A stretch of DNA of 38,688 nt, from contig ONCH01000043.1 in NCBI GenBank assembly GCA_900316265.1, positions 1-38,688 of the forward strand, read 5' to 3'. How positions within the stretch are numbered: position 1 is the first letter of the stretch; each line of letters opens with the position of its first letter. The DNA is from an uncultured Prevotellaceae bacterium (GTDB taxonomy: Bacteria; Bacteroidota; Bacteroidia; Bacteroidales; Bacteroidaceae). Positions 1-38,688 of the stretch are shown here, in pieces. Made by a program: the position numbers and the translations under genes. Below the pieces are notes generated by a model that searched no databases, was not told the DNA's origin, and worked only from the letters and a program-made list of their open reading frames with translations.

Positions 1-109
1 TGAGGGTACGCGACAGTCTTTTGACCTACTGGGAAGCGCTGGCTGGTGAGAGAATGAGCAGGCATTTTTCTCTCTTACCATTTGTCAGTTGCTTCCCAAT
101 TTTTTTTTT
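1..109 (+). repeat. Dispersed structured element, copy 1 (right end only)
   Basis: This is the right-hand end of the dispersed element; the rest lies left of the window. It contains GCGACAG (10-16), the 3' arm of hairpin IV, and the whole of hairpin V, whose outer arms are GGGAAGC (31-37) and GCTTCCC (91-97), followed by a run of ten T (100-109). Hairpin plus T-run looks like an intrinsic terminator reading rightwards. The same sequence recurs at 5117-5215 and, inverted, at 30786-30877. It abuts the 3' end of the DUF6169-like gene. Confidence 0.85.
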
Positions 110-116
110 GGAGATC

Positions 117-617
117 TTAAGTGATAGGCTTCTTCAGAAATGCAGCCAACTCATCGAAGCGTGCCAGGATTAGCTTAAGGTCTGGGTGTGTTTTCTCTAC
201 GATGATGGCACCATAGTTGGGAGTCTCATCGTCCATTACATCCTCTATGGTGCGAATTTCATAAAGGTTACGCTTTTCGTAGGTATTGAACCAACGAAGG
301 AATAAGTGAAAACGGTACTTCTGCATACCGTCACCTGTGGCACAGATATATAGAAGTACTCCACCGTTAGCACGGAAGAATTCTTCGATGATGGCAAGTA
401 TTGTGTCACGTAGTTTGCGGTCGTTGGGGGAAGGCTGGCCATTTTTGTTGAGAATGCCAAACTCGTAGGCAGGATAGTTCATCATTCCTTCGTTCAGTTC
501 GAACGAGATGCCATATTTCACGCCATAATCTGTTTCAAACAACAAATCCCCATCAGCGTCTTGAACGACGTAATAGGGAGAATTGAGGTTTAGAAGGGCA
601 ATGTTAAGCTCAATCAT
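117..617 (-). CDS. DUF6169-like hypothetical protein, possible toxin partner
   Basis: A protein of 166 residues with no signal peptide or membrane segment. The N-terminal half (Y-x-V-x-D-x-D-G-x-L-x-F-x-T-x-x-G-x-x-Y) and overall length resemble the Bacteroidetes family I know as DUF6169; this assignment is from memory. Its start (ATG at 615-617) overlaps by four bases the stop of a 46-residue gene, so the two are translationally coupled. A two-gene unit with a tiny first gene, a strong upstream promoter and mobile surroundings suggests a toxin-antitoxin pair, but no catalytic motif is recognised. A damaged second copy lies at 2284-2410. The 3' end abuts a copy of the dispersed element. Confidence 0.7.
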   Translation of the reverse strand: MIELNIALLNLNSPYYVVQDADGDLLFETDYGVKYGISFELNEGMMNYPAYEFGILNKNGQPSPNDRKLRDTILAIIEEFFRANGGVLLYICATGDGMQKYRFHLFLRWFNTYEKRNLYEIRTIEDVMDDETPNYGAIIVEKTHPDLKLILARFDELAAFLKKPIT

Positions 618-754
618 GCCATTTCTTCCTGATAAATTTCTTTTTTCAGTTTGGTGTCAAGACGGTCATACATAGCCTTCTGTCTTTCCTGAAATGCTCG
701 TACTGCAGCAAGCATTTCTTCGTTTGTGCGTGGTGTAAATCTCTTGTCCATCAT
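614..754 (-). CDS. Small hypothetical protein (46 aa), possible antitoxin
   Basis: It encodes 46 residues starting with two Met codons (752-754 and 749-751), charged and predicted helical (E-R-Q-K-A-M-Y-D-R-L-D-x-K-L-K-K-E-I-Y-Q-E-E). A longer open frame extends upstream, but that part is antisense to the ORF6N gene, and a good promoter (-7 TATCTTTG at 778-785) lies just before the Met pair, so the short form is chosen. The stop overlaps the start of the DUF6169-like gene in an ATGA. Position, size and coupling fit an antitoxin or small regulator; the sequence gives no recognisable DNA-binding motif. Confidence 0.6.
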   Translation of the reverse strand: MMDKRFTPRTNEEMLAAVRAFQERQKAMYDRLDTKLKKEIYQEEMA

Positions 755-777
755 AGATTCTTTCTTCTTTTCTGCTG

Positions 778-809
778 CAAAGATAATGCAAACGGAGCAA
801 ACTTCCAAA
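778..809 (-). promoter_or_regulatory. Bacteroidetes-type promoter for the 46-aa / DUF6169-like pair
   Basis: On the minus strand TTTG (806-809) is followed after 20 bp by TATCTTTG (778-785), matching the -33 TTTG / -7 TAnnTTTG consensus of the Bacteroidetes primary sigma factor. It sits 24 bp before the start codon at 754. Confidence 0.75.
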
Positions 810-890
810 TAATTCTGAAGAAATCTGACGCCTGAAGGTATGGGTATGGCGATGCAATCTTCGAAAAGATGAAATAAAAAAGGTAATGGT

Positions 891-1553
891 CTATTCTTCT
901 GACGATTGGGGTTCGCTATCGTCTTGGATAAATCCGATTCTGCGCCTTGGCTTTTGTCTTGGCTCTTTTGACTGCAGTTCAGCCAGTGCTGTGCTGATGG
1001 CATCGAGCTGCTGGCGAGTGCTTTCGTTGATGTCATTCTGGTCATGAAGAATGTCTTCGATATCCAGCTTTAAGTCTTCAAAGTCCTTGCGTAGCTGAGC
1101 GACATCGGCAGCAGTATTGGGCAATGAAAGAGATGTCGCTATTTTGCGGAATTCGGTAAATGCACGCATGATGCCGATATTAACTTGAATAGCCAATGGT
1201 GAACGGAGAACACTGCTGAGCATGGCCACGCCATTCTCAGTGAAGGCGTACGGTAACTTTTGCGTACCACCGCGTCTTTCCTTTGATTTTGATGTCGCAA
1301 TTTGCGATATCAAAACTCCATCTGCTTGATTTTCAGTCGTATTGGATGTCGCAATTTGCGACTTCAAAATCTCAAACTCGCCTTTTGTCAACTGAAACAT
1401 GAAGTCTTCAGGAAAACGTTCAATGTTACGTTTTACCTGTTCATTCAGTCTTCTTGTCTCTACTCCATACATGGCAGCTAAGTCGAAATCCAGCATTACG
1501 CGCTGACCTCGAATCTCATAGATTTTGCTCTGAATAGTCTGTATCTCGTTCAT
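891..1553 (-). CDS. ORF6N domain-containing protein
   Basis: A 220-residue protein with an N-terminal ORF6N domain (about residues 1-130): I-Q-S-K-I-Y-E-I-R-G-x-R-V-M-L-D-F-D-L-A, then ERFPEDFMFQL, then LPYAFTENGVAML. ORF6N domains are DNA-binding modules known from phage antirepressors and common as single genes in Bacteroidetes. The C-terminal part is a charged coiled-coil-like helix. The open frame extends eight codons further upstream, but a -7 box (TATCTTTG, 1575-1582) overlaps that start, so the Met at 1553, preceded by AGGAAAC, is used. Inside the domain the segment S-Q-I-A-T-S occurs twice, 18 codons apart, each over a palindromic DNA core. Function here is unknown; a regulator of nearby mobile DNA is one possibility. 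Confidence 0.85.
   Translation of the reverse strand: MNEIQTIQSKIYEIRGQRVMLDFDLAAMYGVETRRLNEQVKRNIERFPEDFMFQLTKGEFEILKSQIATSNTTENQADGVLISQIATSKSKERRGGTQKLPYAFTENGVAMLSSVLRSPLAIQVNIGIMRAFTEFRKIATSLSLPNTAADVAQLRKDFEDLKLDIEDILHDQNDINESTRQQLDAISTALAELQSKEPRQKPRRRIGFIQDDSEPQSSEE
1291..1361. repeat. Intragenic direct repeat with palindromic core in the ORF6N gene
   Basis: GATGTCGCAATTTGCGA occurs at 1291-1307 and 1345-1361, exactly 54 bp (18 codons) apart, so gain or loss of a unit keeps the frame. The core TCGCAATTTGCGA is an odd-length near-perfect palindrome. Confidence 0.85.
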
Positions 1554-1574
1554 CTTGTTTCCTGTATTTGGCTG

Positions 1575-1582
1575 CAAAGATA
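1575..1582 (-). promoter_or_regulatory. -7 promoter box for the ORF6N gene
   Basis: TATCTTTG on the minus strand, 21 bp before the chosen start at 1553. A TTG lies at 1600-1602, spacing 17 bp, shorter than ideal. This box decides the start codon. Confidence 0.6.
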
Positions 1583-1968
1583 CAAAATCTTTAATATAAC
1601 AAGGCAGGAATTCAATAAAAATGATGAAGAAGTTATGAGAATAAAGAGATGCGCCCTAAAGACAGAAGTAAGCGATCTATGAAAAGATGAAATTTTGAAA
1701 TAGACCTCCCCACTTCCCCAAATCTCTCGGAAAGGCCGTGCAGAAAGGGGTTGCGAGAGGGGAAGTGTTTGTAAAAGGCTTCCCCAAGACTTCCCCCAGA
1801 CCTCCCCAGGAATGGGAATCCGAAGAGAGGCATCTAGGTATTGAAAAGACGGTGGAACATGGGGAAGTGTTAGGGAAGTGTAGGGGAAGTGTTACGGAAA
1901 GACTTCCCCCGCTGGAAAGCCTAGTGTAAATAGGCATTACAGGCTATAGGTGGGAAGTGTTAGAAATA

Positions 1969-2019
1969 AGCCTAATAGGAATCCTAATTAGCCTAATACA
2001 GCTCTTAGTTAGCCTAATA
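1969..2019 (+). repeat. Three 9-bp iterons at 21-bp spacing (copy A)
   Basis: AGCCTAATA at 1969-1977, 1990-1998 and 2011-2019, identical in all three, with 12-bp spacers of different sequence. 21 bp is two helical turns, so all three face the same side of DNA. Confidence 0.9.
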
Positions 2020-2046
2020 ACGACCCCGTAATAGCTGTACTATGAA

Positions 2047-2102
2047 GATGTAAGAGGTAAGATGTAAGAAGTAATAGATTATAGATGATAGATAATAGAT
2101 AA
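2047..2102 (+). repeat. Heptamer array, 8 units (copy A)
   Basis: Eight exact 7-bp steps: GATGTAA, GAGGTAA, GATGTAA, GAAGTAA, TAGATTA, TAGATGA, TAGATAA, TAGATAA. The equivalent arrays in copies B and C have five and seven units. Confidence 0.85.
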
Positions 2103-2283
2103 TAACGGAAGTAGCCCATAGCGATGGGGCAGGAGAATCGGATTCTCGCTTCACGACAACTATATTTCACATATAGTTTAAAATTTAGTTAATAATGGCG
2201 GCTAGCCCGTGAGGGTAGGTTCGTCAAAGTGAATTAAAATGTAAGTTTTTTATATTTATGCTGTCGCCCGCCCGTTGGAGATC

Positions 2284-2410
2284 TTAAGTGACAGGCTTCT
2301 TCAGAAATGCAGCCAACTCATCGAAGCGTGCCAGGATTAGCTTAAGGTCTGGGTGTGTTTTCTCTACGATGATGGCAAGTATTGTGTCACGTAGTTTGCG
2401 GTCGTTGGGG
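2284..2410 (-). pseudogene. Truncated, internally deleted copy of the DUF6169-like gene
   Basis: From 2275 to 2377 the sequence is almost identical to 108-210, the 3' end of the gene at 117-617 (one difference in the penultimate codon region, T to C). It then jumps to sequence equal to 397-430. The junction is the 11-mer CGATGATGGCA, present in the intact gene at 200-210 and 386-396 and once here (2367-2377), so 186 bp, an exact 62 codons, were lost between direct repeats. Homology ends at 2410, where manA-like sequence starts; the first two thirds of the gene are missing. Confidence 0.85.
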
Positions 2411-2545
2411 CAACTCGCCGCCATACCGTCTGCACACCTCACGACCAAGAATCTCCTCAGGATGCTTGCTGACCACCTCCTTCAGTGTTTCGCCAGCCCA
2501 CACCACTTCATGCAGGTTGGGCTCAAACAAGAAAGGATATAATAT
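2411..2545 (-). pseudogene. Fragment of a mannose-6-phosphate isomerase-like gene
   Basis: The minus strand reads L-Y-P-F-L-F-E-P-N-L-H-E-V-V-W, then A-G-E-T-L-K-E-V-V-x-K-H-P-E-E-I-L-G and R-R-Y-G-G-E-L-P. These match, as I remember the family, the N-terminal strand (LYPLLFEPN...VWGG) and a later segment (GxTLxEVVxxxxxxLLG...FPLL) of class I phosphomannose isomerase. About 30 residues expected between VWGG and GETL are absent, so an internal deletion is likely, and the codon before LYPF is ATA rather than ATG. It runs directly into the DUF6169 fragment. It is a remnant, not a working gene. The sequence from 2546 to 2663 shows nothing recognisable. Confidence 0.5.
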
Positions 2546-2663
2546 ATGCTTATCACTCCATAGCCAACCCACCACGAAGGATACAAATCCAATGGCTCGT
2601 GCCCGCGCACTGTTACTCGGGATTCCTTTCTGCGATTTCAGCGATTTCTGCGAGACCTAATAG

Positions 2664-3032
2664 TTAACCATTACTCTCCGGTTCCCAAAGAAACCTGCTC
2701 ATGTCCACATGCCCATTAGCCTTGAACGCGACCCCCTCTTCCTCCAAAAGAGTCCTCTGCCGAGCCCACCCCGGCGCCGTGCGCCCCTCCTTGTTCACCA
2801 CCCGGTGACAAGGGAGCGACTCCGCCCCAGGCGTATACCTCAGCGTGCGCCCCACCATTCGGGAATGACTCGGCCATCCAGCCAGCGCAGCAATATCACC
2901 GTATGTCGTCACCTTCCCACGAGGAATCTGGCTCACGATGTTCAGCACATCCTCACCAAACCTCCTCACCTGCTCCGCCGTCATCTTGTCAGGGTAGTCC
3001 TTCATCATACGCCACCTTTCGTCCTGCGTCAT
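2664..3032 (-). CDS. MGMT family (methylated-DNA cysteine methyltransferase-like) protein
   Basis: A 122-residue protein corresponding to the C-terminal DNA-binding/active-site domain of O6-alkylguanine-DNA alkyltransferases. Residues around 30-50 (I-P-x-G-K-V-T-T-Y-G-D-I-A) form the family's first helix region, S-R-M-V-G-R-T-L-R the recognition helix with an Arg finger, and L-P-C-H-R-V-V the active site with the acceptor Cys retained. Alkyltransferase-like (Atl) proteins have Trp there, so this one may still be a suicide repair enzyme although it lacks the N-terminal domain. An alternative start is the Met-Met pair nine codons in. It ends 13 bp downstream of the DUF234-type ATPase gene on the same strand and may be co-transcribed. 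Confidence 0.85.
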   Translation of the reverse strand: MTQDERWRMMKDYPDKMTAEQVRRFGEDVLNIVSQIPRGKVTTYGDIAALAGWPSHSRMVGRTLRYTPGAESLPCHRVVNKEGRTAPGWARQRTLLEEEGVAFKANGHVDMSRFLWEPESNG

Positions 3033-3044
3033 AATCGTGAACCG

Positions 3045-4490
3045 TTAACCATGAAAAAGATCGTCAACGTCTACCTCATTATTTATACTTTGCCATCCTG
3101 CATTGTGCACCAAACCTGCAGAAGTCACCATTGTCAATTGAAGAGACTTATTCGTTTCGGTTACCTCACGGAATGTATCACGCCGTTCCAGCATTCGTTG
3201 TGCATATTCAGCAGAAATTGCGAAGGGCTTGTTAGTAAACTTCATCTCGCAGAGATTGATGGTCTTATCACCACGGTCAATAATCAGGTCAATCTGGGCA
3301 CCCTTATGTTCTTCACCATCCTTGCCTATATATGGCTTACATGACCATGAGCATACATTTGTCAGGATACCGCTGATGCCCAACTTATGTTTGATTTGAG
3401 GAATATGGTGCAAGCAAACTTGTTCAAAAGCATAGCCCTCCCAACTGGAAATATCCTGTCCCAGATGACTCCAGTAGTGTTCGTCACCTCCATGATAGTT
3501 CTTAACGAAACGGAGATAGAACAAAGAGTAGAGGTCAGTAAGTTGATACATCACATCACGTTCTGACTTTCCAAAAGCATTGTAACTACGGATGAAATCA
3601 CAATTGCACAAATCTTCGAGAACATCTGAGAAATAACCGCTGTCTTCTATTCCTATTTCCTTAATCAGGTCCTGGCGTGTCAAACCTTTCATCTGCTTTG
3701 AAAGTACTTCAACAACTCGCCGATAGAGTCGCGACTCTTTAAAAAGCGACTTATAGAGGAAATTATACTCTTTCTGTAGTGGTGCATTCTCAGAAAAGAA
3801 TAACGCATCTATGTTTTGGGCAACGCTCAAACTTCGACTCATCATATCAAGATAATAAGGCGTTCCACCAACAGCCATATAGGTTTCAATGATATGCTGA
3901 CGTGATAGATCAAAACCTCGTAATTTCAGGAATTCCTCTGTTTCACTGAGATTGAAAGGGCGTAGATAAATTTGCTTTGTTACCCTATTATGTAGTCCGC
4001 CCTTATCGCCAAGCAACTTGTTAGTCATCCAGGTAGTAGCCGAACCACAGACAATAAGTTTGATATTGTCATGTTTCGATGCCCAGCCATTCCAGAACAA
4101 ATCAAAAGCTTTAAGAAAACGTGAGCGGGGAGTATCAAGCCATGGGAGTTCGTCAATGAAGATGTCTATGCGTTCCTTATCAAGCAAAGTCTCCATATAC
4201 TCACGAAGCATAAGGAACGCCTCCATCCAATCCTTGGGAACCTTGTACTTCTTCTTTGCATAGATGCCAAGTTGAGTTGAAAAGTTAGTCAGTTGTTCTT
4301 TACGAGTACCTTCGTAGATACCGGTAGTATAGAAATCATATTTTGCATCAAAGGTCTTATCAATAAGGAATGTTTTACCTATACGTCTACGTCCGTATAT
4401 GGCAACCAATTCTGCCTTGGGGGAACTGATTATTTCCTGCAGGAGTACAAGTTCTTGATGCCTGCCCACCATTATATTCTTATTCTCCAT
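3045..4490 (-). CDS. AAA family ATPase with C-terminal DUF234-like domain
   Basis: A 481-residue protein. Walker A is G-R-R-R-I-G-K-T (about residues 33-40) and Walker B is I-D-I-F-I-D-E-L-P-W (about 110-119), followed by a sensor-like I-V-C-G-S-A-T-T-W-M. The middle (about 270-330) looks like a winged helix (K-G-L-T-R-Q-D-L-I-K-E-I-G). The C-terminal region carries I-D-L-I-I-D-R-x-D-K-x-I-N-L-C-E-M-K-F, a PD-(D/E)xK nuclease-like pattern typical of DUF234 proteins. This family is widespread in Bacteroidetes and archaea with no settled role; links to DNA mobility or defence are inference. It has its own -7 box (TATCTTTG, 4514-4521) and lies between repeat elements. Confidence 0.85.
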   Translation of the reverse strand: MENKNIMVGRHQELVLLQEIISSPKAELVAIYGRRRIGKTFLIDKTFDAKYDFYTTGIYEGTRKEQLTNFSTQLGIYAKKKYKVPKDWMEAFLMLREYMETLLDKERIDIFIDELPWLDTPRSRFLKAFDLFWNGWASKHDNIKLIVCGSATTWMTNKLLGDKGGLHNRVTKQIYLRPFNLSETEEFLKLRGFDLSRQHIIETYMAVGGTPYYLDMMSRSLSVAQNIDALFFSENAPLQKEYNFLYKSLFKESRLYRRVVEVLSKQMKGLTRQDLIKEIGIEDSGYFSDVLEDLCNCDFIRSYNAFGKSERDVMYQLTDLYSLFYLRFVKNYHGGDEHYWSHLGQDISSWEGYAFEQVCLHHIPQIKHKLGISGILTNVCSWSCKPYIGKDGEEHKGAQIDLIIDRGDKTINLCEMKFTNKPFAISAEYAQRMLERRDTFREVTETNKSLQLTMVTSAGLVHNAGWQSINNEVDVDDLFHG

Positions 4491-4513
4491 ACCAAATATG
4501 TTTATTTTTGGTG

Positions 4514-4521
4514 CAAAGATA
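4514..4521 (-). promoter_or_regulatory. -7 promoter box for the DUF234-type ATPase gene
   Basis: TATCTTTG on the minus strand 23 bp before the start at 4490. No clear TTTG lies at the right distance upstream, so the -33 element is weak. Confidence 0.55.
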
Positions 4522-4563
4522 ATATATATTTTTAGAAATTAAAAGAAAAAAATGCGTTATTTT

Positions 4564-4600
4564 ACTACGGTAACCTACTTTTTTTGTGGGTTACCGTAGT
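4564..4600. repeat. 12-bp perfect inverted repeat upstream of the ATPase promoter
   Basis: ACTACGGTAACC (4564-4575) and GGTTACCGTAGT (4589-4600) are perfect inverted repeats separated by 13 bp that include a T-run. It could be an operator, a terminator or a recombination end. Confidence 0.8.
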
Positions 4601-4670
4601 GCTATCATACATCTTCAGGGCTGCCTCGATATCATCTTTGGGAATTTTGGGACGACCCGTCCCCCCGTTC
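4565..4670 (-). pseudogene. Possible remnant of a serine recombinase C-terminal domain
   Basis: The minus strand reads N-G-G-T-G-R-P-K-I-P-K-D-D-I-E-A-A-L-K-M-Y, then D-S-T-T-V-T-H-K and, within a few codons, a stop at 4565-4567. G-R-P-K-[IL]-P followed by an amphipathic helix with A-L-x-x-Y resembles the start of the helix-turn-helix domain of resolvases and invertases. The catalytic domain is absent, and the second helix is replaced by the inverted repeat at 4564-4600. It would be a decayed end of a mobile element. The match is short and rests on memory of the family. Confidence 0.35.
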
Positions 4671-4672
4671 CA

Positions 4673-4709
4673 TCGCTCGCCCTTTAGGGCACAGGCTTCG
4701 CGAGCGATA
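4673..4709. repeat. 9-bp inverted repeat
   Basis: ATCGCTCGC (4673-4681) is mirrored by GCGAGCGAT (4701-4709) with a 19-bp loop. It lies in non-coding sequence between the ATPase gene and element copy B. Apart from this hairpin, the neighbouring inverted repeats and the recombinase remnant, I see no gene between 4491 and 4915. Confidence 0.7.
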
Positions 4710-4830
4710 CCACCATTTCTAAAAACAGACAAGCGGCCATATCACCATTGGAAGTTCTTCGACTAGCGAAGCGAGCAAAGCTCGAATTCTCTCTTAAACC
4801 AAGGACAAGTGGGGACGGTTCTCTGCAAGC

Positions 4831-4895
4831 AGAGTGTGGCGTTGCAATCTGTTGATCCACTTTTAGAAATGATACGCATTGCAACGCCACACTCT
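4831..4895. repeat. 18-bp perfect inverted repeat (large hairpin)
   Basis: AGAGTGTGGCGTTGCAAT (4831-4848) is mirrored exactly by ATTGCAACGCCACACTCT (4878-4895), leaving a 29-bp loop. Long perfect arms in otherwise empty sequence suggest a REP-like hairpin, a miniature transposable element or a recombination site. Confidence 0.85.
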
Positions 4896-4915
4896 CAAAG
4901 AGAGAAGTAGCTATT

Positions 4916-5216
4916 GATGTAAGATGTAAGAAGGAAGACGTAAGATGTATAACGCAAGAGTCAGACGGTGACAGAACGAGGTTCGACTCCTCGCTTCACG
5001 ACAACTATATTTCACATATAGTTTTAAAATTTAGTTAATAATGGCGGCTAGCCCGTGAGGGTAGGTTCGTCAACGTGAATTAAAATGTAAGTTTTTTATA
5101 TTTATGCTGTCGCCCGCCCGTGAGGGTACGCGACAGTTTTGACCTACTGGGAAGCGCTGGCTGGTGAGAGTATGAGCAGGCATTTTTCTCTCTTACCATT
5201 TGTCAGTTGCTTCCCA
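4916..5216 (+). repeat. Dispersed structured element, copy B (3' half)
   Basis: The copy starts at the heptamer array: GATGTAA, GATGTAA, GAAGGAA, GACGTAA, GATGTAT (4916-4950). It continues with hairpin I, GTCA-GACGG-TGAC (4960-4972); hairpin II, CGAGG-TTCGACT-CCTCG (4977-4993); hairpin III, AACTATA/TATAGTT (5003-5023); CCC-GTGA-GGG; hairpin IV, CTGTCGC/GCGACAG (5107-5136) enclosing CCC-GTGA-GGG; and hairpin V, GGGAAGC/GCTTCCC (5149-5215), followed by a T-rich run. From 5003 to 5113 it is nearly identical to copy A. The iteron part is missing. It abuts the 3' end of the toxin gene. Confidence 0.85.
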
Positions 5217-5221
5217 GATTT

Positions 5222-5524
5222 TTATTGTTTTTGTGAATCATGCATGTTTTGTGCATGGCATGCATCATGTATAGTGATAGTATCTCCATCAATAGTATAT
5301 GCGTAATACCAATTGTCTGTATTTGCCATATGGTAACCAGCCCATCGCTTAATGGTGGGTTTACGCCTTAATAGCTTTTTCTCTATTTCGTATGCAGAGT
5401 CAATTGCATCGTCAATGTTTTTATGCATTAACTCCCTAGAATAGGTGTGTTTGTATTTTTTTGCTACATTTTGATAGAATGTGGCTATCTTTAACAAACA
5501 CTGTTTCTTAAGAATATATCTCAT
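5222..5524 (-). CDS. Putative toxin of a toxin-antitoxin pair (100 aa)
   Basis: A basic 100-residue protein of the size of ParE/RelE-like toxins, without a recognised catalytic signature. The C-terminus W-Y-Y-A-Y-T-I-D-G-D-T-I-T-I-H-D-A-C-H-A-Q-N-M-H is distinctive and recurs as a remnant at 31464-31550 (Y-Y-A-Y-T-I-E-E-D-T-I-I-V-S-D-A-C-H-A-Q-N-M-H), so a family exists. Its ATG overlaps the stop of the 85-residue gene before it by four bases. Coupling, order (small acidic partner first) and a private promoter argue for a type II toxin-antitoxin pair. The 3' end lies 5 bp from element copy B. Confidence 0.65.
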   Translation of the reverse strand: MRYILKKQCLLKIATFYQNVAKKYKHTYSRELMHKNIDDAIDSAYEIEKKLLRRKPTIKRWAGYHMANTDNWYYAYTIDGDTITIHDACHAQNMHDSQKQ

Positions 5525-5778
5525 GGTAAAGAATACTCTAAGTCCACCATTTCGTGAAGCAATTGTCTGGCTTCCTCTAAATCAATGGTGTCTGATGAAA
5601 TCTGCATTTTCACCTCTCCATTCTCTATGAAGACTTTGTTGGCACGGTTTATCTGTTGAAGCAGTAATTGCTCCACCTGACGCTGCAACCATAGTTGCAA
5701 CTCTATACCTGAATGGCTAAGTGAACTTTCAGCTTGAGCCACCAACTTGTCGTCCAAGACAATATTATACGTACACAT
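5521..5778 (-). CDS. Putative antitoxin (85 aa)
   Basis: An acidic 85-residue protein. The first 45 residues (Y-N-I-V-L-D-D-K-L-V-x-Q-A, then a helix rich in Leu and Gln) look like a ribbon-helix-helix DNA-binding segment: a strand followed by two helices. The rest is an acidic tail (I-D-L-E-E-A-R-Q-L-L-H-E-M-V) of the kind that wraps a toxin. It is the first gene of the pair and has a good promoter at 5803-5833. RelB/DinJ-like is a guess; the coupling to the next gene is seen directly. Confidence 0.65.
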   Translation of the reverse strand: MCTYNIVLDDKLVAQAESSLSHSGIELQLWLQRQVEQLLLQQINRANKVFIENGEVKMQISSDTIDLEEARQLLHEMVDLEYSLP

Positions 5779-5802
5779 TTTTGTTTACTTTAATATCCGC
5801 TG

Positions 5803-5833
5803 CAAAGATAGTACTAATCTTTGAAAATACCAA
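5803..5833 (-). promoter_or_regulatory. Promoter of the putative antitoxin-toxin operon
   Basis: Minus strand TTG (5831-5833), 20 bp, TATCTTTG (5803-5810), 25 bp before the start at 5778. It is divergent from the phosphoethanolamine transferase promoter. Confidence 0.75.
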
Positions 5834-5851
5834 GAAAAGGGAATAGATTCT

Positions 5852-5881
5852 TTTGTGTTTGAAATATTTTGTTTATCTTTG
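5852..5881 (+). promoter_or_regulatory. Promoter of the phosphoethanolamine transferase gene
   Basis: Plus strand TTTG (5852-5855), 18 bp, TATCTTTG (5874-5881), 29 bp before the start at 5911. Its -33 box is only 19 bp from that of the divergent promoter, so the two may compete. Confidence 0.7.
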
Positions 5882-5910
5882 CAATGGAAAACTGAAAACG
5901 AAGAAATCAA

Positions 5911-7476
5911 ATGATGGAATTATTACGCAAGGCGAAGAAAGCACTATTCTCTACCCGCTTATCACTATTCACCTTCTCCTGTATCGTCAGCATCGGCACA
6001 CTGCTGCTGTACAACTTACCATTCTTTCAGTTCGTCATCGACAACAGCAATGAAGGACCAGTGGGTGTCGTTTGGCTGATAGCATCGCTGGTGATCATTA
6101 TGTTGGTGCTGAACTTTATGATGACCTATCTGGCCATGTTCTGCATGAGAATAGTTGGGCGAATAGTGCTGGCTATCCTGTCGCTAATCAATGCCACAGC
6201 CGTCTATTTCATTCTGACCTACAGCGTGTTCATCGATGCCACCACCATTGAGAACGTGTTTAACACCAGATACTCGGAGGCTTCAGGCTTCTTCAGTTGG
6301 GGACTATGGCTTTTCATCCTTGTCTTTGGTGTTCTTCCTGCCTTGTTCTGTCTGTTCCAACCGGTAGTGATGGGCAAGGCCAGAAAGCTCGGCATTTATT
6401 GCGGTGGTTCGCTGGCCGTTATACTTGTCATCGGATTACTGAATATTAACCAGACGCTGTTCATCAGTCAGCACGACACAGAATTGGGAGGACTGTTGCA
6501 GCCCTGGTCGTACATCGCAAATACATATCGCATCATTAGTTTCAGTCAAGACGAGCAGGCAGAGGAAATCAAACTGCCCGACGGTAAGATTACCGATGAG
6601 GAGAAGGCTGTCGTGGTTCTTGTCATCGGTGAGTCGGCAAGAAAAGCCAATTTCCAGCTCTACGGTTACAAGCGTGACACCAATCCACTGCTGTCGAAAC
6701 AAAAGGAACTGAAGGTGTATCAGGCTAACTCATGTGCCACTTATACCACAGCCGGCAGCAAGGCAATTCTTGAACCGAAAGACTGCGATGACCTTTATGA
6801 ACTGCTGCCCAACTATGCATTCCGCACGGGTGTCGACGTATCGTGGCGCACCTCTAACTGGGGCGAGCCGCCCATCCATATCGACGAATATCTCACAGAC
6901 CCGCAGTTGGCCGACCTCTATGGCGTGAGCAATGCCTACGATGATATTCTCTTTCATGGGCTTCGTGAACGCATCGAGTCAAGCAAGAAGAACAAAGTGC
7001 TTATCATCCTGCATACAAGCACCAGCCACGGGCCACAATATGCCAACAAATACCCCAAGGAATTCGAGATATACAAACCTGTGGCAATGAACGTGGAAGA
7101 GGGTGAAAAGAATGTAGGCATGCTGGTTAATGCCTATGACAATACGATTCGCTATACAGACTATCTTCTTGACAGTCTTATCAACACCCTGCACGCTATG
7201 ACGGACTGGAAGAGTGCCATGATTTTTATTTCCGATCATGGTGAGTCACTTGGCGAAAACAAGATGTTCATGCATGGACTACCGATGAAACTGGCACCCA
7301 AGGAGCAGTACGAGATACCGTTCCTGGTATGGACTTCGGAGAATTTCAGAACCTACAAGAGCGACCTGCCTGCGGTGCTCGAACAGCACTACATCTTCCA
7401 TTCTGTCCTCAACCTGCTGTCTATCCAATCGCCAGCCTATAACAAAGACTTGGATATATTCCAAGAAACACGGTGA
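5911..7476 (+). CDS. Phosphoethanolamine transferase (EptA/CptA-like, alkaline phosphatase superfamily)
   Basis: A 521-residue inner-membrane enzyme expected to move phosphoethanolamine from phosphatidylethanolamine to lipid A or other glycolipids, which lowers surface charge and can raise resistance to cationic peptides. Residues 1-185 hold about five hydrophobic segments. The periplasmic catalytic domain follows: V-I-G-E-S-A-R (metal Glu), S-C-A-T-Y-T-T-A-G-S (nucleophile Thr region), H-T-S-T-S-H-G-P, I-F-I-S-D-H-G-E-S-L-G-E (metal Asp/His) and M-H-G. In EptA/MCR enzymes the nucleophile region usually reads TxTAxSxPCMF; here the Pro-Cys-Met part is replaced. Two Met codons start the frame. 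It is a single-gene unit divergent from the TA pair. Confidence 0.88.
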   Translation: MMELLRKAKKALFSTRLSLFTFSCIVSIGTLLLYNLPFFQFVIDNSNEGPVGVVWLIASLVIIMLVLNFMMTYLAMFCMRIVGRIVLAILSLINATAVYFILTYSVFIDATTIENVFNTRYSEASGFFSWGLWLFILVFGVLPALFCLFQPVVMGKARKLGIYCGGSLAVILVIGLLNINQTLFISQHDTELGGLLQPWSYIANTYRIISFSQDEQAEEIKLPDGKITDEEKAVVVLVIGESARKANFQLYGYKRDTNPLLSKQKELKVYQANSCATYTTAGSKAILEPKDCDDLYELLPNYAFRTGVDVSWRTSNWGEPPIHIDEYLTDPQLADLYGVSNAYDDILFHGLRERIESSKKNKVLIILHTSTSHGPQYANKYPKEFEIYKPVAMNVEEGEKNVGMLVNAYDNTIRYTDYLLDSLINTLHAMTDWKSAMIFISDHGESLGENKMFMHGLPMKLAPKEQYEIPFLVWTSENFRTYKSDLPAVLEQHYIFHSVLNLLSIQSPAYNKDLDIFQETR

Positions 7477-7506
7477 AGACACGCGGTGACAGGCACGCTG
7501 TGCGAT

Positions 7507-8643
7507 TTAGAGGTCTTTGCGATAGCAGCGGTGACGGCGATGAGGGACGGACTCCAGATACTGCCACTGGGAGAGAACACCCTCGTTACTCTCCATCTGC
7601 GGACCCGTCTCAGCCCAGTCGAAGCCGTAGGCCTGGAACTGGCGAATGAGGTCGTCGAAGATGAGGGCGTTGGCACCCTTACTACGATATTCGGGCAGTA
7701 CACCGATGAGCAGGAGATCGACGGTGTCGGTCTTGTGCCACTTGAGTATCTTCAGCAGATGCCACCAGCCAAAGGGCAGGTAGCGACCATCGTGCGTCTT
7801 CTGGAGGGCACGTGAGAATGAGGGGAAAGTTATGCCAAAGCCCACCAGTTTGTCACCATCCATCACACCTGTTACCAAGTTGAGGTCAGCAATCTTGATG
7901 TAGTCGTTGACAAGTTGGTTTATCTGGTAATCAGACAACTGGCTGAAGCCATAGAGGTCCTTATAGGTCTCGTTGAGCAGGTCAAAGATGCGTTTACCCC
8001 ACCCCTCAGCAATGAGTTCCTTGCGCGTGAACTTATGAACACGTAGTCCATAGCGCTTACGCACCATCTCCGTAATCTTTGCAAACTTGTCAGGCACGCG
8101 CTCTGGCACCTTGACGCGCAGCTCCACCCAGTCGTTGGCTTTCTCGTAACCAGCAAGCTGCTCCATATGTTGCGGATAATAGGGGTAGTTGTAGTTGATG
8201 TACATGGTGGAGAGCGTGTCGAAACCATCGACGAGCATTCCCTCACGGTCGGTATCGATGAAGCCAATAGGACCCGCTATCTCCGTCATTCCTTTCTGGC
8301 GTCCCCAGTCCTCAACGGTCTTGAGCAAGGCGGCACTGACCTCTGGGTCGTCCACGAAATCGAACCAGCTAAAGCGTACCTGCTTACGATCCCAACGCTC
8401 GTTGGCACGGTGGTTGATGATAGCCGCCACACGTCCTACCAACTTGCCGTCGCGAAAGGCCATGAAATACTGGGCCTCGCAGCACTCAAAGGAAGTATTC
8501 TTGTCTTCTCGCAATGCCGACATCTCTTCACTGTAGATATAGGGAACAGCATACTTGCAGTCGCGATAAAGGTCGTAGAAGAACTGCACAAACTGCTGCA
8601 GTTCCTTGCGAGTAGTCACTGGTTTAATTTCAATCTTGCTCAT
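7507..8643 (-). CDS. GNAT-like N-acetyltransferase family protein
   Basis: A cytoplasmic protein of 378 residues. Two acetyltransferase-like halves can be seen: the N-terminal one with F-M-A-F-R-D-G-K-L-V-G-R-V-A-A-I (about 62-77) and A-G-P-I-G-F, and the C-terminal one with V-T-G-V-M-D-G-D-K-L-V-G-F-G-I and the CoA-loop-like L-L-I-G-V-L-P-E-Y-R-S-K-G-A-N-A-L. This long form is common in Bacteroidetes and has no known substrate as far as I know. It converges with the phosphoethanolamine transferase gene, 30 bp apart, with no clear terminator between them, and has its own promoter. Confidence 0.75.
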   Translation of the reverse strand: MSKIEIKPVTTRKELQQFVQFFYDLYRDCKYAVPYIYSEEMSALREDKNTSFECCEAQYFMAFRDGKLVGRVAAIINHRANERWDRKQVRFSWFDFVDDPEVSAALLKTVEDWGRQKGMTEIAGPIGFIDTDREGMLVDGFDTLSTMYINYNYPYYPQHMEQLAGYEKANDWVELRVKVPERVPDKFAKITEMVRKRYGLRVHKFTRKELIAEGWGKRIFDLLNETYKDLYGFSQLSDYQINQLVNDYIKIADLNLVTGVMDGDKLVGFGITFPSFSRALQKTHDGRYLPFGWWHLLKILKWHKTDTVDLLLIGVLPEYRSKGANALIFDDLIRQFQAYGFDWAETGPQMESNEGVLSQWQYLESVPHRRHRCYRKDL

Positions 8644-8666
8644 GGCACATTTTACTTATCAGTGTG

Positions 8667-8698
8667 CAAAATTACTGCAAAAAACTGAAACACACAAA
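8667..8698 (-). promoter_or_regulatory. Promoter of the acetyltransferase gene
   Basis: Minus strand TTTG (8695-8698), 20 bp, TAATTTTG (8667-8674), 23 bp before the start codon at 8643. Both boxes match the consensus. Confidence 0.75.
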
Positions 8699-8707
8699 TA
8701 ATTACCC

Positions 8708-10618
8708 TTATAAATTATCAATATATTGCCACAACTGGCGATAAAACGGGTGACGGGTCATGGTAGGAGCATTGCCCAGAATAATGAGTTTCATGCGAGC
8801 ACGGGTAATGGCCACATTCATGCGGCGCAGGTCGCGCAGGAAACCTATCTGTCCCTCGTCATTAGAGCGTACCAGAGAGATGACAATAATATCGCGCTCC
8901 TGTCCTTGGAAGCCATCGACGGTGTTGACGCTGATAAGTCGGCGGAAGGGCTTGAAGTATTCGCGCTTCATCAGCAAACGACGCAGATACTGCACTTGGG
9001 CACGGTAAGGCGAGATGATGCCTACGTCAATACGCTCATCGAGCAGGCGCTGCTTGCCAATCTTCTCGAAGTAGTTCTGCAGGGCGAGCAGCGTCAGCTC
9101 CGCCTCTGCCTTGTTGATGCGGCCAAAGGACTCACCGACGAATTCCTCCTTGAAGGCCCCGACGGCAGAACCGTCGGACACACTACCATTGGACACAGAG
9201 TCTGCAAATGCAGACGTGTCAATCCAAGTCATCGGGATGTCCATATCAAGGATGCTGCGGAAGCGGACCTCTGGCGCACTCTCTACCTGTCCACCATAGA
9301 AATAGTTGGAGGAGAAACGCATGATGTCGTCGTTCATGCGGTATTGTATCTTCAGCAACGTGACAGCCTCCGGATGCATCTCTACGATGCGCTCCATCAG
9401 CGTCTTGCCCAGCCCAGCTTTCAGGGCAGCAATACTCTTGACGGTGGGGGGCAACTGACAGTGGTCGCCCGCCAGCACCACACGACTGACGCGCCGCAGG
9501 GGTATCCAGCAGGCTGCCTCCAAAGCCTGTGCCGCCTCATCGATAAATAAGGTGCCAAACTTCTGACCGTCGAGCAGACGGTTGGCGGCACCGACAAGTG
9601 TGGAGGCAATAACACGCGCCTCGCCAAAGATTTCGTTGTTGATGCGTATCTCCAGTTCGGTGGCACGGCTCTTCAGGCTCTCCAGCTTCTGGTGGTATCC
9701 GTCGCCCCTCTTACGGTGACTACGCAGCTCGCGGATGGCCTTGCGGATAGCCCACAAGTGCGGATAATCGGGATGCGCCTCGAAACGTCGCTCATAGGTG
9801 AACGACAGCATCTTGTCGTTGACACGCGTCGGATTGCCGATGCGTAGCACATTGATGCCTCTATCCACCAGTTTCTCAGATATCCAGTCGACCGCCATAT
9901 TACTCTGTGCACACACCAGCACCTGATTCTCACGCATCAGCGTCTCACGGATGGCCTCAACAAGTGTGGTCGTCTTACCCGTACCTGGAGGTCCATGCAC
10001 GATAGCCACATCCTTGGCACGCAGCACCATATTGACAGCATCCTCCTGCGTCTGGTTCAGATATGGGAAGTGCATGGGTGGGAATACGAAGGTCTCTGGC
10101 TTCTGGTGTGAATAGAAGAGGTCGCGCAGATAGCCCAAACGCCCCTTGCCACGAATGGCACGGTCCAGCGCCTCCATCATCAAGCGGTAGGAGGTCTCGT
10201 CGAACGAAAGCTGGATGCCCAGCCTTTCTGCGTTTTGCAAATCCACAATGGGGAAAGCATCAGGAACGGTAACCACCATTCGATCGCCATCGACATAGCT
10301 CACGGTGCCCGTGTAGCGGAAGTGCTTAATGGCGCCTGAAGCGTCATCCACAGTAAAGAAGGCTACCGGTTTCCCAAACTCGAAGTTATGCTCTATATCC
10401 GTATCGGCAGTACGCACCACCTCGACAGCCAACTGGTTCAGCGAGTTGTAGTAACTCTTGCTGAACTTGATGGGCCACCAGGCATCGCCACGCTTAACTT
10501 TCCGCTCCATACCCGTTTGCTGGGTCTGTTGGCGGAACGCCTCCTTCTCGGTCTCGTACTCTAACTGCAACAATAGCCGTTGCTGTTGGAGTGCCTGTAT
10601 GGGTGATGTCTGTGTCAT
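8708..10618 (-). CDS. Superfamily 1 DNA/RNA helicase (IGHMBP2/DNA2-NAM7 type)
   Basis: A 636-residue helicase. Motifs in order: I (Walker A) H-G-P-P-G-T-G-K-T-T-T-L (about 206-217); Ia V-L-V-C-A-Q-S-N-M-A-V-D; II F-I-D-E-A-A-Q-A-L-E-A; III L-A-G-D-H-C-Q-L-P-P-T; IV L-K-I-Q-Y-R-M-N; V V-N-T-V-D-G-F-Q-G-Q-E-R-D; VI R-M-N-V-A-I-T-R-A-R. The N-terminal 150 residues form the beta-barrel region typical of this subfamily. It probably unwinds DNA or RNA 5' to 3' with ATP; the cellular role is not known. Its start overlaps the stop of the upstream pseudouridine synthase by four bases, so the two form an operon. Confidence 0.92.
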   Translation of the reverse strand: MTQTSPIQALQQQRLLLQLEYETEKEAFRQQTQQTGMERKVKRGDAWWPIKFSKSYYNSLNQLAVEVVRTADTDIEHNFEFGKPVAFFTVDDASGAIKHFRYTGTVSYVDGDRMVVTVPDAFPIVDLQNAERLGIQLSFDETSYRLMMEALDRAIRGKGRLGYLRDLFYSHQKPETFVFPPMHFPYLNQTQEDAVNMVLRAKDVAIVHGPPGTGKTTTLVEAIRETLMRENQVLVCAQSNMAVDWISEKLVDRGINVLRIGNPTRVNDKMLSFTYERRFEAHPDYPHLWAIRKAIRELRSHRKRGDGYHQKLESLKSRATELEIRINNEIFGEARVIASTLVGAANRLLDGQKFGTLFIDEAAQALEAACWIPLRRVSRVVLAGDHCQLPPTVKSIAALKAGLGKTLMERIVEMHPEAVTLLKIQYRMNDDIMRFSSNYFYGGQVESAPEVRFRSILDMDIPMTWIDTSAFADSVSNGSVSDGSAVGAFKEEFVGESFGRINKAEAELTLLALQNYFEKIGKQRLLDERIDVGIISPYRAQVQYLRRLLMKREYFKPFRRLISVNTVDGFQGQERDIIVISLVRSNDEGQIGFLRDLRRMNVAITRARMKLIILGNAPTMTRHPFYRQLWQYIDNL

Positions 10619-11922
10619 ACGAAATCAGGGGTTATCTCAAAATGCATTGCTTGTCCAGTTATCGGATGCTTGAACCATATCTCGGCAGCATGCAGGCAGA
10701 GCCGCTGGCCTTTCGTGCCGTAGAGCTCGTCGCCGACAATAGGATTATTTAATCCATCGGGATGTGCACAGTGGATGCGCAGCTGATGGGTACGTCCCGT
10801 CTCAGGCCAGAGTGCCACCAAGCGTTCGCTGATGAACTCATAGCGCGTCACAGCCCGTTTGCCGTGCTCCCTGTCAGCCACCTGTCGCGGACGGTTCATC
10901 GGGTCTGGACGCAGAGACAAGCTGATAGTGCCTGACCCTTGTCCTGCACGTTCCAGCAATGCCACATATTTCTTCCTGACCTCATGATGGATGAACTGCT
11001 GTTGTAGCGTGTGGTACGCCTCGATATGCTTCGCCACGATGAGCAGTCCACTGGTACCCATATCCAAGCGGTGGGCAATGAAACTACCTGGGTAACGCTG
11101 ATGCATAACCGTCTCCACACTATATTCCTCAATGCGTCCTGGTACTGACAGCAAGCCACTGGGTTTGTTGACCACCAGCATGTCGTCGTCCTCATAAACG
11201 GTGGGTATCTCCATGTGTGCAAAACCCTGCGTCTCTGGGTCTGGGTCAACATCCAGTCCTTGCAGCATCCACGTCAGGATGGGTTTGCACTTACCACGAC
11301 AGGCTGGGTAGTAGTTCAGGTGCTGGCGCAACTCCTCCTTAGTGGACTGTCCCCACCAGAACTCTGCCATGCAGACAGGATGCAAACCGTGCTGATAGGC
11401 ATACTGCAACAGTTTGGGTGCACAGCAGTCGCCCGTACCTCCTGGGGGTAACGGGAATTTCTTTCGGAGCTTAGGACGACTGTAGTATTCCTGCCAGATA
11501 TCCACGAGGTCTTTCGTCTCACCACGGGCATTGAGCATCTGGTACTGGTGGAACAGCCACATCTGCAACTCCTGCGACATCTCCTTGTCACCACCTTTTG
11601 CTGATATCTCGCGCTCTGTGACTTTGAAGTGGCCGTCAGGCTGTTGGGCGTCGAATACGGGTGGCACGAAATACGGCCAGTCGTTACGACCTGCCAGCAA
11701 TCCGCTGTATGCTGCCAGGAAAGCCAAACCGTCGGCATTTTCCACGACCAAGACCCCAAACATCTTACCATTGTCGGCATCGGCACGTATCTCCTCATGT
11801 GCCGCAATATACTGCTGCACCTCTGCTGCTGCCTGACAGCACAAAGGGTGTGGCTCGTAGCAGAACGGATAGGTAAAACGTGCCGGCCGCTCGCTGTTGG
11901 TATGGAGTGGATGGATATGCAT
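10615..11922 (-). CDS. RluA family RNA pseudouridine synthase with N-terminal extension
   Basis: A 435-residue protein. The C-terminal half (about 235-435) is an RluA-type catalytic domain: D-D-M-L-V-V-N-K-P-S-G-L-L-S-V, H-R-L-D-M-G-T-S-G-L-L (catalytic Asp), T-G-R-T-H-Q-L-R-I-H and L-Y-G-T. The N-terminal half (about 1-200), with Y-P-F-C-Y-E-P-H-P-L-C and F-G-V-L-V-V, is an extension seen in some relatives; its role is unknown to me. The target may be 23S rRNA U746 and tRNA U32 as for RluA, but this is inference. It is the first gene of a two-gene operon with the helicase. Confidence 0.88.
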   Translation of the reverse strand: MHIHPLHTNSERPARFTYPFCYEPHPLCCQAAAEVQQYIAAHEEIRADADNGKMFGVLVVENADGLAFLAAYSGLLAGRNDWPYFVPPVFDAQQPDGHFKVTEREISAKGGDKEMSQELQMWLFHQYQMLNARGETKDLVDIWQEYYSRPKLRKKFPLPPGGTGDCCAPKLLQYAYQHGLHPVCMAEFWWGQSTKEELRQHLNYYPACRGKCKPILTWMLQGLDVDPDPETQGFAHMEIPTVYEDDDMLVVNKPSGLLSVPGRIEEYSVETVMHQRYPGSFIAHRLDMGTSGLLIVAKHIEAYHTLQQQFIHHEVRKKYVALLERAGQGSGTISLSLRPDPMNRPRQVADREHGKRAVTRYEFISERLVALWPETGRTHQLRIHCAHPDGLNNPIVGDELYGTKGQRLCLHAAEIWFKHPITGQAMHFEITPDFV

Positions 11923-11950
11923 CTTATCTCTTTGTTTTGTAAAGATACGG

Positions 11951-11981
11951 CAAAGTTACGAAAAGGCGAGCGCAAAACAAA
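11951..11981 (-). promoter_or_regulatory. Promoter of the pseudouridine synthase-helicase operon
   Basis: Minus strand TTTG (11978-11981), 19 bp, TAACTTTG (11951-11958), 28 bp before the start at 11922. Confidence 0.7.
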
Positions 11982-12085
11982 GAAACTCGTTTCTTTTTTT
12001 GCCGAGACGGAGTAATTTCGCCATCTTTGATGGCAAAGTTACAAAAATTATTACAGAAAAATGATGAATTATTAATTATTTGTTG

Positions 12086-12093
12086 TATCTTTG
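12086..12093 (+). promoter_or_regulatory. -7 box for the DUF4254-heptosyltransferase operon
   Basis: TATCTTTG on the plus strand, 25 bp before the ATG at 12119. It overlaps a longer upstream open frame and so supports the ATG at 12119 as the start. No good -33 TTTG is seen. Confidence 0.65.
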
Positions 12094-12118
12094 CAAAATA
12101 AACAATAAAACAAACGCT

Positions 12119-12721
12119 ATGACATTTACAGAAAAAGCAAATAAAATCTTCAATCAGGCTATTCGTGACTATCACTTGAAAGACCACGTAGATACGCCCA
12201 TCAACAACCCTTATGAGCGTGACACGATTGAGTATAGTCTCTACCTGAAGTGCTGGATAGATACCGTGCAATGGCATTTGGAGGATATCATCCGTGATCC
12301 CCATATCGACCCTACAGAAGCGTTGGGCTTGAAGCGTCGCATTGACCGTTCCAATCAGGACCGTACAGACTTGGTAGAAGAGATTGATACCTACTTCCGT
12401 AAGGTATATGCCGACGTGAAGCCACAGGCCGATGCCCGTCTGAATACGGAGAGTCCGGCATGGGCTACCGACCGTCTGAGTATTCTGGCACTGAAGATAT
12501 GGCACATGAAGGAACAGACAGAGCGTCAGGATGCCGATGCAGAGCACGTACAGAAGTGTCAGGCTAAGCTCGACGTGCTATTGGAGCAACAGGTAGACCT
12601 CTCGACAGCTATCGACCAGTTGTTGGAGGACATTGAGGCTGGACGTAAGTACATGAAGGTGTATCGCCAGATGAAAATGTACAACGACCCTGCCACCAAT
12701 CCTATTCTGTATAAGAAGTAA
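12119..12721 (+). CDS. DUF4254 domain-containing protein
   Basis: A soluble protein of 200 residues, charged and mostly helical, with D-T-I-E-Y-S-L-Y-L-K-C-W-I-D-T-V-Q-W-H-L-E-D near residues 37-58. It matches in size and neighbourhood the Bacteroidetes family DUF4254, which commonly precedes a family 9 glycosyltransferase, as here. The upstream in-frame Met (12080) is rejected because the -7 box lies after it. Its TAA shares one base with the ATG of the next gene (TAATG), so the two are coupled; a role in lipopolysaccharide or capsule core assembly is inferred from that. Confidence 0.85.
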   Translation: MTFTEKANKIFNQAIRDYHLKDHVDTPINNPYERDTIEYSLYLKCWIDTVQWHLEDIIRDPHIDPTEALGLKRRIDRSNQDRTDLVEEIDTYFRKVYADVKPQADARLNTESPAWATDRLSILALKIWHMKEQTERQDADAEHVQKCQAKLDVLLEQQVDLSTAIDQLLEDIEAGRKYMKVYRQMKMYNDPATNPILYKK

Positions 12722-13773
12722 TGAAGAAAGAACACATACTCGTTATCCGCTTCTCAGCAATGGGCGACGTGGCTATGATGGTGCCTGTCGTCTATTCCCT
12801 GGCACATCAGTATCCTGATATCCGCATCACGGTGTTGAGCAGAGCGTTTGCGCGCCCCTTCTTTGAAGATCTGGCACCGAACGTAGGCTTCATGGTTGCC
12901 GATCTGAAGAACGAGTATCGTGGTATCAAGGGACTGAACGCCCTTTACCGTCGACTGGCCGCCAAACAGTTTACGGCTGTTGCCGACCTACATAGCGTGC
13001 TGCGTTCCGAGTATCTGCGTATTCGCTTTAATCTGGGGCACTACCGTGTGGCCCATATCGACAAGCACCGTAAAGGGCGTCGTCGTATCACGTCGGCAAC
13101 GAACAAGGAACTGATTCAGCAGCCCACCTCTTTCCAGAACTATATTGACGTCTTTGCCAAGCTGGGCTATCCAGTGGAGATTCAGTTCAAGAGTATCTTC
13201 CCAGAGGGAGGCGGCAACCTGAACATGTTGCCAAAGGAGATATGTGTCAAGAAGAACTATGAGCAATGGATAGGCATAGCACCTTTTGCTGCTCATGAGG
13301 GAAAGACATATCCACCGCGCCTGATGCATCAGGTGATAGAACAGCTCATCAGCAAATATCCCAAGGCACGCATCTTCCTCTTTGGCCGTGGTGAACAGGA
13401 AGAGCAATGCTTCACAGAGTGGTGTGAACAATATCCAGCCTGTGTGCATGTGGGCAAACTGGCGGAGACCTTGCACCAGGAATTGATCCTGATGAGTCAT
13501 CTCGACGTCATGATATCGATGGACTCCTCGAATATGCATCTGGCATCGCTCACAGGAACACCAGTGGTCAGCGTATGGGGAGCCACCCATCCTTATGCAG
13601 GCTTTATGGGCTGGGGACAGACGGAAGAGAATGCCGTCCAGATACCGCTTGACTGTCGTCCGTGCAGCATCTACGGACAGAAACCTTGTCTGCGTGGCGA
13701 CTATGCCTGCATGCGCAACATCGCACCAGAGGCTATTGTCGAGAAAGTCACAAAGATAATAGATAAGAGATAA
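12721..13773 (+). CDS. Family 9 glycosyltransferase (ADP-heptose:LPS heptosyltransferase-like)
   Basis: A 350-residue cytoplasmic or membrane-associated glycosyltransferase. The N-terminus I-L-V-I-R-F-S-A-M-G-D-V-A-M-M-V-P is the family's nucleotide-fold start (RxxxxGD). Later motifs are I-G-I-A-P-F-A-A-H-E-G-K-T-Y-P and the sugar-nucleotide site I-S-M-D-S-S-N-M-H-L-A-S-L-T-G-T-P-V-V-S-V-W-G-A-T-H-P. Near the end, C-R-P-C-S-I-Y-G-Q-K-P-C and Y-A-C-M contain several Cys. It probably adds a heptose or similar sugar to the lipopolysaccharide core; the exact donor cannot be told. It overlaps DUF4254 by one base. Confidence 0.88.
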   Translation: MKKEHILVIRFSAMGDVAMMVPVVYSLAHQYPDIRITVLSRAFARPFFEDLAPNVGFMVADLKNEYRGIKGLNALYRRLAAKQFTAVADLHSVLRSEYLRIRFNLGHYRVAHIDKHRKGRRRITSATNKELIQQPTSFQNYIDVFAKLGYPVEIQFKSIFPEGGGNLNMLPKEICVKKNYEQWIGIAPFAAHEGKTYPPRLMHQVIEQLISKYPKARIFLFGRGEQEEQCFTEWCEQYPACVHVGKLAETLHQELILMSHLDVMISMDSSNMHLASLTGTPVVSVWGATHPYAGFMGWGQTEENAVQIPLDCRPCSIYGQKPCLRGDYACMRNIAPEAIVEKVTKIIDKR

Positions 13774-13811
13774 TCATTATTTTTCTAACAATCCCGAAAA
13801 ACTAAAAGCTT

Positions 13812-13973
13812 ATGAAAAAGTACGTATGTGAGACATGTGGCTACGTGTATGACCCTGAAGTAGGAGATCCTGACAGTGGTATCGCTCCCGGCACAGCATT
13901 CGAAGACATCCCCGAAGACTGGGTATGCCCTATCTGTGGTGTTGGTAAGGACGATTTCTCACCAGAGGAATAA
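13812..13973 (+). CDS. Rubredoxin
   Basis: It encodes 53 residues, [15 protein letters not shown] at the N-terminus and [13 protein letters not shown] near the end. The two CxxC pairs (Cys6/Cys9 and Cys39/Cys42) coordinate the single iron. Conserved D-P-x-x-G-D-P-D-x-G-I-A-P-G-T-x-F lies between them, and the length equals that of classic rubredoxins. It is a small electron carrier, usually serving oxygen or peroxide reduction in anaerobes. It follows the heptosyltransferase by 38 bp and may be read from the same transcript. It converges with the lipoprotein gene, 3 bp apart. Confidence 0.95.
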
Positions 13974-13976
13974 GAG

Positions 13977-14657
13977 CTACAATTTGAATTTCTTGACGAC
14001 GACACCGTCGTAGGTATTAACGGTCAGACACACGCTGTCTGGCCGTTGTTGTGCTGGTAACAGGATACAGACGTACCGGCGGTTGGTATAGTATTCGGGG
14101 GCTTCACCCTGGTCGTGCAACAGCTGGTAATAGGCCGTCTGCGTCTGGTCAGCATTCTGACGTAGCTCGTCAAGAGCGACAGCCAAGGAGTGAGTACCCT
14201 CCTTGCCACTGGCATCACGGCCGTTTTTCAGGAGCAGACCCAGATTGATATATTTGCCATCGCGTGTCAGCCAAGAGCTCTCCAAACCCACAGGATCCTT
14301 AGGCAGGCGTTTATACTCTTTAGCTTGACGCGGTTTCAAGGTGGGCAGACTAGCCATAGACGTTACGTGAGCCTTGTTGCTTCCCACCTTATTATAATAT
14401 AAGATGGCGCGATAGATAGTATCAGCAGTCTCTATCCATGAAGCCTTCTGCGGATTGGTAAGGAAAAAACTCTCACCCTCATCGGTGAGGAAGGATACTG
14501 CCTGTTTCTCACTGTTGATTGTCAGATAGGTGAAGTCAGCCTGCAGCAACGAGTAGCGACCCTCCCCTTTCTCATAGCTGTCTTTCTCACAGGATAAGAG
14601 AAAGACAGAAAAAGACAAGAGAACACAGAGGAAGAAAGAAGACGCTAGCCTTTTCAT
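13977..14657 (-). CDS. Lipoprotein, possibly NigD-like
   Basis: A 226-residue protein with a lipoprotein signal: basic MKR start, hydrophobic stretch, then L-L-S-C with the Cys at about residue 23 as the lipid site. The mature part is mostly beta, with no enzyme motif. Length, lipobox and two-part layout resemble the NigD-like lipoproteins of Bacteroidales, but I am not certain. Its start overlaps the stop of the acyltransferase gene by four bases, making it the last gene of the PASTA-rluD-ddl-acyltransferase run. It is expected in the periplasmic or outer membrane leaflet. Confidence 0.75.
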   Translation of the reverse strand: MKRLASSFFLCVLLSFSVFLLSCEKDSYEKGEGRYSLLQADFTYLTINSEKQAVSFLTDEGESFFLTNPQKASWIETADTIYRAILYYNKVGSNKAHVTSMASLPTLKPRQAKEYKRLPKDPVGLESSWLTRDGKYINLGLLLKNGRDASGKEGTHSLAVALDELRQNADQTQTAYYQLLHDQGEAPEYYTNRRYVCILLPAQQRPDSVCLTVNTYDGVVVKKFKL

Positions 14658-15796
14658 ACTTTTGCCTTTAGATAGTTGCGTACTGGGTTAGCATACATCG
14701 TTAGCATACGCTCTGTCAAGAAAGCCTCATCTTTGTTGGGAATACTGATTTTAGCCAACTGACCTGTCAGATACTTGTCGAAGCGCTCGATGTCCTTGGG
14801 CGTATATTGGTTAACATAGGTCGTGGTGCCTTCCAAACGGTCCAAGGCAATATAATTGCAGGGATAGAGCCGGTAGCCCGCATGAATCTCCCGGTCAATG
14901 CGCTGACTGAGCTGTTGGAAGTACTCATTGCGGGGCAGACCATCGAGTTCAGCAAGCCACTGGTTGATGGGCGTACCACAACGATAGTGGACACGGCCTT
15001 TGTAACCAAAGATACCCGTCTTCATATTGTCGAGGTCATCCTGGCGCGACTTCTTGAAAGCAGGGTTATCGCGCTTCTGCTGGAACTCCTGCGCTTTCAG
15101 GTAGTCACAGGGGTCGAACTCATAGCTGATAGTGAGCGGACAGATGTTCAACTCACGGAGATCACCACCCATAGCCAGCATTTTCAGCACAGCATCCTGC
15201 GTGTTGTCGCTGGAGTCCTTGGCACGACCTTCACGTTGGGCTATCCAGATATTCTCCTTTTTTTCAGTGACAGCATAGTGAATGTAGCGACTCATCAACT
15301 GACTGGAGCGCATCATCTCATGAGCTGTCAAACCACGGCGCACAGTAAAGGCCTTGTTCATGCGCACCAGTCGCTTAATCCAAGGATAGATGAGCAGGTT
15401 GTCACCAATACCTATTTCTACCGTAGTAGGATAGCCATTGTTGACAAGCATGACGTCGAGAAAAGCTGAGTCGAGCACGATGTCGCGATGATTGCTGAGG
15501 AAGATGTAACGCAGCGACTTGTCCGTCGGCAGTAAGAGATCTTCAAACGTGCAACCATCGGTGTGTTTGCGGATAATCCATTTGACGACAGGTTTCATGA
15601 AACGCTTCTGGAAATCCAGCGGTGTCTTGACACCTGTAAAGGCCAGTCGCAACAGTCCATTGCGCAGACCTTTCGGCAGCCAAGGCGCAAAGCCCTTCAT
15701 GATGGTACTAAACTGGCGGTCGTTCAACAAGTCGTTGAACGCCTGCTTCATTTCACCCGCCTCATACGGTCTTATCTCGTCAAACTCGTTACTCAT
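14654..15796 (-). CDS. 1-acylglycerol-3-phosphate acyltransferase-like protein
   Basis: A 380-residue PlsC-type acyltransferase. S-N-H-R-D-I-V-L-D (about residues 96-104) is the HxxxxD active site in the variant NHxDxxLD. I-W-I-A-Q-R-E-G-R-A-K-D-S (about 185-197) is the substrate-phosphate binding block (usual form PEGTRS). The enzyme family moves acyl groups from ACP or CoA to glycerol-phosphate lipids or lipid A-type acceptors; the acceptor is not known here. It is preceded by a five-unit heptamer array that ends in the start codon, and sits between ddl and the lipoprotein. Confidence 0.85.
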   Translation of the reverse strand: MSNEFDEIRPYEAGEMKQAFNDLLNDRQFSTIMKGFAPWLPKGLRNGLLRLAFTGVKTPLDFQKRFMKPVVKWIIRKHTDGCTFEDLLLPTDKSLRYIFLSNHRDIVLDSAFLDVMLVNNGYPTTVEIGIGDNLLIYPWIKRLVRMNKAFTVRRGLTAHEMMRSSQLMSRYIHYAVTEKKENIWIAQREGRAKDSSDNTQDAVLKMLAMGGDLRELNICPLTISYEFDPCDYLKAQEFQQKRDNPAFKKSRQDDLDNMKTGIFGYKGRVHYRCGTPINQWLAELDGLPRNEYFQQLSQRIDREIHAGYRLYPCNYIALDRLEGTTTYVNQYTPKDIERFDKYLTGQLAKISIPNKDEAFLTERMLTMYANPVRNYLKAKV

Positions 15797-15827
15797 AACT
15801 CAAAACTGTAAACAGTAAACCGTAAAC
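15793..15827 (-). repeat. Leader tandem repeat, 5 x 7 bp, acyltransferase gene
   Basis: Minus strand: GTTTACG, GTTTACT, GTTTACA, GTTTTGA, GTTATGA. The last unit contains the ATG start. The array fills nearly all the gap between ddl and the acyltransferase gene. Confidence 0.85.
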
Positions 15828-15831
15828 TTTA

Positions 15832-16821
15832 TTAGAACTGATTTTCTACGATATCGGTCAACACATCCTTCATCTCCAGACCAGCGGCGCGCACCTGCTG
15901 GGGAATGAAACTGGTAACTGTCATACCAGGCGTGGTGTTTACCTCCAGCATAGATATCTTACCCTCCTTAGAGATGATATAGTCGATACGGATGATACCA
16001 TTACAATGGAGAATGTCGTAGATGTGACTGGTAATCTCACGAACACGACGGGTTACGTCCTCTGGCAGACGGGCAGGAGTAATCTCTTCAACCTGACCGT
16101 TATACTTGGCATCGTAATCAAAGAACTCATTGCTGGTAACAACCTCTGTGGCAGGCAGTACGACCGACTTCTCACGCGTCTTATAGACACCGATGGAAAT
16201 CTCCGTACCCTCCAGGAACTGCTCAACCATAATCTCTGAACTCTCCAGCATAGCCTTACGAATGGCAGGAGCCAACTGGTCTTTGTTCTTAACCTTGCTG
16301 ACACCGAATGAGGAACCGTCGGCGGCAGGCTTTACGAAACATGGCATACCGATGCGCTGTTCTATCTCGTCGTCGCTCACCAGTTGCTCGTAACCTTGAC
16401 GAATCAGCAGCGAGTCAGCCACGCTGACACCATAGCTACGCAGATACTGGTTCAGCACGAATTTGTCAAACGTCATAGCCTCAACTAATACACCACTGGT
16501 AGAATAAGGCAGACCCATCAGGTCAAAGTAACCCTGCAGGATACCGTTCTCACCAGGAGTACCATGAATCGTGATGTAGGCATAGTCGAAGAGTTTGGCC
16601 TTACCGTCCTCTACAAATGAGAAGTCGTTACGGTCGATACGTGCTGTAATTCCTCCTGGCAGTTCGACGTGCCAGTCCTGTCCTTTGATGTCTACGATAT
16701 ATACGTTATAGCGGTCCTTATCAAAGAATGAGTAAAGACCCTGTGCTGAGCGCAGTGATACGTCGTGCTCAGAAGAGTCGCCACCACACACAATGGCAAT
16801 GTTGCGTTTCAGTTGTTTCAT
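15832..16821 (-). CDS. ddl: D-alanine--D-alanine ligase
   Basis: A 329-residue ATP-grasp enzyme that joins two D-alanines for peptidoglycan. Evidence: V-C-G-G-D-S-S-E-H-D-V-S-L (about 12-24, substrate Glu), I-H-G-T-P-G-E-N-G-I-L-Q-G-Y, Y-S-T-S-G-V-L-V-E-A-M-T-F-D-K, C-F-V-K-P-A-A-D-G-S-S-F-G-V-S, I-R-I-D-Y-I and M-L-E-V-N-T-T-P-G-M-T (metal-binding Asp/Glu/Asn). Length is normal. It lies in a wall/envelope cluster after the RluD-like gene. The leader is an 8-bp tandem repeat running into the start codon. Confidence 0.97.
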   Translation of the reverse strand: MKQLKRNIAIVCGGDSSEHDVSLRSAQGLYSFFDKDRYNVYIVDIKGQDWHVELPGGITARIDRNDFSFVEDGKAKLFDYAYITIHGTPGENGILQGYFDLMGLPYSTSGVLVEAMTFDKFVLNQYLRSYGVSVADSLLIRQGYEQLVSDDEIEQRIGMPCFVKPAADGSSFGVSKVKNKDQLAPAIRKAMLESSEIMVEQFLEGTEISIGVYKTREKSVVLPATEVVTSNEFFDYDAKYNGQVEEITPARLPEDVTRRVREITSHIYDILHCNGIIRIDYIISKEGKISMLEVNTTPGMTVTSFIPQQVRAAGLEMKDVLTDIVENQF

Positions 16822-16858
16822 ATTTTATATTTTTATCGTTATTTCATTATTACGTTAT
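16819..16858 (-). repeat. Leader tandem repeat, 5 x 8 bp, ddl
   Basis: Minus strand: ATAACGTA, ATAATGAA, ATAACGAT, AAAAATAT, AAAATATG. The first unit contains the stop codon of the RluD-like gene and the last ends in the ddl ATG. Confidence 0.7.
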
Positions 16859-17926
16859 TTCGATATTCCGAGTATAATTGCGCCACTTGTCGATAAGCGC
16901 CCGCATGTCATCAGCCAGTTCGCTGGTGAAGTCCATCTGCTCGTGAGTAACAGGGTGCACGAAACCTAATGTCTTGGCATGCAAAGCCTGACGATTGCAG
17001 AGCTTCAGGCAGTTCTGGATATATGCCTTGTAGCTGGCAGTACGCTCACCACGCAGAATCTCCATGCCTCCATAGCGTTCGTCAGCAAACAACGGATGAC
17101 CAATATACTTCATGTGGGCACGAATCTGGTGGGTACGTCCTGTCTCTAAACGACACTCTACCAAAGTAGTATAGCCATAGCGCTCCAATACACGGTAATG
17201 GGTGACGGCGGTTTTGCCGATGTCACCTCCTGCTGGGAACACAGCCATGCGCTGACGGTCTTTGGGGTCGCGGCCTATATTACCTTCTATGCGCCCGGTG
17301 TCTTCCGTAAAGTTGCCCCACACCAAAGCTTGATAGCTGCGGTGGGTATCGTGGTTGAAGAACTGTGCGCCCAACTCCGTCTTGGCTTCTGGTGTCTTGG
17401 CAACAACAAGCAGTCCGCTGGTGTCTTTATCAATACGATGTACCAGACCCACGCTGGGATCATTGGGATCGTAGCTGGGCAGATTGCGCAGATGCCACGC
17501 AATGGCGTTGACCAAGGTTCCGTGGAAATTACCCACGCCTGGATGTACTACCAGTCCTGCGGGCTTGTTGATTACCATCAACTGGTCGTCTTCATAGACG
17601 ACATCCAATGGAATATCCTCCGGTTCAATAGTCGTATCATAGTGTGGACGGTCAAGCATCAACGTGATGACATCGCCCGGACGAACCTTATAGTTACTCT
17701 TGACAGGTGTGCCATTTACTTGGATGAATCCGGCATCGGCAGCTTTCTGGATGCGGTTGCGCGAAGAGTGCTGCACGTGTTCCGACATATATTTATCAAT
17801 GCGCACAGGCTCTTGCCCACGGTCTACTTCCATGCGCAAATGCTCATACAGCTGGCCATCTTCGACCTGAAGGTCGAGATCAGATTCGCCATCTAAGAGT
17901 TCTATATCGTCGAGTTCTTCCGTCAT
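16850..17926 (-). CDS. RluD-type 23S rRNA pseudouridine synthase
   Basis: A 358-residue enzyme. An S4 RNA-binding domain (about 37-100: R-I-D-K-Y-M-S-E, then A-G-x-I-x-V-N-G) precedes the RluA-type catalytic core: D-D-Q-L-M-V-I-N-K-P-A-G-L-V-V-H-P-G, H-R-I-D-K-D-T-S-G-L-L-V-V-A-K (catalytic Asp), E-T-G-R-T-H-Q-I-R-A-H-M and H-P-L-F-A-D-E-R-Y-G-G. S4 plus this core fits RluD, which modifies helix 69 of 23S rRNA. Thirteen bp separate it from the PASTA gene upstream and 28 bp from ddl downstream. Confidence 0.92.
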   Translation of the reverse strand: MTEELDDIELLDGESDLDLQVEDGQLYEHLRMEVDRGQEPVRIDKYMSEHVQHSSRNRIQKAADAGFIQVNGTPVKSNYKVRPGDVITLMLDRPHYDTTIEPEDIPLDVVYEDDQLMVINKPAGLVVHPGVGNFHGTLVNAIAWHLRNLPSYDPNDPSVGLVHRIDKDTSGLLVVAKTPEAKTELGAQFFNHDTHRSYQALVWGNFTEDTGRIEGNIGRDPKDRQRMAVFPAGGDIGKTAVTHYRVLERYGYTTLVECRLETGRTHQIRAHMKYIGHPLFADERYGGMEILRGERTASYKAYIQNCLKLCNRQALHAKTLGFVHPVTHEQMDFTSELADDMRALIDKWRNYTRNIEIT

Positions 17927-17939
17927 TCCAATCTATTGA

Positions 17940-18584
17940 TTACGGTTCCTTGACTTCCTCGAAGTCGTCAGTCTCACCGCCAGCATCCATTTCCTCAGCA
18001 CCCACCATGTCGATATCGTCCAAATCTTCTATGGTACCCTTGCCAACCATCAACGTTAGCGGATTTTCTATAGAGACACGGTCACCATTGGAAACACGAC
18101 GGCCACGACAGAGGATGCCATATACCCAGTCTTTCTCACCATCAACTAGCTGAGGTGGGTTCAGGCGGAATCCCATAGCGGTCAGTCTGGCTTCAGCTTC
18201 GCGGAAACTGGAGTTATCAACCAAATCAGGCAAAGCAAAAGAGGGTGAAGAAGGGGAATTGACGGTCACGTAGATGATATGGCCTTTCTTCACCTTCTGA
18301 CCTTCTCCGGGTGTCTGCAATAGAATGGTGTTGGCAGGTAATGCCTTGTTGTAGCCAGAGTCGCTGACAACAACAGTCAGTCCTAATTCGCTGAGTCTGC
18401 GCTCGGCCTTCTTGCAATCCATTCCTTTCAGATTGGGAACCTCTACGTTCTCGCCATGATGCGTGTATAAGTCCAGGCCAAAGCCTACACCGATGCATAG
18501 CAAAATGACAACCACCAGCATTGCTGATAGGTTGATGACGACGTAGCGATCAAATATCTTACCTAATGATTCTTTTATATTCAT
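17940..18584 (-). CDS. PASTA domain-containing membrane protein
   Basis: A 214-residue protein from the Met at 18584. The longer frame (from 18611) starts inside the -7 box TACTTTTG (18609-18616), so it is rejected. One N-terminal membrane helix (about residues 18-42) is followed by PASTA-type repeats, V-P-N-L-K-G-M-D-x-x-x-A-E-R-R-L-x-x-x-G-L and L-P-D-L-V-D-N-S-S-F-R-E-A-E-A-R-L, and an acidic tail rich in Asp and Glu. PASTA domains bind peptidoglycan or muropeptides. There is no kinase domain; single-helix PASTA proteins next to rluD and ddl are usual in Bacteroidales. It probably lies in the periplasm, anchored in the inner membrane. Confidence 0.9.
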   Translation of the reverse strand: MNIKESLGKIFDRYVVINLSAMLVVVILLCIGVGFGLDLYTHHGENVEVPNLKGMDCKKAERRLSELGLTVVVSDSGYNKALPANTILLQTPGEGQKVKKGHIIYVTVNSPSSPSFALPDLVDNSSFREAEARLTAMGFRLNPPQLVDGEKDWVYGILCRGRRVSNGDRVSIENPLTLMVGKGTIEDLDDIDMVGAEEMDAGGETDDFEEVKEP

Positions 18585-18608
18585 GCTTGCTCTAATGCTA
18601 TGATTTCG

Positions 18609-18640
18609 CAAAAGTACAAAGAATTATTGATAAATACAAA
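18609..18640 (-). promoter_or_regulatory. Promoter of the PASTA-rluD-ddl-acyltransferase-lipoprotein operon
   Basis: Minus strand TTTG (18637-18640), 20 bp, TACTTTTG (18609-18616), 24 bp before the start at 18584. Both boxes are perfect matches. Confidence 0.8.
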
Positions 18641-18699
18641 AAAAATTGGGTATATTTCTAAAAAACATACCCAATTCTTATTCGTGACTCACTAAAGAA

Positions 18700-18849
18700 T
18701 TACTTTCCGTGGTGCTCGTCAGATACAGTTAACTTCTTGCGGCCCTTAGCGCGGCGAGAAGCCAGTACGCGACGACCATTCTTTGTTGCCATGCGCTCAC
18801 GGAAACCATGCTTGTTCACGCGGCGACGATTGTGCGGCTGAAATGTTCT
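18700..18849 (-). pseudogene. rpmH: 50S ribosomal protein L34, start codon not present
   Basis: The frame encodes 49 residues [41 protein letters not shown] and a stop at 18700-18702, an unmistakable L34. L34 normally starts M-K-R-T-F-Q-P, so only the first two codons are missing; in their place the minus strand reads TAA TTT TGA directly before AGA. No ATG, GTG or TTG lies in frame before Val11. A TTG-AAG would be in frame only if two bases were added. A TAATTTTG promoter box (18851-18858) abuts the truncated end. Either a deletion fused promoter and coding sequence, or the sequence is in error. It is divergent from efp. Confidence 0.85.
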
Positions 18850-18850
18850 T

Positions 18851-18881
18851 CAAAATTACATAATTATTTCTAATTGTGCAA
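18851..18881 (-). promoter_or_regulatory. Promoter-like boxes abutting the truncated rpmH frame
   Basis: Minus strand TTG (18879-18881), 20 bp, TAATTTTG (18851-18858), the exact Bacteroidetes layout. Transcription would start within the first codons of the remaining L34 frame, leaving no leader. Confidence 0.6.
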
Positions 18882-18900
18882 GTTTCAAGCAATTTTTTTA

Positions 18901-18928
18901 ATGTTTAATGTTTAATTTTTAATTTTTC
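18901..18928 (+). repeat. Heptamer repeat upstream of efp, 4 units
   Basis: ATGTTTA, ATGTTTA, ATTTTTA, ATTTTTC in exact 7-bp steps, directly upstream of the efp -7 box, where the -33 region should be. Confidence 0.75.
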
Positions 18929-18932
18929 TTCG

Positions 18933-18940
18933 TACCTTTG
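18933..18940 (+). promoter_or_regulatory. -7 box for efp
   Basis: TACCTTTG on the plus strand, 47 bp before the efp ATG at 18988. The expected -33 position falls in the heptamer array and has no TTG. Confidence 0.6.
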
Positions 18941-18987
18941 CACCCGCAAAAGAGACAATTACATTATTAAATAGCTATTTTTAATTT

Positions 18988-19554
18988 ATGATTAACTCAC
19001 AAGACATTAAGAAGGGTACCGCTATCCGCATGGATGGTGCTATTTGGGTTTGCATCGATTTCCAGCATCGTAAGCCCGGTAAGGGAAACACTATCATGAA
19101 CATCAAGATGAAGAACGTCACCGACGGTCGTGTATTGGAGCGTCGTTACAACATCGGCGAGAAGCTGGAGGACGTTGTCATCGAGCACCGCGACTATCAG
19201 TACCTCTATGAGGATCAGGAAGGCCGCATCTTCATGAACCAGGAGACTTTCGAGCAGATTCCCATCGCCAATGACCTCGTTATTGGTCATGAGTACATGA
19301 AGGAAGGTGACGTTGTATCTGTTGTCAGCGACACTACCGATGGTACTATCCTTTATGCTGAGATGCCCGTGAAGACCGTTCTTCGCGTTACTCACTCTGA
19401 GCCCGGTATCAAAGGTGACACCGCTACCAACACCCTGAAGCCCGCTACACTGGAGACTGGTGTTGAGGTTCGCGTTCCTCTGTTCATCAACGAGGGCGAC
19501 CTGATTCAGGTTGACACTCGCGATGGTTCTTACCTGGCTCGCGCTAAGGAGTAA
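18988..19554 (+). CDS. efp: Elongation factor P
   Basis: A 188-residue protein of three beta-barrel domains, the full family length. The tip loop of domain I, H-R-K-P-G-K-G-N-T (about residues 28-36), has the Lys that reaches the peptidyl-transferase centre to rescue ribosomes stalled at poly-proline. Further marks are R-Y-N-I-G-E-K-L-E (domain II) and the C-terminal signature with G-D-L-I-Q-V-D-T-R-D-G-S-Y. No modification enzyme is in the window. Its TAA shares one base with the ATG of the next gene. Confidence 0.97.
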   Translation: MINSQDIKKGTAIRMDGAIWVCIDFQHRKPGKGNTIMNIKMKNVTDGRVLERRYNIGEKLEDVVIEHRDYQYLYEDQEGRIFMNQETFEQIPIANDLVIGHEYMKEGDVVSVVSDTTDGTILYAEMPVKTVLRVTHSEPGIKGDTATNTLKPATLETGVEVRVPLFINEGDLIQVDTRDGSYLARAKE

Positions 19555-20564
19555 TGAAATACTCGATTATCGTCCCCGTATATAATCGCCCTGACGAAGT
19601 GGACGAGTTGCTTGAGAGCCTTTGCTCCCAAACACTCAAGGACTTTGAGGTCATTATTGTAGAGGACGGTTCACAGAAACCATGCAAGGATGTTTGCGAC
19701 AAGTACGCAAGCATCCTTGATTTGCATTATTACAATAAGGAGAACAGTGGCCCCGGACAGACGCGTAACTATGGTGTGGAGCGTGCCACTGGCGAGTACG
19801 TTATCATCCTCGACTCGGATGTCGTCCTTCCAACCGGCTATCTGGAGGCAACAGAGAAATCTCTCACCTCTCCCCTCTCATCCCTCACCTCTGAACTTGT
19901 TGCTTGGGGCGGTCCTGATGCTTCGCACCCGTCGTTCACGCCGGTGCAGAAGGCCATCAGCTACTCCATGACGTCGTTTTTTACGACGGGTGGCATTCGT
20001 GGTGGCAAGAAAAAGCTTGACAAATTCTTCCCACGTTCATTTAATATGGGTATCCGTCGCGATATTTACCTGCAGTTAGGCGGTTTCTCGAAGATGCGCT
20101 TTGGTGAGGATGTCGATTTTTCTTACCGCATCGTTGAGGCAGGCTATCAGCCACAGCTTTTCCCTGATGCATGGGTATGGCACAAGCGTCGTACGGACTT
20201 TCGCAAGTTCTTCCGTCAGGTATATAACAGTGGTATTGCCCGCATCAACTTGGAGAAACGCCACCCTGGTACGATGAAACTCGTTCACATGTTGCCAATG
20301 GTATTCACCGTAGGTGTCGTCGGCTGCTTATTGCTTGCTCCGTTCTGTTATGGACTGACACTGTTGCCTCTGTTTCTTTACTGCCTACTGATTCTTGTCG
20401 ATTCTACCCTGCAGAACAAGAGCCTGTGGGTTGGTGTGCTCAGCATACCAGCTGCCTTTACACAGCTGATGGGCTATGGTTTCGGCTTTATTGAGTCGTG
20501 GTGGAAACGTTGCGTCTTGAAGCAGGACGAGTTTACGGCCTTTGAGAAGAACTTCTACAAATGA
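19554..20564 (+). CDS. Family 2 glycosyltransferase with C-terminal membrane segments
   Basis: A 336-residue protein. The GT-A fold is shown by Y-S-I-I-V-P-V-Y-N-R-P-D-E-V-D-E-L (2-18), I-I-V-E-D-G-S, G-P-G-Q-T-R-N-Y-G, V-I-I-L-D-S-D-V-V-L-P (DxD) and F-G-E-D-V-D-F-S-Y-R-I (acceptor-site ED). The C-terminal 90 residues contain two to three hydrophobic stretches, so it is membrane-bound. It probably transfers a sugar to a lipid-linked or surface glycan. It overlaps efp by one base and radC by four; the efp-GT2-radC order looks like an operon. Confidence 0.9.
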   Translation: MKYSIIVPVYNRPDEVDELLESLCSQTLKDFEVIIVEDGSQKPCKDVCDKYASILDLHYYNKENSGPGQTRNYGVERATGEYVIILDSDVVLPTGYLEATEKSLTSPLSSLTSELVAWGGPDASHPSFTPVQKAISYSMTSFFTTGGIRGGKKKLDKFFPRSFNMGIRRDIYLQLGGFSKMRFGEDVDFSYRIVEAGYQPQLFPDAWVWHKRRTDFRKFFRQVYNSGIARINLEKRHPGTMKLVHMLPMVFTVGVVGCLLLAPFCYGLTLLPLFLYCLLILVDSTLQNKSLWVGVLSIPAAFTQLMGYGFGFIESWWKRCVLKQDEFTAFEKNFYK

Positions 20565-21250
20565 GTGAACGACTGACCATAGCCCACTGGTCTGAGGATG
20601 ACCAACCTCGAGAGAAGCTGCGCGATAACGGAGCACAGGCTTTGAGCGATGCAGAATTGCTGGCGATACTCGTTGGCTCAGGCTCGTCTCAAGAGGATGC
20701 TGTTTCACTGATGAAACGGATACTCTCCGATTGTAATAACAATCTCAATGCTCTTGGCAAGATGTCGATTCGCCAATTGTGCGAATACAAAGGAATCGGC
20801 GAAGCCAAAGCCATCACCATTCTTGCAGCTTGCGAACTGGGTAAGCGCCGCCAGATGGAGAAACCTGAGGAGCGCCCAGACCTTGGCACAGCTACTAAGA
20901 TTTACAACCACATGCATCCACTGTTGCAAGATAGCGACGTGGAGGAGTTCTGGCTGCTCCTGATGAACCAGAACTTCCGTCTTATCAAACAAGTACGTAT
21001 CTCGCATGGCGGCATTACAGAGACAGCCGTCGATATTCGTATCATTATGCGTGAAGCGGTATTGGCCAATGTTACCATCATTGCGGTCTGTCACAATCAT
21101 CCTTCTGGCAACCTGCGTCCCAGCCAGCACGACAACGACCTGACTGCTCAACTGCAACAAGCCTGCAAACTGATGCGCATCCACTTCATGGATCACGTCA
21201 TCCTCACCGATGGCAACTACTTCAGCTACCATGAGACAGGACGTCTATAG
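20561..21250 (+). CDS. radC: RadC family protein (JAMM/MPN+ domain)
   Basis: A 229-residue protein. The N-terminal helix-hairpin-helix part (about 1-100: R-E-K-L-x-x-x-G-A-x-x-L-S-D-A-E-L-L-A-I-L and L-C-E-Y-K-G-I-G-E-A-K-A) is followed by the RadC/MPN+ domain with the metal motif H-N-H-P-S-G-N-L-R-P-S-x-x-D and an upstream Glu region. Once thought to act in DNA repair, its biochemical role is unsettled. Length is usual. A hairpin at 21286-21326 follows. Confidence 0.95.
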   Translation: MSERLTIAHWSEDDQPREKLRDNGAQALSDAELLAILVGSGSSQEDAVSLMKRILSDCNNNLNALGKMSIRQLCEYKGIGEAKAITILAACELGKRRQMEKPEERPDLGTATKIYNHMHPLLQDSDVEEFWLLLMNQNFRLIKQVRISHGGITETAVDIRIIMREAVLANVTIIAVCHNHPSGNLRPSQHDNDLTAQLQQACKLMRIHFMDHVILTDGNYFSYHETGRL

Positions 21251-21285
21251 CACTTACTGAAAGGATTAAAAGATATAAAGAAATT

Positions 21286-21326
21286 GAACGGGCTGCTCTC
21301 TGACTCATCAGTTGGGCAGCCCGTTC
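21286..21326. terminator. Probable bidirectional terminator hairpin
   Basis: GAACGGGCTGC (21286-21296) pairs with GCAGCCCGTTC (21316-21326), an 11-bp GC-rich stem with a 19-nt loop. It lies between convergent radC and the anti-sigma-like gene. There is no strong T-run on either side, so the terminator role rests on position and stem. Confidence 0.6.
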
Positions 21327-21428
21327 TCCGTTAGTATGTTATGAAAAATTTGAGAGAAATGAAACTTCACAGTTTCGGTGTTTTAACTAAACATGATTTG
21401 TAAATATAGAGAAAGCATAGAAAATTAT

Positions 21429-21908
21429 CTAATTCTTGGGCCTTTCCATGAGGATGCTGGTACTGTCAGCAGCCCAGTCGCTCATGTTTTCAGCTTGGAT
21501 GGGACTGACGGCAGCTACGCTGTCAAGGTCTTGCTGGATGCGTGCATAGTCTTGCGGTGTATTCCAGCTGTTGTCCCAGGGTGCTTGCAGAGCACCACCA
21601 ATCGTCAGGATGATAGCGACAACGGCAGCAGCCTTGAAGAGGGGCATCAAGCGACGTGTGAGTGTAATCTCACGGGCCTTGACAGCCTTGGGAGCCTCTT
21701 CTTCGCGAATCATCTCCAACATACGGGCATCGAAGTCATCGCCTAACGCCTCATTGCTGGCCTCATCGATAAAGAGGGCGCGCAGGGGCTCCATCTCCGC
21801 AGGGATATTCTCCTGGCGGAAGAAAGAACGGAGAATGCTCTCCTCTTCGAGAGTAGTCTCAGCGTTCCAGTAGCGCTCCATGAGTTGTTCGATGTACTTA
21901 TAGTCCAT
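21429..21908 (-). CDS. Membrane protein next to ECF sigma factor, anti-sigma-like
   Basis: A 159-residue protein. Residues 1-80 are acidic and helical (L-M-E-R-Y-W-N-A-E-T-T-L-E-E-E and an F-F-R-Q-E-x-x-P pattern typical of Bacteroidetes anti-sigma-like partners); one membrane helix lies at about 93-110, and a short periplasmic tail follows. It lies directly downstream of the ECF sigma gene (47 bp), the usual place for a regulator of the sigma factor. There is no zinc-binding HxxxCxxC motif. Anti-sigma is therefore an inference from position and architecture. Confidence 0.7.
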   Translation of the reverse strand: MDYKYIEQLMERYWNAETTLEEESILRSFFRQENIPAEMEPLRALFIDEASNEALGDDFDARMLEMIREEEAPKAVKAREITLTRRLMPLFKAAAVVAIILTIGGALQAPWDNSWNTPQDYARIQQDLDSVAAVSPIQAENMSDWAADSTSILMERPKN

Positions 21909-21955
21909 ACTTTTTTGCCTTTTTCTATATTAAAGACGTTTGTTAAAACAAAAAG

Positions 21956-22459
21956 TTACAAGAATTTCTTAAATTTTTCACGAATTGTTTGTCGAGCCCT
22001 GAAAATATTGACTTTTACCTGCTCTTCTGTAATGTCGAGGATGGCGGCAATATCCTTGTAGCTCTTGCCTTCCATATCGCGTAGTTGCATGCAGCTACGT
22101 TGTTTTTCAGGGAGCTGACTAATCATTTGACGCACCAGTCGGATGCGGTCGCTTTGTATGGCTTGCTCTTCAGGGTTAGAACTGACGCCCATGTCTTTGG
22201 GGTCGTAAGCAGCATCCAGCGACTGCGTCTGGTTGTCCATGCGTCGTACCTTATCTAATGAGAGGTTACGACAAATAGTCAAGCAAAAAGCCTCAATAGA
22301 CTCTATCTGCTCCCACTGATCGCGACGGTTCCACACCTTCATCATCGTTTCCTGCACGACATCTTCAGCCTCTGCAGCGTTCATCGTGATGCGGAGCGCC
22401 AATCGGTAGAGCTCGTTCTTCAACGGCAAAATATCGGTCTGGAAACTGATCTGTTTCAC
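21956..22459 (-). CDS. RNA polymerase sigma factor, ECF subfamily
   Basis: A 167-residue sigma-70-like factor. Region 2 is seen as A-E-D-V-V-Q-E-T-M-M-K-V-W-N-R-R and F-C-L-T-I-C-R-N-L-S-L-D-K-V-R-R; region 4 as L-P-E-K-Q-R-S-C-M-Q-L-R-D-M-E-G-K-S-Y-K-D-I-A and E-E-Q-V-K-V-N-I-F-R-A-R. The start codon is GTG (22457-22459); no ATG lies upstream in frame. It follows argB by 25 bp in a purine-rich leader with a loosely repeated GTTAGA-type unit, so it may depend on transcription from upstream genes as well as its own promoter. Confidence 0.93.
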   Translation of the reverse strand: MKQISFQTDILPLKNELYRLALRITMNAAEAEDVVQETMMKVWNRRDQWEQIESIEAFCLTICRNLSLDKVRRMDNQTQSLDAAYDPKDMGVSSNPEEQAIQSDRIRLVRQMISQLPEKQRSCMQLRDMEGKSYKDIAAILDITEEQVKVNIFRARQTIREKFKKFL

Positions 22460-22484
22460 CTTCGTCTAACTTCTTCTAACTTCC

Positions 22485-23273
22485 TTAACCTCTTATCACT
22501 GTTCCGTGTTGACCATCGATGGCTGTAGCTAACGTAATAATGACGCGGCTAACGCCAGCATCTACGGCACTGAGGGCATTTTCTACCTTGGGCAGCATGC
22601 CACCACTGATGGTGCCATCAGCTTTATAACGTTCAAAGTCAGCATGAGTAATGGTAGCTATCACGCTGTCGTCGTCATTGGGATTGCTCAGCACACCTTT
22701 CTTCTCAAACGAGAAGATAAGCGTCACGTCGTAGAGCGAAGCCAGCGCCTTAGCCGTCTCTGAAGCGATAGTATCGGCATTTGTGTTAAGGATATGTTCT
22801 TCGCCATCGTGGGTCAACGGAGCCATCACGGGTGTGATGCCTGCCTCAATGAGGTGGCTTAGTGTTGAGCCTGCGGCTTTGTCCACGTCGCCTACGAACC
22901 CGTAGTCGACGGTTTGCCCGTCGACCACTTTAACAGGGCGCTTATGACTACGGATAACGTCAGCATCGGCACCTGTCAGTCCGAGAGCGTTGACGCCGTT
23001 GGCCTGCAGACGGGCTACGAGGTTCTTGTTGACCAGACCACCATACACCATCGTCACCACCTCCAACATATCCTTATCGGTGATGCGTCGTCCGTTGACC
23101 ATCTGGGTCTCAATACCCAGGCGCTCAGCCATCTTGGTGGCTTTGCGACCACCGCCATGTACCAGTACCTTGCGCCCCTCAATAGCTGAGAAGTCGCGTA
23201 GCAACTGAGAGAGCTGTAGTTCGTCCTCGACTACAGCTCCTCCTACTTTTACTATGGTAAGTTTCTCTTTCAT
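22485..23273 (-). CDS. argB: Acetylglutamate kinase (N-acyl-glutamate kinase)
   Basis: A 262-residue amino-acid kinase of the second step of arginine synthesis. V-K-V-G-G-A-V-V (8-15), V-L-V-H-G-G-G-R-K-A-T-K (about 36-47, glycine loop), V-N-G-R-R-I-T-D, L-T-G-A-D-A-D, N-T-N-A-D-T-I-A-S-E and G-G-M-L-P-K-V-E-N-A-L mark the substrate and ATP sites. In some Bacteroides the arginine route uses N-succinyl intermediates, so succinylglutamate could be the true substrate. Its leader is an 8-bp tandem repeat. Sitting after speA, it links arginine synthesis with arginine decarboxylation. Confidence 0.95.
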   Translation of the reverse strand: MKEKLTIVKVGGAVVEDELQLSQLLRDFSAIEGRKVLVHGGGRKATKMAERLGIETQMVNGRRITDKDMLEVVTMVYGGLVNKNLVARLQANGVNALGLTGADADVIRSHKRPVKVVDGQTVDYGFVGDVDKAAGSTLSHLIEAGITPVMAPLTHDGEEHILNTNADTIASETAKALASLYDVTLIFSFEKKGVLSNPNDDDSVIATITHADFERYKADGTISGGMLPKVENALSAVDAGVSRVIITLATAIDGQHGTVIRG

Positions 23274-23310
23274 AATTTCAATTTCGTTATTACGATATTA
23301 CGTTATAACG
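23271..23310 (-). repeat. Leader tandem repeat, 5 x 8 bp, argB
   Basis: Minus strand: CGTTATAA, CGTAATAT, CGTAATAA, CGAAATTG, AAATTATG. The last unit ends in the argB ATG; the first starts two bases after the speA stop codon. Confidence 0.75.
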
Positions 23311-23312
23311 AA

Positions 23313-25205
23313 TTATTCCAAATAGGTGTAGCCGTAGAGTCCTGAGCGGTAGTTGCTCAAGAACTCCTTGCCTTCTTCCAATGAAATCTTGCCCTGCTTA
23401 ACACTCTTGGCCACCCAAATCTCCAACTGGCGCACCAGCTTCTTGGGGTTGTACTGCACGTATTCCAGTACCTCTTCAACGGTTTCGCCATCGAATATCT
23501 GGTCGATATGGTAAACGCCGTCCTTCACTGAGATGTGTACGGCAGTGGTGTCACCAAACAGGTTGTGCATATCACCAAGAATCTCTTGGTACGCACCTAC
23601 CAGGAAGACGCCCAAATAGTACTTCTCATTCTTCTTCAACGTATGCACTGGCAACGAATGCGAGTTATGGCGGTTGGTAGCAAAATTGGCTATCTTTCCG
23701 TCAGAGTCGCAGGTAATATCCTGAATGGTGGCATTACGGGTAGGACGCTCGTTCAGGCGCTGGATGGGCATAATGGGGAATATCTGGTCGATGGCCCACG
23801 AGTCAGGCAACGACTGGAACAACGAGAAGTTGCAGAAATACTTGTCTGCCAACAGCTTGTCGATATTCATCAACTCCTCTGGCACGTGCTTCAGGTTCTT
23901 CGCCAATGCATGAATCTCATGACAGACGCTCCAATACATTGCCTCAATCTCCGCACGCGTCTTCAAATCGACGATACCATGAGAGAAGAGGTCGAGCACC
24001 TCCTCACGAATCTGCTCAGCATCGTGCCAGTCTTCCAGCACATTGCGTGGACTGAGGTTGTCCCAAATCTCATAGAGGTCCTTCACCAACTGATGGCTGT
24101 TCTCGTCAGGTTCAAACTCCTCAGGCATCTCTGGCAGTGACGCTGTCTCCAGCACGTCGATAACCAGTACTGAGTGGTGAGCAGCCAGCGAACGGCCACT
24201 CTCTGTAATCAGATTGGGATGAGGCAGTCCGTTCTTGTTGGCAGCATCAACAAAGGTATAGATACAGTCATTGACATACTCTTGAATAGAGTAGTTGACA
24301 GATGACTCACTCGATGGTGAGCGTGTACCGTCATAGTCGACGCCCAGTCCGCCACCACAATCTACGAAGTCAACGTTATAGCCCATCTTGTGGAGCTGCA
24401 CATAGAACTGCGAAGCCTCACGCAGGGCGGTTTGTATACGACGAATCTTGGTAATCTGCGAACCGATATGGAAATGGATGAGTCGCAGACAGTCTTTCAT
24501 ATCCTTCTTCTCCAGCAGGTCGAGGGCCTCCAACAGCTCGGCACTGGTCAGTCCGAACTTCGAAGCATCGCCGCCACTCTCTTCCCACTTGCCACTACCA
24601 CTGCTGGCCAGCTTGATGCGGATGCCGATATTCGGACGCACGCCCAGCTTCTTTGCCTCACGGGCAATGATATCCAATTCGTTCAGCTTCTCCACGACGA
24701 TAAAGATACGCTTGCCCATCTTCTGTGCCAGCAGGGCCAGTTCGATGTACGACTGGTCTTTGTAGCCGTTACAGATAATGATACTATCGCTCTGGCACTG
24801 TACGGCAATGACTGCATGTAGCTCAGGCTTGGAACCTGCCTCGATACCCAGATTGAACTTACGACCGTGCGAAATAATCTCCTCAACGACAGGCTGCATC
24901 TGGTTGACCTTGATGGGGAACACCACATAGTTCTCTGCCTTGTAGTCGTACTCCTCAGCGGCTTTCTTGAAACAGCTCCACGTCTTCTCGATACGGTTAT
25001 CAAGAATGTCGGGGAAGCGCAACAGCACAGGAGCCTGCACGTCGCGCAACGACAGTTCGTCCATCACCTCACGCAGGTCTATCTGCGTGTCATCTTTGCA
25101 AGGAGTGACATAGATGTCACCTTCTTCGTTGATGCCGAAGTAGCTGGTGCCCCAGCCGTTGATGTTGTACAGCTCCTTAGAGTCGTCGATGGTCCATTTC
25201 TTCAT
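23313..25205 (-). CDS. speA: Biosynthetic arginine decarboxylase
   Basis: A 630-residue PLP enzyme of the alanine-racemase/group IV fold, turning arginine into agmatine for polyamine synthesis. The PLP lysine is in F-P-I-K-V-N-Q (about residues 96-102). Other marks are I-I-C-N-G-Y-K-D, L-I-H-F-H-I-G-S-Q, V-D-C-G-G-G-L-G-V-D-Y-D-G, T-E-S-G-R-S-L-A-A-H-H and, late, V-F-L-V-G-A-Y-Q-E-I-L-G-D-M-H-N-L-F-G-D. Full family length. The leader is five 9-bp repeats placed exactly between the aroK stop and the speA start. Confidence 0.97.
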   Translation of the reverse strand: MKKWTIDDSKELYNINGWGTSYFGINEEGDIYVTPCKDDTQIDLREVMDELSLRDVQAPVLLRFPDILDNRIEKTWSCFKKAAEEYDYKAENYVVFPIKVNQMQPVVEEIISHGRKFNLGIEAGSKPELHAVIAVQCQSDSIIICNGYKDQSYIELALLAQKMGKRIFIVVEKLNELDIIAREAKKLGVRPNIGIRIKLASSGSGKWEESGGDASKFGLTSAELLEALDLLEKKDMKDCLRLIHFHIGSQITKIRRIQTALREASQFYVQLHKMGYNVDFVDCGGGLGVDYDGTRSPSSESSVNYSIQEYVNDCIYTFVDAANKNGLPHPNLITESGRSLAAHHSVLVIDVLETASLPEMPEEFEPDENSHQLVKDLYEIWDNLSPRNVLEDWHDAEQIREEVLDLFSHGIVDLKTRAEIEAMYWSVCHEIHALAKNLKHVPEELMNIDKLLADKYFCNFSLFQSLPDSWAIDQIFPIMPIQRLNERPTRNATIQDITCDSDGKIANFATNRHNSHSLPVHTLKKNEKYYLGVFLVGAYQEILGDMHNLFGDTTAVHISVKDGVYHIDQIFDGETVEEVLEYVQYNPKKLVRQLEIWVAKSVKQGKISLEEGKEFLSNYRSGLYGYTYLE

Positions 25206-25207
25206 GT

Positions 25208-25252
25208 CTTAATGGGTTTAATGGGTCTTATGGGGTGAATGGGATATATGGG
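25208..25252 (-). repeat. Leader tandem repeat, 5 x 9 bp, speA
   Basis: Minus strand: CCCATATAT, CCCATTCAC, CCCATAAGA, CCCATTAAA, CCCATTAAG, then ACATG with the start codon. It begins on the base after the aroK stop codon. Confidence 0.9.
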
Positions 25253-25780
25253 TTATAATGATAATAGTGACTTGATGCGTTCCACACTGATGGCTATCTT
25301 GTCGTAGTTGTCGAGCACGTTGACGTCGAGGATGTGGCGGGCTTTTCCGTAGAATGGCTCACGCTCCTTCAGATGTTCCGTGATATAGGCTATCAGCTCC
25401 TCTGGTGTCTTGTCCTTCAGCAGGGGGCGCTCCACCTTTGCCATGAGCAGGTGTTTGTAGAGTGTTTCTGGTGTGGCCTTCAGATAAACCACGTCACCCT
25501 GTTGGTTCAGATAGTCCATATTGTCAAAGAAGCACGGCGTACCACCGCCACAACTGATGATGACATCCTCAAACTCTGCCACCTCGTGCAGCAAGTTGTA
25601 TTCTATCTTGCGGAAGCCTTCCTCACCTTTCTCTGCAAATATCTGCGAGACGGTCTTGCGCATGCGGCTCTCGATATACCAGTCGAGGTCATAGAACATC
25701 ATGCCGGTCTCCTTGGAGAGTGCCTTGCCCACGGTGGTCTTGCCAGACCCCATATAGCCTATCAGGATGATGCGCCTCAT
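25253..25780 (-). CDS. aroK: Shikimate kinase
   Basis: A 175-residue P-loop kinase of the shikimate pathway. Walker A is G-Y-M-G-S-G-K-T-T-V-G (about 8-18), then Y-D-L-D-W-Y-I-E (shikimate Asp), F-R-x-I-E-Y and the glycine loop C-G-G-G-T-P; the lid with K-x-x-R-P-L-L occurs near residue 115. The length is normal. Its ATG overlaps the topA stop by four bases, so it is translated from the topA transcript. Confidence 0.96.
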   Translation of the reverse strand: MRRIILIGYMGSGKTTVGKALSKETGMMFYDLDWYIESRMRKTVSQIFAEKGEEGFRKIEYNLLHEVAEFEDVIISCGGGTPCFFDNMDYLNQQGDVVYLKATPETLYKHLLMAKVERPLLKDKTPEELIAYITEHLKEREPFYGKARHILDVNVLDNYDKIAISVERIKSLLSL

Positions 25781-28080
25781 TTCTTCTGTTTCTCAATGAT
25801 GGCCATACACTCTGCATATTTCAGCTCAGTGGCCTTTGCATGCAGGTTCTTGGGCAGGCGGTAGTTCTTACCGTCGTATGCCAGATAGGGGCCGTAACGT
25901 CCGTTGAGCAATTCCAGCTTGGCATCCTCGATGAATATCTTCATGTGCTTCTGATCCTCCTGCTTGCGCTTCTCGTTGATGAGACCAATAGCTTCTTCAA
26001 GGGTGACAGCCATCGGATCTGTACCCTTGGGCAGTGAGGTATATTTCTTCTTATGTAACACATAGGGGCCGAAGCGGCCAGCGCCGATGACGACGGGTGA
26101 ACCTTCGAAGTCGCCTAAGGTACGTGGCAACTGGAACAACTCCAGTGCCTCCTCCAGTGTCAGTGCTTCCATGCTCTTTTCGCTGGGCAACTGTGCAAAC
26201 TGAGGCTTCTCGCTATCTTCTGCAGAACCAATCTGCACCACAGGGCCGAAGCGTCCAATCTTCACAAAGACAGGCTTGCCGCTCTTGGGGTCTACACCCA
26301 ACTGGCGCTCACCGGCCTTGCGCTCCTGACGGGCATTCATGGTCTTCTCCACTGTGGGTTCGAACTTCTTATAGAAGCCCTTCAGCATACCTGTCCATGA
26401 CTCTTTACCTTCGGCAATCTTATCGAAGTCCTGCTCCACCTTGGCGGTGAAGTTATAGTCCATGATAGAGGGGAAATACTTCATCAGGAAGTCGTTGACA
26501 ACGATACCGATGTCGGATGGCAACAACTTACCCTTGTCAGAACCAGCCATCTCCTTGCGTGTCTTCTGTGTGATAAGCTTGCCCTTTAAGGTATCGATAG
26601 TATAGCTGCGCTCCTCACCCTTCTTGTCACCCTTGTGCACATATTCGCGCTGCTGGATGGTAGAGATGGTGGGGGCGTAGGTTGAAGGACGACCAATGCC
26701 CAGTTCTTCCAGCTTGTGTACCAAAGAAGCCTCCGTATAGCGCTGAGGACCTTGGCTGAAACGCTCAGTAGCCTGTATCTCGCGACGGGTCAGCACCATG
26801 CCCTTCTTCAATGGGGGCAGGATGTGGCTCTCCTCATCCTGTGTATCGTCATCGTCAACAGATTCGCGGTAAACCTTGAAGAAACCGTCGAACTTGATAA
26901 CCTCTCCCTGAGCCACGAACTGCTCGTCAGTGCCACTGATGGCAATGTTGACAGTCGTCTTCTCTATCTCCGCATCAGCCATCTGACTAGCGATGGTGCG
27001 CTTCCAGATGAGCTCGTAGAGTTTGCGCTCCTGGGCTGTACCCTCAATCTCCGTACGGTCCATATAGGTAGGACGGATGGCTTCGTGAGCCTCCTGGGCA
27101 CCCTTCGAACTGGTGTGGTACTGGCGCACCTTGCTGTATTCCTCACCGTAGAGCTTGGTAATCTCCTCCTTGCTGGCATTGATACATAGACCAGAGAGGT
27201 TCACTGAGTCAGTACGCATGTAGGTAATCTGTCCGTGCTCATACAGGTGCTGGGCAACCATCATGGTCTGCGATACGGTGAATCCCAACTTACGGGCAGC
27301 CTCCTGTTGGAGTGTAGAAGTGGTGAAAGGGGGTGCGGGAGTGCGCTTCAGCGGTTTCTTGCTGACAGATTCTACGGCATAAGTAGCGTCGACACATTTC
27401 TGCAGGAACTGCTCCACCTCTTCGTGGGTCTTCAGACGCTGAGCCAAGGTGGCTTTTACCTCCGTCTGCGAACCATCGGCATTGGTAATGGCAAAGATGC
27501 CTGCAACGCTATAGTATGCCTCACTCTGGAAGTTCTGAATCTCGCGCTCGCGCTCTACGATAAGACGTACGGCAACGCTCTGCACACGTCCTGCTGACAG
27601 CGCAGGCTTCACCTTACGCCACAGCACGGGCGACAGCTTGAAACCTACCAGACGATCGAGTACACGACGAGCCTGCTGGGCATTCACCAGATTCATATCC
27701 AGATGACGTGGTGTGTCGATAGCTTTCAGAATAGCAGGTTTGGTGATTTCGTGGAATACGATACGGTTGGTTTTCTCCTCGTCCAGTCCCAGCACCTCAC
27801 ACAGGTGCCACGAGATGGCTTCTCCCTCGCGGTCTTCATCGGATGCGAGCCAGACCTTCTCTGCCTTCTCTGCGTTGTTCTTCAGTTCCTTGACGAGTTT
27901 CTCTTTCTCCTCAGGTATCTCGTATTCAGGTTCGAGCGTACCGGTGTCGATACTCATCTCCTTCTTTTTCAAGTCGCGGATGTGACCGTAGCTCGACATG
28001 ACCTTATAGTCACTGCCCAGGAATTTCTCAATGGTTTTCGCCTTGGCAGGAGACTCTACTATCACCAAATTCTTTTGCAT
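25777..28080 (-). CDS. topA: DNA topoisomerase I
   Basis: A 767-residue type IA topoisomerase. The Toprim domain starts L-V-I-V-E-S-P-A-K-A-K-T-I (5-17) and has W-L-A-S-D-E-D-R-E-G-E-A-I (DxDxE metal site). The active Tyr lies in I-T-Y-M-R-T-D-S. R-R-V-L-D-R-L-V-G-F and Y-H-T-S-S-K-G-A-Q-E-A-H-E-A-I-R-P also mark the core. The tail has two or more basic repeats (Y-x-x-L-P-K-x, G-R-F-G-P-Y-V) without CxxC zinc fingers. It is the first gene of topA-aroK-speA-argB-sigma-anti-sigma. The leader is an 8-bp tandem repeat. Confidence 0.97.
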   Translation of the reverse strand: MQKNLVIVESPAKAKTIEKFLGSDYKVMSSYGHIRDLKKKEMSIDTGTLEPEYEIPEEKEKLVKELKNNAEKAEKVWLASDEDREGEAISWHLCEVLGLDEEKTNRIVFHEITKPAILKAIDTPRHLDMNLVNAQQARRVLDRLVGFKLSPVLWRKVKPALSAGRVQSVAVRLIVEREREIQNFQSEAYYSVAGIFAITNADGSQTEVKATLAQRLKTHEEVEQFLQKCVDATYAVESVSKKPLKRTPAPPFTTSTLQQEAARKLGFTVSQTMMVAQHLYEHGQITYMRTDSVNLSGLCINASKEEITKLYGEEYSKVRQYHTSSKGAQEAHEAIRPTYMDRTEIEGTAQERKLYELIWKRTIASQMADAEIEKTTVNIAISGTDEQFVAQGEVIKFDGFFKVYRESVDDDDTQDEESHILPPLKKGMVLTRREIQATERFSQGPQRYTEASLVHKLEELGIGRPSTYAPTISTIQQREYVHKGDKKGEERSYTIDTLKGKLITQKTRKEMAGSDKGKLLPSDIGIVVNDFLMKYFPSIMDYNFTAKVEQDFDKIAEGKESWTGMLKGFYKKFEPTVEKTMNARQERKAGERQLGVDPKSGKPVFVKIGRFGPVVQIGSAEDSEKPQFAQLPSEKSMEALTLEEALELFQLPRTLGDFEGSPVVIGAGRFGPYVLHKKKYTSLPKGTDPMAVTLEEAIGLINEKRKQEDQKHMKIFIEDAKLELLNGRYGPYLAYDGKNYRLPKNLHAKATELKYAECMAIIEKQKK

Positions 28081-28125
28081 ATTATCTTTTACTTTTTTAC
28101 CTTTTTACTCTTTTACACTTTACTT
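28078..28125 (-). repeat. Leader tandem repeat, 6 x 8 bp, topA
   Basis: Minus strand: AAGTAAAG, TGTAAAAG, AGTAAAAA, GGTAAAAA, AGTAAAAG, ATAATATG. The last unit ends in the topA start codon. With the -7 box at 28134-28141, almost the whole 5' leader is the array. Confidence 0.9.
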
Positions 28126-28133
28126 TGGGGCGG

Positions 28134-28141
28134 CAAAAGTA
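28134..28141 (-). promoter_or_regulatory. -7 box for topA
   Basis: TACTTTTG on the minus strand, 53 bp before the start codon. No TTG at the proper distance upstream is seen. Confidence 0.5.
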
Positions 28142-28182
28142 AGCAAAAGTTTTGGTTACACCTTATTTATATATGTAATTTT

Positions 28183-28728
28183 TTATTTTCTTAACGTTTC
28201 AGCCAAGAATCGGATAACAGCATTTCGGATGCTAGTCAGCCCAAACTCTGCAGGATTAACTTCGTTAATAGGTATCCAGAGGGCCTCAGCAGCATCGTCG
28301 GCAGCTTTCACGGCGACGGAACCGCCATGCACACGCACCAGGAAATCCATATCGAGGGTGTGGACACCCATGCCGCTATACATATAGACATTGGGCGAGG
28401 AGAAGAGGTACTCGATGTTTTTGACATCGAGCCCTGTCTCTTCCTTTATCTCACGACGCATACCCTCCTCTACGGTCTCATACATGTCGCAGAAGCCGCC
28501 AGGCAGGTCGAGGGTTCCCTTGGCGGGTTCCTTGGCACGTCTGACAACCAGCAGCTCATTGTTGTCGTTGACGATGAATGCTGCCGTAGCAGAGCAGGGA
28601 TTGGCGTAGTAAGTGAAACCACAGTCCCTGCACTTCTTGCTCTTGAAGTTGTTCACCTCAAAGTGCGCACTGCCACAAACAGGACAGTACTTGAAGATCT
28701 CTAAAGGATGTGGACCCATCATTACCAA
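28183..28728 (-). CDS. Nudix hydrolase with N-terminal zinc ribbon
   Basis: A 181-residue protein. A zinc ribbon, C-P-V-C-G and C-R-D-C-G (about residues 16-36), precedes the Nudix domain. The Nudix box G-G-F-C-D-M-Y-E-T-V-E-E-G followed by M-R-R-E-I-K-E-E-T-G-L satisfies Gx5Ex7REUxEExGU. The combination resembles NudC-like or ADP-ribose/NADH pyrophosphatases, though the NudC SQPWPFPxS motif is absent, so the substrate is open. Its start overlaps the end of the esterase gene by seven bases; a second Met lies two codons on (28720-28722) and would abut it. Confidence 0.9.
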   Translation of the reverse strand: MVMMGPHPLEIFKYCPVCGSAHFEVNNFKSKKCRDCGFTYYANPCSATAAFIVNDNNELLVVRRAKEPAKGTLDLPGGFCDMYETVEEGMRREIKEETGLDVKNIEYLFSSPNVYMYSGMGVHTLDMDFLVRVHGGSVAVKAADDAAEALWIPINEVNPAEFGLTSIRNAVIRFLAETLRK

Positions 28729-30176
28729 TTATCCGTTCTGAATGGGAACAGGGGCAGTCCACCTTGATTAGCCAGGTTGCCCAACTGCCAATTGCGGAAA
28801 CAGTAGCGCACGGCAACAGGTTCCTTCACCTCGTCGCTCTTCACGATGATACACTCATCCCAGTAGGCACCGCCAGGCTTCCAGAAGTGCTGGGCTTTGG
28901 CAGGATGGAACACGCGGTCGGCGCCAGCCACCTCAAAGCCTTCGATATCCACATAGCGACTGGTACCGCCACACTCGTTGTTCAGGTGAATCAGCACGCT
29001 ATCGTTCTTGATGAGCATATCCTTATACGACGGGCTCTCGCAGATGACGCTCTTCATGCCGTAGGTCTTGTTCAGCGCCAGGAACGCCAGGCGCTCGCCC
29101 ACCTTCTGCTTCTGGGCAGGGTGTATCTGCGTACCCTCGTAGGGATAGACGGCATCGTTGGTGCACACCAGTCCGCTGTTGGGAATAATCTGTGAGGCGC
29201 GGAACTGCTGTTCCTGCAGCAGGGCGTTCCACGTACCCTGTGCATTACCGCTTTCGTAGGGGGCTATCTGTACGAAGTAGAACGGTATCTCGCCCAGTCC
29301 GAACTGCTGGCGCCACTGCTCCACCAATAGCTTCAGGCGCTCTGAATACTGGTTGCCTGGATCGCCCACGTTCGAACAACCCTGATAGAACAGGATACCC
29401 CTGACGGTATAGTTCAGGATAGGGTTGAACGTGGCATTACCCCATACCAAAGCACGCTGGTAGTCAAACTCTTTCTTGTAGTTCACGATGCCCATCGTGT
29501 CGGTTGGCTCCTGCGTATATTTCTCCAGGTTTTCCTTGGTCAGCCAGCTCTCCACGCGCGAGCCACCCTTATTGGCCTCGATAAGTCCGATAGGTATATC
29601 GAGGGCTTTGTTCACCAACTTGGCAAAGAAGTAGCCCGTAGCAGAGAACTCGCCAACGGTTGCTGGCGAACACTCGCGCCACTCGGTGTTGGCATCCTCC
29701 TGAGGAGTCATACGCATAATACTGGGAATTTTCGCTGAGCGCACCTGACGCTTGCCTGCAGCGTTCAGCACCTCTTGGTTGTAGTTCAGCACAGGACAAC
29801 CGCCAAAGCCCTTGACGGGCATCTCCATATTCGACTGACCAGCGCAGACCCACACCTCGCCCGCGAGTACATTACTAATAGTAACCTTGCCGTCACCATC
29901 GTCAAACGTGATGCTCAGCGGCTCGTAAGAAGCCGCTGGCGACTTCACCGTCAGCAACCAGCGTCCCTGCTTGTCGGCCTTGGCCTCTGCCTTCTGGTCA
30001 GACCACGACGTCGTCGCCGTCACCTTCCGTCCAGCCTTCGCCCAGCCCCACAGGCGCACATCCGTCTGCTGCTGAATCACCATGTTGTCACTTACCAAGT
30101 GTGGCAGGCGCACCTTCGCCTGTCCTGCTGTGGCTACAGCCACCAGCATCATGAAGAGTAGTCCTTTCTTATTCAT
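28722..30176 (-). CDS. Sialate O-acetylesterase
   Basis: A 484-residue secreted esterase. Residues 1-20 are a signal peptide ending A-G-Q-A-K. A beta-sandwich (about 21-95) precedes the SGNH-like catalytic domain with V-C-A-G-Q-S-N-M-E-M-P (catalytic Ser), F-Y-Q-G-C-S-N-V and, late, G-T-Q-I-H-P-A-Q-K-Q-K-V-G (catalytic His region). The family removes O-acetyl groups from sialic acids or from plant polysaccharides such as xylan; with no sialidase or xylanase nearby the substrate is not known. It probably shares a transcript with the Nudix gene. Confidence 0.92.
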   Translation of the reverse strand: MNKKGLLFMMLVAVATAGQAKVRLPHLVSDNMVIQQQTDVRLWGWAKAGRKVTATTSWSDQKAEAKADKQGRWLLTVKSPAASYEPLSITFDDGDGKVTISNVLAGEVWVCAGQSNMEMPVKGFGGCPVLNYNQEVLNAAGKRQVRSAKIPSIMRMTPQEDANTEWRECSPATVGEFSATGYFFAKLVNKALDIPIGLIEANKGGSRVESWLTKENLEKYTQEPTDTMGIVNYKKEFDYQRALVWGNATFNPILNYTVRGILFYQGCSNVGDPGNQYSERLKLLVEQWRQQFGLGEIPFYFVQIAPYESGNAQGTWNALLQEQQFRASQIIPNSGLVCTNDAVYPYEGTQIHPAQKQKVGERLAFLALNKTYGMKSVICESPSYKDMLIKNDSVLIHLNNECGGTSRYVDIEGFEVAGADRVFHPAKAQHFWKPGGAYWDECIIVKSDEVKEPVAVRYCFRNWQLGNLANQGGLPLFPFRTDNW

Positions 30177-30194
30177 AGTTTCCTGTTAGTTTTT

Positions 30195-30467
30195 TCAAAA
30201 TAAGTCAGAATGGCTACCTGTATCTACAAGTATAAGTCTTAATTGGTTGTCGTCTTGCTCCCAAATGAGCAACCAGTCTGGCTGAATATGACATTCCCAA
30301 CACCCTTTATACTTGCCAGATAATTTATGCGGGCGATACTCATCTGGCAGCTGTCCTTTCTCCTGCAAGATGTCAAGTACTGTAGAAAAAGCCCGAACAT
30401 CAAGACCTCGACGTACACAAAGTTTCAGTGACTTCTTGAACTGGCCAGTATAAATAATCTCGTACAT
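30195..30467 (-). CDS. YafQ-family type II toxin (mRNA interferase)
   Basis: A 90-residue RelE-superfamily toxin. The order Y-x-x-x-F-K-K-S-L-K, H-K-L-S-G-x-Y-K-G-C-W-E-C-H-I-Q-P-D-W-L-L-I-W and T-G-S-H-S-D-L-F at the C-terminus is that of YafQ; the two His of the H-I-Q-P-D-W block and final S-H are catalytic in that family. It is expected to cut mRNA on the ribosome. It is preceded by a 68-residue antitoxin gene 3 bp away. It ends 18 bp before the esterase gene start. Confidence 0.92.
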   Translation of the reverse strand: MYEIIYTGQFKKSLKLCVRRGLDVRAFSTVLDILQEKGQLPDEYRPHKLSGKYKGCWECHIQPDWLLIWEQDDNQLRLILVDTGSHSDLF

Positions 30468-30470
30468 GCC

Positions 30471-30677
30471 CTATCCTAAGATTTGCTTTAATAAGTCTTC
30501 CGAATTTTTAGCATGAAAGATATTACCTTTTCGAATATCCTCCAAACCTTTATCGATACCACTCTTACGCTGTAATTTAAGAGACCAGCCCATCTTTTTA
30601 GAGATAGTGCGCAGGAAACTCAAGTCAGCATTTGGTAATGTTAACTGCACATTTTCTTGTATTGACAATGATTGCAT
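30471..30677 (-). CDS. Antitoxin of the YafQ-type pair (68 aa)
   Basis: A 68-residue protein starting M-Q-S-L-S-I-Q-E-N-V-Q-L-T-L-P, followed by D-L-S-F-L-R-x-I-S-K-K-M-G-W. This is a short beta strand and helix that may bind DNA. The tail is probably toxin-binding. It is not clearly DinJ; it belongs to a Bacteroidetes-type antitoxin set. It is the first gene of the pair with a good promoter upstream, and likely represses it. Confidence 0.8.
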   Translation of the reverse strand: MQSLSIQENVQLTLPNADLSFLRTISKKMGWSLKLQRKSGIDKGLEDIRKGNIFHAKNSEDLLKQILG

Positions 30678-30706
30678 AATTCTCTGTATTATAATAATTA
30701 TCGCTG

Positions 30707-30737
30707 CAAAGATAATGATTATTTCTGATAATCACAA
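30707..30737 (-). promoter_or_regulatory. Promoter of the YafQ-type toxin-antitoxin operon
   Basis: Minus strand TTG (30735-30737), 20 bp, TATCTTTG (30707-30714), 29 bp before the start at 30677. The A/T-rich palindrome ATAATTAT around 30693-30700 could be an operator. Confidence 0.75.
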
Positions 30738-30785
30738 GAAAACTACAATAATTATTCCCTTTTCCAATTCCTTTCAAAAAAATCT

Positions 30786-31389
30786 GGGAAGCAACTGACA
30801 AATGGTAAGAGAGAAAAATGCCTGCTCATTCTCTCACCAGCCAGCGCTTCCCAGTAGGTCAAAAGACTGTCGCGTTTAATTCACGTTGACGTACCTACCC
30901 TCACGGGCCAGACGCCATTATTAATCAAATTTCAAACTATATAAGAATATAGTTGTCGCGAAGCGAGGACTCGAACCTCTCGTCTTGCCCACCGACTGGG
31001 CGCTTCCGTTATACATCTTCCCTCTTCCTTCTTCCTTCTTACCTCTTACATCTTACATCTTCATAGTACAGCTATTACGGGTCGTTATTAGGCTAACTAG
31101 CGTTCGTATTAGCCTAGCTAGAATCTGTATTAGGCTTATTCCTGACACTTCCCACCTATGGCCTGTAATGCCTATCTACACTAGGCTCTCCAGCGGGGAA
31201 GTCTTCTCGTAACACTTCCCTAACACTTCCCTAGGTTCCATCGTTTTCTCAATACCCAGATACCTCTCTTCGGATTCCCATTCCTGGGAGGTCTGGGGGA
31301 AGTCTTGGGGAAGTCTTTTGCAAACACTTCCCCTCTCGCAATCCCTTTCTACACGGCCTTTCCGAGAGATTTGGGGAAGTGGGGAGGTC
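30786..31389 (-). repeat. Dispersed structured element, copy C (inverted, longest)
   Basis: This is the reverse complement of the layout in copies A and B. Read on the minus strand it has the GGGAAGTGT-rich left part (31389-31140), three iterons at 21-bp spacing (31086-31136), seven heptamers, hairpin I GCCCA-GTCGG-TGGGC, hairpin II with loop TTCGAGT, hairpin III AACTATA/TATAGTT, and hairpin V GGGAAGC/GCTTCCC followed by an A-to-T-rich run. Hairpin IV is mostly missing: about 46 bp present in copy B are deleted between GAATTAAA and GCGACAG. With copy A it forms a long inverted repeat 29 kb apart. Confidence 0.85.
31086..31136 (-). repeat. Three 9-bp iterons at 21-bp spacing (copy C)
   Basis: On the plus strand TATTAGGCT at 31086-31094, TATTAGCCT (one change) at 31107-31115 and TATTAGGCT at 31128-31136. 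Spacing equals that of copy A although the spacers differ. Confidence 0.85.
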
Positions 31390-31463
31390 CTTTTTTGTTT
31401 TACACAAAAAAACGAGGCATCTGTTGGATGTCTCGGCGGATATTATTTTCTAAAAGGGAAATG

Positions 31464-31550
31464 CTACTCGTGCATATTCTGTGCGTGACATGCATCGCTA
31501 ACGATGATGGTGTCTTCCTCTATCGTGTAGGCATAGTACTTATACTGCAT
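31464..31550 (-). pseudogene. C-terminal remnant of a toxin gene (28 codons)
   Basis: The minus strand encodes M-Q-Y-K-Y-Y-A-Y-T-I-E-E-D-T-I-I-V-S-D, then A-C-H-A-Q-N-M-H-E and a stop at 31464-31466. The end matches the last third of the putative toxin at 5222-5524. Only this part is left; its frame starts inside the last codons of the antitoxin gene, so most of the toxin was deleted at the junction. The antitoxin remains whole. Confidence 0.75.
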
Positions 31551-31803
31551 CTTTCTGGTCGTATATGGCTTTGATGTCCTTCATGACAAGTTCATAGGCC
31601 TCTTCAGGAGTATAGAACTCTTTATCCATGTCGCTGAACTCTTCTACGACAGGTTCATCAAGCATAGGAACTGTCACAGCGGGTCTCACGCTTTCAGCCA
31701 ACATAGTTATCAGCTGTAGTTTCTCGCTATTGTCGAGTTTCTTCGCATGGTTCCACGCCTTAGCGAAGGGTGTCGCTGTACGCCGCTTTGTTATCGTTGC
31801 CAT
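31540..31803 (-). CDS. Orphan antitoxin-like protein (87 aa)
   Basis: An 87-residue protein, M-A-T-I-T-K-R-R-T-A-T-P-F-A-K-A-W at the N-terminus, with an acidic second half (E-E-F-S-D-M-D-K-E-F-Y-T-P-E-E-A) that fits a toxin-binding tail. The frame is open 14 codons further, but the -7 box TATCTTTG (31826-31833) lies there, so the Met at 31803 is the start. The toxin that should follow is reduced to 28 codons, overlapping this gene's end. It may be kept as an antidote to related toxins or simply persist. Confidence 0.7.
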   Translation of the reverse strand: MATITKRRTATPFAKAWNHAKKLDNSEKLQLITMLAESVRPAVTVPMLDEPVVEEFSDMDKEFYTPEEAYELVMKDIKAIYDQKDAV

Positions 31804-31825
31804 ATTCTTCACATTTTTATGTCTG

Positions 31826-31856
31826 CAAAGATAAGGATTTCCCATGAAACCTCCAA
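31826..31856 (-). promoter_or_regulatory. Promoter of the orphan antitoxin gene
   Basis: Minus strand TTG (31854-31856), 20 bp, TATCTTTG (31826-31833), 22 bp before the start at 31803. Confidence 0.75.
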
Positions 31857-31893
31857 GGAAATTTCAAAATAATTATCCGTCGTTACCATTATT

Positions 31894-31983
31894 TCAAAGA
31901 TCGATTGAGCGAGTAAAGAGCTTAGAGCTCGCTCTTTTGCTCTTTCGAGCGTAGCGTTTTTCGAGGCGTAGCCTCAAAGATCG
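31894..31983. repeat. Hairpin-rich segment flanked by 10-bp direct repeats
   Basis: TCAAAGATCG occurs at 31894-31903 and 31974-31983. Between them are inverted repeats GAGCGAG/CTCGCTC and GAGGC-GTA-GCCTC. No gene is seen between 31857 and 32164 other than these and the element fragment that follows. Confidence 0.6.
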
Positions 31984-31993
31984 CTTTTCTTTT

Positions 31994-32045
31994 GTCGCAA
32001 AGCGAGGAATCGAACCTCTCATCTTGCCGCCAACCGGCTACCTGC
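31994..32045 (-). repeat. Dispersed structured element, copy D (hairpins I and II only)
   Basis: On the minus strand GCCG-GTTGG-CGGC (hairpin I) is followed by AAGATG, then AGAGG-TTCGATT-CCTCG (hairpin II) and CTTTGCGAC. The order equals that of copy C, but the sequence of stem I differs while pairing is kept. The rest of the element is absent. Confidence 0.7.
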
Positions 32046-32110
32046 GTATTTTAAAAATCTGGGACGCAATTGGCGCTCCATATGCCATGCGCCCCAGAAA
32101 ACAACGTTTT

Positions 32111-32150
32111 GAGAGACATATAAATGACTAATCTAAGAATAGTGTCTCTT
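32111..32150. terminator. Hairpin downstream of the 44-aa peptide gene
   Basis: AGAGACA (32112-32118) pairs with TGTCTCT (32143-32149) around a 24-nt loop, about 15 bp after the peptide stop on the minus strand. There is no T-run, so the terminator role is tentative. Confidence 0.4.
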
Positions 32151-32164
32151 CATTGTGTCGTCAA

Positions 32165-32299
32165 TTAATAGTCTCCGTCCTCTCCAACTTCTGAACCGGG
32201 ATTGTGAATCTCTGTTCCGTCGCCGCTGGCGCACAGGAACTTGGCGACTTGAATCTCAACAACTTCAAACTCTGGAGCGAGATAAGATTTCTTGTCCAT
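32165..32299 (-). CDS. Small peptide of the Bacteroidetes 'PExEVVE' type (44 aa)
   Basis: It encodes 44 residues, M-D-K-K-S-Y-L-A-P-E-F-E-V-V-E-I-Q-V, then A-K-F-L-C-A-S-G-D-G-T-E-I, ending E-D-G-D-Y. Short peptides with K-Y-x-x-P-x-x-E-V-V-x-[IL], a hydrophobic stretch and then an S-G-x-G region are frequent in Bacteroides and Prevotella genomes, often annotated as hypothetical; their role is not known to me. It lies 105 bp downstream of the giant protein gene on the same strand, past a strong hairpin, and has no clear -7 box, so it may depend on read-through. It has one Cys. Confidence 0.75.
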   Translation of the reverse strand: MDKKSYLAPEFEVVEIQVAKFLCASGDGTEIHNPGSEVGEDGDY

Positions 32300-32341
32300 A
32301 ATCTTGTTTGTTCTTTTTGTGTTTAATCGTTTGTAAATTTA

Positions 32342-32387
32342 AAGGAACTCACTCACGTCCCATCAATAGTATGTGAGCGAGTTCCTT
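32342..32387 (-). terminator. Intrinsic terminator or attenuator after the giant protein gene
   Basis: AAGGAACTCACTCAC (32342-32356) pairs with GTGAGCGAGTTCCTT (32373-32387) with a single mismatch and a 16-nt loop. On the minus strand it lies 17 bp past the stop codon and is followed by TTTAAATTT. It separates the giant gene from the 44-residue peptide gene. Confidence 0.75.
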
Positions 32388-32403
32388 GAATAGTCAGAGA
32401 TTA

Positions 32404-35400
32404 TTACTTAATAACAACCTTTTTACCGTCCTTAACATAAACACCCTTCTCTACAGGAGCCTTGTCAAGCTTCATACCGTTAACAGTATACCAGCCCTCA
32501 GCGGCAATCTCAGTGCCGTCAGCAGCAATCTGCTTGATAGCGGTAGCACCGTTAGCATCCATATCCTCAACGAAGATACGAGCATTAACGCTTGTCTTAA
32601 CAAGGTAAGCAGCCAGCGGGTTCAGGTAAATAGAACCTTCAGGATTACCACCTACCCAAGGATCGCTGTCACCCTCGTTGTTGGGGAAGCTCCACAGAGC
32701 ATTGTCGATGTGAGTGCGCTCATAGACACCTACAAAGTGAGGATCACTCTCTGAACCGGCTGTGACGGTCCAAGACTCAGGCTTCTCAATCGTTACGTTG
32801 TTGATAACGACCGTGCTCATGTTAACATTAACAGACTCGGTCTCAGCATCGTTCATCTTGTTAACCTTCATCAGAATTGGAGTGTTGGCAGGAATCATGC
32901 CCATCTCCAGTTGGAAGTGAACCTGATCACCCTTAGAGGTCTCAGTGTTCAAAGTGTTAATGATAGCATAGTCAAATACCTTTGACAGCTTAGATGCGCT
33001 GATAGCAAATGGGAAGATAAATGAGTTCCACTTCTTAGGCTGCAGATTGCGGCTGCTGAAGGTAACATTGACAGTCTTACCGTCAAGTACCTCAATCACG
33101 CCCTGAACATCGTTGCTACGAGCCAGCGTGATAGTCTCAGCTGTGTTGACAACAGTCAGCTTAGCAGTGTACTTTGCATCTTCTGCCCATACGTAGTTGT
33201 CGTTGTCGAATGACAGAACGATACCCTCATTGTATACACCAGGAATATTGGTGTCAGCATTGATGTTCAGTTCAGCTTTCAGCTCGTCACCCTCGACAGC
33301 ACCCTGGATCTCGAATGCATCGGGATCGAGCAGAGTGGTCTCACCCATTGCGAGAGCCTGATCCTGTACAGTGGCAGTCAGCTTAGCAGGAGTGATGATG
33401 TACTGTCCGTCAACGTAGCTGGCATCAGTGATAGTGTAGTTAGGAGCTACAGCACCAGAGAGCTTGATGATATAGGTACCAACATTCTTGGTTCCCTCTC
33501 CCTCTACATTTTCCACTACAGTTGCAGAAGGCAGTGTATCGAAGATGTCAGCGATAGCGTCGCCAGCGTCCATGCCTGATACTGCCAGGTCGTTAGGTGT
33601 TACCTCTACTACAGCATCTTCACCATTGTAGGCCCTCTCGATGGAGTTCTTCAAGGCGATGATCAGAGCAGCAGGAGTAATCTCAAAGTCAGCATTCTCG
33701 GCAACTACAGGAGTCTCGTAGTTAGCGAATACATCAGCATCGGTGTCGACATTAATCTTGATAACCTTCTCGTATGTACCAACTTCGTTAACATCAGCGT
33801 TTGTGCGCTCGATAGTGATGGCAGCAAGGATTGCAGCCTTATCGGTAATAACAGCACCCTCAAGTGCAATGTAGTCCGCAGCAGCGTACACGGGTTCAGC
33901 AGCACCATAAGCCTTGCTGAACTCTTTACCCTCAGCGAAGTTGACAGCCAGAGGAGCAGCGCTGATAGTCAGCTGGCCCTTAACGTCGTTAGCCTTGATG
34001 TCGTAGTTGTCAGCCTTGAACTTAGTAGCATCAACTGTCAGGTCATATGTACCAACGTTTACAGCAGCAGGAGCAGTTACAGCACCCTCAGAAATGGTAA
34101 CAACACTTGCGTCGTCGTTCTTCTTCAGACCGCCGAAGACGAACTTAGTGTCACCAACCAGGTTATCGTCGGTAATTACATCGGTACCATCGTAAACCTT
34201 AGCATAGTTAGCAGAGCTTACCAGCAGGGTTGCAGGAGTGATCGTGAAGGTCTTAACGTAGCTTTCAGCATCATTCTCCAGTGCATAGTTTGCAGCAGGA
34301 GTGATCGTGAAGGTGTACTCACCAGCGTTGACAGCCTCAGTAGCAGACTTCACAACATTGTACTCAGTACCCTCGGTCAGACCCTCAGCAGTCAGCTCAG
34401 GCAGCTGATTCTCAGAGCTGTACACAGCCTCTGTAGCGCTCAGAGAGAATGCAGTCTCTGGCAGGATAACAGGAGTAATAGTGAAAGTCTTCGTGTAGCT
34501 TTCAACATTATCTGTCAGATAGTAGTTGTCACTTGGAGTGATCGTGAAGGTGTACTCACCGACATTGATAGCCTCTTCAGGAGCAACAACTGTGAAGTCA
34601 ACGTCCTGCTCCAGACCAGTAGCAGCTTTCAGAGTTGGCAGCTGATTAGCTGTGTTGTAAACCTCAGTCTCAGAAGTCAGAGCGAAGCCGTCAGCCAGCT
34701 CAGCCTTGTTGATGGTCAGAGTCTTAACATAAGTATTACCCTCAGCAGCATAGTTACCCAGACCGGTGTAGGTGAAGGTGTAAGTAGCGGCATCCTTCAG
34801 TACAGTAGCCTCTGTTACGTCTTCCTCACCCTTAGTGATTACCAACTCATAGTCGGTACCATTAGTCAGCTTCTTGAATGAACCATTGATTTTGTCATAC
34901 AGGTCCAAAGCGTCAGCAGCGGGCTTAAAGTTCTGATTCTTGTCATAAGTTACGACGATGCCGTCCTCATAAGGTTCCATCCATGCACTGGCAACGACTT
35001 CCCAAGCTCTCTGCAGAATAGTCTTAGACAGAACAACATCAGAAACAAAGTCGTTGTGGTTAACATCACCGTCGATCTTATAATAGAGGTTATACTCACC
35101 CTCGTTGACACCAGTTGTCAGGGCGTCACCCCAGTTCTTGCCGTCAGCGCTGTACTTGAATATACCATAGTTCTTATTTTCTTTCCAGCTTGCAGGCTCG
35201 AACAGATCCTTCTCGCTACCGTCGAACTTTACAGGGGCCTCAATAGCCTTAGGAGCTTCGAAGTCAGCAGCAACGATGTTTGCCTTGTTGATTTTCAGAG
35301 TACCATTGTTGTGGAACTGGATAGTGTAGTTATCCTTGCTTGCACCATTAACAACAACCTTAGAGAAGTTGTATGAGCCAGCATCACTACCAACAGTTTC

Positions 35401-38400
35401 GGGGAACGAATATGTGAACTCGTCGCCAACCATCAGGTCACCGTTAGTCAGAACGAATGCCTCGCCCTCTACAGGATCGAAAGTCTCGCCAGTCCATGTA
35501 GCCTCCTGGTTGCCCAGAGAGTACTCAAGGTGAGCCTTGTTAATCTTAACATTTACTACTCCAGATTTAGTAGCAATAGAATAGTTAGGATTAACGTCGA
35601 ACTTATAATTAACTGAATAGGTACCGGCATCCTTAGCAGTAGGAATAGCGTCACCGAACTCGCCCTCACCAAGAGCGTACTGGATGGTTGCACCTTCAGC
35701 GCTACCAGCGTTAACAAGAGCCTGCTCAAGACCATTATAGCTCAAAGCAATTGCTGTAGGAACAACTGGAGTAACTGGCTTCTGAGCGATAGTTACAGCA
35801 ATCTGCTGTGCAGCAACGTCATTATAGTTCGTGCCACCTTCTACCTTATAGTAAACAGTGTAACCGCCAGCGTCCATACCAGTAGGAATAGCTTCTGCAT
35901 AGTCCACATTGTTGAGAGAGTACTTCAGAGTACCACCACTTGTAGAACCTGCAGCAACCAGATCCTGATCTTCGCCATTGAAAGTCAGATTGTTAGCTGT
36001 AGGAGCTGTAACTGTAGCTTTTGCCTTAGCAATAGTGAAGTCTGCAGTCATTACAGCAGCAGCATAGTCTGATGTTTCAGCGATAGTGGCCTTAACAGTA
36101 TATTCACCAGCATCAGTAGGAACAGTAGATGAGAACGCATCAGCACCCTTAACTGAGTAGGTGTATTCAACCGTTTCGATACCAAATTTAGCATCAGCCA
36201 CAGGAGCATTAGCAGTTGCGCCGTATGTCCAACCTTCGATAATCAGAGACTTAATCGCATTGTTAGTCTGAGCAATTTTGAAGGTTGTAGTGCTCTCAGC
36301 AGCAGCATAGTTATCTGTAGCAGCTACGCTAGCCTTTACAGTATGAGTACCAGCAGCAGTTGGAACGGTCTCTGAATATACAGAAGAGCCTGCAGCAAGA
36401 TAGGTGAAGACTGGGGTACCGAATTTAGCAGTAGCCGCAGGATCATTAGCATCGCCGCTAAATGTCCAACCTTCGATAGTCAGATTAGTTATCGCATTCG
36501 GAGCCTGAGTAATCTTGACCTCCTTAGCATCAACAAGAGCATCAACATCTGTATAGTTCTTGTCAGCAACAAACTTGTAGTTTACAAGATAAGCAGCATT
36601 GTTAGCTTTAACATCCGTAGCGACAGGTACTGTTTCTGTCCACTCGCCACCATCTAACTGGTACATCCACTTACCATTGGTGTTTGCACCAGCCTGAATC
36701 AAGCTAATTTCGTCACCTGAATAAACCAGAGCCTCAGCAGTCTGGTCTGTAGGAGCAGCACCACCGGCAGCAGTTGGGATAACGATAGCATCAAGTGCTA
36801 CAGCAGCCTGATCCTCGTAGTCACCACCACCATCGAGCTTGTAAGATACTACATAAGAACCTGCGTCCTTAGCCGTAGGCAGAGCTGTTGACCATGCTGG
36901 CTCAGCAACAGCCACACCGTCAACCGAAGTAATAGCATACTTCAGCGTACCACCAGTTGTAGTACCTGCAGCAATCAAAGTCTGAATATTATTATTGAAG
37001 GCCACTACAGAAGCTGCCGTAGGAGCAGTAACTGTAGCCGCTTTTGCCTTAATGGTCAGTGTAATCACCTGATTCATAAAATCAGGGGTATAGTTAGACT
37101 TGTTCGGATCAGCTACTTCCACAGCAAACTGATGGGTTCCTGCACTATAAACTGTCTCAGCATTAAATGCCTCGCCATCCATCGTTACATTCAGCAGACG
37201 ATTGGTATCATTCAGACCGAAGAGTACGTTTTTCTTAGTTTCATCATTATTATCAGCACTTACCCAGCCGCTGGTCTTAATAAGAGGATAGGCATCAATG
37301 GGAGCACCATAAGTGAAATCACCTACTGGAGTAGAAGCAGAAACAGTCAGAGGCTTCTGAGCGATAGTAACAGTACCAAGTACAGTTTCATTCTCATCAT
37401 CCTTGTAGTTTCCAGAATTATCAGCAAAGAATTTGTAAGATACAGTATATGTATCAGCGTTAGTTGCCTTTACATTAGAATAAGCTGATGCCTCCTGTTT
37501 CGGATTTATTGCCTCATTACCCTTCCAATAGTACGTAGCATAACCACCGGTTACATCCGAAAAGAACTTTCCATCCTTTAAGAGTTTTTGTGCAGCACCA
37601 TTATAGGTCTTAATAGCTGCCATCTGTGGGGAACCTGTGTGCAGAACAGGGCTCTTATTGATAATTGCTGTACCGAGAGTCTGATCCTCAGTGATAGCGT
37701 TATAATTAGTGGCATCGTCACCACTTGGAACAAAGGTCCAAGTGATAGGATAGTTGACACCTTCCTTTACATTGGTTGCCTTTACATCAGCTGTCGCAGT
37801 AGCTGTATTCTCAACATCTGTGGTCCACTTGTATGTGAAAGTACCGGCAACAGCTGCAGAATTAACACCAGTTACTGTAGGAGCAGTTTTAATGAGTTCA
37901 TGTGCATAAGTGTCGTATGTCACAGGGTCAATAACAGCACCCGAAGTAATAGTAACATTTATCTTTTCAATTGTGGTAACACCCCAAGTTCCATCATTAG
38001 TCGTAGGAGAGGTGTAATCATTATGGTTTTCATCACCCGTAATTTTTACACGCACGTTATACGTACCTGCATTAACGGCCTTGGGCATATCAGCAACCCA
38101 GCCGCTACCTGATGATATTCCAACTTTATACTGAACCGTACCACGGCTTACACCGCCTGTCCAAGCAAAAGTAGCAGCATCATAGTCAGCAACTCCGTCA
38201 TACGGCTTTGTCCCCTTACCTTCTAAAGAGAAGTCTTCAGAAGTAATGTCACGCTTCTGGATTGTAATGTTACCAATAAACTTTACATCACCATCCTCTT
38301 CATAGTTGTCACCATCTTTCGAAATGTAGTAGTACAGATAATACTTACCTGCACCAATTCCAACAGAAGGAGTAGCTGTCCATCCATCAGTACCAATAGT

Positions 38401-38634
38401 GGGTTCAACAGGATCTGTCTCACTCTTGATAACAAAATAATGGAAACCATCTCCCGAAGCAGTGTTGTAATTCTGCTTCAGAACACCTGCTGTAATCAAC
38501 ACTAACTCAGCACCATCATTATAGGTAGGAGCAGTCGCAACCAATGCTGGCGCTTTCGCAGCCGTTGGTTTTGTTGCCCATGCCACATACGGCAAGAGTG
38601 TCAACAGCATCAAAATAAGAAAATGTTTTCTCAT
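32404..38634 (-). CDS. Giant secreted modular protein with MBG/YDG-type repeats (2076 aa)
   Basis: A signal peptide (residues 1-20, M-R-K-H-F then a Leu-rich stretch and Y-V-A-W-A) is followed by roughly 20 beta-sandwich modules of 70-100 residues. Each ends in a pattern like D-A-G-x-Y-x-V-x-Y-K, N-Y and V-T-I-x-K. The C-terminal third has recognisable YDG (A-K-V-Y-D-G-T-D) and MBG 'YGX' (K-A-Y-G-A-A-E-P-V-Y) modules. Two neighbouring modules (about 34225-34710) are close copies, both with E-Y-T-F-T-I-T-P. The last 40 residues, G-W-Y-T-V-N-G-M-K-L-D-K-A-P then K-G-V-Y-V-K-D-G-K-K-V-V-I-K, resemble the C-terminal segment of many Prevotella surface proteins and may be a sorting signal. There is no enzyme domain. 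Probable adhesin or surface-layer filament. A/T-rich leader without a clear -7 box. Confidence 0.85.
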   Translation of the reverse strand: MRKHFLILMLLTLLPYVAWATKPTAAKAPALVATAPTYNDGAELVLITAGVLKQNYNTASGDGFHYFVIKSETDPVEPTIGTDGWTATPSVGIGAGKYYLYYYISKDGDNYEEDGDVKFIGNITIQKRDITSEDFSLEGKGTKPYDGVADYDAATFAWTGGVSRGTVQYKVGISSGSGWVADMPKAVNAGTYNVRVKITGDENHNDYTSPTTNDGTWGVTTIEKINVTITSGAVIDPVTYDTYAHELIKTAPTVTGVNSAAVAGTFTYKWTTDVENTATATADVKATNVKEGVNYPITWTFVPSGDDATNYNAITEDQTLGTAIINKSPVLHTGSPQMAAIKTYNGAAQKLLKDGKFFSDVTGGYATYYWKGNEAINPKQEASAYSNVKATNADTYTVSYKFFADNSGNYKDDENETVLGTVTIAQKPLTVSASTPVGDFTYGAPIDAYPLIKTSGWVSADNNDETKKNVLFGLNDTNRLLNVTMDGEAFNAETVYSAGTHQFAVEVADPNKSNYTPDFMNQVITLTIKAKAATVTAPTAASVVAFNNNIQTLIAAGTTTGGTLKYAITSVDGVAVAEPAWSTALPTAKDAGSYVVSYKLDGGGDYEDQAAVALDAIVIPTAAGGAAPTDQTAEALVYSGDEISLIQAGANTNGKWMYQLDGGEWTETVPVATDVKANNAAYLVNYKFVADKNYTDVDALVDAKEVKITQAPNAITNLTIEGWTFSGDANDPAATAKFGTPVFTYLAAGSSVYSETVPTAAGTHTVKASVAATDNYAAAESTTTFKIAQTNNAIKSLIIEGWTYGATANAPVADAKFGIETVEYTYSVKGADAFSSTVPTDAGEYTVKATIAETSDYAAAVMTADFTIAKAKATVTAPTANNLTFNGEDQDLVAAGSTSGGTLKYSLNNVDYAEAIPTGMDAGGYTVYYKVEGGTNYNDVAAQQIAVTIAQKPVTPVVPTAIALSYNGLEQALVNAGSAEGATIQYALGEGEFGDAIPTAKDAGTYSVNYKFDVNPNYSIATKSGVVNVKINKAHLEYSLGNQEATWTGETFDPVEGEAFVLTNGDLMVGDEFTYSFPETVGSDAGSYNFSKVVVNGASKDNYTIQFHNNGTLKINKANIVAADFEAPKAIEAPVKFDGSEKDLFEPASWKENKNYGIFKYSADGKNWGDALTTGVNEGEYNLYYKIDGDVNHNDFVSDVVLSKTILQRAWEVVASAWMEPYEDGIVVTYDKNQNFKPAADALDLYDKINGSFKKLTNGTDYELVITKGEEDVTEATVLKDAATYTFTYTGLGNYAAEGNTYVKTLTINKAELADGFALTSETEVYNTANQLPTLKAATGLEQDVDFTVVAPEEAINVGEYTFTITPSDNYYLTDNVESYTKTFTITPVILPETAFSLSATEAVYSSENQLPELTAEGLTEGTEYNVVKSATEAVNAGEYTFTITPAANYALENDAESYVKTFTITPATLLVSSANYAKVYDGTDVITDDNLVGDTKFVFGGLKKNDDASVVTISEGAVTAPAAVNVGTYDLTVDATKFKADNYDIKANDVKGQLTISAAPLAVNFAEGKEFSKAYGAAEPVYAAADYIALEGAVITDKAAILAAITIERTNADVNEVGTYEKVIKINVDTDADVFANYETPVVAENADFEITPAALIIALKNSIERAYNGEDAVVEVTPNDLAVSGMDAGDAIADIFDTLPSATVVENVEGEGTKNVGTYIIKLSGAVAPNYTITDASYVDGQYIITPAKLTATVQDQALAMGETTLLDPDAFEIQGAVEGDELKAELNINADTNIPGVYNEGIVLSFDNDNYVWAEDAKYTAKLTVVNTAETITLARSNDVQGVIEVLDGKTVNVTFSSRNLQPKKWNSFIFPFAISASKLSKVFDYAIINTLNTETSKGDQVHFQLEMGMIPANTPILMKVNKMNDAETESVNVNMSTVVINNVTIEKPESWTVTAGSESDPHFVGVYERTHIDNALWSFPNNEGDSDPWVGGNPEGSIYLNPLAAYLVKTSVNARIFVEDMDANGATAIKQIAADGTEIAAEGWYTVNGMKLDKAPVEKGVYVKDGKKVVIK

Positions 38635-38688
38635 AATTTGAATGTTTTGATTGTTAATAAAATGTTAATAAAAAATTTAATTTAAAAT

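Follow-up and report, generated by a model that had tools for sequence, protein, structure and literature searches.

The window, i.e. the whole stretch of 38,688 nt analysed here, contains a repeat at four loci, as the initial annotation had proposed: comparison of the window with itself places copies at 1–109, 1698–2275, 4916–5223 and 30778–31394 (inverted). Copy A1 (1–110, forward strand) is truncated at the contig start and consists of the end of hairpin III, hairpin IV (29–99) and a T-run. Copy B (1698–2275, forward) comprises composite 5' repeats and a core, with hairpin III/IV sequence absent past 2275. The first part of copy C (forward) consists of heptamers without the earlier blocks, and copy D (30778–31394, reverse) is a full composite from which hairpin III is mostly absent. 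A fragment reported at 31994–32045 is also present, but its real content is a solo tRNA-like module (31992–32047, reverse) with no hairpins attached, which lies 3' of a small-peptide ORF and of a hairpin that by eye resembles a terminator. Between copies A1 and B lie a DUF6169 gene (117–617, reverse), whose stop is directly past copy A1, and an ORF6N-domain gene (891–1577, reverse). An AAA ATPase gene (ATPase_2/DUF234; 3045–4490, reverse) separates copies B and C, and a small ORF with no Pfam or NCBIfam match (5222–5524, reverse) has its stop directly past copy C.

The long arms of copies B and D are 85–94% complementary, copy D shows 98% complementarity to A1 and shares an 87-nt arm of 99% complementarity with C. 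A search of the host genome (labelled G000; C numbers denote contigs) adds a copy E at C82:1–680, but its 52 terminal bases equal window positions 1–52 (counted), and judging by sequence E and A1 may be a single copy. Copy B has a downstream flank in common with A1 (103 nt, 99%) and an upstream flank in common with E, and its last hairpins are missing; it therefore has the appearance of a local E/A1 duplicate that underwent a deletion. The fixed order of parts described initially is complete in copies B, D and E, but C is without two of the parts and A1 retains the last hairpins only.

The 5' parts of the repeat are separate sequences. In copy B these are a GGGAAGTGT-rich block (1703–1960), TTAGCCTAATA iterons (TTAGCCT; 1966–2030) and an array of GTAAGAN heptamers (2042–2072), all on the forward strand; heptamers also precede copy C (4916–4950, forward). 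Further matches to the GGGAAGTGT block (C53) and to the iterons (C63, C40, C41, C57 and C45) exist elsewhere in the host genome, and tandem arrays of the heptamer are common in the genus. When 617 nt of copy D were used as a query, 101 of 299 genus genomes matched, and outside the host genome nearly all among the matches listed cover the heptamer part only. Among the matches listed, 31 of 35 heptamer arrays have no element within 90 nt, the other four being copies of the element. Because the 5' blocks recur without the core, we regard only the 3' core as the element proper. A single mobile element of 0.6 kb made up of the 5' blocks plus the core would fit the order common to copies B, D and E, but the GGGAAGTGT block and the iterons are absent from copy C and from copies in other genomes, which with the recurrence of the 5' blocks elsewhere makes such a composite very improbable, and we rejected it. 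The unit of 0.3–0.6 kb with a single order thus does not hold; it had joined other repeats to the core and overlooked the tRNA-like structure (hereafter TLS) at the head of the latter. A small insertion-like repeat (AGTGTGGCGTTGCAATC / ACCTAAAGGTAT) was also seen by eye at 4820–4905 of the window, in the iterons of copy E, in the T-loop of a TLS (G106:C18) and inside other repeats.

In copy C the core spans 4952–5217 and consists of a TLS (51–60 nt among copies, no anticodon arm) followed by hairpins. The TLS has an outer stem (CGCAAAG/CTTTGCG), a D-like hairpin and a T-like hairpin, often followed by ACAA, ACGA or ACCA. In 32 inspected TLS the two hairpins are 0–9 nt apart, which leaves no space for an anticodon arm; the D-like stem has a length of at least 4 in 30, GG occurs within the D-like loop in 24, and fewer than 10% of shuffles match the D-like hairpin in 19. 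Three types are distinguished by the T-loop: type 1 (TTCGANT), type 2 (AGCGAAA) and type 3 (mostly ATCGGAT). In the window, matches to a TLS model (R2) identify a type 3 module with a GAGAATCGGATTCTC arm in copy B (2105–2159, forward) and type 1 modules in copies C (4952–5004, forward; also supported by covariation) and D (30953–31009, reverse). Past the TLS there follow, with forward-strand coordinates for copy C, an AT hairpin (I; AACTATAT/ATATAGTT, 5003–5023), an AT-rich stretch, hairpin II with a GUGA loop and UAG (CCC-GUGA-GGG-UAG, 5042–5072), hairpin III, often with a GUGA loop as it is here (5107–5136), and a terminator-like hairpin IV (GGGAAGC/GCTTCCC) with a T-rich stretch (5147–5224). 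Hairpin IV (GGGAAG..CTTCCC) is present in G000, G106 and G083, and its inner CAGGC was also recognized by eye in the latter two.

Several lines of evidence support this fold. The segment 5100–5225 folds with z = −7.0, a value equalled by 0 of 200 shuffles, and it has kin in other genus genomes; the element is thus beyond chance. A covariance model (R1), the check that had been suggested, was built from eight sequences, four of them from the host genome. In an alignment of 44 R1 matches (A4), which was fitted to R1 and includes paralogs and related rows so that events are not independent, 88.0% of cells are paired vs 75.4% after shuffling, 27 of 30 pairs show double changes, and the covariation score is 0.322, compared with no more than 0.104 after sliding. 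An alignment of 32 TLS made with MAFFT (A5), whose copies are likewise related, gives 93.7% paired cells vs 87.3% in shuffles, and 16 double-change cells vs 2.1. Cells with G–U exceed those with A–C (87 vs 25, with one invariant G–U pair omitted; 136:71 in shuffles), which favours the sense strand, and a GTGA loop occurs in 33 of 44 rows. A conserved fold is therefore borne out by covariation in both alignments, and the core represents a genuine family of structured elements with an unusual tRNA-like head. The earlier proposal of a structured RNA with a terminator-like end is upheld for this core, given its covariation, GNRA-type loops, G–U excess and weak similarity to two Bacteroides sRNAs (see below), but not for the whole 0.3–0.6 kb.

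The TLS is distinct from canonical tRNA and tmRNA. ARAGORN calls no tRNA gene in the window, no cloverleaf with an anticodon arm is formed, and at 4977 the tmRNA model RF01850 reaches 9.9 bits (gathering score 84) and the permuted tmRNA model RF04321 9.7 bits (gathering score 47). A closer likeness is provided by the t-elements of plant mitochondria, which are tRNA-like structures proposed to act as processing signals between genes. Type 1 copies have the t-element layout (i.e. acceptor stem, D and T arms and no anticodon arm), while the T-loop deviates in types 2 and 3.

We also compared the hairpins past the TLS with known Bacteroides sRNAs. A cmscan of the whole window reports neither GibS nor BTnc231. 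Scanning 4900–5240 alone (341 bases) yields sense-strand matches to BTnc231 (RF04180; 28.0 bits, E = 6e-4, gathering score 80.4) and GibS (RF04182; 25.9 bits, E = 0.12, gathering score 115), which begin at 5005 and 5007, directly past the 3' end of the TLS; by gathering score the core belongs to neither family. In 15 other modules GibS matches three (21.8–32.8 bits; E = 0.053, 4.2 and 5.5) and none of the other 12, and BTnc231 matches none. A whole-genome search with RF04180 finds seven places, none above the cut-off and none of them the element, and this model also gives matches in 11 of 14 control genomes. The Rfam models of GibS and BTnc231 share GUGA-loop hairpins with the core. GibS, FopS and BTnc231 (PMC11697453, PMC7366714) resemble the element in being multi-copy (FopS) and in having an AT-rich 5' part and a terminator. 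FopS sRNAs are about 65–70 nt long and equipped with canonical promoters, whereas here a tRNA-like module occupies the promoter position and the canonical promoter (TAnnTTTG) is at chance level upstream of the element (see below). RbpB binding and seed pairing with SusC start regions are further marks of FopS; in a search for such pairing, the G083 segment gives p = 0.005 and six others p = 0.06–0.95, with no clear overall signal and in an assay whose positive control failed (p = 0.54). Elsewhere in the host genome, a GibS-like sRNA gene (L309, G000:C63:65450) was recognized by eye, with a TATCTTTG promoter, a terminator and an RF04180 score of 28.2 bits, below the cut-off; it reads TATCTTTG-CAGC-GTGTTTTTCATAGTATTAGAT, by eye near the printed GibS consensus. 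At the corresponding position, i.e. the 3' end of the TLS, the element most commonly reads TCGCTTTG-CGAC, with TCGCTTCA or TCGCTTCG in copies B–E, and this stretch varies together with its stem partner.

Relatives do carry further copies, as would be expected of a dispersed element, but their distribution is patchy. At E ≤ 0.01, R1 finds 26 of 299 genus genomes, in several of which the match is confined to GUGA hairpins; under strict filters R2 matches 13 of 398 genus genomes, with 1–14 copies each, and among 393 genomes of the order it matches the host genome only. A 25-base type 1 pattern occurs in 13 stretches from six MAGs of an 84,980-species collection, all titled Prevotella or Prevotellaceae; two are titled roe deer rumen or reticulum, and the UBA and RUG MAGs presumably come from the rumen as well. 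We rejected the idea that the TLS is a widespread repeat without the hairpin module, since 10 of the 13 R2 genomes also have strong R1 matches and the module is present in G417; G373 has two solo TLS within the stretches seen, and G367 was left out of this check. Carriage by plasmids or phages was likewise rejected, with no plasmid match, 12 phage records at E ≤ 1 of which none spans more than 16% of the query, and no IMG/VR contig with the exact type 1 pattern. Titles and abstract openings among the literature matches listed describe no such element, and a large survey of structured RNAs (PMC8040213) may contain it as an unlabelled earlier motif.

The genomic context of the TLS is oriented on the upstream side. 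We recorded the nearest ORF of at least 150 aa within 1 kb of 63 TLS, some of which are orthologous or duplicated so that the p-values are generous. The upstream ORF is co-directional in 46 cases, opposite in 9 and missing in 8 (46/55, p = 4e-7), and window copies B and C are among the nine exceptions; the downstream ORF shows no bias (25 opposite, 20 same, 18 none; p = 0.55). Neighbouring TLS within 10 kb point in the same direction in 14 of 14 pairs (p = 1e-4, again with some orthologous or duplicated sites). Six TLS lie 0–19 nt ahead of a co-directional ORF. Downstream genes that were tested match, among others, PDDEXK_2 (3), DUF6169 (2) and HTH_3 (2), with weak matches to AAA and to DUF1016 proteins as well. 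The order type 2 TLS, acetyltransferase gene (PF00583), TLS with module is found in both G000:C82 and G417:C125; G142:C42 contains an acetyltransferase-like gene (by eye) and a second TLS, with a type 2 TLS more than 2 kb further upstream. ORFs for small peptides that share a pattern (Y.APE.EVV..GSG-like) recur just 5' of TLS, at 14 of 53 sites; at several sites such ORFs lie 3' of large genes, and the pattern also occurs upstream of the solo module at 31992–32047. The promoter TAnnTTTG is not enriched within 250 nt upstream of the TLS (3 of 40 vs about 4.4 by chance); in G242 the TLS of one copy is preceded by TATCTTTG at a distance of 29 nt.

Location 3' of co-directional genes and terminator-like hairpin ends could also indicate an ordinary interspersed 3'-end repeat, i.e. 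terminator or processing hairpins whose copies arose through duplication and gene conversion and which have no dedicated role in mobility or regulation. The resemblance of copy B to a local duplicate agrees with this, as do comparable GUGA hairpins, likewise accompanied by T-runs, at other places in the genus and on viral contigs. However, a terminator has no need of a branched TLS with covariation, solo TLS occur before gene starts, and the element is present in only 13 of 398 genomes, so that we consider a plain 3'-end repeat unlikely.

We favour instead, at a probability of about 40%, that the element is a promoterless structured RNA at cassette borders whose TLS serves as an RNA-processing signal and whose output is sRNA-like. 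The core would be transcribed together with the co-directional upstream gene from no promoter of its own, and its first 51–60 nt would fold as a tRNA without an anticodon arm. By analogy with plant-mitochondrial t-elements, RNase P and RNase Z (i.e. the 5' and 3' processing enzymes of tRNA) may cut at the TLS; cleavage would free a downstream multi-hairpin RNA that resembles sRNAs of the GibS/BTnc231 type and ends at the last hairpin, while solo TLS just before gene starts might release separate mRNAs in the same way. In favour of this reading are the covarying fold, the D-like hairpin with GG in its loop, the G–U excess, the co-directional upstream genes, the promoter frequency at chance level, the weak BTnc231 and GibS matches that start directly past the TLS, and the six TLS close ahead of co-directional ORFs. 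The likeness to t-elements lies in a tRNA-like structure as a proposed signal between genes; unlike them, the present element is bacterial, multi-copy and joined to sRNA-like hairpins, and its cleavage is a prediction. Some findings count against RNA processing: (i) the D-like hairpin is equalled by at least 10% of shuffles in 13 of 32 TLS, and by more than half in three; (ii) the TTCGANT loop is absent in types 2 and 3; (iii) the outer-stem sequence is conserved beyond the need of a processing signal; and (iv) the Rfam scores stay far under the gathering scores, with most other modules unmatched. Moreover, terminator-like hairpins precede some TLS (by eye; 4 of 53 in a strict scan), so that read-through is an assumption of this reading.

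The cassettes themselves were compared between five G142 loci and twelve G417 loci, all from MAGs. G142:C81 and G417:C72 share 99.7% identity across 1756 nt, from the upstream gene and TLS to just past hairpin III; beyond this point G142 has a DUF6169 gene and G417 an HTH gene and a RAYT-like gene, and similarity resumes at 95.7% from the promoter of the next gene, so that the two loci match on both sides. In G142:C88 and G417:C125 the T-arm, module, gene and right side are 98.6–99.2% identical, and the left side including the D-arm differs. Homology between C70 and C21 stops at hairpin III, C100 and C75 share the same right-hand gene, and C42 of G142 has no clear single partner in G417. One-sided junctions of this kind could reflect misassembly of MAGs or homologous recombination between repeats. 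Two G291 junctions start at ACTCCTCGCTTTGCGAC with the 5' half of the TLS absent; a motif that would mark the right end, on the far side of the cassettes, was rejected, since it was seen in two G291 junctions and is absent in eight loci scanned.

These observations raise the alternative that the TLS and hairpins act as single-stranded DNA structures for a recombinase or HUH transposase, with accessory genes gained and lost there. Integron attC sites and REP/REPIN repeats are structured DNA sites of this sort, the latter with an associated RAYT transposase. The direct orientation of all 14 neighbouring pairs, the breaks in homology at or inside a shared unit (C81/C72, C88/C125 and C70/C21), the G291 junctions and a gene in one G417 cassette that weakly matches the REP-associated tyrosine transposase (21.1 bits against a cut-off of 80) all fit this possibility. 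Against it stand the absence of exchange in the fourth pair (C100/C75), the G–U over A–C asymmetry, which points to RNA, the RAYT-like protein, which occurs only once in the loci retrieved, and the other explanations for one-sided junctions; in addition, a flank search in 60 relatives gave no usable empty site, and no target duplication was found. The integron integrase (TIGR02249) is above its cut-off in none of 24 genomes, of which 12 have an R2 match and 12 have none, and an integron cassette array was rejected on this ground; another recombinase may be involved, as weaker tyrosine-recombinase matches occur in all 24 genomes and all 14 controls. Like attC cassettes, the units are structured, directly oriented and flanked by genes that differ between relatives, but no integron integrase accompanies them and attC core motifs were unseen by eye. 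Like REP/REPIN, ERIC and BOX repeats, they are intergenic, multi-copy, palindromic and without a protein of their own, but they have a branched tRNA-like fold, distinct hairpins and a single weak RAYT-like neighbour. That neighbour (L345, 2246–3346) lies in a cassette adjoining a TLS and has an NF047646 match and no Pfam match. The mobile-element idea of the initial annotation thus gains indirect support from the patchy distribution, the copy number and the different genes beside one TLS–hairpin unit in two close relatives, but no transposase of its own and no empty site were found.

On balance, we rank RNA processing ahead of a DNA recombination site, which is possible but rather improbable, and that in turn ahead of a plain 3'-end repeat; the first two are compatible, and the units that border accessory-gene cassettes may shuffle along with them. 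Should TLS processing take place, regulatory RNAs could do without a promoter and work behind any gene where they land, and tRNA-like punctuation would exist in bacteria. A full bacterial counterpart of mitochondrial tRNA punctuation, in which anticodon-less TLS between exchangeable cassettes are cut by tRNA enzymes to free promoterless sRNAs and mRNAs, is a more doubtful extension. If the TLS is instead a recombination site, some Prevotella would possess a cassette system with no known integrase.

GUGA hairpins are also found in viral sequences. An exact GGTTCGTGAGAATAG scan of viral contigs (IMG/VR loci L152–L271) gives at least 124 distinct sites. Among the matches listed, 100 of 124 have paired arms (control 12) and TTT close by in 75 of these 100; likewise among the matches listed, 12 lie within 200 nt 3' of a tRNA or tmRNA call, and TTT(N)CAT[AT] is upstream in 23 of 118 (controls 0 and 2). 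This viral hairpin resembles a conserved terminator or the end of an sRNA. Phage 'tmRNA' calls near GUGA hairpins were considered as the element and rejected, being permuted tmRNAs instead. ARAGORN reports these in L144 (2391–2754; NC_055902.1, crAss-like cr131_1) and in the IMG/VR loci L191 (3615–3966), L201 (6091–6462) and L215, with tags GNYNVVDYTHVA, GNYNIADYTGLKEAA and GNIKIADYTGLKEAA in L144, L191 and L201, respectively; L144 scores 35.3 bits of 47 with RF04321 and has, by eye, a GUGA hairpin between the two tmRNA halves. Finally, a simple scan of viral contigs and one Prevotella prophage-like region (13 rows, no shuffle control) gave tRNA-like structures that lack an anticodon and have a 7-bp acceptor stem (G–U allowed) in L157 (8268), L180, L221, L237, L143 (1746) and others, some of which are followed by a GUGA hairpin.
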